Shown here: positions 1 through 64,000 of the stretch, piece by piece
How the letters are laid out: the number at the start of each line of letters is the position of its first letter
Numbering within the stretch: position 1 is the first letter of the stretch
Assembly (NCBI GenBank): GCA_963681505.1
Contig: OY811974.1
Span: 2,992,511-3,056,510 of the forward strand
Reading direction: 5' to 3'
DNA from: Eunapius fragilis
Lineage: Eukaryota > Porifera > Demospongiae > Spongillida > Spongillidae
Length of the DNA stretch: 64,000 nucleotides
Notes under the pieces: model-generated
Told to the model about the DNA's origin: nothing
The model's database searches: none
What the model saw: the letters and a program-made list of their open reading frames with translations, nothing else
Translations under genes and position numbers: made by a program

Positions 1-2047
1 TCTCATCCAAGGTGCCATTCTCTTTTTTGTTTTGTGTACTACCTGAATAAGTGTTTCTAAGTGGGCACTAAATAGATTTGTTCTCACTGGTCAATGCGTT
101 TGATCACTTGCTGTATTAATATATGCGTACATGTAGGTCATAAGCATCCATACCACTCAACATGGAGGTGGCTATTATCCCTCCCCTTTCCCAAAAGATT
201 TGATATAGGGGGTGGGGCTATTGCCCCTCCCCTTGGACTCGGAAGACCACAATGGCGGGTACAGTGAAGATTCTGGGTAAGTGGAGGTGTACAGTTTGTG
301 TTGGAGGGTGAGGGTGGGTGGAGTACTGGAGGGGTACAATTGTGATGGTGAAAAATTAAAGTGGCGTATAACGCAGTCTAGCAAGGGTACTACTCCATAT
401 TAGTATATTTGGCCTTAATCCCTTCTGCCCCCCCCCCCCCCCCCCCCCCCCCCCAACGTTATTGTATTTAGCCAATGTGAGGGGGACCCCCGGCTGTAGC
501 ATATTTTAGCCCCTCCCCCTCCCCTCAGGCTTAATGAAACTGTACATCTATGGTATGATGTGTGTGTCTGTGTGTGTGTGACTGTGCCATTACAAACATG
601 CTTTGGTCATTCTTCAGGTTGGAGCTGAACATGTGTAGGGATGAAGTATCAAGACTTCCATCCTTACAAACTAAGACTGATTGTTCTGCATTCTTGTACA
701 GCTTAATGAATCGATTTCAACCCTTATAGAATATTTTAGTTGTACAAACGTGTACTGGACTATTGACATGCATGGCACCAACAACATGCTATTAATGGTA
801 TTAGATGTACAGTGCACATTAACCCAGCCAGGGTGTATGAAGAACGCTGTTAGTTTGCCCAAGTTAGGGCAAAGCTGACCCTCTTGGTGGAAGACTGTGG
901 AGATCAGGGGAGGGAGGGATCCACCAGTGGGATTGGACTAAGAAACTGACTCCCACAGTCTATATAGACACTCTACTTTATTGGGAGGGGGTGTTTTATA
1001 TTCCTTGGATCTTCTGTACAGTACACTATTGGTATAATGTGAGATAGCTGTTCCAAACTGAGAATCCCATGGCTATCTCAATCTCTCATGAACATCTACA
1101 TTACACACACACATACCTAATCATATTCATGCTGTCAGTAACCTCAAGGTCAGACCTTACCATGCAGGCAGCTGCAAACCCTATGTCAAGACATGTCAAC
1201 AAGCCATAAATGGAAGATATCTGGATTCATATAAGCACACTAATATATTCATCTGAAATGGGTTCAATTCTGATCTGGAATCAGACTTTCACTTAAAACC
1301 TTTTACACTTTTCTGACAAAATGGAAGCTCGGACAATAAAACGCATAGAAGCAAATGTGTATCATCTTACCGCTTTCATATAATAAGCAAAAAATATGTA
1401 TGTCTTACCCCACCCCATCCCGCCTCCTCTATCCTTATACCACACCAAGCTCAATCCATGTATGTGTGTGTACATACACTACTAGTGTTGGTCAGAACAG
1501 TAAAAAATAGTGCATGTAAGTAATGGTTTTTACTTTTTTTATTTTTGCACATGAAATGCATGGGAGGAAAAATATAATAAATGCCACAAGCCTGAGCTGT
1601 AAATGCTTTGAGATTGTAACAACTGAGGGGATTATATATGTACCACATGTTGCATTGGAAAGGATCCTGACAACATATCATCAGAGCTGGTGTGAGTAAC
1701 AACATATCAGCACAATATTAATCAACTTTGAAGTATAAAACAGTGGAATAGTATATGTAAATCAAGTAGTAATATTAATATGACTGATCCTATGAAATAA
1801 ATAATAATCATTTTTTTAGTTTTACAAATACAGTACAGCAGAGTATTCATACAAAGGTTCACTATAATATAAATGTACACAAAATGCTAATGATACCTGC
1901 TTTGACATATTACAGTAGGATAAATGAAACAAATAGCTATAGACCATAGTACCCCTATATACAACATCTTGCATGATTGCTTTGAGAAAGGACTCAGATG
2001 ACAATGAATTAATTATTATTATTATTATTGTATTGCACACAGACAGT
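1..2047. other. Intergenic, no gene recognised
   Basis: No supported coding region was found. The stretch contains a pure poly-C run at about 428-454, short GT-rich sequence near 555-580, and A/T-rich sequence with an ATT triplet run near 2009-2030. Short open frames on both strands carry no recognisable domain and no convincing splice structure. Confidence 0.5.
428..454. repeat. Poly-C homopolymer
   Basis: An uninterrupted run of about 27 C. It is one of at least eight long C or G runs in the window (others near 5639-5666, 30624-30657, 30833-30857, 35690-35715, 41581-41625, 48640-48662 and 51224-51250). Exact lengths of such runs are error-prone in any assembly. Confidence 0.9.
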
Positions 2048-2049
2048 TA

Positions 2050-2288
2050 TGGGACAGTTTTTACCCTTCTGGCTAGTTTTTCAAGTTTTCAAATTTTTTG
2101 ATTTTTCTTGAACGCCAATGAGCTTCTATCAAATGGTTCTTACGCATCCTAAATGGGACTATCCATTACAAAGTTATTAGGCACTGAATTTATAATTAGC
2201 CATACATATCAATGCGAGCGTTGATTTTCTTTTGTCCTGGAAACTTTGAAAAAGTACCACAAGGGTGATTTTGCTGGACACTGTCCCA
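2050..2288. mobile_element. MITE with TGGGACAGT termini, TA flanks (complete copy)
   Basis: A 239-bp element starts TGGGACAGT and ends ACTGTCCCA, with TA on both sides. This fits a Tc1/mariner-like TA target duplication. It has no coding capacity. Its reverse complement matches 24789-25003 over almost the whole length, and its terminal segment recurs near 12484-12514 and at 41040-41074. The same terminal sequence bounds the two giant palindromes between 25 and 38 kb, so this short element and the large ones probably share a transposase supplied in trans. Superfamily is inferred from TA flanks and termini only. Confidence 0.75.
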
Positions 2289-2952
2289 TATAGTGTATAA
2301 ATCAGTACTTTGGATCTAATTACTTCTCAGAATACATGCGTTGTTGGAACACATCCATTCATGCGCGACTAGTATATAATACCGCCACGTTCATTTATGC
2401 TATATGTAGACACCATGCAGATCATCGCGACCTGAGCCTGTTTCTATTTTTGTAGTTGGGCTCAAAGGACTCAGATTTAAGCGAAGTATAAATTTGAGCG
2501 TGCTTTATAGCTTGAATTGGGTATGGCCAGTCGGCTAGAAGGCAATCACTGGTGACTCAGGAATGATATAGACTGGGTTATTAACTTTACAAGCTGTATA
2601 TGTAGTCATGCCGCGTTATTATGATGCCACGCCCTCTTTACTTGCAACACAGGGTTGGATACAGACCCACTTGTGATATAGCCCGATTCAGTGAAGGAAG
2701 AACATCAGAGTAGTTTTTTCGCATTCAGCAAGCCGTGAAGCAACGGCAGTTTAAAGGCTTAGAGGGTATAGCAAATTAATGCCTCCAAGCGTGCCCGTCG
2801 TAATTGATAATATTGTTCGTATACCTTTGTGTGAAAGAAACTAGCTGAGTCAACAAAGAGCCCAGCATGTCTGAATAATAATGTGGTGAAGCAAATATTT
2901 CTATACATAGATCCAATATGACAATATTGTCTCGAACATGTCATATACGGTA

Positions 2953-3148
<196 letters not shown>

Positions 3149-3197
3149 TAGTGGGCGGATTTATAAAATTAACCCTTCAAAATAGGATGATACTCTA

Positions 3198-4480
3198 AAT
3201 GCTCGTAACAGACCCTGGGCCTTTTAATTTTACTGTCTATATATACGAATTTATGATTTTGGCGCGCAAAAATGGCTGGTGACTCTCCTTGCATGGCTGG
3301 ACCTAGACCTGAATAGGACTCGGTAACTTATCTCGATCATTTTTCTGCTTTGTTCCTTTGCGAGGTATGACCTCTACCAACACGGTAATGTACTATTCGT
3401 ATGTCCTCTTCGTATTCTTATTTGCGTGCGTAAATTATGTGATCTAGGTTATGTGACACATTCAGATTTACTTCTACGAGCTTTGAGTCACATGCTTCTA
3501 CTTGTGATGCCTCGAGTGCTGAAAAAGGTATGCCGCAAATGAATCGTTGGACGTTGCTCTGTTTGCTTATGTTTCTTAACCTGTTTCACGCGCAAAAGGA
3601 AAGGAGTAACTTGCTGTGTCACTCGGTAGAACAAAAGGTGGTAACCCAAAAGGTTAGCATGTTTTTTTTTCTATTTGTTGCGCGTGTGAGTTATGCCTGT
3701 TGCAGTAATCAGAGAAGGGTACATCCCCCTCGTTGGAATGCCATATGAAACATCTGAACCATCGCGTAAGTGGTCGCATGAACCGTCATACTAAAACTTT
3801 GCTTTTGCTCTTATACATATCCATGGGCAATGATTTCGACATAGTCTCCTAGCAGCTGCGTCCTCCGCGTGGTCATGCAAGCTGCAGCGCAAGGAACTAC
3901 AAGTACGTTTTTATATTTACTCGCCTGCCAAAGTTTGTTTTACTTTACTGCAGCTTTGGGAAAGCCACTCAATATACTCATCACAGGCTGAATAAGCAAC
4001 GCGTGTTCTGGGCTCTCCGATCGCTGCCTACGCCTTGTGCGCTTCTGAGAACATTTCACTCTTTTTTGTTTGGCAATGTGTATTGTATATTATAATTAAA
4101 ATCCTGAAGAATGCGAGTCAAGTGAACAAAAAAAGGCGGGCTGAATACACGAGAATAAGTGGGTCGAAGAAAGCGGTATGTGTAGCCATGTAATGTCCGG
4201 ACAGTGTAAACAAGTATCTGCGGAATCGTTTGAAACTACAAATGTAACCACAATAGAATACTCCTAGTTATACACGGGTACACATGTTATACATACACGA
4301 ATACACACCATACTCATGTTATACATACGTTACACTGCATGTGTATTCTATTGTTATACAAAAATGCAGCGTATATAGTATCCATGCACCTTGCGTGTAT
4401 AACATGCGTACACGAGTGTATTGCGCGTGTATAACAAAAGAATTCATGTGTTATACGGTAATGTATAACTTCGATTTTCC
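3198..4480. other. Intergenic, no gene recognised
   Basis: Mixed-composition sequence without supported exons. Between 4260 and 4450 there is a loose run of TACAC/GTATAAC-like words (tacacg, gttataca) giving local short imperfect repeats. Nothing else stands out. Confidence 0.4.
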
Positions 4481-4489
4481 ACAGTGCCA

Positions 4490-4562
4490 ATTTGTGCAAC
4501 ACCAGGGCAAAGAGCATAGGACCAAGGGGGTCACCCCTGATGTACACCTGATGGAGACCAAA
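4490..4562 (-). pseudogene. LINE reverse-transcriptase fragment (GDPLGP block)
   Basis: The minus-strand translation contains RGDPLGPMLFALVLHKLA, the conserved segment that precedes the catalytic YxDD region in non-LTR retrotransposon reverse transcriptases. It lies downstream, in minus-strand terms, of the C-terminal block of the neighbouring LINE copy, so it is a separate fragment rather than part of one collinear copy. Only about 24 codons are recognisable. Confidence 0.6.
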
Positions 4563-4684
4563 TCCTGCCTTGAGGGTGAAACAAAGATTATTATTTTTTC
4601 TTTAATAATAATATCCTCATACATGTACAAGTACACATATACACCACTTGAAAAACGTGTAAGTATCAAAGTTAAACTCCACCC

Positions 4685-6140
4685 TCAGTCCTGAAAAAAA
4701 CCTGAACGTGAAAGATTGAGATGTTGGTAGATGGTAGTGATGGCTTTGGATTTGCTACACTGCAACTGGATGGCCAGATGGGATTCTAGCCGAAAAATGG
4801 TGGTCTGGGCTTCTGCATCCCAGCAGCAACCATAAGTCTCAACTGCTAAGGGTATAGAAACCCATCCGAGCTCTGCGCACTTACGATCATTAACACCATG
4901 CTTCCTAACTTCAGCTGCCATAGCTGCAGTCCTTCTTGCAACTCCCGCTTCAGTTAAAGTAGTGAGATTAAGCTGCATGAGAGGTTACAGTTAGGTCAAA
5001 AGCTGCTGGTTTGCCGATTATCCAGTTCTGTACAAGAATATCAGCTGGGTCTTTTGTCTGCTCCTATGCCACAACCTACTTCAAGCTGTCCCCCCCCAGA
5101 CACGCTCGATGGCAGAACTGTGAAAAGGCATCCCTCTAGCTGTTGTGGCATAGCACAACATCCCCTCCACCTTTACACATCACTGCATGGTGTCCTAGGT
5201 GGTCTAGCTGGTGTTCAGGACAGTATGGACAGCAAGAACCTAAAGATGTGTCCATTCCAAGCTATCAATTCAATGCAATCTGGAACTCATCAGGTTCAAG
5301 GTGAAGGTTAAGACCTACTGAAGGAATGACTGACACCCAGGCTGCAGCATGGCGTGAGGACACAGATGACAAACGTGCACAGTTGGTAGGGGATGACTGA
5401 AATAGCAGCTGACAAAACTGGTGGTTTTCCAACCTTACAGGGAGATCCTTTTGGCTATAGCTAGAATGAAGCAAAAGATCTCTTGAAATTGCATGCACTG
5501 GTGGGACTTTTTTATACTGTTAAAATTATTGAATGACTCCAAGGCATATTCATCAGATGGTATTAGAGACCCGGCCTTACTCAATGATGCTTAATAAGCA
5601 GCTGGAGAATTTAGAGCAAGACTGCGAAGGCCAAGACACCCCCCCCCCCCCCCCCCCCCCCCCCCTACCAGAGCTCCATTGAACTTCCAACCATTCTGTG
5701 CCAGCTGTGTCAATTCCCGTGCATTCGGAAAAACATCTAACAACAGCATCAAACAATGCTAACCCATCGAAGATAAGTGAGGGTGGGCAAGATGAACTAA
5801 TTTACAGTACCCTGCACACTGATGCAGGAGGAGTGCAACTTGAGGGTCCAATGGCCCACAGTAACCAAATTAGATAGCAACTTGGCAGCCTTACCATGCC
5901 TTTGTGCTAAAAACTTTGCACAAAAGATGGATCACCTATTGGAGCTCCAAGGACTTCAAAGTTTGGCTCTTGGGGAAAGTCTGACAAGACAGTGCGAGAG
6001 AACAGTTCACATTTGGCAGGGTTGATACAAAGACCAAGGGTGGGACCCAGCTTCTGAATAAGAGTAACAGCCCGACATATTACATCTTCAAGGCTAAAAC
6101 TCTCAAGCATGATATAAAATTACTCCCATAATGAAAGCTT
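4685..6140 (-). pseudogene. Non-LTR retrotransposon (LINE) 3' half, decayed
   Basis: Reading the minus strand from high to low coordinates gives collinear pieces of one LINE ORF2. Near 6110-5930 is a post-palm segment containing LGLCINPAKCELF and LGAPIGDPSF, which follows the YxDD box in this family. Near 5300-5060 is a zinc-binding block with CCPYCPEHQLDHLGHHAVMC followed by GGGDVV. At 4978-4685 is the C-terminal segment containing AELGWVSIPLAVETYG and CSKSKAITTIYQHLNL. In-frame stops (for example just before LGMDTS and inside the HNS-RDAF stretch) and frameshifts separate the pieces, so it is dead. A poly-C run at 5639-5666 interrupts the middle. Clade assignment is left open. Confidence 0.75.
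5639..5666. repeat. Poly-C homopolymer
   Basis: A run of about 28 C inside the decayed LINE. Confidence 0.9.
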
Positions 6141-6978
6141 CAGCTACGAGGCTGATCCAGAAAAGAGGCACAAGGCTAACCATAGAAAGTTCTGTTGTCT
6201 GCTTTTAAATCATGTCTAAACTGACATGGACATATATTGCATTCATACACATTTGATAACAGATTTCATTTTTTTTGAACATTCATCAATCTCTGTGGTC
6301 TTAATTTGCTCCAATTTATAACAACTAACCATTGCAAGTTAAGAATCGTTTGTCTGCGTTCAAATTTTATCCAACCTCTCTGACATAAAAATATATATAG
6401 CTTCCACTTCCATTAGTGTTTGGACAAATTTGTTAACAGAGTCCAGTGTTGGTTGACCATTCAATATGCGTATGTAGGTATGTATGTAAACCATAATGTC
6501 TATGGTAACCTTAATGAATTCATTTCTGCAATGAATAAAAACACAAGAACTAAGTTCTTTGTGTGAATCAAGATGCATGGATAGTGAATACTGCAGTAGT
6601 TTGTAGTAATCTTTGCCACTCATAGAATGAATAGAGCGATTCTATGATGTGCTGCATGCTTGCAAGATGTAATTATGAATTTTGCTTGTATTTAAGTGCT
6701 GAGTTTTTAAAGGCAACATTCACCAATATCCATCATATAAAGATATGGATGCATAAATATCAAAGTAAACATTGATTGCTTCTTGGTGGAATAGTAATAT
6801 CTTGTTGCAGTCTGCCTTGCAAAACAGGGGGTCCACACTATACCCTTACCAGTTATAACACCTTGCATGCAAGTACCTCACATGATTTGAAGGATTCTAA
6901 TATCAATATAATGCCTGCAACCAATGAACTAAAGGCAATGGTACAAAAAACATGTATCTACCATACTACGTAATAGTT
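6141..6978. other. 3' flank of the filamin-like gene
   Basis: A/T-rich sequence directly downstream of the filamin stop codon on the minus strand. It should contain the 3' UTR. I did not find an unambiguous AATAAA on the minus strand close to the stop, so the transcript end is not placed. Confidence 0.4.
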
Positions 6979-9900
6979 TTAAAGTTTGGGTTTCTGCTTC
7001 TTTGCACTTGAGGTACGTGTGGTTCTTGTTGTTGTTGTTCTTGATTGCATTGCAAACATAGTTGGGCCTGTTGTAGTCACTGCAAACACAGCTGGATTCC
7101 CTATCATGGGGGCAACATTGAATGCTGTGGGGCTGATTATTCCAGGTGATTGGCCTGGTGATGACAGCTTGCGGGGTGGCGAAGTAGTGCGAGTAGGCGT
7201 TTCGTCTTCTTCTTCCATCAGTTCTGGAGATTGGGCTCGCATAATATTTTGATGAGCAACAATTTTATGTGGGTGCATAGCGTTTTGCAAGGGGGATGGC
7301 GCAGGAATATCATCATCACTGGTAACGTCTTCATCTTCGTTGTCATCTAGCCTAATAAACACTTGAAATGGGCTTCCAGGTATATGGGTGCCAGACCATC
7401 GGATTGCAATGATGTAGTCACCTGATGCAGTGGGGTTGTATGATGCTTTCAGCAGCCGTGGGTTCGACTCATCAGGAACACATTCAATTCTAAAGGCACC
7501 CTTGACTCCGTGGACACGTATGGACAGCGTGCCAATGCCAGCTCCCTTCGTACTTATGGTAAACTCTGCTGGCTCACCGCTGAGTATCCCACTTTCCAGT
7601 CCTCGGCCGTGTGCCTTCACATTGCTGGCAATTGGACCACGATGAACTTTTATCTGGAACGGGCTTTTAGGAATGGGCACACCACTCCAGAGTGCATTAA
7701 TGAAATAGGTGCCATGATCAGGGGCATCGAACTTCAGGGAGTGGACATCATCAGTCTGGGCAACAAAGAGCTTTGGTTCTGATGCATTGCTTGGACCCTC
7801 AGCATTCACCTCTAGTTCTCCATATCCAGCCTCGCTGGTATCGATAAACAGATCAAGAGGATTCCCTGCGATGTGAACGGAGTTGGGGTTAAGTGCAGGC
7901 CCGTATGCTCGACATTTGGAGGCATTTGGTGCAAGGACAACCTCAAGTACAAATGGACTTCCATTTATGTGTTTATCACCCAGGGTGATATTCACAGAAT
8001 AGGTCCCAAGTGCATTCGGCGTATACGATGCTGTATAGGATCCATTCTTGTCATCGACAAGGGTAACGGGAATTGTCTGGGCTGGAGAAGTGATTGTTGC
8101 TGTCAATCGCTTCTTTTGGATCAGGTTTGGTTCTGGGGAACTGATCTGGAATGTAGTTTTCTGCCCACGAAACGCAAGTGTCAGCCCTTTTCCGCTAGCA
8201 GAGCATGAATCAGCATCTAAAGAGGGATCTACTGCAACAGAGAACGGGCTCCCGTTAATGTGCTGGTCCCCAAGCATTATCTCAATACAATGGGAACCAA
8301 CCTCCCATGGCACAAAGGAAACTATGTAGTTACCCTTTCCATCAGGAGTAATTTCTGGAGTGTACATGGCACTTTTTCCACGGGGAACAATCTTGGGTTC
8401 AAGGCTTCCCGCACCATTGGTGTGCACAGTGAATTTAATTTCGTCCCCGGCGCGGCCTTTGCCATTCACCACAGCGTGCCCACTGGCCTGTACTTTGTTT
8501 GCATCGCATACCTTGACGTTGAAAGGCATCTGAGGTATGCTAGATCCTCCCCAGCAGATTGAAACATTTTCATCGCCAATAGCCTTGGCAAAAAGCTCAA
8601 TGTCATGTGTTTCACCTTTATCCTCGATTTTTTTTACAGTGATGCAGGTAGAGGATCCTTCAAGCAATTCACTAAACACTACTGATAGCTTTCCTGGACC
8701 TGCCCCATTGGTGCTGACAGTTATTGTGTATGTTTTACCTACTTGCATCGCATGAGGAAGGCGCCCTAGCACTTGGCACTTCTGTGGGTCGATGCTCTTA
8801 AAAGGACAAGGGCTCCCCGCAATGTTGTGGCCTGCATAACTGGCAAAGACCTCAAACTCTCCTGGCTCCGCTGGCAAGAAAGTACCTTCAAGAACACTGT
8901 CTGAATTTGCAGTTAGAACAAGGGGTGTGTCTACTGTTGGACCGTTAACGCTCACCTTTATTTCACGGGCCAAACCTGAAGCTCCCTTTGTAACGTCCAC
9001 TTCAACTTTGACCGGTTTTTGAACAAATGCTATCCCACCCTTCAGATTCACAATACGAACCGAAAACTCTTCTGGAGAAGCCTTTAGCTTGGCATTCCTA
9101 AACCCACTGAGATAAGTGGCAACAATGATCTCATCTACTTTGGGGTCAGCAAATTCTGCTGTAGTGATTGGACACTGCACCCCTATGCGCTGGTCAATGA
9201 GAGCAAACAACCTCTCGAGGTTCTCTATAGCCTTGGCGGGGTCCATTGTCTTCCAATCAGGACACATTCCCTGAAAGCATGCATCAGCGAGTGCGCCGAG
9301 ATTTATCCCCGTGTTCCAATCAGTCGTGAGGTTCTTGATGTTGTTCGCAGGGATAGTCTTCTGTATCCACTGAAGCACCTGGTCATTCCATGGGCGAAAG
9401 AAGTATGAGAGATACGTCATGATACTCAGTTCATCGACATCAATACTGTTGAGATCTTCAGGAGTGAGGAGTTTTGGAATACCAAAGTGGAGCTCAGCTA
9501 AATCCATGCCAAGCCTACAGTTTCCCAAACCATCTGATGAACTTAGGGAATAATGGTTTGGACATATACCAGGCTTTAACCTGTCGGCTAATCCACAGAG
9601 CGCTTTCCCGTCATTCCAGTTGGTGGTAAAGTTTTCGATTCTATAAAGTCCTATCAATACATTAATCCATTGCAGCATAGCCTTTTTGGTGGAGAGACCT
9701 CTTCCGGAACTCTTTATCTGGTATTTCAAAATCAGGGACCATATCAAACCTAGAATGAGTTTTAAATTGCCCTCATATATATCTTCAGGTCCTGCGATGA
9801 AAAGGGATCTCAGATGAAAATATTTAATAAAAATCAGTCTTGTACAAAACTATTGTTTATCACCATAGAAAATTCATATTTTGAAAATTCATATCCATAA

Positions 9901-10387
9901 TGTCATGCATGCTTGTGCGTCCATGGTTACGGTACGCGCGCTTGATACGACGACTGACGAGCCATTTATACATAACTTTAAAGCCGACGTTTACATAGCA
10001 GAAGTATAAGCGGCACCTTACATACGAATGACTGCCCGTTCTAAAATCACAACTGTATATATATATAATATTTAATATCACATAATGTGGGCAATATGAA
10101 CCCGACTTACCGATGTTTACAAGCTTAATTCCTTGGTCAGCTACGAAACGCAATGCTGTTCCGATATTTTCTACGCACTGGGCCTTGATTTTAGGGGTTT
10201 TGTTGTACTTTCCAACGGTCTTTGGAGCCGCTAACTTCTCGAGCAGTTCGATCAAAAGAAGGCCGTCTTTAAAATCGGTTTCGAGGTTGCGTATTTGGTT
10301 CTTTGCAACCTTCAGGTGGCCTCTCAGGCGATCGTTGCACCAGTTCGTAAATGTCCTTTGCTGAGTCTGCTTCCACTTCTCACTCAT
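6979..10387 (-). CDS. Filamin-like actin-binding protein with three CH domains and six Ig-like filamin repeats
   Basis: Two coding exons are joined on the minus strand: 10387-10111 (277 nt) and 9791-6979. The intron has GTAAGT at the donor and CGCAG at the acceptor, and the split codon restores the expected CH1 sequence NIG-PEDIYEGNLKLILGLIW. The product is 1029 residues. CH1 is about residues 10-118, CH2 125-223 and CH3 226-324. Six immunoglobulin-like filamin repeats follow at about 334-427, 428-522, 522-614, 621-711, 713-809 and 812-907, several ending in the signature G(S)PF (INGSPF, IPKSPF, IPGSPF). The tail (908-1029) is acidic, then Ser/Pro/Thr-rich with a basic end (SSAKKQKPKL). Filamins cross-link actin. 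Classical ones have two CH domains and many more repeats; three CH domains is the arrangement known from the insect filamin-type protein Jitterbug, so orthology to that family is likely but inferred. Start: first Met of the CH1 exon, after which the CH1 fold begins at once. There are no stops or frameshifts. The second exon of 2.8 kb is unusually long for an intron-rich genome. Confidence 0.92.
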
Positions 10388-11430
10388 GATTGCTTAGTCC
10401 AGAAATCTTCGTCTGATGGGTGGGGCTCAGCTCGGTGTAGAAAGGTGTGGCGCATTGTTTACTGCTTTACGGATTCATGTTGTCTCCCTGCAGTCGATGA
10501 ATAATTAGAAGCTACCTGCCTTCTGGCTTCTGTAAAGAAGATTGGCACGACGTTTCGGCATACTTGTAAATCTTACGAAGCGAGACTATAGTACACAGCG
10601 CAAATGTTTTTTACGATGAATGCAGGAATCGTACACAGCATGAACTCCATGTATTTATGAAATGAACTCGCGATGGAAAGTCATATGATGGCATCTACGG
10701 CAATACATATTCGACCAGTTTTACCTTGATCAGATTGTACTGTCCAGCGTCACTATATTTCTGGCATAATAACTATCCGACCTCACCTCCAGTTTTGTTC
10801 TAGATTGAGCGATTCGCAGTAAAGCATACAGTTTCGTGATGACGGAAAGCTTGCTCTATCTAAGAGGATCAAATGAAGACGATACTATATCTTGCCACGA
10901 TGGAAGGTTAGGTTGGCCCACATGATCATATGCAACCTCGATACTGGTATTCGTTGGTCTCCTTAATTATTTATAAGTACTCATCCTTTTGGACGTGAAA
11001 GACTTCACCCGGAAAGATTTTTTCACCAGTCTAATTATGCTAAATATTGCGCATGCTTCGATCTATATTATTTATTATTTTTGTATTCTTCATACAGTGA
11101 TTAGTGCATTGGATTTTGTGTTAAATTTGATCTCTTTAGATAAGGCTGACAATAGAGACTCATTAGATAGAGAGATGACAAATTATTTTTAGCCCACAGT
11201 TTCTAGCAGTGTGATTGTGTTGCTAGATCAATACATCTACGTTGGTTATAGGCCACACACCCTATAACCAATGTACATCAGATCAGAGATGTTAAAGTGA
11301 GGTCATGCATGGAGTGAGCATCACACATTATGTGGGAAAGATTCTCCTGAACACAAATAAGTCACACTTGGGTGGTCAGGGACACATCAGTTGGGACCTA
11401 GCTCCAATAATACAAAAACAAGGTTCACAG
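10388..11430. other. Upstream of filamin-like gene; small hairpin
   Basis: This stretch should hold the filamin promoter and 5' UTR, but no motif can be named with confidence. At 11238-11274 two 15-nt arms (TTGGTTATAGG / CCTATAACCAA with one mismatch nearby) face each other over an 8-nt loop, forming a compact hairpin. No gene was recognised. Confidence 0.4.
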
Positions 11431-11439
11431 CATAGTTGG

Positions 11440-11575
11440 ACGGCTGCCAGCCTGGGCACTGGGTGCCCTTCCATCCTCTTCAATAGCACCCACGTGATCA
11501 GATCAGTAGTGCAACAAGGTGGACCACCTAGAGCCCTTGCTATTTGCATTGCATGGCCCATCAAAAAAATTTTCT
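11440..11575 (+). pseudogene. LINE reverse-transcriptase scrap
   Basis: The plus-strand translation LGTGCPSILFNSTHVIRSVV followed by QQGGPPRALAICIAWP is a degraded version of the non-LTR reverse-transcriptase block normally reading GVQQGDPLGPLLFALAIHP. About 45 codons are recognisable, with no flanking LINE domains in the same frame. Confidence 0.5.
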
Positions 11576-12480
11576 TTCTAGCTCGAGACATTGGAGAATA
11601 AGGTGACATATTCAGCCGGAGACCCTATAAACAGGGGCGCAAATAATGCAGTGAGGGCACCAAAATAATGGCCAATGTTAGTGATGTATTGGTTAATTGT
11701 CACAAAGAAGGCCTTAATATACTTCTGATCTCCCCTAGCGGTGTGCGAACCACAATGCCATGCATGCACTTGGCATAATCATTCAGACTGGGAGGCATTC
11801 CTCATGTTCACCCAACACTTCATACATGCCACGAAGTCCTCATCCTTCCAATATTCCTTGATACAGTTCATGACAGCATGTGTTATCCTTTTGCGTGTGT
11901 GTGGTGTTGGAGGAGATCATGATCAGCAGCCTTTCCCTTCACCAAGACACATGCACACACCACCAACCTCCATAATGTCTCTCGCAAGCAACAGGCCTGA
12001 TGTGAAATGGGCACCCCCCCCCCCTTTTTTTAGTTTAGAGAGATCAGCAGACAAATGCCTGGAATTGTGGCCAAGAAGTCACCCGCTGCAGGAGAAAGGA
12101 GCAGGCAATGGTGGTCATGCTGTCTGAATCAATTTGAATTTAAAGGCTGCACAAGCCAGCAAATGTGTGCTGTGAGCATTGATCTGCTTGAACAAATCAG
12201 TAAAACATTCCTTTCAGTACATTAATAGGACAATGGGCTGCGAGTTGACATGCTTACCTTGAAATCACTATACTGCTGCATGCCAACCTTATTGTATGCA
12301 ATGATGTTCATTGCCATGTTCACTGTCATCAATCATCACATGTTCAGTAGTATCACACCTATTTACTGGTTTGTTCATTGTCATCATCAACTGTTTAATT
12401 GCACCTGTTTACTGATAACATCACCAGTTCACTAGTGCCACCTGCCCACAAGCATCATTACATGTTCATTGGCATAATCA
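11576..12480. other. Intergenic with degenerate short tandem words
   Basis: No supported gene. Between about 12300 and 12475 the words TGTTCA and CATCA recur in imperfect succession (catgttcac, tgttcattg, catgttcag), suggesting an old degenerate tandem repeat with no clean period. Confidence 0.35.
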
Positions 12481-12481
12481 T

Positions 12482-12514
12482 GTGAGACAGTGTCCAGCAA
12501 AAATACCCTTCTGG
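12482..12514 (-). mobile_element. Terminal fragment of TGGGACAGT-family MITE
   Basis: The segment GACAGTGTCCAGC followed by an A-run and ACCCTTCTGG matches the terminal region of the MITE at 2050-2288 and the ends near 25003 and 41074. The outermost bases are altered (gtgaga instead of tatggga), and the rest of the element is not found beside it. Confidence 0.5.
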
Positions 12515-13127
12515 GTAGAAGTTATACTTCGCAACATTTTAATTTTCAGTGAACTGCATAGCTGATCTGTCTACAAAGGTTGTGCTTGACATTATGGGAT
12601 GCTTGAATGGACTGCCTGGTGACAAGATGGCTGGTCAGAGGGGTGAATGTCTGGTGGGTCAACACAGGTCTGGTCAGGTTTCTGGTCACGATGAAGAGGT
12701 CAGTCCACCACAGCATGGAATTAATTACCTGGTCCTCTTTGGCGATTATACTATTTAGTAAAAGAAAAAGGTAGCAACGCCCAACGAACAGAAAAAAGGA
12801 GTACATGTAAATCTAAATCATGTGCGAGTTTGGAAGTTAAACGTGTTCAATGGTGAGTTTATTGTTGTATCGATGGAAGGCGGAGAAGTTGAGTTGGAGA
12901 GCAACAAAGGAGCCCAGTGATGGTTGGAAGGTTCTGGTGTTAATTAACCCCCCCCCCCCCCTCCCCTTTAACTTTAGCACCCCCCCTGTCTTTCATGGGA
13001 TGGTATGCAATCAAATCAAATCAACAAGTAATTTACTCTATTAGAGCTATTACACACTATTACATCAAATCGTATCTCCATGATAGTCAAACAAGTTACA
13101 TTAGCTTGAGCGTGTATTGCTTTCGCC

Positions 13128-13400
13128 ATTCAGAAGTTCTTAAACTTGGCCTCCTTGGCTGGTTGGAAATCTATCGCACGGAGGGAGATCTTCGCGCGGC
13201 TGTTAGCTTTGGTCATTCTGTAATCCACTGGGCCCAAAGACATCACCTCCTTCCTGACAGCAAGAATTGCCCTCGTTGTGGAAGGGATATGAATCCAGCG
13301 GATAGAGAGAGGATCAGGTTCAGTTGGAACGTTTTTTGATGGTAGATGTAACCTCCGAAGTGAGATTTTCCAAATTCTGATTAAAATTTGCATAAAATTA
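13128..13400 (+). pseudogene. ISXO2/Merlin-type transposase N-terminal fragment
   Basis: The plus strand encodes an N-terminal region HWAQRHHLLPDSKN followed by CPRCGRDM, the zinc-ribbon arrangement at the start of ISXO2-like transposases (bacterial IS1595 group; Merlin in animals). After ...IRFSWN the frame shifts by one or two bases. The next frame reads FFDGRCNLRSEIFQILIKIC, which corresponds to the segment that follows the second Cys pair in this family (GTFF...L...I). The expected second CxxC is missing and the DDE catalytic region was not found downstream, so this is a truncated, frameshifted relic. Assignment rests on motif memory only; a profile search against the ISXO2 zinc-ribbon domain would settle it. 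Confidence 0.5.
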
Positions 13401-13671
13401 ACCTTTTTAGTGAGATTTTTTCACCTGGTGCAAAAAATTGTGCTATTTATGCATATAGTGTACAAATCATGATATATGTCAAATGTCTATTAACAGCTGT
13501 TTTACGCAGATAGAAAAATGCACTTGCATTAAATTGTGTATTTGTAATTTGTCGAGTTATAGCACTAACTATCAGGCAGACACCTGGAGATTTCAACAAT
13601 CTTTCGAATAATTCATGTTTGGTCTCTGTAGCAAAGATGACTTCAGAACTCTCTGTAAGTTTCTTCAGTCT

Positions 13672-13958
13672 ACAAGTAAATAAAAACATTCTCTACGAGA
13701 AAGTTGGTGGGATATAGGATTTGATTATGACATTGGTGGTGTAAAAAGCAAGGAAACAAGGTCTTATCAGAAGGGAAAATGTCATAGTCCTATATTTAGC
13801 ACACAAACAACACATGCCCTAGAAATGTGCTAAATATAGGACTATGACATTTTCCCTTCTGATAAGACCTTGTTTCCTTGCTTTTTACACCACCAATGTC
13901 ATAATCAAATCCTATATCCCACCAACTTTCTCGTAGAGAATGTTTTTATTTACTTGTT
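13672..13958. mobile_element. Near-perfect palindromic MITE
   Basis: Two arms of about 137 bp (13673-13809 and 13821-13957) are exact or nearly exact reverse complements around a loop of only some ten bases. The outer ends are ACAAGTAAATAAAAAC and its complement. The inner part contains GCTAAATATAGGACTATGAC. Related single arms occur at 46637-46790, 51710-51870, near 34605-34662 and near 36430-36510, so this is a dispersed family. There is no coding capacity. The near identity of the arms points to a young insertion or to recent arm homogenisation. Confidence 0.85.
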
Positions 13959-13989
13959 TTCTTAATTTTTTTTTTCATATATTATATAA

Positions 13990-14360
13990 AAGCGAGTCCT
14001 CCAGCCGATTCTGAAGCTATTGGTGAAAATTTCATCGCTTAGAAATGTTCCTGTCCTGAGTTATGCGTTGCCAAGAAGGAGGAGAAGGAGAATAAGAAGA
14101 CGACCCGCCCCTTGTTCCGAGACTGGGTACGAGGACGGGCAGTACACTCTTGTTCTCAACAACCACGCGGTTCAGCGACATGAAACAAAAACGAAACTAC
14201 TCATTTATGACTTCTAGATCGATTGCTAAAACAAGCTACACGATCCGATCGTCGGGAGTGTTGTTACAGACGGGTCGCGTTTTTTTAATGACATTCATAG
14301 TCGGGGTCAAATCCTATATGGAAGTTTCTAACGAAACTTCCGATAATAATTTCGATAATT
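13990..14360 (+). repeat. Interspersed repeat linked to the palindromic MITE (copy A)
   Basis: The segment containing GACCCGCCCC, GACTGGGTACGAGGACGGGC, GATCCGATCGTCGGGAGT and TTTCTAACGAAACTTCCGAT recurs at 46966-47214 in the same order, and in a more diverged form at 50690-50900. In both close copies it follows an arm of the 13.7-kb MITE family, so MITE arm plus this body probably form one larger element. Here the linker is a short GGAGAAGGAG-type purine stretch; in the second copy that linker has expanded to about 180 bp. Confidence 0.7.
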
Positions 14361-15196
14361 CAACATCTGCATGGCTAATAATTACCTATTTCATATCATT
14401 GCAGATATCAAACAAAACTTCTATTGATTAGTATATCTTTGTGAGGAACATTTGAGCATAGTATTTTATTGATCATCGATCGTTTTGTAATCGGAGGCCC
14501 AGGTATAGAGGTGGAAATTGATGAAAGTAATTTTGGTAAACGGAAATACAACAGAGGAAAGGGGATAGTCATTGGGTTTTTGGTGGAATCCAGCAAAATG
14601 TGTGTGGAGAACGTTTCTTGGTAGAAGTACAACAACGAGACACCATCACACTTCTTCCGCTGATAGCTCAATACATCCGCCATGCATTCAAAACTGTTTA
14701 CAGAGTGCATGTGGGGAAGGCATAGCTGAACAGTATCCATAACAGGTTGAGGATACTGTTACATACCTAGTTAGACTATCATTAAGATACAATTTGAGTA
14801 CTGTTTTGTGTACTGTTATGTAATAGTGTGTAATAGTTCTAATAGTGTAAATTACTTGTTGATTAGATTTGATTGCACCGAGGATTGCGCATCATGGTTG
14901 CTAACTATTTTGTTTTCATGGTCCAACTCCGAACGGTTCAGAAAGTGATACACTCTCGTTCTGACTTCCAACCGGCTCTTGTGTAGATTAGCCCACTTTC
15001 ACGGGATGGTATGTGCAACGTTACCTATGAAGAGCGGAGCCATAAAAAAGGTACGCGCGTTGATTATATAAGCGTAGGAAATGTTCAGCTTTGTGTATCC
15101 GCTCGTGTACCTGACGAGCGTTTCTTATATATCTTATTTTGTAACCTGTGTGAAGGCATTCTATATCCAAGTGGCTTGTTTTTTTTTTTTTCACAA
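14361..15196. other. Intergenic, no gene recognised
   Basis: No domain is recognisable. A minus-strand open frame around 14408-14740 contains no motif I know. The sequence around 14740-14890 is rich in TACTGTTAC/AATAGTGTA words. Confidence 0.35.
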
Positions 15197-15975
15197 AGCG
15201 GCACTGGAGAAGGCAAAATCGTCATTGACAACATGGAGAACGCTCTCACAATGGATGAACTTAGGACGCCTTTCTACCAGCATGGGAAAAAGTCACAGTC
15301 AGACCATGGCGAATCAAGTTCTGCATGCAGCAAGAAATACAGAAGCTGTAGCATTTTTAGATTTCTTGACAACAGGGATGGTGGTACTAGATTGTTTGAA
15401 GGCATCTGAACAAGTCAGAGTGGTCCTCAATAATCGGAAACAGGTAAGTATTAATTCGTATCACCATTGCTTTTTGTCTCATTTTCATTTTGCTTTGGTG
15501 TGTCATAATCCAAGGGGTTGTCTATCAAATGAAGATCGTGCGTTTTGAAATAGATGTAAGTCACATGTTAGTCTTATCTCTATAACTGTGAAGCCAACAC
15601 ACATAATCTCTTGAGGAATTTGAATTAAAATTGTTAAAAGTGTCATTATTTGGTCATTTCATAACAGATATCACCATCACAAATCGTTATAATCGTGCTG
15701 ATTCTGAGCCACATTGGAGTTAGCAGATGGCAGAAGTTAATGTAAGCTGCTCCCTCCTCATAACATTCAGATGAACAAAGAATTCATCTGCAAGCAACAA
15801 ATGGTACTGCATACACTGATACCAATTTATCTTTCAACTGTTCATTTTTATATAGGCAACGAATGCAATGGACAATGATGATGCTACATTGATCACTAAC
15901 AGGTGGTGGTCTAAGGACCACACAGCAAGGCGATATGTTGTCAGAGGTGTTATAGACGAGTTAGGTGACCTTTGA
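15197..15975 (+). CDS. Uncharacterised two-exon gene candidate
   Basis: Exon A runs from a polypyrimidine tract plus CACAAAG acceptor at about 15196 to a good donor CAG|GTAAGT at 15443/15444. Exon C follows TATATAG at 15856 and ends at TGA 15973-15975. Both junctions are phase 0, and the joined frame is open, giving ...SEQVRVVLNNRKQ then ATNAMDNDDATLITNRWWSK ...GVIDELGDL. A further possible exon at 15668-15741 would shift the frame and is not needed. Inner Met codons (for example in MGKSHSQTMANQ) could start the protein, but the true 5' end is not determined. I do not recognise the family. The evidence is good splice signals and conserved frame only; it could also be an intron-bearing transposon relic. 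Confidence 0.35.
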
Positions 15976-16242
15976 ATGTCACAACCAGCCAAGAAGTCTT
16001 CATTACGAGCTGAAATGATATAGACTGTGGAGAAAGGAGGATGGCAGTCTGGAAATGTGCAAGCTTAACTGTTGCGGGACATTTTTCTTTTCTTGAGTTT
16101 ACATGTTTTTATTAATTTAAATTTTTTTTTCCAGTTCATCAGCCAAAATTAATACATTGAAATAAAACATGAAATACATACAATTAGATTATACTTAAGT
16201 TATTAAAATGAAATCATAAAGAGAAACAATAAGTCAAAAAAT

Positions 16243-16960
16243 TTACTCTATGAATGAGGCCAGAGGAGCACCATCATCAAACCCCAGCCCCCTTCTACAT
16301 TTGATGTGGGATCCTCTAAGACAGAGGCTCACTGCTCGAACCGCTGCAAAAGAGAGCTGTGATATGATGTAACAGCTGGTGATGGAATAGGCTTTGTCCC
16401 ACTTGAAGGACAGAGCAGTGGCCATGTGCTTAAGGAAGTAACTAGCCTCTTTGTGAAGTAGTCCATCCACGGAAAGGTCAAATGGGGTGAAGGTGTGTCT
16501 TCTGTCTTCAACTGCTTTTTTGTACATTCTCTTCTTCTCTTGTGAGCTGGATTCAAGAATGGCATTAGTTGCTCAATGGCAATGTGATGGGGCATCAGTG
16601 ACTATGACACGGACATCAAACAACGCATCCACCTGTGGTTGCCAAACACCTCTGATTCCCAGTTCAAGCCTTAGCCCTGGATCACTTGAAGTGGCAGTAG
16701 CTTCATTCCTTTATAACTTGAGGCGGCAAGATCACCAATGCAGTCATGAATCTCATTGTGGCGCAGTATAACAAGTCCCCCTTTCTTACAGTCTAGGGCA
16801 TGTTGGAGAGTGAAATCAGCCCCCCCCCAACCATCACATTTGGCTGGCAGATCAGGTGGATGCGCAAATAGCGCAGAGCTAGGCAATATCTGAACTTTAC
16901 AGGAGTCAAATCAAAGTGGCAGCTTTGTAGTGGCAGGGTCGTCAACCAGCTGGATGTTTT
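16243..16960 (-). pseudogene. LINE C-terminal remnant
   Basis: On the minus strand, 16886-16671 contains a CDG-type zinc-binding block followed by HALDCKKGGLVILRHNEI, the conserved post-RT region of this LINE family. Further on, 16600-16243 contains MYKKAVEDRRHTFTPFDLSV, DGLLHKEASYFLKHMA and LCLRGSHIKCRRGLGFDDG, its C-terminal domain. Frameshifts separate the pieces. A related copy with the same domains lies at 48760-49480. Its reverse transcriptase domain is not present here. Confidence 0.75.
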
Positions 16961-18412
16961 GCCCTCGACTACCCTAACGATTGCACGCAATCTGCATGGT
17001 AAAAGAGTTGCAAGAATGGCACCTAGTTTCTGTTTGGCAACCCTTTTTGAGACTCATGTCTTGGTGACAGGCAGAGCTAAATTCACCACATCCCTTAATA
17101 GCTTCTATAACAACTTTGTTCATTCTGTGAAAGGAATGTGTTGGGTCGGAGGGGCAGAAGTGTATATATGGCGAGCATAAAATGCCTCGTTGGGCGTTGC
17201 GCTCTGAACATTGTAAGAGTAAATTATGTCAATAGTAGCATATTGTGGTAACATCGTACTACATTGCCTCGGATACAATCATTGCAATCCTTGATACAGC
17301 AGCAGCATAGAAATTTGTACTTTAAAATACATGCGTAGTAAAATTTACACACAGTATAAAGTACAATTTTGATGTAATTTTTAAATAGTGATTACAGCGA
17401 ATTTCAAAAATAGTTTATCTTGAAGGTATACATTTTTATATACCTAACGTTGTAATAATTCTTTTTTCCCTGTGTAGATTGTTACCATTGAACGGAACCT
17501 AATGGATCGTTACCATTGAACGGAACCTAATGAACTAATTAATGGACTATTTCAAGATTCTTATTCCGTACCCACCACTGTTTATATGGCATCATCCATT
17601 GATAAAATGAATGGTTTTATGCAGTACTGCATGGCCATTCCACTAGCTCCGAACATTTCTTGGAGATTGGCAATGAACATATGCATAAGTAGCATGCACC
17701 TCTAATGTTTATCCATAATGCGAGTTATCTCTCGCTTTTTACACTACGATTGCGGGGATAATTTAAATAGAATATAAGCAATGCTTACGTTGCTATACGC
17801 GTCGGGTTGACCTTATAGTTGTGTACACTGAGCCCTGTGTGAATCGCCATGCAATTAATTCAATGCCGCGCGTGCAAAAGCTCACAATGCAAACCGCTAC
17901 CTGCGCTAAGTTGGTGCTGCATGTTCTACACCCAGATGGTCATTGTCCTGTTGTAATAACGATTGAACATTGGTGGTCTGGCAAGCAAGTCCTACTACAA
18001 TAAAAATGACTCTAACAGCAACACACCTGTGCACACAACTACATACAGCTTGCATGGTTCGTACTTTCGGAATTAACTGACGAGTAAGGAACCAAAGGCG
18101 ATATTCATAAACACGTACGCAACTGCCATTTCACGTAATTCCGTGTTTGAAGCATTTCAATTTATTAAACATCTACAAATTTAGGGAGGGCATAACAGAA
18201 CCAAAACAGGGGAGTAGAGAATAATAATCACCTCACCAGGACTGTAAAGATGAAAATCGTGTTTCATAGTACCTCCAACCCGAAAATCGTGCTCCACATC
18301 ACAAACTTGCACGGATAATCTACCATAAAAAGACGCTATACTAAGTACCACTTGCGTGGTTGTCTTCATGCTTTGATAAAATAGCAGCTATATGTATTAG
18401 TCCAAATTAATT
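16961..18412. other. Intergenic; small tandem duplication at 17481-17533
   Basis: No gene recognised. A 28-bp unit beginning GTTACCATTGAACGGAACCT is repeated twice in tandem at 17481-17533. The rest is A/T-rich unique-looking sequence. Confidence 0.45.
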
Positions 18413-18582
18413 CACTATATTTACTACTGTTCAACTATGGTGCAAATGTGTATGTAAATATTGTATATGTGACATTTCCGCTATAGTAAATGAAAGCTAT
18501 ATATTTACTACGGTATTGATGTCACATATACCATATTTACTAACGCATTTGTACCGCATTTGATCAGTAGTAAATATATTGT
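18413..18582. mobile_element. Inverted-repeat element (MITE-like)
   Basis: Arms at 18413-18475 and 18519-18582 are imperfect reverse complements: both contain TATTTACTACTG, then a CAAATG region, then TATATGTGACAT. The intervening loop is about 43 bp. There is no coding capacity and no clear target duplication. Confidence 0.6.
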
Positions 18583-18991
18583 AAATCCAAAACTATCAGT
18601 GAAATTTTGTTGCGTACAACAAGATGCAGGACATAAAACTTGCGCCAATTGCATCAGGCTTTTCTCTCCGCTCGTGGTGGTTACGCATACACTCTGCCAC
18701 CCTTCTGCTGTTAAATTACACTTAAACTTTGGTATTATATCTGCCTCCTCATTACCAAACACTTTGATAATATTATCTGAGATAATATATAGAGTGATAT
18801 ATATATATATATAATCTGGTGGCAAATTCTTTGAGGTTTGAGAAGGACCTCCGCAATACTCACACGCACGCAGTTATGCACACCATGCACACACCTAATG
18901 TCACATAAATACGCACACGCAGTCTACTGTCGACTGCCATACACAAGCACGCACGCAAACACGCACACATACACGTACAACATGCCACAAG

Positions 18992-19040
18992 CTTGTCACA
19001 CACACACACACACATACACATACACACACACACGCGCGCG

Positions 19041-19110
<70 letters not shown>
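18992..19110. repeat. (CA)n microsatellite with internal (CG)n
   Basis: A CA array of about 120 bp, interrupted near 19033-19048 by eight CG dinucleotides, which together make an alternating purine-pyrimidine tract expected to favour Z-DNA. It ends about 180 bp before the signal-peptide exon of the membrane-protein gene at 19288. Confidence 0.95.
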
Positions 19111-19114
<4 letters not shown>

Positions 19115-19287
19115 ACAAGTGTAAGTTAAGACTGTGCCAATGTCAATTAACGTCAATTACATCCGGTATTTGCGGAACATTTATACGCGTTACACATAAC
19201 TATGGACTTCAGTTACGCATCCTCCGGCCGGCGTCACGCTTCGTTTGAAGAATGCGCGTGGGGATTCAAACACTAATTGCTCAACAA

Positions 19288-22200
19288 ATGGCGAGTATGC
19301 AGAGGACTGACAGTCGTCTTCGTTACTCACTGCTCCTGACCGTACTACTTTACTCCGTCATACCTACCTGTAAGTGGTACCTTTATACTGATGTTTTCAT
19401 GGTTAGATTAATTCGGTATTTTAGTGTATAGGGTTTAACTAATATTCACTACGCTATAATGTAAGACTCTTTAATGCAAACTACGCGGTATATAGTGACG
19501 GCTGTCCTGGACCGGTTGAGGGTTGTGGTTGGGGGGCATACGCGTAGGACTCCCTCCTCCCCTTTATATTATGAACGTATATGTAGGACACGCCCTCTGA
19601 GCAGGCCCCCAATCCTGTTTACGTTGAGAAATAAGTTCTATCCACCCCCCACCCCCCACACATAGAGATTATATAATGATGCCAGGCATATAGTAGTAGT
19701 CTTCTGCGATTCTGTTTGCTTGCAATTATTTAACCGGGGAAAGGCAGTCGAAAACGTCGCTTTCATTTGCCATCTTTGTCTGGTACACCAGGTACAGTAG
19801 TATGACCTATGCTTTTACATTATGTGCATGTATATATGTATGTGTATGTGTGTGTTAGTGTGTGCGTGTGTGATAGAACAGGTGCATAGTATAGTCAGCC
19901 TTGAACTTTAACTCCTATGGTAACCATATGTCTGCTATGTACTTACACTTATGTGACTCGTAACGACACAAATATCGCTGCTTTTACGCCTACATACATT
20001 ATTATAATATACTTATACATATCAGAGCAAATCAATTCTGCATCAAATTCAAAGTTGAGCAACGGTGGTGAACCCAAATGTTAAAAACGCAGATGACACA
20101 TGTAGACATACACATATTCTGTCATTCATATGATTGGTTATTTCTTCCTTCTCTAGTGACACAAACAACTCAAGGTTAGCTCTAAATTATTAAAGAGTTC
20201 CTTTTTACACTACAGATAACTCCACCCTAGCCACCAACATAAATACAACAACGCCTACAGTTTGTTATTATATAATTATAACGTTACAGCGAATACACAA
20301 AGAATATATAAATGATACATAAAACTAGATACACTAAATAATAACACAAAACTTGTACATAAAACTCCTCATCCTCACTGTTCACTTTCATTATCCCCAA
20401 TTCGGAAGCTGCATTACCCTGTTGGATGGCCACAATTATAATTATGTACAGTCATAAAAAGTGGTGCACAATGCTCTGTCCCACACTTACCACAAATAGG
20501 TGCACATGTAAACAAAAGTGCAGAACATATATAGGCGCACACGTATTCTGCTGTAAATCAATCATTCATTTACATGCTAAATTCTCTTTCATCAGTGACG
20601 ACCCAATCACCAGGTTAGTTTTTATTCAGTAGTTGCTTTGCATATTTATTGCATCCACCACTGCCACCTATGAAGACACATCCACACCAACACCACCAAC
20701 AGGTTTGTGAGTGCAAACATTTTATATTTGTGAGTGCAGACGTTTATAAATACATGTGTTTTTTTTTAGTACAACTTTAGATTGTTGCAAAAAATTGGTC
20801 ATCTGACAGGCATAAATAAAATATAATCATGTGCCTGAATACTGATATATAATTTATACCAGTATTATAAATATACACTTAAAAGGTAGTGTACTTACCA
20901 ACATGAGCCACACAGGTAAAAAAATGCAGAACATACATAGGGCGCACCATATTCTGCTGTCAATCTATCATTTGTTTATATGCTCAATTCTACCTTCCCC
21001 AGTAACCCAATCACCATCACCAACTATAGGTTAGTTATAATTAAAGAGTTATTTTGTATATTTATTGCGCCATATATTGCAACACCACAGCCACCACTGA
21101 AGGCCCATCCTCATCAACAGCATGTGAGAACAAACTAGTTTTTACTTATTCATGCATGTTTCACAGTATAGCTTTAGATTAGCACAACAAAGATCTCCGT
21201 CATTAATAAAATAGAAATTAATATATGCAGGTACTTCCTGAATATTGCAACACCACAGGTGGCGGAGAGTGTTTTGTCCTTAATTTATATTAAAACTCAA
21301 ATGCAGAAAACACATAGTGCACACATATTCTCTCATTTCTTTATCTTCTTTCTTTACCAGTGATCCAATCACCACCATCTATAGGTTAGTTCTAATTAGA
21401 GAGTTGCTTTGTATATTTATTGCATCACAAATTGCAACACCACAGCCACCACTGAAGGCACATTCACATCAACAGCATGTGAGAACAAACATTGGTTAAA
21501 TAGTTTTTACTGATGCATGTTTCACAGTATAACGTAAGGTTAGTACAAAAAAGATCACAGTCATTAATAAAATAGAAATTAATGTATGCAGGTTATTTCC
21601 TGAATATTGATGATAAGTACATATAGAGGTGGTGGGGAGAGTGCTTTGTCCTTTATAAGTAAACACATATGCAGAAACACATAGGTGCACACAAATTCTC
21701 TCATTCGTTTATCTTTTTCCTTTAACCAGTGATCCAATCACCATCACCATCTCTAGGTTAGCTATTATTAAGGAGTTGCTGTGTACGTTTATTGCATTAT
21801 ATATAACAAAACCACTGCCACCAATGAAGACACATCCTCCACATCATCCTCACATATAGGTTTGTGAGTGCAAACATTTTATATTTGCAAGTGATTTTCA
21901 AGTAAAAATTTTGGTTATTGCAAAACATTGCTCACATGACAGTAATAAATAAGATATAATATTTTGCCTGAATACTGATACATAATCCATACCAGTATTA
22001 TAAATTTAAAAGGTGGTGCACGGTGCTTTGACAAACATGAGCCATAAAAAGGTACACATGCAAAAAAATGCAGAACACACACATAGGCACACTGTCAATC
22101 TATTATTCATTTATATGTTCAATTCTACCTTCCCCAGTTACCCAATCGTCCTCACCTTCAGGTTAGTTCTTATAAAAGAGTTGCTTTGTATCTTTATTGC

Positions 22201-24219
22201 ACCATATATTGCAACATCACAACCACCAACATAGACACATTTCCATCAACAACATTGACAGGTCCGTGAAACTTTACATTGGTTAGTTAGTTTCTTAGTT
22301 GTGATTTTTTATTATAACATTGAGTATTGCAATAAAGTGCTCATAAGAACAGAATATTATGCCTGACAATTTATAGTTCACATTTATGATGTCTGAAATT
22401 TAATAAGTACACAAAATGTTTAATAATAGAGTACTGCAGGATTAGGCTTATAACCACTTGCACAGCTGTATGTATTGATAGTGGATAAATGGTTTATGCT
22501 GATTCATGTATAGATACAGCAAAATCATTCCTGCCTACAACAGTAGTGGTGAGTTCTAGTGCAACTTTAAGATGCCTTATCCACATTTGCAAAACCGTAG
22601 TGCTATACAACCATAATTAGCTGCGCAGAAACCCCATGTATGTATTTCAGATGCTGGTGCATTGATAATATCATTCACCTATATATTTACTTGCTAGCAG
22701 CCAGTTCAGCTTCAAACAACTCAGCATCAGGTTTGTGAACAGCAGCTAGCTCACTATGAAGTAGTAAAAAAGCCCCATTCAATATTTTTATGGCTTTAAT
22801 ATCTTAAAACAGCTATTGTATTATAGTGCAGTTGTCTGGTACTAGCCAGTGTGACATATTATAAAGTGTGATGCTGGCCTTTCCTGTTATCCAGCTGAAG
22901 CAGTGCCATCAAGTCAGTCTTGGTCAAGCAAAAGCTCAGGCTGGTTATGCAATATAGTAAGTTTTTTATTTAAATGGTTGGTTTATTACAGTTGAAGTGG
23001 CCAGAACCGTATCAACACCAGGTATTTAAGATACTTATTGGTTGACTCCTGTTCAAGTATTTTCCCCAACAGTCAGCCCAATGGCCTCAGTGCCAGATGC
23101 TACAAACACTGTTGGATCAGGTTTGTAGATGTAGGCTAACAGTTGAGTGCTGTTCTGATGGACAAAGAATGCTGGTCCACAGCAGTGATATCATTAGTGC
23201 CAACAACCATTGCACAAAGCCTTATTACAGGAATTGGTGAGAATATAGGCATAATTAATAATTAGTGGGTAGTATTCATAGTGCTTTATGTCCACATTTT
23301 GGTTACACAGGAACATCAGGTATGCAATGTCATCTGCACATGATGGATCTTAGCATTTGTTGTGAACATATTCAGGTGTGTCATTGGCTACAAAATCTAC
23401 ATCAGGTCAGTGAACACCAACACACCAGACGGTTGTGAAGTGAGTCTTTCATTTTTTACAGCTGGAGCTCCCACAACTATACTCAATGTGAACATCAGAG
23501 AAACAGCATCGATTGGAATAATGAAGATATCGGTTACTTCAAGTACGATTCAGTGCATATCACCTTTTGGAATAGTAGCAATTGCATTGATCATGTGCTA
23601 ATTTCCATGCTCTTCTTGCTAGGCTTTCCAACTGTTACACCAACAGGTAGGTGCATCTGTCTACAGTGAATGTGAAATATGTATGAAAATATCTGATTGA
23701 AATCTAAGATCTGATTATGACTTAAACTACACATACTTTTTAAAATTTTCTATTCAACGTGTACCATAAAGTAATATCATACATTGTCCAGCGGGGTTTA
23801 ATATTTTCCACTTCATGCACATGTGAATATTGAATGGCAGTTTAGTTTGGAATACCATGTATAGTGTTAATTTTCCATCTGCGCTTGGCAGTGATCCCAG
23901 CAACAGGTTTGCTTCCTGGGAAAGTGACGGCCATTGTTGTTGGCATCATTGGGGTAGTGATCCTGGCACTTATCATTATCGCAATATGCAGATGGTAGGT
24001 GTTATTAGACAAATTTGACATCAGAGGTAAATATTTGTGTATTTTATTTTTGCTAGCTTTCACTCCAAGCTGAAGAAGCAGACTGACATGCGTGATGACA
24101 ATAGTGCAGATGTAAATAACACTTTTGTCATCAGCAATCCATCACTGGAAGACCTTGACAACACATCCGTGCATAGCATCAAGCTCACATATGTGGATAC
24201 AAAGAGAGTAGAATTATAA
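19288..24219 (+). CDS. Type I membrane protein with Ser/Thr/Pro-rich stalk built from tandem micro-exons
   Basis: Exon 1 (19288-19369) encodes a signal peptide, MASMQRTDSRLRYSLLLTVL plus LYSVIPT, and ends in phase 1 at GTAAGT. At least 19 tiny exons follow, each with AG/GT borders, length a multiple of three and phase 1-1: 20157-20174, 20596-20613, 20676-20702, 21003-21029, 21091-21123, 21361-21384, 21446-21478, 21730-21756, 21830-21859, 22138-22161, 22235-22261, 22701-22730, 22895-22912, 22992-23021, 23073-23120, 23186-23236, 23311-23319, 23376-23405 and 23623-23646, plus a weaker 23462-23542. They encode strings such as VTQSPSPTI, VIQSPPSIG, VIQSPSPSL, ATTEGPSSSTA and DTSTPTPPT, the composition of an O-glycosylated stalk. 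Exon 23892-23994 gives one transmembrane helix (AIVVGIIGVVILALIIIAIC). Exon 24057-24219 gives a 54-residue cytoplasmic tail ending KRVEL and containing LTYVD, with a possible phosphotyrosine and a possible class II PDZ end. The product is about 310 residues if all exons are used. I recognise no family. No globular ectodomain was found. Function is unknown; adhesion, sensing or a mucin-like coat are possibilities. Confidence 0.72.
20157..22261 (+). repeat. Tandem array of ~370-400 bp units carrying paired micro-exons
   Basis: Six consecutive units each contain a type A micro-exon (V-x-Q-S-P class, after TTTACCAG or CCCCAG) and, about 60-90 bp later, a type B micro-exon (A-T-T-E-G or D-T-S class), followed by conserved intron text such as GTGAGAACAAAC and AATAAAATAGAAATTAAT. 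Units start near 20157, 20596, 21003, 21361, 21730 and 22138. The type B exon of the first unit, near 20236-20266, has lost its splice donor register by one base. The array shows that the stalk grew by unequal duplication of exon plus intron. Confidence 0.75.
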
Positions 24220-24788
24220 AAACAGTTCAATTCTTAAAGACTGCGTGAGTGCACAACATTATAGTAATGCACAAAAAAAATTGCTGTTACAGCACATCTC
24301 AATACCAACAGTGTGGTAGTATTGTTGATGCTTGCATGCTTTTACTGATCATGGATCATTTGTAGGAGATATTTTGCTACCAATTTTAAACAGTTGATTG
24401 TCAGGGTGTGTGTGGTGTGGTGTGGTGCAGTGTATGCTTTCTCACAAGTGGCATTACACTTTATGGTAATAACCTTATTATGGTGAAGTAATGGTGATCA
24501 CCATAATATTTCTGTAAACATCAGCCCACAACTGCATCTGATGCTAATGTTGGGATTGTTGAAGCTAAGTGACCAATAAGCCGGCAAAATCCTCCATAAA
24601 AGCGTGTAAGAGTTAATGCTTATTGTGGATGACCCAACTGCAAACAGTTTCCCCATTAGCTGCATAAAGTGGTTATTCCTCTCCCATCATGCCAGTGTGG
24701 CATCATACTCATAATCTGGATGTTGCAACACTGGACACTGGTATCTAGTACATTATAATTATTATATAATTATAAATGATATATGTAA
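24220..24788. other. 3' flank of the micro-exon gene
   Basis: Contains the likely 3' UTR. GTGTGGTGTGGTG-type repeats occur near 24405-24430. No other gene is visible. Confidence 0.4.
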
Positions 24789-25003
24789 GGTACTTTTTCA
24801 AAATTTCCAGAACAAGCAAAAGAAAAGTAACGCTCGTATTGAAATGTATGGCTAATTATAAATTCAGTGCCTAATAACTTTGTGATGGATAGTCCGATTT
24901 AGGATGCGTAAGGACCAGAAGCTCATGGGTGTTCAAGGAAAATCAAAAAAATTGAAAACTTGAAAAACTAGCCAGAAGGGTGATTCTGCTGGACACTGTC
25001 CCA
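24789..25003 (-). mobile_element. TGGGACAGT-family MITE, truncated at one end
   Basis: This matches the reverse complement of the complete copy at 2050-2288 from GGTACTTTTTC onwards to the terminal ACTGTCCCA at 25003, with scattered substitutions and a small deletion. The opposite terminus (about 28 bp) is missing. It abuts, over a 20-bp TA run, the first giant palindrome, whose end begins with the same TGGGACAGT. Confidence 0.75.
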
Positions 25004-25936
25004 TATATATATATATATATATATGGGACAGTTCACGCGAAAATTGCCTATCGCGTATATATATATAAAGTTATAAAAATGACTCACTTTGAAATCGCTG
25101 CATCTCCCGAACCGTAAACGCTATTGCCTTCCTATTTTCAACCCTTCATACTACATCATTTCCCTCTGGTAAAATCGATTATGGGCTCTTGCATTAGCTT
25201 CGTGCCAGTGTTACAACGTCCGATACCCCTTGGGGTTCTAACCCGCCATATCTTTCGGCAGGAAAATTCAATTCACTCCTAGTTTGGTTTGTACGTAGAG
25301 GGATCCTGTACCTATTGATTTGTTCTGTTCGTTAATTTTTTCTTTATCCGTTGCGGGGATACAACTGTGCAAAGTAATTGCATATTTCCCGGTCGTTTCG
25401 CGCCATTTATCTATCGAGGACATGAATATATGCAATTACTTCCTGTTCAATAACTATGCCTCCGCCCATCTATACAATATACAACAAGTACGCGGCGTTT
25501 TCGCTTCTTGCAAACGTCTGGTTCTGTTCCCCTTCTTGGCTTCTTCAACATAGTGAGCAGAAGCTAAAGATTCGTAATACGTGGGTTCAGCTGCCATCAG
25601 CCTGCGCAACACGGTACGTACTCTGTAGCGCATGCACGTAGAAATCGAGCGTGTTGGCTCGGTCAAACTGCTTCATTTATGCGTGCACAACGCTGCAGAG
25701 CATGAAAGTGCACGGTGCCTAGGGCTAGCTTAATCTGAAACGCACCCTTCCTTTTTGACTTCTGCACACGCACAGATATATATATATATATGAAACATGC
25801 ACCCCCTTGTAGCTACATGTATTTACCAACATGTAGTACTCTCATTGGCCTAATAAAACCTCTTTTATCTTCATTGGTGAACCAATTATATTTGGTTCTA
25901 CAAAATAATATCCATATACAAAATAAAATCCATAAG

Positions 25937-25937
<1 letters not shown>

Positions 25938-25987
<50 letters not shown>

Positions 25988-26000
25988 CACACACTCACAT
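25938..26000. repeat. (CA)n microsatellite
   Basis: A CA dinucleotide tract within the left arm of palindrome 1, mirrored by the GT tract at about 31556-31609 in the right arm. Confidence 0.9.
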
Positions 26001-26544
26001 TCATACACAACCTCAGATCACAGCAATTGGTGTCATTTAATTCTGTCAGAATGCTCCCTCTTGCTTAGTTTCCAATTGGTGGTGTGCTTGGCATAGTTGA
26101 TTGTTTGCCCAAAAGGGGTCAGGCGACAGTGGGTGTGCTGTCCCCCTACCCTGAGTGTGACTGGAACCAAAGTTACCATTTGGTCAGCCCACACCTTGAC
26201 ACTGGTCAAGGTAAGGTGGTTAGGCCAGGGTAGATACCAAAAGGGTGCTACCTGCCATTGATGTATAAACAATAACACCTGTAGCAATACATTTATAAGT
26301 ACAGCCATGGTAAGCAACGCAGCTGGCATTTAGCTGGAGTGATTGCAGCCCACCCCTACCATCCTTTGTATATACATGTGTGACCTGCAACCATACCAGG
26401 TGTCAATATTTTGGGGACAGTGTGTTAGATGGGGTATGAGGGAATTAGTTTCCCAGACATTTAGGCTCAGGGTAGAATGATAGTGAGGTTTTCCCAGAAG
26501 ATACTCCAGGCTAGAATTTATATTTAGCTGGGAATTTAGTGTTG

Positions 26545-27300
26545 CAATGTGCACTTATACACACACATGCACACTCACACACACACACATGTACACACAC
26601 ACCATGGGCAGTCAGTCATTCACGCATCAACATCAATGCTTTGCTATTTTATTTCCTAATTATCGACCTACATACAAACATTGTTTTTAGCTGTCATCCT
26701 ATTCATCACATGTTTCTCTATTGGAGCCGTACCTTTGTCTTAATTGTCTTGTGTATCAGTGTGCACGTTTATGCATGCACGCACATACACACCACACACA
26801 AGCACTAGCATACACTTGCAACTGCAGTCACATGTTTATTGTTTGTGTAAATTTGTGTTTACTTGCTCTGGTAATTATCAACAGGTCTTCTTGTTGCCTT
26901 TTGCACTTTTAAACATATGCATGCACATGCACACAAACCCACATGCACATGCACGCACGTTCACGTACACACTCACAGGAGTCATGCTTCAATCACAAAC
27001 GTGTGCATATGTACACATTTAAATGGCTTTGGCAGTCATTCACATCACACACACACACATGCACACACACACACACATACACAGAACTGGCCTCTGCTTT
27101 GTAAAATTATTATCTAATTTCCCTGTTGTCTCTTGTTGCTATGAGCACACTTACTAGATGTGAGCCTGCACTACAAGAATGCACACTTATGCACACAGGC
27201 ATGCATGCACAAACACACCCACTCACACAAACAAACAAACACACACACATACACAAGTGCAAACCACCCACTCTCCATTCTGCTTGGTACACCCACACTT
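26545..27300. repeat. CA-rich low-complexity block unique to left arm
   Basis: Interrupted CA, ATGCACAC and CACGCA tracts at 26555-26610, 26760-26815, 26915-26985, 27040-27085 and 27185-27255. This block falls in the roughly 1-kb segment missing from the right arm of palindrome 1. Nothing coding was recognised. Confidence 0.75.
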
Positions 27301-28015
27301 GTACCTCCACCATTAGAGCCTGTTGGTCCTTAATTTACCTCATATGCAATTTTGATTTTTTTTTTCTTCTTCTGCTCCTGTTTGGCTTCCACTGATGTAC
27401 CCATGGCCTCCACTAGATGCTCATGTCCCATGATTTTAAGTACTAACTTGTCAGGTTGAGTAGCACCAGCAGCTAGGTAGGTGCACAACCATGCACCATC
27501 ACCCATAGCCGTTGAGGTTTTCAATATACAAGACATGTATCCAGGCTAAGAAGAATCTCCGATGCTATGGAGAGATAGTTTCTGAGCTGGCTTTCTGTGA
27601 TTCCATTAATTGCCCTTCATCTTGACCCATCCATGTCTGTGTGGACTCATCTCATGCCATAGGGGTTGACTACCCCCACCATTATGATAAGCCTGCTAAC
27701 CACATTAGGCTCAGTGATTTCCATCACTTAAGCTCACCTCAGTGTATTGCTAGAACCTTTGGTAAGGCTCATGGCTCTAGGCCTGTCCACCACCTATCCA
27801 AACCCATAACACTATACACAGCATGGCTGCCCAGGCCACAAAGATCAAAATAATGCCTGTTGTATGACACCAATTATTATGATCTGGGGTGAGTGTTTCC
27901 ACTTGTTGCTGAGTTCTATGGACAGAGGCATCAGCTATAGACTGACCTTGATCTGCTTCACCTCCTTACATGTAGCTAATGGAATTTCCAGATGTCATTT
28001 AGAGATTGATTGTGT

Positions 28016-28044
28016 ATGTGCTTGTGTGTGTACATGTTTGTGTG

Positions 28045-28114
<70 letters not shown>

Positions 28115-28508
28115 GTGTGATTGATACATGAACTCTGGAAAAGGGCTTACATGACATGTATGGGTTGGAAGCCTTGCATGTCTGGCAGTGAATATCATTG
28201 CTAACCTATCACTACTGATAGTGGCTGGACTGGGCCTCTGTAAAGTTTGTATTGGATTGAGTGGTAATAGTATTCACACCATTACCATGAGTTCTACCAA
28301 TGCACACACACACACACACACACACATGCACATACACACACAACACGTACAAAGCACATACATACATACAAATGTATAAAAGATGGAGTAAATGGAATTT
28401 AGAGGCAGCTTATAGCTGATGCCTCTGTACCTCAGCAACAAGTGGAAAATTAGTGTCATTGAACAGGTTCATGTTTGGCATGCCAGCCCTGCTGTAGGGT
28501 CATGGCAT

Positions 28509-28563
<55 letters not shown>

Positions 28564-28620
28564 TGTATGTGTGTGTATGTGCGTGTGTGTGTATGTGTGT
28601 GTGTGTGTGTGTGTTTGTGT
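28016..28620. repeat. GT/CA microsatellite cluster
   Basis: GT tracts at about 28016-28114 and 28509-28620 and a CA tract at 28303-28326. All are mirrored on the right arm (about 30188-30240, 29703-29778 and 29952-29993 respectively), with different unit counts, as expected for microsatellite mutation after the palindrome formed. Confidence 0.9.
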
Positions 28621-28822
28621 ATTAAGTGCACATGGCAACACCAGACATATGTAACCAGATGTTTAAAAAATAGGTTCAAGTTCTGTTCATCATCTCTCGA
28701 TTGAACTCCCTAACAGCGGGGCTACCCAGGCCACAAAGGTCCAAACTTGTACTTTTAGTGTTTGTTTATGTAGATGTATAAAACTTGGTTTAATGTTTAG
28801 GTGAATGGCAAGGTGCTTTATC

Positions 28823-29499
28823 TGTGTTGAGGTGTCTCTGTGTATACCCTGTCACTACATGCATGTACACTGTGTTGAGGTGTCTGTATACCCTGTCACT
28901 ATGTACACTGTGTTGAGGTGTCTCTGTGTATACCCTGTCACTACGTACACTGTGTTGAGGTGTATATCCTGTCACTACATGCATGTACACTGTGTTAAGG
29001 TGTCTCTGTGTATACCCTGTCACTACATGCATGTACACTGTGTTGAGGTGTCTGTATACCCTGTCACTATGTACACTGTGTTGAGGTGTCTCTGTGTATA
29101 CCCTGTCACTACATACACTGTGTTGAGGTGTATACCCTGTCACTACATGGATGTACACTGTGTATACCCTGTCACTATGAACACTGTGTTGAGGTGTCTC
29201 TGTGTATACCCTGTCACTATGTACACTGTGTTCAGGTGTCTCTGTGTATACCTTGTCACTATGTACACTGTGTTCAGGTGTCTCTGTGTACATAGTGACA
29301 GGGTATACAGACACCTGAACACAGTGTACATAGTGACAGGGTATACACAGAGACACCTGAACACAGTGTACATAGTGACAGGGTATACACAGAGACACCT
29401 CAACACAGCATACTTAGTGACAGGGTATACACAGAGACACCTCAACACAGTGTACATGCATGCAGTGACAGGGTATACACAGAGACACCTCAACACAGA
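28823..29499. repeat. Inverted minisatellite forming the palindrome centre
   Basis: Tandem units built from GTGTTGAGGTGTCTCTGTGT, ATACCCTGTCACTA and (CATGCAT)GTACACT run left to right to about 29287, then the complementary units (CACCTCAACACAG, TAGTGACAGGGTATAC) run to 29499. Unit length varies from about 30 to 50 bp because some units lack the CTGTGT or CATGCATG segments. The left side has about twice as many units as the right. Open frames across it are repeats of the same peptide and are not genes. Confidence 0.9.
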
Positions 29500-29957
29500 T
29501 AAAGCACAGGTCTTGCCATTCACCTAAACATTAAACCAAGTTTTATACATCTACATAAACAAACACTAAAAGTACAAGTTTGGACCTTTGTGGCCTGGGT
29601 AGCCCCGCTGTTAGGGAGTTCAATCGAGAGATGATGAACAGAACTTGAACCTATTTTTTAAACATCTGGTTACATATGTCAGGTGTTGCCATGTGCACTT
29701 AATACACAAACACACACACACATACACACACCCACACGCACATACACACACATACACACGTACACACACACACACTCATGCCATGACCCTACAGCAGGGC
29801 TGGCATGCCAAACATGAACCTGTTCAATGACACCAATTTTCCACTTGTTGCTAAGGTACAGAGGCATCAGCTATAAGCTGCCTCTAAATTCCATTTACTC
29901 CATCTTTTATACATTTGTATGTATGTATGTGCTTTGTACGTGTTGTGTGTGTATGTG

Positions 29958-29992
<35 letters not shown>

Positions 29993-30187
29993 ATTGGTAG
30001 AACTCATGGTAATGGTGTGAATACTATTACCACTCAATCCAATACAAACTTTACAGAGGCCCAGTCCAGCCACTATCAGTAGTGATAGGTTAGCAATGAT
30101 ATTCACTGCCAGACATGCAAGGCTTCCAACCCATACATGTCATGTAAGCCCTTTTCCAGAGTTCATGTATCAATCACACCACACAGG

Positions 30188-30227
<40 letters not shown>

Positions 30228-30586
30228 CACACACAAGCACATACACAATCAATCTCTAAATGACATCTGGAAATTCCATTAGCTACGTGTAAGGAGGTGA
30301 AGCAGATCAAGGTCAGTCTATAGCTGATGCCTCTGTCCATAGAACTCAGCAACAAGTGGAAACACTCACCCCAGATCATAATAATTGGTGTCATACAGCA
30401 GGTATTATTTTGATCTTTGTGGCCTGGGCAGCCATGCTGTGTATAGTGTGTTAGGGGTTTGGATAGGTGGTGGACAGGCCTAGAGCCATGAGCCTTACCA
30501 AAGGTTCTAGCAATACACTGAGGTGAGCTTAAGTGATGGAAATCACTGAGCCTAATGTGGTTAGCAGGCTTATCATAATGGTGGGG

Positions 30587-30622
30587 CAGGGGTGGATTTA
30601 GGGGGGGGGGAGAGTAGGGTAT

Positions 30623-30658
<36 letters not shown>

Positions 30659-30883
30659 CAAAACCTATGTTATTAAAAATTCACGGCTTCTTACGTGTGC
30701 TATACGTGTAACGATAGGGGAGGGGAGGGGGGGTGGGGGGTGGAGTAGGGTATCCCGCAAAACCGTGCTATCAAATTCACGACTTCTTTGGGGGGAGGGG
30801 GGGGGTGTAAAACCGCGTTATTAAAATCACTTCCCCCCCCCCCCCCCCCCCCCCCCCGCCCCAAAACCCTGCATCCGCCCCTG
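30587..30883. mobile_element. Small CAGGGG...CCCCTG element with poly-C/poly-G core
   Basis: The 297-bp insertion has ends CAGGGGTGGAT and ATCCGCCCCTG and is flanked by a 5-bp duplication TGGGG (30582-30586 and 30884-30888). The same site in the left arm of the palindrome, near 27670-27676, is empty, so both ends of the insertion are proven by comparison. Inside are C runs at 30624-30657 and 30833-30857. A longer relative lies at 41571-42316. Ends of this form are typical of hAT-like non-autonomous elements, but hAT normally makes 8 bp, so superfamily is uncertain. Confidence 0.75.
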
Positions 30884-31567
30884 TGGGGGTAGTCAACCGC
30901 TATGGCATGAGATGAGTGCACACAGACATGGATGGGTCAAGGTGAAGGGCAATTAATGGAATCACAGAAAGCCAGCTCAGAAACTATCTCTCCATAGCAT
31001 CGGAGATTCTTCTTAGCCTGGATACATGTCTTGTATATTGAAAACCTCACTTTCATTCTACCCTGAGCCTAAGCCTAAATGTCTGGGAAAGCCTTGCCTC
31101 ATTTAACTAATTCCCTCATACCCCATCTAACACACTGTCCCCAAAATATTGACACCTGGTATGGTTGCAGGTCACACATGTATATACAAAGGATGGTAGG
31201 GGTGGGCTGCAATCACTCCAGCTAAATGCCAGCTGCGTTGCTTACCATGGCTGTACTTATAAATGTATTGCTACAGGTGTTATTGTTTATACATCAATGG
31301 CAGGTAGCATCCTTTTGGTATCTACCCTGGCCTAACCACCTTACCTTGACCAGTGTCAAGGTGTGGGCTGACCAAATGGTAACTTTGGTTCCAGTCACAC
31401 TCAGGGTAGGGGGACAGCACACCCACTGTCGCCTGACCCCTTTTGGGCAAACAATCAACTATGCCAAGCACACCACCAATTGGAAACTAAGCAAGAGGGA
31501 GCATTCTGACAGAATTAAATGACACCAATTGCTGTGATCTGAGGTTGTGTATGAATGTGAGTGTGTG

Positions 31568-31610
<43 letters not shown>

Positions 31611-33084
31611 CTTATGGATTTTATTTTGTATATGGATATTATTTTGTAGAACCAAATATAATTGGTTCACCAATGAAGATAAAAGAGGTTTTATTAGGCC
31701 AATGAGAGTACTACATGTTGGTAAATACATGTAGCTACAAGGGGGTGCATGTTTCATATATATATATATATCTGTGCGTGTGCAGAAGTCAAAAAGGAAG
31801 GGTGCGTTTCAGATTAAGCTAGCCCTAGGCACCGTGCACTTTCATGCTCTGCAGCGTTGTGCACGCATAAATGAAGCAGTTTGACCGAGCCAACACGCTC
31901 GATTTCTACGTGCATGCGCTACAGAGTACGTACCGTGTTGCGCAGGCTGATGGCAGCTGAACCCACGTATTACGAATCTTTAGCTTCTGCTCACTATGTT
32001 GAAGAAGCCAAGAAGGGGAACAGAACCAGACGTTTGCAAGAAGCGAAAACGCCGCGTACTTGTTGTATATTGTATAGATGGGCGGAGGCATAGTTATTGA
32101 ACAGGAAGTAATTGCATATTCATGTCCTCGATAGATAAATGGCGCGAAACGACCGGGAAATATGCAATTACTTTGCACAGTTGTATCCCCGCAACGGATA
32201 AAGAAAAAATTAACGAACAGAACAAATCAATAGGTACAGGATCCCTCTACGTACAAACCAAACTAGGAGTGAATTGAATTTTCCTGCCGAAAGATATGGC
32301 GGGTTAGAACCCCAAGGGGTATCGGACGTTGTAACACTGGCACGAAGCTAATGCAAGAGCCCATAATCGATTTTACCAGAGGGAAATGATGTAGTATGAA
32401 GGGTTGAAAATAGGAAGGCAATAGCGTTTACGGTACGGGAGATGTAGCGATTTCGAAGTGAATCATTTTTATAACTTTATATATATATACGCGATAGGCA
32501 ATTTTCGCGTGAACTGCCCCATATATATATATATATGGGACAGTCTCTGAGAAAATGGCCCTTCGCTATATATTTTAAAAGTTATAAAAATGACTCGCGT
32601 TTGAATCGCTATAACTTCGGAACCGTAAACGCTATTGACTTCCTATTTTCAAAACATCATAATATACCATTTCTATAAGGTAAAATAGATTTTGGGGTCT
32701 TGCATTAGCTTCGTGCCAGTGTTGCAACGTCCGATACCTCTTGGGGTTCAAACTGGCCATATCTTTCGGCAGGACATCTCATTTAACTTCAAATTCGGTT
32801 TATACGCAGAGGGGTCCTGTGCCTATCGATTTATCCTGTTCGTTAATTTTTACTTGATCCGTTACGGAGATTTAACTGTGCAATGTAATTGCACATTTCT
32901 CGTTCATTTCGCGCCATTAACCTACTCCGAGCACATGAATATACAATAATCTCACGTGCCCATGCCACTAATATATTTGTATACAACTGAAGTACCAGCT
33001 TCTTACAAACGTCAGTGGTTCTCTTCTAGATTCGTTAAGCGATCGAAATGCGTGGGATTCGGCTACCATCACCATACAAAACAC

Positions 33085-34354
33085 GGTACGTACTACCAGT
33101 ACCGATACGCGCGCACAACATTATGTAGAAATCGTGCCCCTGTCGATTCGGTCATACTCTTTGGGTGCCACTCATTGCGTGGCCGGTGCACAACCTATAA
33201 CAGTACGTCAGAGCCATGATATACATGTATAAAGAATGCACGGTGCATCATGCAGCTAGGCTATGGGAGAGGCGTGGTCGAGTTAAAGACACATGCACGC
33301 AGCTAGGCTGGAACACATGTAACCCTTCCTTATTGTCGGGATCTGCGTTCTGCTGGCACATATATTTTAAACGCCCATCGTTTTTCATTTCATCTGCATG
33401 GCAGGCACACACACACACACACCCATGAACCAACACATACACACGTCTCATGTCACGCCTATACACACTCTTTCCACCATAAGACACAATTCTTTTCCCC
33501 TTGCTGTACAACCTTGTAAATTGTGATGTTGTGTGCTACATTCATGATTCGCTCACAAGCTTTGTTTATTTAACCTTTTTTTTTTCTACTGTATGTCTCT
33601 ATGTCTGTGTGTACTATTGAGAGGTTACATGTAATTAAAAAGACTTAGGACTTAACATTTATTACCTTCCCTTGTTCTATAAAATTTCCAGGGCCCAGAT
33701 CTTTAACCATCTTTTGGGATACAGCAGGAATTATATTCCTGACAGGCTTTTAAACCAAAAGTAGTTCTACTAAAGTCCCTCTTACAGAGTGGTAGATCTA
33801 CAAGTAATATCACAACAGATAAATAGCTCAGATTCCTAGATGGGGCCCATGTATAATGCTATACACACCCCCCCACACACACACATGCACATACACACAC
33901 ACCTAGAAGGGGCCCATGTACAATGTATAATGCTATACATACACACAGTCACACACACCACACACACACACACCACACACATACACACACTCACACACAC
34001 ACACAAACCAGTGCTATTTAGAATTTAGTAGTGGTTCTGGTGGGTATGACTGTCAGTTTGCTATGACCAGATGCAAAGCCACCCATGGAATGTTGATTTA
34101 CATGAGATGGTGGCAAAAAGATAGGCTGATGCCTTTGTATTTAGGACTCTGCAATTAATGAGACATACGATCACATACCCACCTGAGGATCAGAGCACTT
34201 GGTGTCATTTTATGTATGTTTTTGGATCTGGGGCAGTGCTGCTTCCGAACATGTTACAGGTGACTTCCATAGGCTTTTGCATTTGGTCATATGCGTAGCA
34301 AACTTGACAGCCATCCTCACCAGAACCACTAATCCTAAGTAGCATTGGAATTTC

Positions 34355-34438
<84 letters not shown>

Positions 34439-35150
34439 TGTGTGTCTGTGTCTGTGTGCATGTGTGTGCATGTGTGTGTGTATGTGTGTGTGTGTGTGTG
34501 TGTAGCATTGGAAACTTTCTTTCTTGGAGGATGTGCAATTTATTTTTGTGATGTGTTGACAAGCTACTTATAGATCTGCTCATCTAGAGATGGAAGCCTT
34601 GCATTCAAGTAATAAAGACATTCTCTATGAGAAAGTTGATGGCATATACATGTAGGATAGAACAGTACGTACTACCAGTACCGATACACATGCACAACAT
34701 TATAGAAATCGTGTCCCTGTCGATTCAGTCATATTTATACACATGCACAACATTATAGAAATCGTGTCCCTGTCGATTCAGTCATACTCATTGAGTGCCA
34801 CTCATTGCGTAGCCATTTGTAGGCTCACAACCTATAACAGTACGTCAGAGCCATGATATATAGTGCACGGTGTATCAGCTAGGCTATGGGAGAGGCGTGG
34901 TCGAGTTAAAGACACATGCAGCACAAACACATGTAACCCTTCCTTATTGTCGGGATTTGCGTTCTGCTTGCACATATATTTTAAACGCCCACCGTTTTTC
35001 ATTTCATCTGCATGGCAGGCACACACACACACACACCCATGAACCAACACATACACATGTCTCATGTCATGCCTATACACACTCTTTCCACAATAAGACA
35101 CTATTCTTTTCCCCTTGCTGTACACCCCTGTAAATTGTTATGTTGTGTGC
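33085..35150 (+). repeat. Direct duplication inside palindrome 2
   Basis: Segment 33085-33530 (containing ACGTACTACCAGTACCGATA, GTCAGAGCCATGATATA, GGAGAGGCGTGGTCGAGTTA and the CA tract with CCCATGAACCAACACATACA) recurs at about 34664-35150 in the same orientation. The second copy has an extra internal repeat of CACATGCACAACATTATAGA at 34690-34760. The same text occurs inverted in the right arm, so three copies exist. Confidence 0.75.
33865..34503. repeat. CA/GT microsatellites in palindrome 2
   Basis: Interrupted CA tract at about 33868-34008 and a GT tract of about 145 bp at 34357-34503. Mirrored tracts occur at 37077-37206 and 36598-36725, and another CA tract at 36068-36137 lies in the loop. 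Cys-Val and His-Thr open frames here are artefacts. Confidence 0.9.
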
Positions 35151-36071
35151 TACATAGATTCACTCATATGGTTTGTCCATTTGAACATTTTTTTCTATGT
35201 CGTTCGGTTACAGTGCTTTCACTGGCCTAATATACAACCTCTTTCTCAACTATTTTTATATTCAGATTCATTTTCTTTATGTTTGGTCCTACATGTGTAA
35301 ATATTCCATTACCTTCTATTTCTTTAGTGGTCATAATTGTATCAGCACAAAAATGGTAGTATGTCTTTTCAGACTCATGCTCTCCAATGTATGCTCATTT
35401 ATCATGGTCTCCTCTAGATGGTCATGTCAAAAGGACTCCATGGCACTGATGTGTTTTTCATGCATGCATGTAACTGGACTGTGTATTGGACTGGTGTCAG
35501 TGGGGTAGGAAGCATGGGAGGTGTGAGGGCAAATGCCACAATACATTTGTCAGAGGCCCCCCGTGAGGCTCCACTATACATGTCCCATATACTATTCACT
35601 GTACTCAAATTCAGAGTGTGCTCCATTGGGAGGGTTTTAAGGACTCCTCTATTTCAGCTGATAGTGGTCATGAAAGAGTTGGAATGATGGGAGGGGGGGG
35701 GGGGGGGGGGGGGGGCTCAAATCTCATGTCCCCATCAATGGTTCTCTTTCTTATTGGCAGTGCTTACTAAGTTATACTACAGTGTGCATATAATTTTTTA
35801 CATGCTGGTGGTGCTCTTGTATATATACTAGTCCTGAAGCTTCATCTCTGTTATACCAACTCAGTGCGTGGGTAAATAGAAGCCATGTCAGTGAATGCTC
35901 TCTGTATAAACTCTACAGTGGCCCAGTCTTTCCAATCTTTGAGATAGGCCAGCAATAATATTCACTGCCACTATATGCAAGGCTTCCATCTGTCTACAAG
36001 TAACTTGCCTACATGTACACATTTACAAAAAATAAAATCCTTCAAGAAATAAAGGTACCAATGCTACAAGC

Positions 36072-36104
<33 letters not shown>

Positions 36105-36430
36105 CACAAACACACACACACACACACACACACACATGGTGGTCTTGAAAAAGCTTAGCAAGCTGTATCCGGACCTCCACCAGTGGACACCTCTCTAGCC
36201 CCTTTATGTTGGGACACCCATGCCACTACAAGGCCACCAATGGATGCATGCTACCACATCAGGGCTTCATCTCCACCAGTAGGGATTCCCCACCCACTTC
36301 ACAGCAGGTGCCCCTCACTCCCCCACATCAAGGCACCCCCTCTTCCATAGATGTCACACTTCTACATTGGGATCTCCTTCCCCCCCCCTATTTTCCATTC
36401 CATCTATTGCATGTGTATCGGTACTGGTTG
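35151..36430. other. Loop of palindrome 2, no gene recognised
   Basis: Single-copy spacer between the arms, with a poly-G run at 35690-35715 and a partial duplicate (about 35960-36140) of the following segment 36490-36730. It also shares the words TTCACTGCCA and GCAAGGCTTCCA with palindrome 1 near 28160-28190. No domain was found in its open frames. Confidence 0.45.
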
Positions 36431-36595
36431 TACGAACCATTCTATCCTACATGCATATGCCATCATCTTTCTCATAGATAATGTCTTTATTACTTGTATT
36501 CAAGGCTTCCATCTCTAGGTGAGCAGATCTAGAAGTAGCTTGTCAACACATCACAAAAATAAATTGCACATCCTCCAAGAAAGAAAGGTTCAATG

Positions 36596-36655
<60 letters not shown>

Positions 36656-36674
36656 ACACACATGCACACACACA

Positions 36675-36729
<55 letters not shown>

Positions 36730-38280
36730 ATTCCAATGCTACTTAGGATTAGTGGTTCTAGTGAGGATGACTGTCAAGTTTGCTACACATATGATCAAAT
36801 GCAAAAGCCAATGGAAGTCACCTGTAACGTGTTTGGAAGCGGCACTGCCCCAGATCCAAAATAAACATAAAATGACACCAAGTACTCTGATCCTCAGATG
36901 GGTATGTGACCGTATGTCTCATTAATTGCAGAGTCCTAAATACAAGGCATCAGCCTATCTTTTTGCCACCATCTCATGTAAATCAACATTCATGGGTGGC
37001 TTTGCATCTGGTCATAGCAAACTGACAGTCATACCCACCAGAACCACTAATAAATTCTAAATAGCACTGGTTTGTGTGTATGCGTGTGTGTGTGTGTGGT
37101 GTGTGTGACTGTGTGTGTGTATGTATAGCATTATACATTGTACATGGGCCCCTTCTAGGTGTGTGTGTATGTGCATGTGTGTGTGGTGTGTGTGTGTGTG
37201 TGTGTATAGCATTATTCATGGGCCCCATCTAGGAATCTGAGCTATTTATCTGTTGTGATATTACTTGTAGATCCACCACTCTGTAAGAGGGACTTTAGTA
37301 GAACTACTTTTGGTTTAAAAGCCTGTCAGGAATATAATTCCTGCTGTATCCCAAAAGATGGTTAAAGATCTGGGCCCTGGAAATTTTATAGAACAAGGGA
37401 AGGTAATAAATGTTAAGTCCTAAGTCTTTTTAACCTCTCAATGGTACACACAGACATAGACATACAGTAGAAAAAAAGGTTAAATAAACAAAGCTTATGA
37501 GCGAATCATGTAGCACAATTTACAGGGTTGTACAGCAAGGGGAAAAGAATAGTGTCTTATGGTGGAAAGAGTGTGTATAGGCGTGACATGAGACGTGTGT
37601 ATGTGTTGGTTCATGGGTGTGTGTGTGTGTGTGCCTGCCATGCAGATGAAAATGAAAAACGGTGGGCGTTTAAAATATGTGTGCCAGCAGAACGCAAATC
37701 CCGACAATAAGGAAGGGCTACATGTGTTCCAGCCTAGCTGCGCTGCATGTGTCTTTAACTCGACCACGCCTCTCCCATAGCCTAGCTGATGCACCGTGCA
37801 TTCTTTATACATGTATATCATGGCTCTGACGTACTGTTATAGGTTGTGCGCCGCCCACGCAATGAGTGGCACCCAAAGAGTATGACCGAATCGACAGGGG
37901 CACGATTTCTACATAATGTTGTGCGCGCGTATCGGTACTGGTAGTACGTACCGTGTTTTGTATGGTGATGGTAGCTGAATCCCACGCATTTCGATCGCTT
38001 AACGAATCTAGAAGAGAACCCCTGACGTTTGTAAGAAGCTTGTACTTCAGTTATTAATATATTAGTGGCATGGGCACGGGAGATTATTGTATATTCATGT
38101 GCTCGGAGTAGCGGGAACCAGGTTGTCGTAGGTTAATGGCGCGAAATGAATGAGAAATGTGCAATTACTTTGCACAGCTGAATCTCCGTAACGGATCAAG
38201 TAAAAATTAACGAACAGGATAAATCGATGGGCACAGGACCCCTCTGCGTATAAACCGAATTTGAAGTTAAATGAGATGTC

Positions 38281-40280
38281 TCCCTCTACCTCCTTCTCCT
38301 CCTCTTCCTATCTTCCTTCATCCACCCATCCACCTCCTCCTCTCCTCCTCTCCTCCTCCTCTCCTCCCGTCCACCTCCCGTCCCCTCCCCCTCCTCCTCC
38401 TATCTTCATCCACCCATCCTCCCCCCTCCTCCTCCTCTCCGTCTCCCCTCCTCCTCCCTCCCTCCACCTCCTCTCCTCCTCCCTCCTCCACCTCTCCTCC
38501 TCCATCCCCCTCCCCTCCACCTCCCTCCTCCTCCGTCCCTCCTTCCCTCCTCCTTCCCTCCTCCTCCCTCCTCCTCCCTCCTCCTCCCTCCTCCTCCCCT
38601 CCACCTCCCCTCCTCTCCTCCTCCTCTCCTCCTCCCCTCCTCCTCCCCTCCCCTACTTCTACCTTCCACTGGTTGCACCCTCCCCTCCTCCTTTCATTCT
38701 TTCTGTTGCATCCACCCCCTACTATCTCCTTCCTCTCCTCTACCTCCTCCTCTTCTCCCTCCTCTTCCTATCTTTCTTCATCCACCCATCCTCCTCCTCC
38801 CCTCCCATCCTCCTCCTCTTACTCCCTCTCATTTTCCCTCCTACCTTCCTTCCTATTACACCTACCCCTACCCCTCCTCCTTTCTTTTGATTGCATCCAC
38901 ACCTCCCCCTCCTCCTCCTCCTCCCCTCCCTTTACTCCCTCTCATTTTCCCTCCTACCTTCCTTCCTATTACACCTACCCCTACCCTCCTCCTTTCTTTT
39001 GATTGCATCCACACCTCCCCCTCTTCCTCCTCATCCTCCTACTTCTACCTTCCTACCTGTTGCATCCAGGAGGAGGAGGGGAGGAGGAGGAGGAGGAGGG
39101 GAGGAGGGGAGGAGGGGAGATTGGGGAGGAGGATGGGTGGATGAAGGAGATAGGAGGAGGAGGGGGAGGAGAGGAGGAGGATGGGTGGATGAAGGAAGAT
39201 AGGAGGAGGAGGGGGAGGAGGGGAGGATGCCAATGGGTAGGAAGGTAGAAGTAGGAGGATGAGGAGGAGAAGGGGAGGTGTGGATGCAGTCAAAAGAAAG
39301 GAGGAGGGGGAGGGGTAGGTGTAATAGGAAGGAAGGTAGGAGGGAAAATGAGAGGGAGTAAGAGGAGGAGGAGGGGAGGAGGAGGAGGGGAGGGGAGGAG
39401 GAGGGGAGGAGGATGGGTCAATGAAGGAGGAGAGGAGGAGGAGGTAGGGGATGGGAGGAGGAGGGGGAGGAGAGGAGGAGGAGAGGAGGAGGAGGATGGG
39501 TGATGAAGGAAGATAGGAAGAGGAGGGAGAGGAGGAACAGGAGGTAGAGGAGGGGGAGGAGAAGGTGGGGTGGATGCAACGGGAAGAATGGAAGGAGGAG
39601 GAGGATGGGTGGATGAAGGAAGATAGGAGGAGGAGGTGGGAGAGGAGGAAAAGGAGGTAGAGGAGGGGAAGAGAAGGTGGGGGTGGATGCAACGGGTAGA
39701 ATGGAAGGAGGAGGAGGGGGAGGATGCAACGGGTAGGGAGGTAGAAGTAGGATGAGAAGGAGGAGGGGGAGGTGTGGATGCAATCAAAAGAAAGGAGGGG
39801 GAGGGGTAGGTGTAATAGGAAGGAAGGTAGGAGGGAAAATGAGAGGGAGTAAGAGGAGGAGATAGGGAGGGGAGGAGAAGGGAGGAGGAGGAGGGAAGGA
39901 GGAGGATGGGTGGATGAAGGAAGATAGGAAGAGGAGGAGGGAGGGGAGGAGAAGGTGGTAGAGGAGGGGGAGGAGAAGGTGGGGGTGGATGCAACGGGAA
40001 TAATGAAAGGAGGAGGAGGGGAGGATGCAACAGGTAGGAAGGTAGAAGTAGGAGGATGAGGAGGAGGGGGAGGTGCGAATGCAATCAAAAGAAAGGAGGA
40101 GGGGTGTTAGGTGTAATAGGAAGGAAGGTAGGAGGGAAAATGAGAGGGAGTAAGAGGAGGAGATAGGGAGGGGAGGAGAAGGGAGGAGGAGGAGAGGAAG
40201 AGGAGGGAGAAGAAGGATGGGTGGATGAAGGAAGATAGGAAGAGGTGGAGGGAGAGGAGGAGAAGGAGGAGGAGGTAAGA
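38281..40280. repeat. Polypyrimidine block switching to polypurine block, 2 kb
   Basis: From 38281 to about 39065 the plus strand is CT-rich ((CCT)n with TTCATCCACCCATC and TTTTGATTGCATCCACAC motifs). From about 39069 to 40280 it is the complementary GA-rich text. Higher-order units are visible: GGATGCAATCAAAAGAAAGG occurs near 39282, 39776 and 40077 on the right, and its complement near 38878 and 38993 on the left. The whole is therefore an inverted minisatellite. Long Ser/Pro open frames across it are compositional artefacts. Confidence 0.9.
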
Positions 40281-40680
40281 TAGAAAGAAAGGCAGTGAAT
40301 ATGAATGGTCTAGAGAGATATGCCATACTAAGTAAAGGTACTGCAGTTTGTGTACCAGATAACTGACTGTCGCAAGCAAGTCATCTGTTCCCCAGACTAG
40401 TGTAGAGGGTGTAGAGGGTGAAGAAGGTGGCCCCGTGATTAGAAGGCATGGAACGTGCATGCTTACATGTACATGCCACAAACTGAGCAAATATAGAAAA
40501 AGGGTGCACAATATAAACTACCGTGAATGTTCACAGCATCCATCATAAGCGATACATGTGAACGTACGATACTGTTTTATGTTGAAACATAGCGTACGAG
40601 GTACGATCGCTTATATACCACGTAGAACGATCAAAGCGGAGTTCATTACCTAACTTTAAAGGGCGTGACCATTACATAAT
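40281..40680. other. Short unique stretch
   Basis: No gene recognised. It separates the GA-rich block from the next repeat-family copy. Confidence 0.4.
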
Positions 40681-41074
40681 GGCATATTGGAATAGGGTGA
40701 GTGGCGCGAAATATCGAATTACTTTGAAAATCCATATCTCCGTAACGGATAAGAAAAAACTTAACGATCTGCAGAAATCAGTAGCTACAGGACCCTTCTA
40801 TGTACACTCCAAATTTGACATGTTATCGTCACTCGTATCTGGAGAAATGTGGAATCTTAACCCATTGGGTTAGAGACCTTTATAACCATGGCATGGAAAA
40901 TATCTAGAGCACCAAAATCGGTTTGCACACAGAGAACTGATGTGTAAACAAGTGTACGAAATTTGAAAAGAAAATGTTAAACCGTTGTGAGGATATGTTG
41001 CTTTTTGTAACGTACAATTTTTATAGTGATAAAATTTAAACTCCAGAAGGGTGATTTTGCTGGACACCGTCCCA
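40681..41074. mobile_element. Single-arm copy of the palindrome family
   Basis: Contains GGCGCGAAAT, ATTACTTTG, CTCCGTAACGGAT, AACTTAACGA, GCTACAGGACCC and TTTGACATG, in the same order as the outer arm module of palindromes 1 and 2, and ends in CCAGAAGGGTGATTTTGCTG followed by GACACCGTCCCA at 41074. This copy ties the short MITE terminus and the large palindrome arm into one element. Confidence 0.65.
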
Positions 41075-41105
41075 TCTAATGAGCATGCCTTACGTTATCT
41101 CTTAA

Positions 41106-41358
41106 CCTCCGCGTTGTTACGTTGCCGTGCACAGTAATTTATTACCGTACACGGCAATTTAAAATGACGGTCTTTCAGGAGTCATAATTATTCCTAAAAT
41201 TAATCTAGCGCTAATCCATTTGTTCGCTGAACTCCTTTTAACGTGACAAACTAGCGCATTATTATATGTATTCTATTTTTCTATGGTCTAATTGCTTGTT
41301 ACCGTGCACGGTAATAAGTACCGTTACCGTACACGGTAATTTCGCCGCAAACTGGAGG
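41106..41358. mobile_element. piggyBac-like MITE with TTAA target duplication
   Basis: A 253-bp element flanked by TTAA at 41102-41105 and 41359-41362, with ends CCTCC...GGAGG and internal near-palindromes such as TTACCGTGCACGGTAA and TTACCGTACACGGTAA. TTAA flanks with short inverted ends are characteristic of piggyBac (also Kolobok) superfamily elements. It has no coding capacity. Confidence 0.65.
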
Positions 41359-41570
41359 TTAACCCCATTATTTCTTAACTTCACAGTCAATAGTTGTATC
41401 CTTTAGCTTGCTTTTATTTAGCTGAATTTCAATTCAGGCAATAGGTGAAAGAGGGGGAGAGGGTGGGTGGGTGGAGGGGCTTTTGCATAGTAACTGTACA
41501 AAGAGCTTGTAAATGATACCTTTTCAATGTGGCTGCTCAAAACATGAGGAGGCCCCAAGGCAAGTGAAAG

Positions 41571-41594
41571 TAGGGGTGTATTAATGCACCCCCC

Positions 41595-41626
<32 letters not shown>

Positions 41627-42316
41627 AAACCTATGTATTTACGACTTCTTACACTATACATGTAACGATGAGGGACACCACACCACAGGTAGGATTTTTA
41701 ACACGCGGTTTACGACAGATGCGGGGAAATATTGGGGAATATATAATATTCATAGTTCCCTCCTATAGATTTTTTTCCTAAGCTAAACATGTTTAATAAT
41801 ACTCCAATCATTACAGATGAAATTGGAAAAGTAAAGAATCAGCAGGCATATACAATTGTTGTATTGTAACCTTTAAAAGCCAGCTCATTATAGTTTTAAC
41901 GATGTGCCTCAGCATTCAAGGTACAGTTCCGATATACACTATAGCCTATACTTAACAAATGGATGCAAAAGCGAATGTTATAAGAAACAATTTTATACAC
42001 CGAAAACCAATACAGTGGTATAAGTAGTGCGATCGACCAGGAATTACATAGAAAAACAAAGGCACCTGGCGCAGCATGTTCCGACAATACAAGCCTGTAT
42101 ATAACTCCATAGGGCAGTTGCAAATGCGTATTGAGTTTTAAACATGAAAAACTGCAAGAATGATCATTCAAACGACTAGGAGGGAATTATTCCCCAATAT
42201 AATCAAGATTTCCCCACGTCTGTCGTAAACCGCGTGTTAAAAAGTGCGAATGCTAGTGGAGCGCGTCCCTTCAAAATCACTTCACCCCCCGCCCCAAAAT
42301 CTTGCATTCGCCGCTG
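41571..42316. mobile_element. Relative of the 30.6-kb CAGGGG element, with nested insertion
   Basis: Left text TAGGGGTGTATTAATGCACC plus poly-C (41581-41625), GAAACCTATGT and GACTTCTTACACTATAC, and right text AAAATCACTTCACCCCCCGC and GCATTCGCCGCTG, match the element at 30587-30883 in order. Between them, 41691-42245 is an insertion with its own inverted arms (41691-41770 and 42175-42243, both containing TTTAACACGCGGTTTACGAC). The element therefore carries a second element. Confidence 0.65.
41691..42245. mobile_element. Nested inverted-repeat element
   Basis: About 70-bp arms are in inverted orientation (TTTTTAACACGCGG..., GGGGAAAT, TTGGGGAAT and TCCCTCCTA on both sides). The enclosed 400 bp has no recognised coding region. 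It sits inside the CAGGGG-type element described at 41571-42316. Confidence 0.65.
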
Positions 42317-42683
42317 CTAACGCTGAATTAAAATTTATTTACAGTAGCTATTAGAAGAGGTTCAGAGGCGCAGGAACCGTAGGGGCATGCAGAGGGAGGC
42401 TTAGCCCCCCCCTCCCCCCAGTGTTATCCCTTTAGTTGACTCGCGTCGGTGTTGGAGGAATAAGTGTCCCCACGGACATTACATCCTAGTAAAATGTGTC
42501 CCGCCGGATATTATTTCCTAGGGAAAAGTATCCCCCCCACCCCACCCCCCGACTCCATCTTTTAGCGAGTTAGTAAATGCTACTTATAGCCAGCTAGAAT
42601 CTGTGGTGACTTTGTGTCTGGTGCAACTGCACTGATGGCCCTGTGCTTATACTACTCCACTGATTAACATTGCATCATTTTAC
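42317..42683. other. Intergenic, C-rich
   Basis: C-rich patches around 42404-42420 and 42530-42550. No gene recognised. Confidence 0.35.
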
Positions 42684-43560
42684 CGTAGGTGGAGGCCATC
42701 TTGAAAGAGATAAGACACTTGAAAAAATTTGCTCTAGATTTTACTGGAAAGACATGCATGGGGGATGACATCCGTACGTTTGTAGAGATGTGTGATATAT
42801 GTCAACGCACCAATGATGCTAAGTTAGTGAAGACGGATACCAGGTCATCAGCAGACCTGAAAATAAATATATTCAGTATGTATTTGCTAATGATCTTGTT
42901 TGTTTTCATTAGGCAGGCATTGATCTAGTGGGTCCATTGCCAAAGAGTGCAGCTGGAAACCACACTCTGATGGACTATTTCTCCAAATGGCCCGAGGCAG
43001 AGCCATTGAAAGATAAATCTGCCCATGGTGTGGCTTCATTTCTATTCAGAATGATTTGCAGGTATTGTTTAATCTGCTGTTAAAGAAGGATTTTCAATTT
43101 TAATTTTTATTAATACATATGGCACTCCTCATTGTATCATCAGTGATCAAGGGAGGGCATTTTTTAATCGTTGAAATGAAGAACTTTTTAACCTCACAAA
43201 GATACATCATAAAATCAGCTCAGCTTACAATCCACAAACTAATGGCCTTGTGGACAGGTATAATCAAACTATATAACGATCTCTGCACAAGCTTGTCAAT
43301 GACAAGCAAGATAACTGGGATACATTATTGGATGGGGTGATGTTAGCCTACCGCACAGCTGAAAATGAAATATGTCCTCATGACTCTGATCAAGAGTTTG
43401 AAGAAGGCTAGGCAGAAATGGTGATCAAAAGCATTTATGATGTACAGAAAAATATACTTAGTGTTGCCAAGAGCTATCTGTCAAAGGCCCAGAAACGTTA
43501 CAAGAGTGACTATGACAAGAAGCATTGCAAAGGCATAGTAAGGGAGTTTATAATATATCT
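42684..43560 (+). pseudogene. Retroelement-type integrase pseudogene with introns
   Basis: Exon 1 (about 42684-42875) encodes an integrase zinc-binding region with the CDICQR pair. A 42-nt intron (42876-42917, GTATGT...GGCAG) joins in phase 1 to IDLVGPLPKSAAGN...MDYFSKWPEAEPL, the start of the rve core with its first catalytic Asp. Further on come YGTPHCIISDQGRAFF (second Asp region), then a stop codon, then AYNPQTNGLVDRYNQT, where the usual catalytic Glu position reads Asp. Then LLDGVMLAYRT and AQKRYKSDYDKKH. Two in-frame stops and the lack of a usable acceptor for the second intron make it non-functional. The spliced structure suggests decay of a host-domesticated or intron-bearing integrase gene (KRBA2-like genes are one such group) rather than a fresh Ty3/Gypsy copy. 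Confidence 0.7.
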
Positions 43561-44984
43561 GCGAATATGTATGTTATCATATGGGAAAAATCACCGGTTT
43601 CAAGTTTCAAATTTTTTGATTTTTTTTCAGTGAACGTACAATGTTGTGTTTGTTACATTTTCTTGTCAAAGCTGTGTACAGCTAGCATATGAAGATAATA
43701 TCAAGAAGACACCTATATATGTTCCACATTGATGGAAAGCTGCTGGGTGTGGATAGCTTAAATAAGATGATATTTATAAATCAACTCTCTATACATAGTT
43801 TACAGGCTCCCTGTGCATGACAACTAAATCCCCAGTGATGAAGTATGGTATGGATCAAGCTTGGACCTTTGCAAGGGTGGAGAGGCACAATAATGTGTAC
43901 TATACATTGCAGGTGTAAAGGTTTCTACTTGATCTTTATCAGGCACTGAATCAGGCACTATGTACCCCAAAGCATTGGAATATCAAAACACCACTGATGC
44001 ATTTTCATCTCTAAAGTAAAGTTGTCAACGACCTACCAGGTTTCACACCTGACACCTTGAAACATCAATACAGTTTATGCACTCACTGTAAACGTTAATA
44101 CATCTGATTCAACAGCATTGAATCTTACTGCCTTAACAACATCAACTGAACATTGAATGCCAGTATAAATGCTGCATGACTTTATAACCTTTAGCTCTTA
44201 ATGCCATTTACCTAGTTAACATCATCTTCATTACATGCACTAAGCTTGTAAAAAAGTGGCAGGATTCAGTCAGTCTCCTTCCGGCTTGCAGAACAAGGAG
44301 TCAAATCCATGTATGCCTATACCATGCATCATTGCACAGAATAACATATGCCGACGTATAAGAGATGCAGTTGCAGAACTACTATGCAGTGTGTGATGGA
44401 GCACCTTATCAGCATCGTGTCACAAGATGTGGCGGCAATACCACAATCAATGAAGATTGAACTCTCAGGACTATACCTATCATCGTTATGCTTGACACGG
44501 CATTACAAACGTTTGTAAAATCAGCGATATTTGACGATCTGTAGCGCCATCATTTCAGCCGGCCGCACTTAGTCTATACGCTATCTAGGTAGTCTTAACC
44601 ATCCGCTGCCTAATCACGCTTAGATTTTTCTTAGGAAAATTGGCAGTGGTCCACTGTTCAGTTCTTTGTGGAGGATATTCAATTCAGGTACTCGGCTTGC
44701 GAGCGCTATAGCTAGCGGGCGCTACAGAGTTGTGGCACAAAATTTATATGATGGATAGATAAATGGTATGTCTGTACTAAAATGGCTGTTATATGTCGGT
44801 GCAACAAGTACAGTCCTTATATAGCTCAAAAATACGAAGTGCTTGGGTGCATGATGTCATCGTTTCAATATTTCGGGGCGTGGGTCTTATTGTCCAATAA
44901 TGAATGGGCCGTGGGGTGGGGATAAAAGGATGCGGGCGGGAACCATGCAGAAACTAAAGATTAATTTGGAGCGGCCTAAAAGCT
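43561..44984. other. Intergenic, no gene recognised
   Basis: No supported exon. The open frames are short and the composition is unremarkable. Confidence 0.35.
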
Positions 44985-45375
44985 GTCTCTTAAAATTCAA
45001 TTGCATAGCTTAGTTTGTGTTGTTAATAAACGTTTATACCACATTGGCATCACAGCAAAAAAAGACCGCGAATCAATGTTTTGATTTCACAAATGATTTT
45101 AAAATCACTTGTAAAATCATCGCATGATTGAATACAGGTGTGCTCAATCATCTGTAAAATCAAAAATTGATTTGACGCGTTTTTTCCCTGTGCATGTAAT
45201 TAAGAAGTCGATGGTGATAAATAGCGTAGGGCAAAGTACACTGAAAGTTCGCTTTTCTTCCAATGAATATATCTTATTTTCTGTATAATCGAAGTGATAA
45301 TCTTCCTAATAGAGGAGCGGGCATTCCAGTCGACATATTGTCAATATCATGTAAACATAATTTTAATGACTATCT
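44985..45375 (+). repeat. Direct repeat, copy 1 (carries a MITE)
   Basis: Matches 47388-47625 in the same orientation: CTGTCTCTTAAAATT, AATTGCATAGCTTAG, TTGTGTTGTTAATAA, GGCAAAGTACACTGAA, GGAGCGGGC, GTCGAC and TTTTAATGACTATCTG in the same order. The copies are about 2.4 kb apart. This one is longer mainly because of the 142-bp insertion at 45051-45192. Confidence 0.8.
45051..45192. mobile_element. CACTA/EnSpm-like MITE with 3-bp duplication
   Basis: A 142-bp insertion begins CACAGCAAAAAAAG and ends TTTTTTCCCTGTG, with inverted arms (CGAATCAAT / ATTGATTTG). It is flanked by CAT on both sides (45048-45050 and 45193-45195). The paralogous repeat at 47388-47625 has the undisturbed site GGCATGTAAAT. 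CACxG ends plus a 3-bp duplication are diagnostic of the CACTA superfamily. Confidence 0.8.
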
Positions 45376-46023
45376 GTAGTAAATCAACACCATGCAATCA
45401 TCCGTGTAGTTACATGTACACAATGCAGCAATGACCAGAACGCCTTTTATTGATACGGATATGATCTCTGGCACAACAGAGACAGAGGTATTGTCTGGAA
45501 CGAATCGCAAGGTTCTGCGAACATGTACAGTTATGTTACTCGTATATTCTTTCAATGGCATTCTTTAATTAACATCTCCATGAAGTTTAGACGGTGAAGC
45601 AAGAACACACAGACCGCTCGTTGTGTAAGTGGCGTCACGGGACGTATAGGCAAAATAAGCGTACATGAGTGATTTATGCCAAGCATGCCAACTCTCCAAT
45701 GCAGTGTATAGTTAATTAAGCTGTATGTGGTATTATATATACCTTATGAATGTACATTATACGGTCCACACATTGTAGTCTATTCGCGTAATATAAAATT
45801 ACAAGCATGCAGAGTTACCTTTATAGGGCAGTACAGGGTTTGAGCGAATCGTTGTGCGGGTAAATTTCAGTTGGCTTTTCCTTTTCCGTGCTACTTATTT
45901 TGAGAATGTTAGTTTCTCGGAATATATAATGATAAAAAGAATGCATGTGAAATTCAAAAAAGTGAGTCCGTCACTGTCTGCGCATCGTAGAAAGGAATCT
46001 CAAGAGCTCACTAATGCCGGAAT
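45376..46023. other. Intergenic; weak minus-strand open frame
   Basis: A minus-strand open frame at 45561-45370 is present, but no domain or conserved splice pattern supports it. Otherwise unique sequence. Confidence 0.3.
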
Positions 46024-46476
46024 CGGCCCAGCCAAACTCTCAAAAAAAAAAACGAAAACAGACGGATTATGAGTATCATTGGCGTCCCCATGCAGGTATT
46101 TTAAAAGTGGGGGGTGCAGTATGGGAGAGCGCTGGCCCCTTCGAGAAGCCATTGCCAAAGCCCTCAAAAATGACAATGCAGTCCGCCGCATATGTTGTTA
46201 GTCTTCGGCACCGTGGCATCCATTTTCTCTGTGTTCCTGCTCCTGCTGTTAAATTGCGCGCATTCAGACAAGTATTTAAAATGTAATTATCCGCGTTGTC
46301 CAGTTGCTGCGTAGCTATGTATGTATGGACCTGCAGGTGTAAAAGAAATGCCACCAAAAGGAGTCAGAATCACGTCCCAGTCTAATGCAAAAAGATTTGC
46401 CCCAGCACCTAATTATAAATGCGCGGATAGTCTGTCTATCCGTCTATGTTCGTTTCTTGAGCGTCTGGCTGGGCCG
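46024..46476. mobile_element. Inverted-repeat element, CGGCCCAGCC ends
   Basis: A 453-bp segment begins CGGCCCAGCCAAACTCTCAA and ends with the complement-like CTTGAGCGTCTGGCTGGGCC plus G. Arms of about 40 bp include A-runs and CAGACGGAT/ATCCGTCT. No clear target duplication and no supported gene inside. Confidence 0.6.
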
Positions 46477-46636
46477 TTTTTGAAAAAAAAAAAGTGGGCG
46501 CTTTTCGAATTTCGATTCCTAGGAAATTGGCTATTTTATTTAGTGACTTACTCTTTTCTGTTTTGTTCGGAGTGCGTCATCTCTTTTATTGTTATAAATT
46601 TAAAATCAGCCGAAATACATGGACAGAGCCTTTTGG

Positions 46637-47215
46637 CTACAAGTAAATAAAAAACCTTCTCTATGAGAAAGTTGGTGGGATATAGGATTTGAAGGCAATG
46701 GTGGTGTAAAAAGCAAGGAAACAAGGGTCTGTAATAGTAAGGGAAAATGTCATAGTCCTATATTTATGTTACAAATGTGCTAAATATAGGAAGGAGGAGG
46801 AGGAGGGGGAGGAGGAGGAGGAGGAGGAGGGGGAGGGGGAGGGGAGGGGAGGGGGAGGGGAGGAGAGGGGGAGGGGGAGGGGGAGGGGAGGGGGAGGGGA
46901 GGGGGGGAGGGGAGGGGGAGGGGGAGGGGAGGGGGAGGGGGAGGGGAGTGGCGGGGGAGTGGGAGGAGGAGACCCGCCCCTTCTTCTGGGACTGGGTACG
47001 AGGACGGGCAACGCTTTTGTTCTCTACAACCGCGCGGTTCTATGACATAAAGCAAACACGAAACTGCACATTTTTGACTTCTAGTTCGATTGCTATAACA
47101 AGCTAAACGATCCGATCGTCGGGAGTCTTGTAAGAGACGGGTCGCGTATTTTTAATGAGTTCATAGTCGGGGTCAAATCCTATATGGAAGTTTCTAACGA
47201 AACTTCCGATAAGTC
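46637..47215 (+). repeat. Second copy of the 13.7-14.3 kb repeat, with expanded purine tract
   Basis: 46637-46788 matches one arm of the palindromic MITE at 13672-13958 (ACAAGTAAATAAAAAAC, GAGAAAGTTGGTGGGATATA, GTGTAAAAAGCAAGGAAACA). 46789-46966 is a GGAGG/GGGGAG tract, and 46967-47215 matches 14098-14345 (GACCCGCCCC, GGTACGAGGACGGGCA, GATCCGATCGTCGGGAGT, AACGAAACTTCCGATAA). Only one arm is retained here, whereas both are present at 13.7 kb. Confidence 0.8.
46789..46966. repeat. GGAGG/GGGGA purine tract
   Basis: About 180 bp of nearly pure purine with G-runs of 3-7, all on the plus strand. It has strong potential for G-quadruplex or triplex formation. Gly/Arg and Pro/Ser open frames here are compositional. 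Confidence 0.9.
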
Positions 47216-47387
47216 CACCCCATCGACGTCTCCTATTCTTCCCGAGCACACTATTCAGGGCGGTGTGGGTAGGATTCAAGCATGCATGCATAGTATGAAA
47301 TGCATTGTAAACATGCGAAATGTGCAAGTCTTCCAGGCCGGTACATTACACCATCTAGCTCAAAGAAAAGGTGTTGCTAAAACCTGT

Positions 47388-47625
47388 CTCTTAAAATTGA
47401 ATTGCATAGCTTAGTTTTGTGTTGTTAATAATGTTTACACATTGGCATGTAAATACGAAGTTGTTGATGATAAATAGCTTGAGGCAAAGTACACTGAACG
47501 GTCGCCTTTCCTCCAATGAGTATATCCGTATAATCTTCCGAAGAAAGGAGCGGGCCTTCCCGTCGACTTATTGTCAACATCATGTAAACATGTGTTTTCA
47601 ATTTTTAATGACTATCTGCGGATGC
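47388..47625 (+). repeat. Direct repeat, copy 2 (empty MITE site)
   Basis: Second copy of the repeat at 44985-45375, without the CACTA-like MITE. It therefore documents the pre-insertion site. Confidence 0.8.
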
Positions 47626-48750
47626 TACGAGCACAAATATAAATGGGCGAGCCTCCGTTTATAAGCTCATTTTATTACGATGGATAATATTGTGGCACTT
47701 ATGGTATCAGGTAAGCAAATCTCGTTGTATATGTTGGGGGCTGTATAGCGGTACTGACGTATGATGTTATATCGTTATGTAAGATGTTTGGAATGACGAG
47801 GTGGTATGAATTCGTATCTATGTTAACGATTCGCAGAGTTTCAGTGTGGCACCGATTTGAAAATAAAATACGATAACATAGGCTTTTCTAATACATTGAG
47901 GTACAACTCAGGGCCTTTCTTGGTTTTAACCGGACCAGAAAGTAATTGCGAGGCTAACCGCGCACCACATGTATCAATATCTGGTGTAAATGCGTATGCC
48001 TAGCTGCAACAAACACGTAGAAGTATAATTTGCACTGCGATTGCATGAATCCGCCCTTTGGCTTACCCGTATATTGCAGCTGCGGTTTTTTGCATCTTAA
48101 CAGTCACTTATTCAACATCTACATGTAGGTATCTTTAGAAAACTGGGACATTTGAACACATCAGGGTACTTTTTTACTTCTTCTCACATTTAATAGTAAT
48201 TAATTAGCCTCGATGTAATCATAGTTAGGCTCGCGAGTCGCTATACATGTATGACGCACGTGCAACGATTTATCGTCTAACGGTTGTGCATTGTCACGAA
48301 ATGACATTTTCGTTAAACCTTCCAACATGCAGTGCATGGGAAATCGCGCGCTGTCGGAACGCTTCTGATGTATGCTTAGTGGCAAGTATAGAGGCCGAGC
48401 GGACATGAAAGTTATTTGTAGATAGCTATCTCTGTCAATTATAACAGAGCTCAAAGGGGTTAAGCAAACAACGATACTACAGATAGACGACTCACGCGCG
48501 CTGTACGTGGCTCTAATGAAATTCGTTCCTAATTAAAGCATTCCACTGTCCACGAATTTGCCACGAGTGTTACCATACCCTGATGAAAGGGGGCGTCTCC
48601 AAAAAAATAACGCCATTGTGACGTTTTATTATTACCCCTCCCCCCCCCCCCCCCCCCCCCCCATATATATATGTGTACACGAGCAAGATAAACCATATAT
48701 AAATATAGAATTGAAAAATATAGCTATGATAACTCTTCCTGAACACATTA
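47626..48750. other. Intergenic; possible short first exon
   Basis: ATGGATAATATTGTGGCACT followed by TATGGTATCAG|GTAAGC at 47680-47710 looks like a tiny first exon, but no downstream exon could be joined to it. A poly-C run at 48640-48662 is followed by a short TA run. No recognised domain. Confidence 0.3.
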
Positions 48751-48756
48751 GCAACC

Positions 48757-49480
48757 GAAGATAGAGTAGAGCGGTGCCCCATCATTGAACCCAAGCCATT
48801 TCTCCACTTCACCCATGAGCCCCTCAAGCACAAACTGGATTTCCCTATGATGGCAAAGGCTAGTCAAGCCCTAACGTAACCACATTTTTGAGGGTAGGGT
48901 TTCCCCATTTTTGGGCGAGATTGCTGCTAATCCCTTCATAAAATGTCCGGCCTCTCTGTGGAGAAGTCCATCAACTGACATCACTAGTCTTTTAAGGTTA
49001 CCCCTCCGCTCAGACGCGGCCTGTTAATAAATTAATCCTTTTAGCCCCAGATTCCATGCAGTACTGATTCGGGTGAACGGTTTCGATGAGATGGAGCATC
49101 AGTGTCAATGACCTTGATGTCATGCCTCCACCTGAGGTTACCATGCACCTCTTATCCCCAAATCAAGTTGCAGCCCATCATATCCTGTCCTGTGCTACCA
49201 TCAGCCTCTCTGACAACTGGCTCCTTGGAGACTTGGCTCCACACCTGTGCTGCCATATCTCCTATGCAATCTCTGATTTCATTGTGCATCTGAATGATGA
49301 GTCCTCCCTTCTTGCAATCCAGGGCATGCTGAGGCCCCACATCCATCACATGTGGGAGGTAGACAAGGAGGATCCCACAAATAAAATATGACTAGGCCAT
49401 CTCGTAAATGCATTGGTGACAGACAGGTCAAAGTGGTATTTCTAGCTGAAGTGGAAGTATAGTGAGCCAAGTTGATGGTC
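48757..49480 (-). pseudogene. LINE C-terminal remnant, second copy
   Basis: The minus strand contains PPTCDGCGA, QHALDCKKGGLIIQMHNEI and EPVVREADGS, then near 48833 CLRGSWVKWRNGLGS. These are the same blocks as at 16243-16960. Multiple frameshifts. Together with 50128-50440 upstream in the same orientation, it may be one badly decayed LINE. Confidence 0.7.
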
Positions 49481-50127
49481 TTTCCTTTCAGTGCTCTTCA
49501 AATTGCTCTCTGTCGATCAGGGTGAAAGGTAAGTATGATACTCCCAAATTTTAGCATCTAGTCCTGTTCCTTAGTGTTAGCCCTCAACCTCCTGGTAGTA
49601 TTCAGAGCCTCCAAATGTTGTTCATGGTGAAAGTTAGTCACGCTCTTAATCACTCCACTCACTTTGGCTGGGGCCTGTGTTGCATATTTCTAGTGCAGTT
49701 GTATAGTATAGTTGGATCATAAAATCCAAGACCAGCAAGGGATGTTGGCAACTGAAACAAAAGCTTTCCATTATCAATGACTGCTCCTCCTAGTAAGGAA
49801 GGAAAAAAAATGTGTTGTGATCACATGCTGTAAGGGTATGAATGTCTCTGCACAATCTGGAACCACTATCTGAACGACAATGCAGTGATTTGATCAGACC
49901 TGAGGCGCCTTGTCTGCTGCCTTGGATACTTTGTTGGCAACTCCACCCAGTGGTCAACCTTTTGTGCATTACTCCTGAGTACCTATCACAACTCTAAGGA
50001 AGCAATGGCCACTTGACACTGTAATACCCAAGTCTTTGAAGTAATGTTTAGGTGCATCCTCATATATTGTGGTGCAACTACTAGAACAATTTGGGTTGGT
50101 TGTACCCTGTTCATTCTTTCGAGCCCT
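49481..50127. other. Spacer between LINE fragments
   Basis: Probably decayed LINE sequence, but no motif is legible in the translations I examined. Confidence 0.3.
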
Positions 50128-50440
50128 TCAAAACCAACATGGAATATCATCTGTAGGTGTGAAATAGGAACCTGCTGCATCGTGGCCATAGTATACATGC
50201 ATTCCATAAAAAGCTGTAACATCGTTTATCATATAAAAGGCATTCGCTGCATGAATCATAAGGAATCCCCAATCATAACTTGCAAATTCATCAGACAGGT
50301 CTGTCATGGCCTCAATACTAGATTTCAAACCCGTTGTTAGCTGTTCCAGTTCCACACCACACTCATCTTCGACATCTCTATCAGTCAGCAGGGCCACTGT
50401 CTTACCATTCGGATGCATTCACCAATTCCAATGGGTCGGA
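50128..50440 (-). pseudogene. LINE reverse-transcriptase N-terminal fragment
   Basis: The minus-strand frame at 50418-50128 contains ECGVELEQLTTGLKSSIEAM and YDWGFLMIHAANAFYMINDV. The latter corresponds to the catalytic-Asp block of the palm, normally DWGFLLVDA.NAFN in this family; the Asp is His here. It lies upstream of the C-terminal remnant at 48757-49480 in the same orientation. Confidence 0.6.
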
Positions 50441-50689
50441 CCCCAGGACACGTATCTACTATCCAGAGCAATGAAGTAAATTAAAAAACTAAGCGTGCGC
50501 GTTTTGCAACGATTGGACACGAAAACGGAAAATAACTGTTTTAATGACTAACTAGTGGTACCTAGCTTCAGCAATTCTTTAAGATGCGTACAGGTCATTT
50601 GAGGAAGTAGCCACGTCGTACATAACCAACTACTCGCTTAATTCCATTACCCACTTGGTTAGGCCTGATGACGCATGCTCAAGCGATTG

Positions 50690-50900
50690 GTACACTTGGA
50701 GATCGTTTCAAACGTTCCTGTCATGAGTTATACTAATACAAAGTAATAAGAAGCGACGAAGGAGGATAAATTTAGGATGGGACTGAGTACGAGCATGCAA
50801 TGGGCGTAAGTATTTCTGTCGTTTAAAAGCGCACAGTGATTCTTATGACACGGATCTCTTTTGAGAAATCGATCGATTAGGTACATGTAGATGATCCAAC
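50690..50900 (+). repeat. Diverged third copy of the 14-kb repeat body
   Basis: Shares AACGTTCCTGTCATGAGTTA, GAAGGAGGA, GGGACTGAGTACGAGCA and CGATCGATTAG-like text with 14040-14230. Much more diverged than the 47-kb copy. Confidence 0.5.
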
Positions 50901-50992
50901 TTTCGGCTGTCCCTCTAGACGCGAGTTAAATAACTATATCATACAGCAGCATTCCTATATAAAAACCCGTAGCTGCGATTCAATAATTGTAT

Positions 50993-51092
50993 TAGTCTCG
51001 TACCCAGACCCAGATTCCCAACAGGTGCGGATCCGTAGCTGTGATGTAATCCACCCGCAGCTGTTGGGAATCTGGGTCTAGGTACGAGACTA
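50993..51092. mobile_element. TAGTCTCGT foldback MITE, copy 1 (100 bp)
   Basis: A near-perfect hairpin: TAGTCTCGTACCCAGACCCA...TGGGTCTAGGTACGAGACTA with further pairing of GATTCCCAACAG/CTGTTGGGAATC and a core GATGTAATCCACC. Two relatives lie at 53102-53167 and 55414-55471. If TA is the target, the element proper is GTCTCGT...ACGAGAC. Confidence 0.8.
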
Positions 51093-51884
51093 TAATTGCT
51101 CGCGTTTCAAAGATAGGCTCGTTCCGTAAAGGGGTTTCCCTGGTAATTGGTTCATGTATAGCCCCCGAGTTGTGCCTGGTAGCGGCCGTGGTGGACTTCT
51201 CTACATATTTCTGCGAAAGGGGGTAGGGGGGGGGGGGGGGGGGGGGGGGTGCCGCCGGGCCCGTTATTTCAGTGTAGCGAAGGGAAACTAAAACCCGTGC
51301 TCGGTTCGTAGTAGCGGATCGGTAAGCGTTGGCACGGGCGGGGTTGGGTGCAAGGTTTGTATTCCGGTATAGTTTCGGGGTTGCTATAAGCGACGCCGGA
51401 CAGCGTCGGTTCGTGGCATGCGCGCAGGATTCGTTGATAAAGACACTGGGGCGTTGGCAGAGACGGATTGTACATTGTACATGTATGTGCGTACCCCTGG
51501 CTCCCCCAAACCTTTCCACATTGGTTGTCGCGCGGAAGGAGGACGACAAATAGAGAGCCCTGCCAAACCTTGCTAGGGACAGTGTGGGGTCGGCTCAACG
51601 AGCATGAGTCTCCATATATGTGTTCGAAAAGGCGCAGTCGTATAATCTAAATAATACGGCAAAGCGGTGTGAATGCGATTTAATATAATCTATGGTCTAA
51701 TAAGAGGATCCTATATTTCGCACATTTGTAAGACATTATGTTGTGTGCGAAACATAGGAATATTTCTTCAGTATTGAACCATTATCTCCTTCATTTTTAC
51801 ACCACTATTGCCTTCTAATTCTATATGCCACCAACTTCCTTACAGAGAATGTAATATTGCTTCTAGTATATTATACATGTACAT
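51093..51884. other. Intergenic with poly-G run and a decayed MITE arm
   Basis: A poly-G run at 51224-51250 splits the region. 51710-51870 is a diverged relative of the 13.7-kb palindromic MITE (CTATATTTCGCACATTTGTA, ATATGCCACCAACTTCCTTA, AGAGAATGTAATATTGCTTC). The long minus-strand frame across 51549-50992 passes through the poly-G run and a MITE and is not considered a gene. Confidence 0.45.
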
Positions 51885-52329
51885 ATGGGAAGTTTTACGA
51901 CAAATCAGGCTTGTGCTTTTTTCAATAAAATAACATCAATATCACACCCACATATCTTCCGAGCTAAATGACCCATGCACGTCCTTCCTATTTTCAGCAA
52001 TTATTGCCACATAGTCTATATATTTTTCTATTTTTACACGCAATGAACTCCACCGTCAAATTTACAACGTACCCGAAGGCAGGGTTGCCGAAGGCCGGCC
52101 GACCTTTCAGGCCGACCTTTCAGGCCGGACATTCTGGCCTGACCTTCAGGCCGGAACCCGGCCTGAAAGGCCACTTATTAAAGATGTAATTAGATTATTA
52201 AATTTAATAAACTTGAATAACAAGATTATATACAATCACTGTGAATTAATCAGTCACACGATATGCCGCATACATCAGTAAGTTGCGCAGATGAACCAGA
52301 CCGCCGAGACCGGTCCAGACGTAACTAAT

Positions 52330-52575
52330 CTAACTGTTCAGCACCCATGCATTGTGCTTAAGCATTATGCACGCCTCCAGTCGCTGAGGAAGAAGATTCC
52401 ATCTTTGACGCGGTTGGATAAGCTTGGCTCTAGAAAATACCCGCTCAGATGGTGCAGATGAGGCAGGGATTGCCAAGTACTTTCTTGCAAGCTTAAAAAT
52501 TCTTGGAAAACGTGAGTCGTGCAATTTCCACCATGCAAGTGGATCTATACATATCCATAATCTATAGAGCTCTTT
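52330..52575 (-). pseudogene. hAT transposase, C-terminal dimerisation domain
   Basis: The minus-strand translation DPLAWWKLHDSRFPRIFKLA, then RKYLAIPASSAPSERVFSRA and KLIQPRQRWNLLPQRLEACI (consecutive), is the classic hAT dimerisation region (PLxWW, LAxxYLAIPASSAPSERVFS). It ends with a stop at 52330. Upstream the frame runs into the inserted palindrome, so the catalytic RNase-H-like part is cut off. An open frame at 53255-52863 on the other side of the insertion may be a further piece of the same gene but has no motif I can name. Confidence 0.88.
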
Positions 52576-52587
52576 CATGGTCACATG

Positions 52588-52875
52588 ACGCGTGGGCTTT
52601 AATTGCTTTATTGTCCGCCATATTGGTGCTCGGTTTACTATGGAAATATATGGGCTTATGCTCGGTTTTGGTACTTTTGATACGTATAGCTCGCGCTCCG
52701 AGGACACAAGTAAAAATAATATTTTTACAAATGTTAGTCATGTGTTAGGCCACAATAATATATATTTAAACGACACTCTGAAGTAATGTTAAGTACCAAA
52801 ACCAAGCATAAGCCCATACTACTCCATTGTAAACGAGCACCAATATGGCGGACTGAATGCTATTAAGTCACGCCA
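52588..52875. mobile_element. Palindromic MITE nested in the hAT transposase
   Basis: Arms at about 52600-52680 and 52790-52865 pair: TCCGCCATATTGGTGCTCG, then a TTTACTATGG/CCATTGTAAA pair, ATGGGCTTATGCTCGGTTTT and GGTAC. The loop is about 100 bp. The insertion separates the hAT C-terminal domain from upstream sequence. Confidence 0.7.
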
Positions 52876-53101
52876 CGAAATAGCTCTATAGGAGAAGTAG
52901 CATTCACTTCTCGTGTTTCGGGAACTGAAAGCCAAGCATCATGCAAACTCATCCTTAACTTCCTACGTAGGTCGTTCGACAAAGGGCTTGTGGCAGTGGT
53001 TGCACCAAGCTTTGTCAGCAAACCCTTCATACACTCTCTCTTCATGACATTTGTACAATTTGAAATGTGCCCACACCACGGAGGGTTAATTGCGTACCGG
53101 A

Positions 53102-53167
53102 TAGTCTCGTCCCCAGACCGCGTAGCGGTGATGTAATCCATCGTTGCTGCGTGTGGGGACGAGACTA
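53102..53167. mobile_element. TAGTCTCGT foldback MITE, copy 2 (66 bp)
   Basis: TAGTCTCGTCCCCAGAC ... GTGTGGGGACGAGACTA, with the core GTGATGTAATCCATC shared with copy 1 at 50993. Inserted inside hAT element 1. Confidence 0.8.
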
Positions 53168-53638
53168 GGTACCTGATAAGCTCATCAGTGTTATAAACCC
53201 AGCGGTCTGGGTTTATAGGAGACACAAGCTTATGGGCTACAGAGGAGCCCCACAATCACCTGAAGCTGTATTCATAGCGCTAGTGACGGCTAGCTGGCGG
53301 TTAACGAATGAATAAACGTCACGTGCGTCACGTGTACATGTCTCATTGATTGTAAAATAATATTTAATAATATTAACATGAAATTTAATAATTGTATCTT
53401 TCGGGTCGACCTTTCAGGCCACAGGCCGGAGCCCTGGCCTGACCTTCACGTCACAGGCCAGACCCTGGCCTGACTTTCGGCAACCCTGCCCGAAGGAGTC
53501 TTGTTGCTATTGGACTCGGCAGGTCATTCATTTATAATCCAGATATTGATGACCAAGGTCAGAGCAATATTCCCAGTCGTTTCGCACCATTCTGTATTTT
53601 AGAAAAGACTCCATTGAATGGATGGAATCTCTTCTGAA

Positions 53639-54763
53639 TAAGGCTTGAAACCTGTTAGTTTAGAAAAAACCGGTTGTAAGAGGTTAATTATTAAAAATTT
53701 AAAAACCGGTCGGTTAAGGTGATTATTTAAACAATAACCGGTCGGTTGCGGTTGTTCTCTTTAATTTCCGGGTTTAACAGTTAATTAATTATCAATTATT
53801 AAGGCAAAATCGATTTCTCGATGGGACCAAATGCTAAGCCAGCACAACCTCGGGCTTTGCCACATGGCAAAAAAGATGGTCCGCGGCGTACCCCTAAGCA
53901 TGTTGCGGATCGCGCCGCGTACAAAGACATCTATTTTGTAGAGGATATAATTGCCGAGCGAATGGCAAAAAAGCGCAAAGAATGGCTCGTGCGATGGAAA
54001 GGGTTTAGCCATGAGGATGATACGTGGGAGCCGCTTGAACATTTAAGCGGTTGTGAGCAGTACATAGCTCGTTTTGAGAAAGAGCGTGACCGAAAACAAG
54101 CAGAAGATGTTGATGCACGGGGACAGAAAAGGAAGAGACGCGATGATGACGTCGACGAGGAGGCAGTTACATCACAAGAACTTGCATCAATATTGACGCC
54201 TGGCTTATCCGGAAAACAGTCATCTCTAGTATGGCACGCATTTGTCAATGCAGAAGACAAGCAGTTTGCAATTTGCATGTTGAAGATGCATGGTGAACGG
54301 CACTCAGTGTGGGCTGTTTTGGTAAAGTGTGGTGTAACAGTTTGCTGTTAACTCATTATCTTCGCAAGTGGGTTGGAACTGACTATCACCCTAATGCTGA
54401 GTCCACGCACACTGTCTGAACGAGACGCGGTGCGCGGACTCACCATTAGAGGTGTTGCATTGACGTCACGCGCGTCTTGATTACTATAAATAATAGTATG
54501 TTGCTATAATAATATAAAAAAGTTGCTATAAATATCACCAGCCTTCTCTCCGTTATTCGCTCTCGTCCGCTGAATGTTTTCTCGTGCCCGGCATTATTGC
54601 TAGATGTAATAAACGCTACTTGCAAATCCACTGTCAACCGGTCAGTTGTGGTTGCTTAAAATTTTAACAACCGGTTGAAGCGGTTATTTTGACCAGTTGA
54701 GGCGGTACTTTGATTCTCGCAATCGGTTAACTGGTGCTCTGGCACAACCGGTTTCAAGCCTTA
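53639..54763. mobile_element. hAT-type element 2 carrying a chromodomain ORF
   Basis: Ends TAAGGCTTGAAACCTGTT and AACCGGTTTCAAGCCTTA are flanked by a perfect 8-bp duplication CTTCTGAA (53631-53638 and 54764-54771). Subterminal regions are full of AACCGGT/ACCGGTCGGTT repeats on both sides (53668-53760 and 54636-54760), likely transposase binding sites. The 1125-bp interior holds one plus-strand frame with a chromodomain (53821-54351). An 8-bp duplication indicates the hAT superfamily. Confidence 0.85.
53821..54351 (+). CDS. Chromodomain protein inside a hAT-type element
   Basis: A single-exon frame of 176 codons. A basic N-terminus is followed by a chromodomain at about residues 35-88: IYFVEDIIAERM, WLVRWKGFSHEDDTWEPLEH. 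The methyl-lysine cage residues expected at YxVE, W and F (WKGF) are all present (Y38, W59, F62). Chromodomains read methylated histone tails. A bipartite basic patch (GQKRKRRDD, about 115-125) may be a nuclear signal. After residue 140, SSLVWHAFVNAEDKQFAIC resembles the start of a BED zinc finger (VW..F ... FAxC), but the paired Cys/His residues are not seen, and THYLRKW lies in another frame just after the stop. My reading is the N-terminus of a chromodomain-BED hAT transposase whose catalytic part was deleted. A captured host chromodomain gene is the alternative. The frame is intact, so it may still be expressed. Confidence 0.75.
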   Translation: MGPNAKPAQPRALPHGKKDGPRRTPKHVADRAAYKDIYFVEDIIAERMAKKRKEWLVRWKGFSHEDDTWEPLEHLSGCEQYIARFEKERDRKQAEDVDARGQKRKRRDDDVDEEAVTSQELASILTPGLSGKQSSLVWHAFVNAEDKQFAICMLKMHGERHSVWAVLVKCGVTVCC

Positions 54764-55080
54764 CTTCTGAATACAGAATAACGCGAAAATTGCTCTGACT
54801 TTAATCATCGATACCTTGATTGTAGATTAAGTAAAATTCAACGATCTGCAGAATCCGATAACAACAGGACTCCTTCGGGTACTTTGCAATTTTGACGCTG
54901 GAGAGAAGTAGTTTCGGCCCCAGACCAATATGACGCAATGTTTATCGCATAATGTATAAACACGCTCATATAGGTCTGTATGGGGCGGAAGTGTACCAAA
55001 CGCTGGAATTCGTGCGCACTTTAATTATGACGTATGTACATAAACATTGCTCGACCCAGACCCACACACTACGTGTAAGT

Positions 55081-55416
55081 ATGGATACAATCGAACAAGC
55101 TATGCGTTTCGCGATGACAGAACTGAAAGTGGAGACATTGAAGGACAAGCAGAAGGAGGCTATACGTAGCTTTGTAAATGGCCGTGATTGTTTTGATATT
55201 TTGCCAACAGGATACGGTAAAACTCTATGTTATGTTCTGTTACCGTATGTTTATGACCACCTTCGTGGAAAGACAAGGTCTTCAATTGTGATTTGCGTGT
55301 CGCCTTTGACTGATACGGGGTCCATACCGTTCGCCATAGCTTTAATAAACTTGATAATTATCGGATGTGGTCAAGCAATAATTGTTTGTTTACATTCCAG
55401 ATGGTACAAGCTCTAG
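55081..55416 (+). pseudogene. RecQ-like DNA helicase, N-terminal fragment
   Basis: MDTIEQAMRFAMTELKVETL leads into KDKQKEAIRSFVNGRDCF and the Walker A motif LPTGYGKTLCYVLLP, followed by SSIVICVSPLT (motif Ia region). This is the start of a RecQ-family 3'-5' helicase, with the Q-motif-like KxxQ upstream. Homology ends at SPLT. Then, after a possible intron ending TTCCAG at 55400, ATGGTACAAGCTCTAGCGAC would give MVQALAT, which resembles the RecQ continuation (DQVQAL). A foldback MITE at 55414-55471 cuts this second exon, and no helicase motifs follow. RecQ-like genes are abundant in some marine invertebrate genomes. Confidence 0.7.
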
Positions 55417-55471
55417 CGACTCGAAATCCCAGACCCTAACACGTGAAGTGTAGGGTCTGGGGACGAGACTA
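55414..55471. mobile_element. TAGTCTCGT foldback MITE, copy 3
   Basis: CCCAGACCCTAACAC ... GTGTAGGGTCTGGGGACGAG followed by ACTA. The left end is mutated (TAGCGACTCGAAAT) compared with copies at 50993 and 53102. It interrupts the second exon of the RecQ-like fragment. Confidence 0.65.
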
Positions 55472-55673
55472 GGAGAGAAGCTCATTCCTTAAGTCTTATG
55501 TGTTTTCTGAAGGTTACCAAACTTGTGTATGAAGGGTTCATAGTGTGTAAAAATACAGACCTTATCTGGCAATAATAGGAAGAACGTGGGTCATTTAGCT
55601 CGGAAGATATGTGGGTTTGTAATTGATGCTATTCTATAGTGGTTTTAGGCACAAGCCTGATATTGTCCCATTT

Positions 55674-56251
55674 GTACATACTTGTTCACGTCGGATTGAT
55701 GCGCAGAATGATATTCTGAGGTGGCGCTGGCCAGGAACTTAGTGTATAATCATGTGATTGCTAGAACAAGGCACCTAATTCATTGACGTGGGGTGGGGAA
55801 GGTGGGGTGGGGGCGTGGTCGCCAAATAGCACGTAGCGAGCGCCATATAGCGAGGAGCGGGAGGCATGCATCTGCCCCCATCCCCACTCCACCATTAATT
55901 CGGACGTTGCAGTATCAATGACATAAGGCTTTAAGGCGTAGATTACTCGGCCCGATCCTAATAGGACTTGTACTACGTGCATGATGTCTGTACAGTATAA
56001 TCACATTGCTTCGAAGGCCGAACCACAATAACTGCACCCGGGTTTACAAATGGGTGGACATGCACTCAAGACAATAGACTTGCATATTATAATGGTTCGG
56101 TCAAATTGTAAATAATATTTATATGCATACACATTATATGCAAGTTTCTTGTCCCATAGATATATAGATGACGAGATAACTTTGCGGTGTGCATGCATGC
56201 ATTATTTTTTTGTTTGCCCAATGATGCAGGCTGAGTCAAGATAAAAACGAA
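55674..56251. other. Upstream region of the receptor gene
   Basis: No additional gene. It contains the putative promoter and 5' UTR of the seven-transmembrane protein; no motif can be assigned. Confidence 0.35.
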
Positions 56252-57208
56252 ATGGAATTCAATCACACGGCAGACAACGAAAAAACAAACTCTTCCGTAC
56301 ATGAGGAGCTAACCACAATATTCAAGGCATTGGGGATTGTCCACCTCATCATTGTGGTCATACCAACTATAATTCTGGCACCAGTCGTCATCTACTATCT
56401 GTGCATGCTGATGAAAGCTTCAGGGGTTAAATCTGTATCACTTCTGTTCCTGTTCCTAGCCATCTTGTGCATGCTTTCGCCTCTGAGCTATGGGGTACTG
56501 TTGGATGTCAGTTTGATTTCTGCAATCCCATTATTTGGGAACTGTATAACGCAATATCCAGTGATCGGGATTCAATTCATGATTGTATTTGGCTTGGCCA
56601 TGGCCGTATCGGTGACCGTAGCCACGATCGCTGTTCTTCAATTCATGGTACTGCAATGTAGAGGAGCCGTGATGCTGAAGTACGTGATCGTTGTTTACGC
56701 TGGCTTGCTAGTAGCTTGTTTTAGTGCCAGCGGTATATTCTTTAATGGAGAGTATATCGAAATTTACGGATCGTATTGCAAAGGCTCTAGCGGGCCGGTA
56801 AACCTAGTTGTGTGTGCAGCTCTCGCCTTTATAGTTCCAGTCTTATTAACGGTGATATTTTCAATTTTAACCTGCATCAAAGTGAAGAGAGATGTTTCTA
56901 GCCAAATGAACTCTGCCGTTAGATCTGTCGTTGCCACAAATGCTTTCAATATAATCACTTATTTAGCCCTGAGACTTGGTTCACTGCTTGTGTATTTCAT
57001 TGTGGTAAGCATTAACCCCACCATGTACACTGTGTACATGTTGACCGTTATGGCCAGATACATTGGTGAGCTCAATTATCCCCTGACATTACTTTCAATT
57101 CTAATTGTACATTCCGGTGTTCGAAGAAAGATATTCATGAAAATCAAACCTGCAACTCACGGAGTAGTTGTCTCCATGGAAAACATTACTGAAGACATGC
57201 AGCATTGA
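56252..57208 (+). CDS. Seven-transmembrane receptor, intronless
   Basis: 318 residues. The N-terminus has two N-glycosylation sequons (NHT at 4, NSS at 13). Seven hydrophobic segments lie at roughly 28-55, 62-86, 100-131, 139-162, 178-206, 222-250 and 258-285. A Cys just before segment 3 (GNCITQYP) and one in the loop before segment 5 (GSYCKGS) match the conserved extracellular disulfide of GPCRs. The third intracellular loop is short and basic (CIKVKRDVSSQ). There is no DRY after segment 3, and segment 7 carries NYPLTLL rather than NPxxY. The C-tail is about 32 residues. It presumably sits in the plasma membrane and signals through G proteins, but ligand and class are unknown. It resembles lineage-specific orphan receptors of early animals. 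The start is the first Met, directly upstream of the glycosylated N-terminus, and the frame is intact. Confidence 0.85.
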   Translation: MEFNHTADNEKTNSSVHEELTTIFKALGIVHLIIVVIPTIILAPVVIYYLCMLMKASGVKSVSLLFLFLAILCMLSPLSYGVLLDVSLISAIPLFGNCITQYPVIGIQFMIVFGLAMAVSVTVATIAVLQFMVLQCRGAVMLKYVIVVYAGLLVACFSASGIFFNGEYIEIYGSYCKGSSGPVNLVVCAALAFIVPVLLTVIFSILTCIKVKRDVSSQMNSAVRSVVATNAFNIITYLALRLGSLLVYFIVVSINPTMYTVYMLTVMARYIGELNYPLTLLSILIVHSGVRRKIFMKIKPATHGVVVSMENITEDMQH

Positions 57209-57507
57209 GTACGCGCTGGGTACTAGCATTATTAAGCAGTCATTTGCATTTAAATTGCATGCATGCATGTTTATGCTGTCTTGACTTTTTGCATGTCTAT
57301 GTACACTTCATGAAGCTCAATTATTCATAGCTGAGGGTCAAGAAGTGTTGCCCTACAATTGTGTGGGGGCCAATATACATAATCATTTCAGTGAAAGGAA
57401 TTAGTACAGACTGATTTAAGTACAGCTTATCTTCTATGCACCAATAATGTTCCTGAGGAAAGTAATTATAGGTTACAAATGTGCAGAGTTACAGTGACCC
57501 TTGCACT
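57209..57507. other. 3' flank of the receptor gene
   Basis: Contains the 3' UTR region; nothing else recognised. Confidence 0.35.
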
Positions 57508-57684
57508 TGTAGCGCCCGCGCGAAGAGGATGACCAGGTAAGGTAATGCAGCGAAGTAGTAATCAATGCGCACACTTAAATACATAAAAAGTGTATGCATC
57601 ACAGACGGTCAAAGTTCACACATGACATATACATGGTGCTTCTTGTAGTCAGGTGAGTAGGAAGGTTGCATGTCTCATGTTACA
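57508..57684 (-). repeat. 3' LTR of the Ty3/Gypsy remnant
   Basis: The 177-bp segment reads TGTAACATGAG...GGCGCTACA on the minus strand, with TGT...ACA ends, and lies directly after a polypurine tract (GTAGGAGGGAGAAG, minus strand, 57685-57703). There is no second LTR in the window to compare with, so the borders are inferred from the ends and the tract. Confidence 0.65.
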
Positions 57685-57719
57685 CTTCTCCCTCCTACAT
57701 TTTAAGTGTGACCACACAC

Positions 57720-59035
57720 TTATGCAATCTTGTCAGGTAGTATAATACGATCCCCGTACCAGCCAGGGGGTTGTCTGATTCTGGTTGATCGTCTGAGTGC
57801 AGGAGGCTCGGGGCCAGGTTCATCATGAGCTTCCACATCTGCATGTTCTGGTGGATGTTCCTCTGGGGCCTGTATCTCATGACCATCATCGAGGTCTCCT
57901 TCCACTTTGGGAGCTGGTGGTAGTAGGTTCTCCTGCTGTTGTGGAAGATACACAACTATATCTTCCATCTTGTCACCAGTGGTAGTTTTGTGAGGTACTG
58001 CAGTCCTGCCAGTAGGAACCACATCTGGTACATTTTGTATTGGAACACAGACTGGCTGTTCCATTATATTCTCATTGGAGACCCAAGGTTTCAGCATGTT
58101 GAAGTGCACAACCAAACGCTTCTTTGTTCTCACACAGTTCATAATGCGGTAGGTGGCTGGTCCTAGAGCGACACCACTTTGTATGGCCCTTGCCATGGCC
58201 TGTGTAGATTTTGTGAGCGACTTCTGGGTACCTGTGGACAGTGCAGCAACACCAGGTCACCTACTTGAAAAGGTTGCCCCCTGACTGATTTGTCATAATT
58301 GGATTTCTGGTGGTTCTGCTGCCTTCTGGTGTGTTGTTGCACCAACTGGTAGGCATGTTGCAGGCAAGCTTTCAGCTTGGTCTTGTAGTCAGCTCCAGCT
58401 GTCTCCACAGTAGCTGGAAGAGCAAACATCACATCCTCTGGAAGACACACTTCACGCCCGTACATCAACTCAAATGGCGAGGCACCAGTGGTGTCATGGA
58501 CACTTGTCCTATATGCCAAGAGTATGCATGAAAGGAAGTTGCTGATCCCAGCTCTTCTCATTCTCCCCCACAGCAATGCTCAGCATGTTCAGCAATGTCC
58601 CGTTAAAGCGCTCAACCACCCCGTCGGACTGGGGATGGTATGGGGTGGTTCTTGTCTTCCTTATCCCAGCATCAAGCACAGTTCCTTGATGAGGTTGCTC
58701 TCAAAGTTTCTCCCTTGATCTGTGTGAATGGTGTCAGGAACTCACATTTGACAAATGAACTCATTAACCAGGATACACGCCACTGTCTGTGCTTCCATGT
58801 TCTTCATGGGAAACGCCTCCTTCCACCTGGTGAAGTAGTCTCCTACCATAAAAATATAAGGGTTTCCCCTTTCAGTGACTGGTAGTGGTCCCAGAATGTC
58901 CATGGCAATTCTTTCCAAGGGCCTTGATACTGAGTCCTCTAACTGCAGCGGAGCCCTTAGTGTAGGTGGTGATTTTCTTGAACTACAGTTGGCACAGCTA
59001 GCACACCATCTCTCCACGGATCTTTTCTCTGGCTA
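57720..59035 (-). pseudogene. Integrase and C-terminal region of the Ty3/Gypsy remnant
   Basis: From high to low coordinates: a zinc-binding part with ERWCASCANCSSRK near 59015, the rve core (RIAMDILGPLPVTERGN with the first Asp, then TDQGRNFES with the second Asp, then SDGVVERFNGTL with the Glu), AYRTSVHDTTGASPFELMYG, NYDKSVRGQPFQVGDLVLLH, and a C-terminus with RRSTRIRQPPGWYGDRI. The core is split over frames at about 58745, 58680 and 58580, and again near 58190. No chromodomain is present at its end. An integrase would insert the cDNA copy; this one cannot be made as one protein. Confidence 0.85.
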
Positions 59036-59106
59036 GGCTAATAGAAACATCTTTGAACCTTCTGAAGCGTTTTCTTCACTCCTAGATGGCTTCCAACTGG
59101 AGAGAG

Positions 59107-59890
59107 TCATGTAGTCCTAGCTGAGAGCACTTCTGGTACTAGAGATACCAGCAACACCAGCTGGAGTCCCCTGTGTAGTCCACCTCCAGGAACATCTTCC
59201 CACTGCCTGTAAAGGACCCCCTCTTTCAGGATCAGCTGGTCCTTCTGAAACCACAATGTTTTTAACTTTGCCTGTACAGGAGAACGAGGAATAGAATTAG
59301 ACTCAAACCATGAAATAACTTCCATAAAATCTGGATCGTTTCTCTGAGCAGACTTAAGATCCTCAGGTGACCAAGTAGGAAGTATGGCCTCCATCTGTAC
59401 CACATCACAACTAACAGCATCATCCAAGGCCTCTGAGAGACCACACTGCTTGCATGGCACACGAGAAAGACAATCAGCATTTGTGTGGTTCTTCCCTGGT
59501 CTGTGCACCACTTGGTAGTCATACTCAGCCTGCTGCTCCAACTACCGAGCAACCTGCCCCTCTGGTTCCTTAAAGCTGTGAAGCCACTGGAGTGCACTGT
59601 GGTCAGTGCGCAACACAAATCTACGCCCATACAAATACGGTCTAAAGTGATGTGTTGCCCACACTAGTGCCAGCATCTCACGACGGGTTGCACAATACTT
59701 CCTTTCCATTTTTTAAGTGTCTTGCTGGCATAGGCAACCACTCTCTCTTGACCTGCAATTATCTGGGACAATACAGCACCAAGGCCCTCACCACTAGCAT
59801 CTGTGTCCAGCAGAAAATCTCGGTTGAACTGTGGCATCACTAGTACTGGTGCAGATACCAGTCGCTGACAGGTTGATTTCATCACCATTA
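59107..59890 (-). pseudogene. RNase H and linker of the Ty3/Gypsy remnant
   Basis: RNase H is recognised by FLLDTDASGEGLGAVLSQ, VVAYASKTL and LRTDHSALQWLHS, split over two frames, then a stop just before LEQQAEYDYQVVHRPGKNHTNADCLSR. This is the Ty3/Gypsy RNase H end plus the linker before the integrase zinc finger. The His-Asp motif (NADCLSR) is intact. Confidence 0.85.
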
Positions 59891-60165
59891 GCAGCGAAAA
59901 CTGCACGATGTGGTGTCTCCGGTTGTTTCTGGCCTATTTCATCCCAAATGTCATGGCGAATGATAACTACTGCCGACCCGGTATCCACCAGCATTTTCGT
60001 ACGACGCCCTTCAATGTAGTCATATATGAACAAAGCTGCACTCACAGCTGCACTCTCTGATGGAAAGTGGGCCTTAAATGCAGTTCTACGCTGGGGGCAG
60101 TCCCTCTTATTATGGCCTTGTTTCCCACATTCCCAACATATGGGACCAGAGGTAGGTACTTGGAT
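59865..60165 (-). pseudogene. Gag zinc knuckle and protease of the Ty3/Gypsy remnant
   Basis: CWECGKQGHNKRDC (60138-60097) is a CCHC zinc knuckle of the nucleocapsid. About 25 residues later comes the retropepsin active site LVDTGSAVVII (near 59990-59965). After GDEIN the sequence jumps into RNase H in a different frame within a few bases, so the remaining protease and the whole reverse transcriptase (about 1.5 kb in intact copies) are deleted. Confidence 0.85.
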
Positions 60166-60587
60166 ATTTTTTCAAACTGATATTTTTGCAACAATTCACA
60201 TGGTTCTAAAAAGAGTAAAAAATGTGCATTTCAACGGTATATTAATTATCACATCATCCTTTTTCATTCCGTCAATACGGCAGCATAAAGCGGTACTTTG
60301 AATGTATGGAATTGAATGACCGCGCTAAAAAAAACTGTGCCGGTTTAACTTATAATCGCTACACTGATCCTAATAAACATGCTACTGCAGCCAAATATAT
60401 AAGGAGTAACTGCCACACATACCTGCATATAAAAATAGTTTTTAGAAGGTACTACAGCCGATATTATGCATTAAATCATGCCAATTATGCAGGCTGCTCA
60501 TGGTAGCAATATACAAATATACAGCCAAGTGTGTATATATCATGTTCTCGGAAACACAATTTTACCATTGAATGAAAAAGGCATTTC
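60166..60587. other. Spacer, no gene recognised
   Basis: Sequence upstream of the truncated retroelement. No retroelement motif and no exon can be supported. Confidence 0.35.
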
Positions 60588-60785
60588 ACATGTCAGGAAA
60601 ATCAGCAAAAATCATATCTCCAGTAATATAGTCAATAAGCAGCTGTAATATGCATACTTTTTCATCTTCCCCTTCTTCCTCGATGTCTTCCTGTGTCCAG
60701 TAACAGATGGTGGCTTTTGGAACTTTGCAAGTACTTTTCATTGAATTAGCCATTCTTTGCAACTCATCCTTCCTTTTAGCACAAT
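60588..60785 (-). CDS. Putative terminal exon of an unknown gene
   Basis: A continuous minus-strand frame begins after TGATTGTAAG at about 60786: NCAKRKDELQRMANSMKSTC, KVPKATICYWTQEDIEEEGE, DEKVCILQLL..., ending FPDM and a stop. A pyrimidine-rich stretch precedes the acceptor. The frame would join in phase 0 to the exon at 61156-61345. No family is recognised. Confidence 0.35.
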
Positions 60786-60907
60786 TCTTACAATCAGTTC
60801 TTACATGAAGTCAGTGGAATAGGTAAAGGTAGATTGCACATTACATTTATCTCTGTATTCAAAACTGGTAAAGGAACAGCTACATCCTCAGCTGTGTCAA
60901 TAGACCC

Positions 60908-61094
60908 AACTACCAGTACCATAGCTATCCCACTACCAGAGGAATAGGTACCCCACTACCAGAGCCATAGGTATCCCACTACCAGAGCAATAGGTACCCC
61001 ACTACCAGTACCATAGCTACCCCACTACCAGAGGAATAGGTACCCCACTACCAGTGCAGTAGCTCTCCCACTACCAAAGCAATAGGTACCCCAC
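60908..61094. repeat. 23-bp minisatellite
   Basis: About eight units of CCACTACCAG plus a variable AGGAATAGGTACC/TACCATAGCTATC segment. It lies in the putative intron between exon-like segments at 60785 and 61156. The short variable part between constant parts superficially recalls a CRISPR but is itself repetitive. Confidence 0.85.
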
Positions 61095-61155
61095 TACATG
61101 TATACATCGAAAGGAACCAGAAAGATTAATCAGGATCAAAACATATATTGAGGCA

Positions 61156-61345
61156 CTTACTTGTACATTGTTGTTACCATTTTCATCATGATCACTGTCA
61201 TGACCATCACATTTTTCTGAATTAACAGAGTACTGGTAGACAGGAAGATTGCCTGCAGCAGTGGTTTTGTTACTCTCCTCAATATTTCTTTCTAACTCCC
61301 TTGCAACAGTGCCCACATTAGTACTTTCCATTTCCTTTTCCACTA
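61156..61345 (-). CDS. Putative acidic exon of an unknown gene
   Basis: The minus-strand frame contains DKDDGEEEDEDNLVEKEMES, then TNVGTVARELERNIEESNKT, NLPVYQYSVNSEKCDGHDSD and ENGNNNVQ, ending at a good donor CAA|GTAAGT in phase 0. Its upstream border is unclear because the GA-rich sequence before it (61345-61475) is open in more than one frame. No domain is recognised. Confidence 0.35.
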
Positions 61346-61486
61346 AATTGTCCTCATCTTCTTCCTCTCCATCATCCTTGTCTACATCCCCCTGTCCTTT
61401 GCTATTTTCTCATCATCCTCTTCTTTTTTCTCATCTTTTTCCTCATCCTCATCTTCTTTTTCCTCTGGAAATACTACTTACCTTAG

Positions 61487-61580
61487 CATAGGTTTTTCTT
61501 GAACCAGCATGCAGACAATCTTTATCATGGATCTGTTTCAAAATGTGGTAGAATTCCTCCGCTATAGCGACCCTTCTATA
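61487..61580 (-). pseudogene. Exon-like fragment, integrase N-terminal-like
   Basis: The minus-strand frame VAIAEEFYHILKQIHDKDCL followed by HAGSRKTYAK ends at GCTAAG|GTAAGT. The H...H spacing in a segment FY.IL..IH....HAG..KT resembles the region before the CxxC pair in KRBA2-like integrase-derived genes. No CxxC continuation is found nearby, so this is a tentative fragment. Confidence 0.35.
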
Positions 61581-61613
61581 GCCTTTCATGATCGTGCGGT
61601 CATTGACGTTCTA

Positions 61614-62417
61614 TATAGACCTTATTCGACCGCAATATGAATATATAAATGTCACGCGCTTGAAGCAATATTGACCAATTAAGTCACGTGACATCGACGA
61701 GAGAAATTCGTTTGTGCAACAGTTTTTGTTGTACGTAAAGCTGTGCTATGCCTTTATGTCATAAAAATGGTTGTAACCATTACAGAATTCCCAGTAGTCG
61801 ATGTTGTTTGACTTTTGAACTCTGTTACGCGGGAAAAATTATTATAAATGGCGCACAAAGGCTTTGTGTAAGGCTACGTTGCTTCGTCTACACATTACAG
61901 GTACTGTGTTACTGAAATTGTACGTAGCGCACCATTACGCACTGGGAGATGTGTTTTTGCTGAATGGCCTGTAAGAACTTAGTGACTTATCGTTCAAAAC
62001 GCTTAATTTAATATAGTATGGTTTGTGTAAAGCTAGCTTCATTCCTTTAGACATGTATGTTTTTTAAATTCGCTCGGTGTATTCTACGACGGTTTCTGCA
62101 CTGGGAGATTATGTTTTGAACCCTTCGTATACCCGTCTTAGAGAAGGAGTATGAATGAAATACACACAAATGTCGGGAAACGACACGTCAGGGGTTGTAG
62201 TCCCAAGCATCTTTTGGAGTCATGTACGGATCTGTTATGCCTAGCATACCAAGTTTTTCATTATAGCGTGACTTCCCGACTGCATCAAGCTGCTTAAACG
62301 CATCCGATTGTTCAGCCATACTCAATAACGGCAACGCCTTTCTCAATAAACAATCAATCATGTCACATGCAAGTCACGCAATAATTTATTCATAATTGCG
62401 GTCGAATAAGGTCTATA
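61614..62417. mobile_element. MITE, ~804 bp, TATAGACCTTATTCGACCGC ends
   Basis: The left end TATAGACCTTATTCGACCGC continues AATATGAAT, and the right end is its reverse complement ATTGCGGTCGAATAAGGTC plus TATA; arms match for about 45 bp including GTCACGC. The interior contains two GCACTGGGAGAT copies and no recognised coding region. It lies between exon-like segments at 61580 and 62470, so probably within an intron. Confidence 0.8.
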
Positions 62418-62469
62418 CCAACAAACCGGCAGTAATCAACTACAGCATAATGAATACAAACACAGAACG

Positions 62470-62650
62470 AATTACCTCCTTTTCCCCCTTGACTTGGACA
62501 ACCAATGCATTCCTAATTCCAGCCTCAGGCAAGTCCAGCAGTTGAAATCCACTTCTTTTAATAAGATGACGAATGTTTCTATCCTCAATCGATATAGAAT
62601 TCTTTAGAAAGCGGATGATCCTTCTCCGAATTTTAGGTGAATTACGGCAC
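62470..62650 (-). CDS. Putative exon of an unknown gene
   Basis: The minus-strand frame KCRNSPKIRRRIIRFLKNSI followed by SIEDRNIRHLIKRSGFQLLD, LPEAGIRNALVVQVKGEKE runs about 58 codons without stop to a donor GAG|GTAATT at about 62475. A second frame (62792-62604) overlaps the upstream part. The order with the HAGSRKTY fragment on the other side of the MITE would fit a KRBA2-like integrase-derived gene, but the intron phases do not agree, so the model is incomplete. Confidence 0.35.
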
Positions 62651-63343
62651 TTCTTGTTCTCTTAGCGTCTTTTGTAAAAGCAGCAAAAAGGTATTCTGAA
62701 TTCGAACGCGCGTGTAACACGTGGATAAGTGAATGTGACACCTTGTTAGTGCATGCGCAAGTCACTTTGGTTTGTTCCATCGCCAGAGCCATCCTGGCCA
62801 GGTAGCTCCCATCCTAACTGCTATTAGCTTGTGCCTTTGTGTGTAATAAGTACTGTATGTGTTCATGTATTCTATTTTAATGATGACAATCACCAAATAG
62901 TTGCCATTTCACACATTCCATTAAGTGCAGTGGGTCAGTTGCACGTTTAGGGCCATCCCAGGTCTCAGTTGCCTCCATCCCAACTGTTCGGGGAACAGCA
63001 TGTATCAGGTTAGGATACCCCTCCCATCTTTTGAGGAAGTTTGTCATTTACAGTATGCCACAATTCATCACATACCTCAAAGAGCTAGACCCTCTCTTGC
63101 TCAAGCTCTGCCTGACACAACACTGAGATTCATAGTGCTTCAAGGAGTTTCCATATCTGCCACTCAATACAAAATATCACAATAAAAAACTACTCTGCCT
63201 AAATAAGCGTTTAATGTAACATAGCTGTTTAATTAATAAAACGGTTGCACCTATTGTAAAGCATGCTATTAAAACTGATGCAATGCAAAGGCAATACATT
63301 ATTTCATAGCTACATATATATACTATATGCATTCATATTAAGT
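62651..63343. other. Intergenic, no gene recognised
   Basis: A plus-strand open frame at 62925-63185 has no recognisable domain. The remainder is A/T-rich. Confidence 0.35.
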
Positions 63344-63472
63344 TTAGTGGCCAAAACATGATATTAGACTACTACCAGCATCAACAGCACCAGCTAAACC
63401 ATCATCATCACCAGCCTTTGCTAATTCTGAACTTGTTGAACCAGTGGAGCTCACATATCCATGCTTTTCCAC
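63344..63472 (-). CDS. Putative 3' terminal exon of a gene running off the window
   Basis: After a CTCAG acceptor at 63473-63477 the minus strand encodes 42 codons, VEKHGYVSSTGSTSSELAKA, then GDDDGLAGAVDAGSSLISC..., to a TAA at 63346-63344. It is a low-complexity Ser/Gly/Asp/Ala tail. Upstream exons would lie toward 64000 and beyond. Support is only the acceptor and the open frame. Confidence 0.3.
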   Translation of the reverse strand: MEKHGYVSSTGSTSSELAKAGDDDGLAGAVDAGSSLISCFGH

Positions 63473-64000
63473 CTGAGTATAGAATTGTAGGTCAAAGCAA
63501 ATACCAGTATTAAACTGGTGGGATATGTGAATAATATTTGAACCCAGCTCAGCAATGAAAACTCAATAACTATAGGATGTATCATATCCATGCATCATCG
63601 TACATGTGTTGGTAATAGAACCCCCAGATAAGCCGGTACATAATCATCCTTGCTATAGGGTGCTAGTATATAATCATACAAGCCTACATGATTTCTACTT
63701 TATTGATGACTAACCAAATGATCGGGTAACAATTTGGATGTCCCAAATTTGTCATGGAGGTGAATTTTACTTTTCTCACTATTCCAGTATGTTAAAATTT
63801 GTTCGCCCCTTCATTATAACAATGATTTGGCTGTATGTTTGTATGGATAAATTCATAAATTTTAATACACGCACCAATGTATGTACCTTCGATCAATCCA
63901 TTTTCACTTTGATATACTGAACAGGTGTATATCTTCAGGACTTTACAGAATTTGTATGCAGAAATGTTTGCATAATGCAACATTACATTACATACATTGA
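63473..64000. other. Window end, no gene recognised
   Basis: A/T-rich sequence. If the exon at 63344-63472 is real, this is its upstream intron. Confidence 0.3.

Follow-up and report, generated by a model that had tools for sequence, protein, structure and literature searches.

The segment 19288 to 24219 on the forward strand of the analysed window (the whole stretch of 64,000 nucleotides) most probably holds a sponge gene, present in one copy, that encodes a mucin-like type I membrane protein whose stalk has grown by duplication of phase 1-1 micro-exons; we give this reading a probability of roughly 0.7. A signal-peptide-like exon is followed by 20 internal exons of 9-81 nt with AG/GT borders, all of phase 1-1 (coordinates checked), by a transmembrane exon and by a tail exon ending at 24219. 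Joined, the 23 exons form one open frame of 319 aa, and each border inside it carries its AG or GT. The 20 internal exons account for 612 of the 960 coding nt (64%), and the 17 exons of at most 36 bp for 429 of 960 (45%).

The first coding exon (19288..19369, 82 nt, MASMQRTDSRLRYSLLLTVLLYSVIPT) encodes charged residues followed by a hydrophobic stretch, YSLLLTVLLYSVIP, and ends in phase 1 with the base T in front of the donor gtaagt (96th percentile). The ectodomain contains 110 Ser, Thr or Pro residues among 214, and no cysteine. The transmembrane exon (23892..23994, KVTAIVVGIIGVVILALIIIAICR), entered in phase 1, was recognized by its splice-site scores and a hydropathy of up to 3.46 over 19 residues. 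The cytoplasmic tail exon (24057..24219), assigned by reading frame, ends with ...TKRVEL and a TAA stop. The strong transmembrane segment, the S/T/P content and the single open frame bear out the membrane protein with a Ser/Thr/Pro stalk proposed in the preliminary description. A signal peptide is predicted, then a disordered stalk rich in S/T/P and free of cysteine, a single transmembrane helix and, behind it, ~55 residues of tail; the product would probably be a small mucin-like protein at the cell surface, and a fast-evolving membrane-bound protein is the best reading. We infer that the gene is expressed, that the signal peptide is cleaved and that the stalk peptides are glycosylated. AATAAA and ATTAAA were looked for in 24201-25200, and neither was found, a point against the preferred reading.

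Eleven of the 20 short exons belong to a two-exon unit that is present six times in tandem (20142..22267, delimited by direct repeats D1-D4, alignment and intron identities; copy 1 is partly decayed). Each unit comprises an exon A, an intron of 41-73 nt and an exon B; the gaps between units measure 237-336 nt and the spacing of successive units is about 355-433 nt. The lengths of all six A exons are multiples of three: A1 (20157..20174, 18 nt; acceptor 100th, donor 98th percentile), A2 (20596..20613, 18 nt), A3 (21003..21029, 27 nt, VTQSPSPTI), A4 (21361..21384, 24 nt), A5 (21730..21756, 27 nt) and A6 (22138..22161, 24 nt). They are assigned by splice-site scores and by the free-phase chain described below, and their acceptors rank in the 98th-100th percentile of all AGs in the window. 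The acceptors of the five symmetric B exons rank in the 44th-79th percentile on the same scale. These exons are B2 (20676..20702, 27 nt; acceptor 60th percentile), B3 (21091..21123, 33 nt, ATTEGPSSSTA, ending in T), B4 (21446..21478, 33 nt, ending in T), B5 (21830..21859, 30 nt; the weakest acceptor, 44th percentile) and B6 (22235..22261, 27 nt). The first B copy, B1 (20216..20259), scores as a strong acceptor without a good in-frame donor: with the donors at hand the exon would be 44 nt long, a length not divisible by three, 48 nt long from a poor site (-5.3), or 67 nt long. B1 is decayed, skipped or an alternative end, and it breaks the symmetry. The earlier claim that every small exon has AG/GT borders, a length divisible by three and phase 1-1 thus stands for the 20 internal exons and fails at B1; of 21 exon-like segments, 20 are symmetric.

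Downstream of the array the stalk continues with nine further phase 1-1 exons. Those at 22701..22730 and 22992..23021 (30 nt each) are assigned by splice-site scores and by the test of the non-repeated part given below. The exon at 22895..22912 (18 nt) has other donors at 22956 and 22976 that change the phase, and the one at 23073..23120 (48 nt) has an asymmetric alternative acceptor at 23077. The exon at 23183..23236 (54 nt) has a weak acceptor (73rd percentile) and is not part of the free-phase chains. The exons at 23311..23319 (9 nt, starting with GA), 23376..23405 (30 nt), 23462..23542 (81 nt) and 23623..23646 (24 nt) are all in the free-phase chain.

Is such an array more than a tandem repeat in which AG and GT occur by accident, without a gene? 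Stop-free AG..GT segments with a length divisible by three number 186, compared with 186.9 +/- 20.3 in 200 shuffles, and the non-overlapping ones 41, compared with 40.9. Because this literal count, on which the preliminary description had leaned, is at chance level, we discarded it as evidence; by itself it would favour an accident. The picture is different when splice-site strength is scored and any exon phase is allowed: with generic matrices not trained on the sponge genome, the best free-phase chain scored 74.3, against 10.5 +/- 5.7 in shuffles, none of 300 reaching it. The highest score among 73 other segments of the window was 33.1. Ten of the 14 exons of the best chain are phase 1-1. 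The non-repeated part alone gave 35.0 against 4.5 +/- 3.4 (0/500 shuffles), with 8 of 9 exons phase 1-1, where shuffles averaged 0.55 such exons and never exceeded 4. At a stricter cost, at most 5 short same-phase exons were found in any of 186 usable 4.5-kb genome windows (14 of 200 left out for N), compared with 11 here. Exons and introns also differ in base composition (C 31% vs 16%, T 21% vs 33%). These chain statistics, the composition contrast and the frame of the transmembrane and tail exons make an accident very improbable, and a stalk of phase 1-1 micro-exons is supported well beyond chance.

The introns between units still record how the array arose. The pairs I23-I56 and I34-I45 are 86% and 88% identical, and the remaining eight pairs 72-80%, a pattern which indicates that the array has grown by local and block duplication; the copy number may therefore differ between individuals. 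Divergence was counted with unit 1 excluded and between pairs that are not independent: in units 2-6, 35 of 210 A-exon sites differ (17%), the introns differ at 21-23% of sites, and the B exons at 63 of 286 (22%), as much as the introns. The B exons thus carry no signal of purifying selection and the A exons only a slight one. According to the preferred reading, one two-exon unit would have reached six tandem copies via unequal exchange, one block copy included. The ectodomain junctions are all phase 1, which would allow whole exons to be gained or lost with the frame intact. Selection would have held splice sites and frame far more than residues, and therefore the stalk could grow through unequal exchange.

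The same divergence values can be read as the mark of a partial gene, limited to the signal-peptide exon, the A exons and those downstream, in which the B exons, perhaps with 23183, are chance or dying intron sequence. The low rank of the B acceptors, B divergence equal to that of introns and the already broken B1 fit this view, and so does the unconstrained chain, which includes none of the five symmetric B exons. However, all five other B copies keep the frame, have their AG in the same alignment column and possess donors in the 95th-99th percentile. We consider a partial gene a tenable minority view, clearly short of an even chance. The weak B acceptors, the B divergence and the asymmetric B1 also count against the preferred reading, and so does the route of the unconstrained chain from 22514 to 23120, where it takes asymmetric exons at little cost on a path nearly as good as the symmetric one.

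Joining any exon to any later one leaves the junction open in 228 of 231 forward joins. The remaining three give TGA, every one onto 23311, where an exon ending in T meets the initial GA; among their donors is the signal-peptide exon. The stop constraint at 23311 noted earlier is therefore real. The open junctions would suit a combinatorial generator, in which a single gene, through many exon combinations, yields stalks of numerous lengths and glycosylation patterns, as has been reported for the micro-exon genes of schistosomes and for polymorphic mucins. The B exons combine weak acceptors with good donors, which makes them the likeliest cassette exons, and in two of them, B3 and B4, another in-frame acceptor follows 12 nt downstream (21103 and 21458). 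Duplication in the array, with copy number possibly variable between individuals, points in the same direction. Against it, an EGF-like array in the same genome (L027) is equally symmetric, so frame symmetry alone is no sign of skipping; it is proof of neither exons nor alternative splicing. The A exons and the majority of those downstream have strong sites, as fits constitutive use, which is probable for them. Nor do the introns have Dscam-like conserved docking pairs: a search for such pairing gave only ten inverted pairs, all of them short (14-21 nt), and no repeated selector pattern. Combinatorial splicing of stalk exons is possible from the exon layout, and a generator of the full kind seems rather unlikely.

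An ordinary phase 1-1 modular ectodomain, spliced mostly constitutively and with a lineage-specific stalk cut small by happenstance, stands at about even odds. In animal extracellular genes phase 1 is usual beside the signal-peptide and transmembrane exons, with 1-1 modules between them, and L027, an EGF-repeat-like gene with its own phase 1-1 exon array, is an instance in the sponge genome. What does not fit is the array itself: 20 exons of 9-81 nt without a folded module are unusual in the genome sample, where the count of short same-phase exons stayed at half the present number or less.

The gene is single-copy in the sponge genome. The repeat unit is absent elsewhere, and its own copies at 77-88% were recovered by the same search. 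A protein search with the 319-aa product (residues 230-319 scored) gave 133 candidates, none at E <= 1, and one with the 65-aa transmembrane-tail piece gave a single candidate, the window's own exon. Among Pfam families only EphA2_TM matched the product (E 0.054), below the cut-off, and Rfam gave no match at gathering score. Weak matches to the tail on C19 fall in a segment that is repeated within a giant open frame, one that looks cadherin-like by its motif, and were taken as chance; weak matches on C14 and C9 (E 0.16 and 0.93) were attributed to composition.

The preliminary description knew of no family with this layout, a statement that we have to correct: schistosome micro-exon genes (MEGs), the polymorphic mucins of S. 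mansoni (SmPoMuc) and aphid bicycle genes have the same or a very similar design. Short phase 1-1 cassette exons also occur in extracellular regions of tropoelastin, CD44 and CD45 (variable exons) and CD99, whose exons are fewer or longer than those of the sponge gene and whose peptides are different. MEGs, above all the membrane-anchored MEG-14, 29 and 32, have a core of small symmetric exons, as here, behind a longer 5′ signal-peptide exon, to which the signal-peptide-like exon of the sponge gene may correspond, and MEG products are T/S/P-rich, disordered, predicted to be O-glycosylated and in some cases membrane-anchored; like the sponge protein, they are fast-evolving orphans (PMC4671649, PMC5825161, PMC4350168). 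MEGs carry about 80% of their coding sequence in exons of 6-36 bp (PMC5825161), and exons of at most 36 bp make up about 75-80% of the coding region, compared with 45% in the sponge gene, and 26 of 33 micro-exons are symmetric in MEGs 26-32 (PMC4671649), compared with 20 of 21 segments here. MEG variants, which arise by exon skipping, are known from RNA and protein, whereas the sponge gene is known here from DNA. MEGs are described as restricted to platyhelminths (PMC4350168); with a sponge host, transmembrane-tail searches without a homologue and no Pfam family above the cut-off, the gene does not fall into the flatworm MEG sequence family.

SmPoMuc shares with the sponge gene an organization in tandem genomic units that each contain a very small S/T/P-coding exon (27 bp in SmPoMuc, 18-33 nt in the sponge), and unequal exchange, which was proposed for its growth and fits the sponge array (PMC2576457, PMC4015677). 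It is a secreted, multigene family with ~1 kb units, intron identity above 94% and microsatellites (PMC2576457, PMC4015677), whereas the sponge gene is single-copy, with two exons per unit, introns 72-88% identical and a transmembrane anchor. SmPoMuc is also characterized by O-glycosylated repeats, for which the sponge stalk offers the composition, 110 S/T/P residues among 214. Bicycle genes and megacycle also have many small internal exons, nearly all of one phase, and encode fast-evolving proteins recognized via gene structure rather than sequence, as in the sponge; they use phase 2, carry CYC motifs and act as secreted effectors, unlike the sponge product with its phase 1 exons, cysteine-free ectodomain and membrane anchor (PMC9168663). 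Among the matches listed, in open-licence papers, none reports a sponge micro-exon gene.

Single-phase micro-exon genes have been described from parasitic flatworms and aphids, mostly for host-facing secretions. If our reading is true, the same design in a free-living sponge would imply that it can arise independently, and in the absence of parasitism, when small phase 1-1 exons are duplicated, with unit-by-unit growth still readable in the introns. A further proposal, which we regard as improbable, is a stalk set specific to the individual: unequal exchange would change the number of units, and splicing would mix in the B exons, whose acceptors are weak and have in-frame alternatives. The surface coat would then vary at both the DNA and the RNA level, possibly in self/non-self or microbe contact, and independently of the flatworm and aphid cases.

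Micro-exon genes of such design escape annotation and protein search. Another locus (L031) was considered as a second gene with stalk micro-exons and not counted, because a longer frame contains its short exons or ends just ahead of them, and the donor of the 15-nt exon is weak. In the EGF-like gene L027, 21 of the 22 phase 1-1 exons have the donor gttagt.

The first coding exon of the gene, which extends from 19288 on the plus strand, codes for MASMQRTDSRLRYSLLLTVLLYSVIPT, resembles a signal peptide and ends in phase 1. Between this exon and the transmembrane exon (23892-23994, plus strand) 20 internal exons of 9-81 nt were placed, all multiples of three with AG and GT borders. The transmembrane exon is entered in phase 1 and encodes a strong helix, with a hydropathy that reaches 3.46 over 19 residues; the tail and the stop codon are in the last exon (24057-24219, plus strand). 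The joined exons give a single frame of 319 residues. In the ectodomain 110 of the 214 residues are Ser, Thr or Pro; there is no cysteine, and there is one N-glycosylation sequon. Judged from this anatomy and from the history of the exon array, the gene most likely encodes a mucin-like protein of the cell surface, whose stalk would lengthen or shorten in evolution as phase 1-1 micro-exons are gained or lost.

The preliminary description had based the exon pattern on AG/GT borders and lengths divisible by three. As evidence, this criterion proved to be at chance level: 186 segments satisfied it, compared with 186.9 ± 20.3 in shuffled sequences (non-overlapping segments: 41 and 40.9). For this reason we scored donor and acceptor strengths, using generic splice matrices not trained on this genome, and allowed the best exon chain to take any phase. 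The best chain over the gene scored 74.3. The 300 shuffles gave 10.5 ± 5.7 and rose to 27.4 at most, and 73 segments from elsewhere in the window gave 12.4 ± 6.9, with 33.1 as the highest value. Of the 14 exons in the gene's chain, ten were phase 1-1; the maximum was five per shuffle and three per other segment. At higher exon cost the score was 46.6, which none of the 300 shuffles reached, and 11 of 13 exons were 1-1. Because six exons of the chain are copies of each other, the test was repeated on the non-repeated part alone (22290-23891). This chain scored 35.0 (shuffles 4.5 ± 3.4; 8 of 9 exons 1-1), and 19.9 at higher cost (shuffles 1.2 ± 1.8; 7 of 7 exons 1-1), neither value being reached in 500 shuffles. 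The chain statistics, including those of the non-repeated part, are the main evidence for a genuine 1-1 phase pattern.

The repeated part is a tandem array (20142-22267, plus strand) of six copies of a unit consisting of exon A, a short intron and exon B. Ranked among the window's sites, the acceptors of the A exons fall in the 98th-100th and the donors in the 96th-100th percentile. B exons 2-6 have donors in the 95th-99th percentile, but acceptors merely in the 44th-79th. In B1 the acceptor is strong and all in-frame donors are poor. The view that every small exon is symmetric is therefore not correct. B exons were absent throughout from the unconstrained chain, which could also take a path through asymmetric exons at 22514-23120. 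With their weak acceptors, the B exons would be natural candidates for optional inclusion.

Two pairs of inter-unit introns, I23/I56 (86%) and I34/I45 (88%), are more similar than the remaining eight (72-80%), which shows local copying of one unit and an array-spanning copy of a block or a converted stretch. Comparison of units 2-6 (ten pairs) gave differences at 35 of 210 sites in the A exons, at 63 of 286 in the B exons and at 21-23% in the introns. In the array exons splice sites and frame are preserved, residues hardly. No further copy of the unit was found in the genome by a search that recovered the array's own copies at 77-88% identity.

Among the 231 forward joins of signal-peptide, internal and transmembrane exons 228 create a sense codon. 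The other three create TGA at the exon starting at 23311; the exons that precede it in these joins are the signal-peptide exon, 21091-21123 and 21446-21478. The predicted stop after T-ending exons was therefore borne out, and it also affects the signal-peptide exon. The open joins follow from equal phase and are no evidence of skipping. The gene may have the large combinatorial repertoire of stalks that had been proposed.

As a genome control, 20 stretches of 10 kb at fixed places were sampled, yielding 186 usable 4.5-kb windows out of 200. At lower cost one of the 186 equalled or exceeded the gene's score. Start and end phases were left free in the sampled windows, which favoured them. The maximum number of short same-phase symmetric exons per control window was 8 (10 in the gene) at lower and 5 (11 in the gene) at higher cost. 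The one high-scoring window is probably in L027 (C4:2500001-2510000), a stretch whose minus strand carries an array of 22 exons in phase 1-1. Twenty of them are 123 nt long and two 102 nt, and their translations look EGF-like. Some copies are nearly identical. Single-phase arrays are thus not unique to the gene described here; what is unusual in it is the tiny exon size and the absence of a folded module, rather than the single phase. Since 21 of the 22 L027 exons use the donor gttagt, this donor is credible for the A exons. Another sampled stretch (C5:1500001-1510000, plus strand) contains repeated 99-nt, phase 0-0 exons whose translations look ankyrin-like.

In its layout the gene works like several described systems. 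Micro-exon genes, which encode secreted or membrane-anchored proteins, carry about 80% of their coding sequence in symmetric exons just 6-36 bp long (PMC5825161), flanked by two longer exons, the 5′ one carrying the signal peptide; their products have disordered T/S/P-rich regions, with O-glycosylation predicted for membrane-anchored forms (PMC4671649). They are described as apparently restricted to platyhelminths (PMC4350168). In SmPoMuc genes units of about 1 kb are repeated in tandem, and every unit includes a 27-bp exon that encodes an S/T/P-containing repeat (PMC2576457). The numerous small exons of bicycle genes are almost all in phase 2, and single-phase many-exon genes are described as rare in most genomes (PMC9168663). 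The sponge gene belongs to none of these families, because the phylum is different, no sequence relation was found and 45% of its coding sequence is in exons of up to 36 nt, compared with about 80% in micro-exon genes (PMC5825161).

Protein searches, which required shared exact words and may miss distant orthologues, matched nothing or only the window's own exon, and Pfam yielded nothing above cut-off. Besides itself, the transmembrane-tail part had four weak matches in the genome (E 0.09 or worse). An intronless open frame of 6810 aa (C19:335487-345845), cadherin-like by eye, matched the tail through a segment recurring about every 3.4 kb; these matches are taken as chance.

The window occupies C4:2992511-3056510 in a genome of 218.9 Mb (24 contigs). 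A filamin gene with calponin-homology domain and filamin repeats lies at 6979-9747 and 9860-10387 (minus strand), the larger piece being intronless (922 aa). Its best source-named match in eukprot is Em0010g739a (73% identity), by its prefix presumably from the freshwater sponge Ephydatia muelleri; one further protein is nearer (80%), and two other sponges, Oopsacas minuta and Halisarca dujardinii, supply source-named matches as well. By these matches the DNA comes from a sponge, probably a demosponge near Ephydatia. A minisatellite of 42-bp units (28822-29498) resembles a large inverted repeat, since from 29286 the unit is in reverse-complement orientation. At 38289-40275 a long CCT-rich stretch is followed by an AGG-rich one in a mirror-like purine/pyrimidine switch, flanked on both sides by 113-bp repeats. 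An Integrase p58 C-terminal match (57720-58196, minus strand, E 1.5e-7) and a chromo-domain frame (53821-54351, plus strand) are probably retroelement pieces or captured domains.
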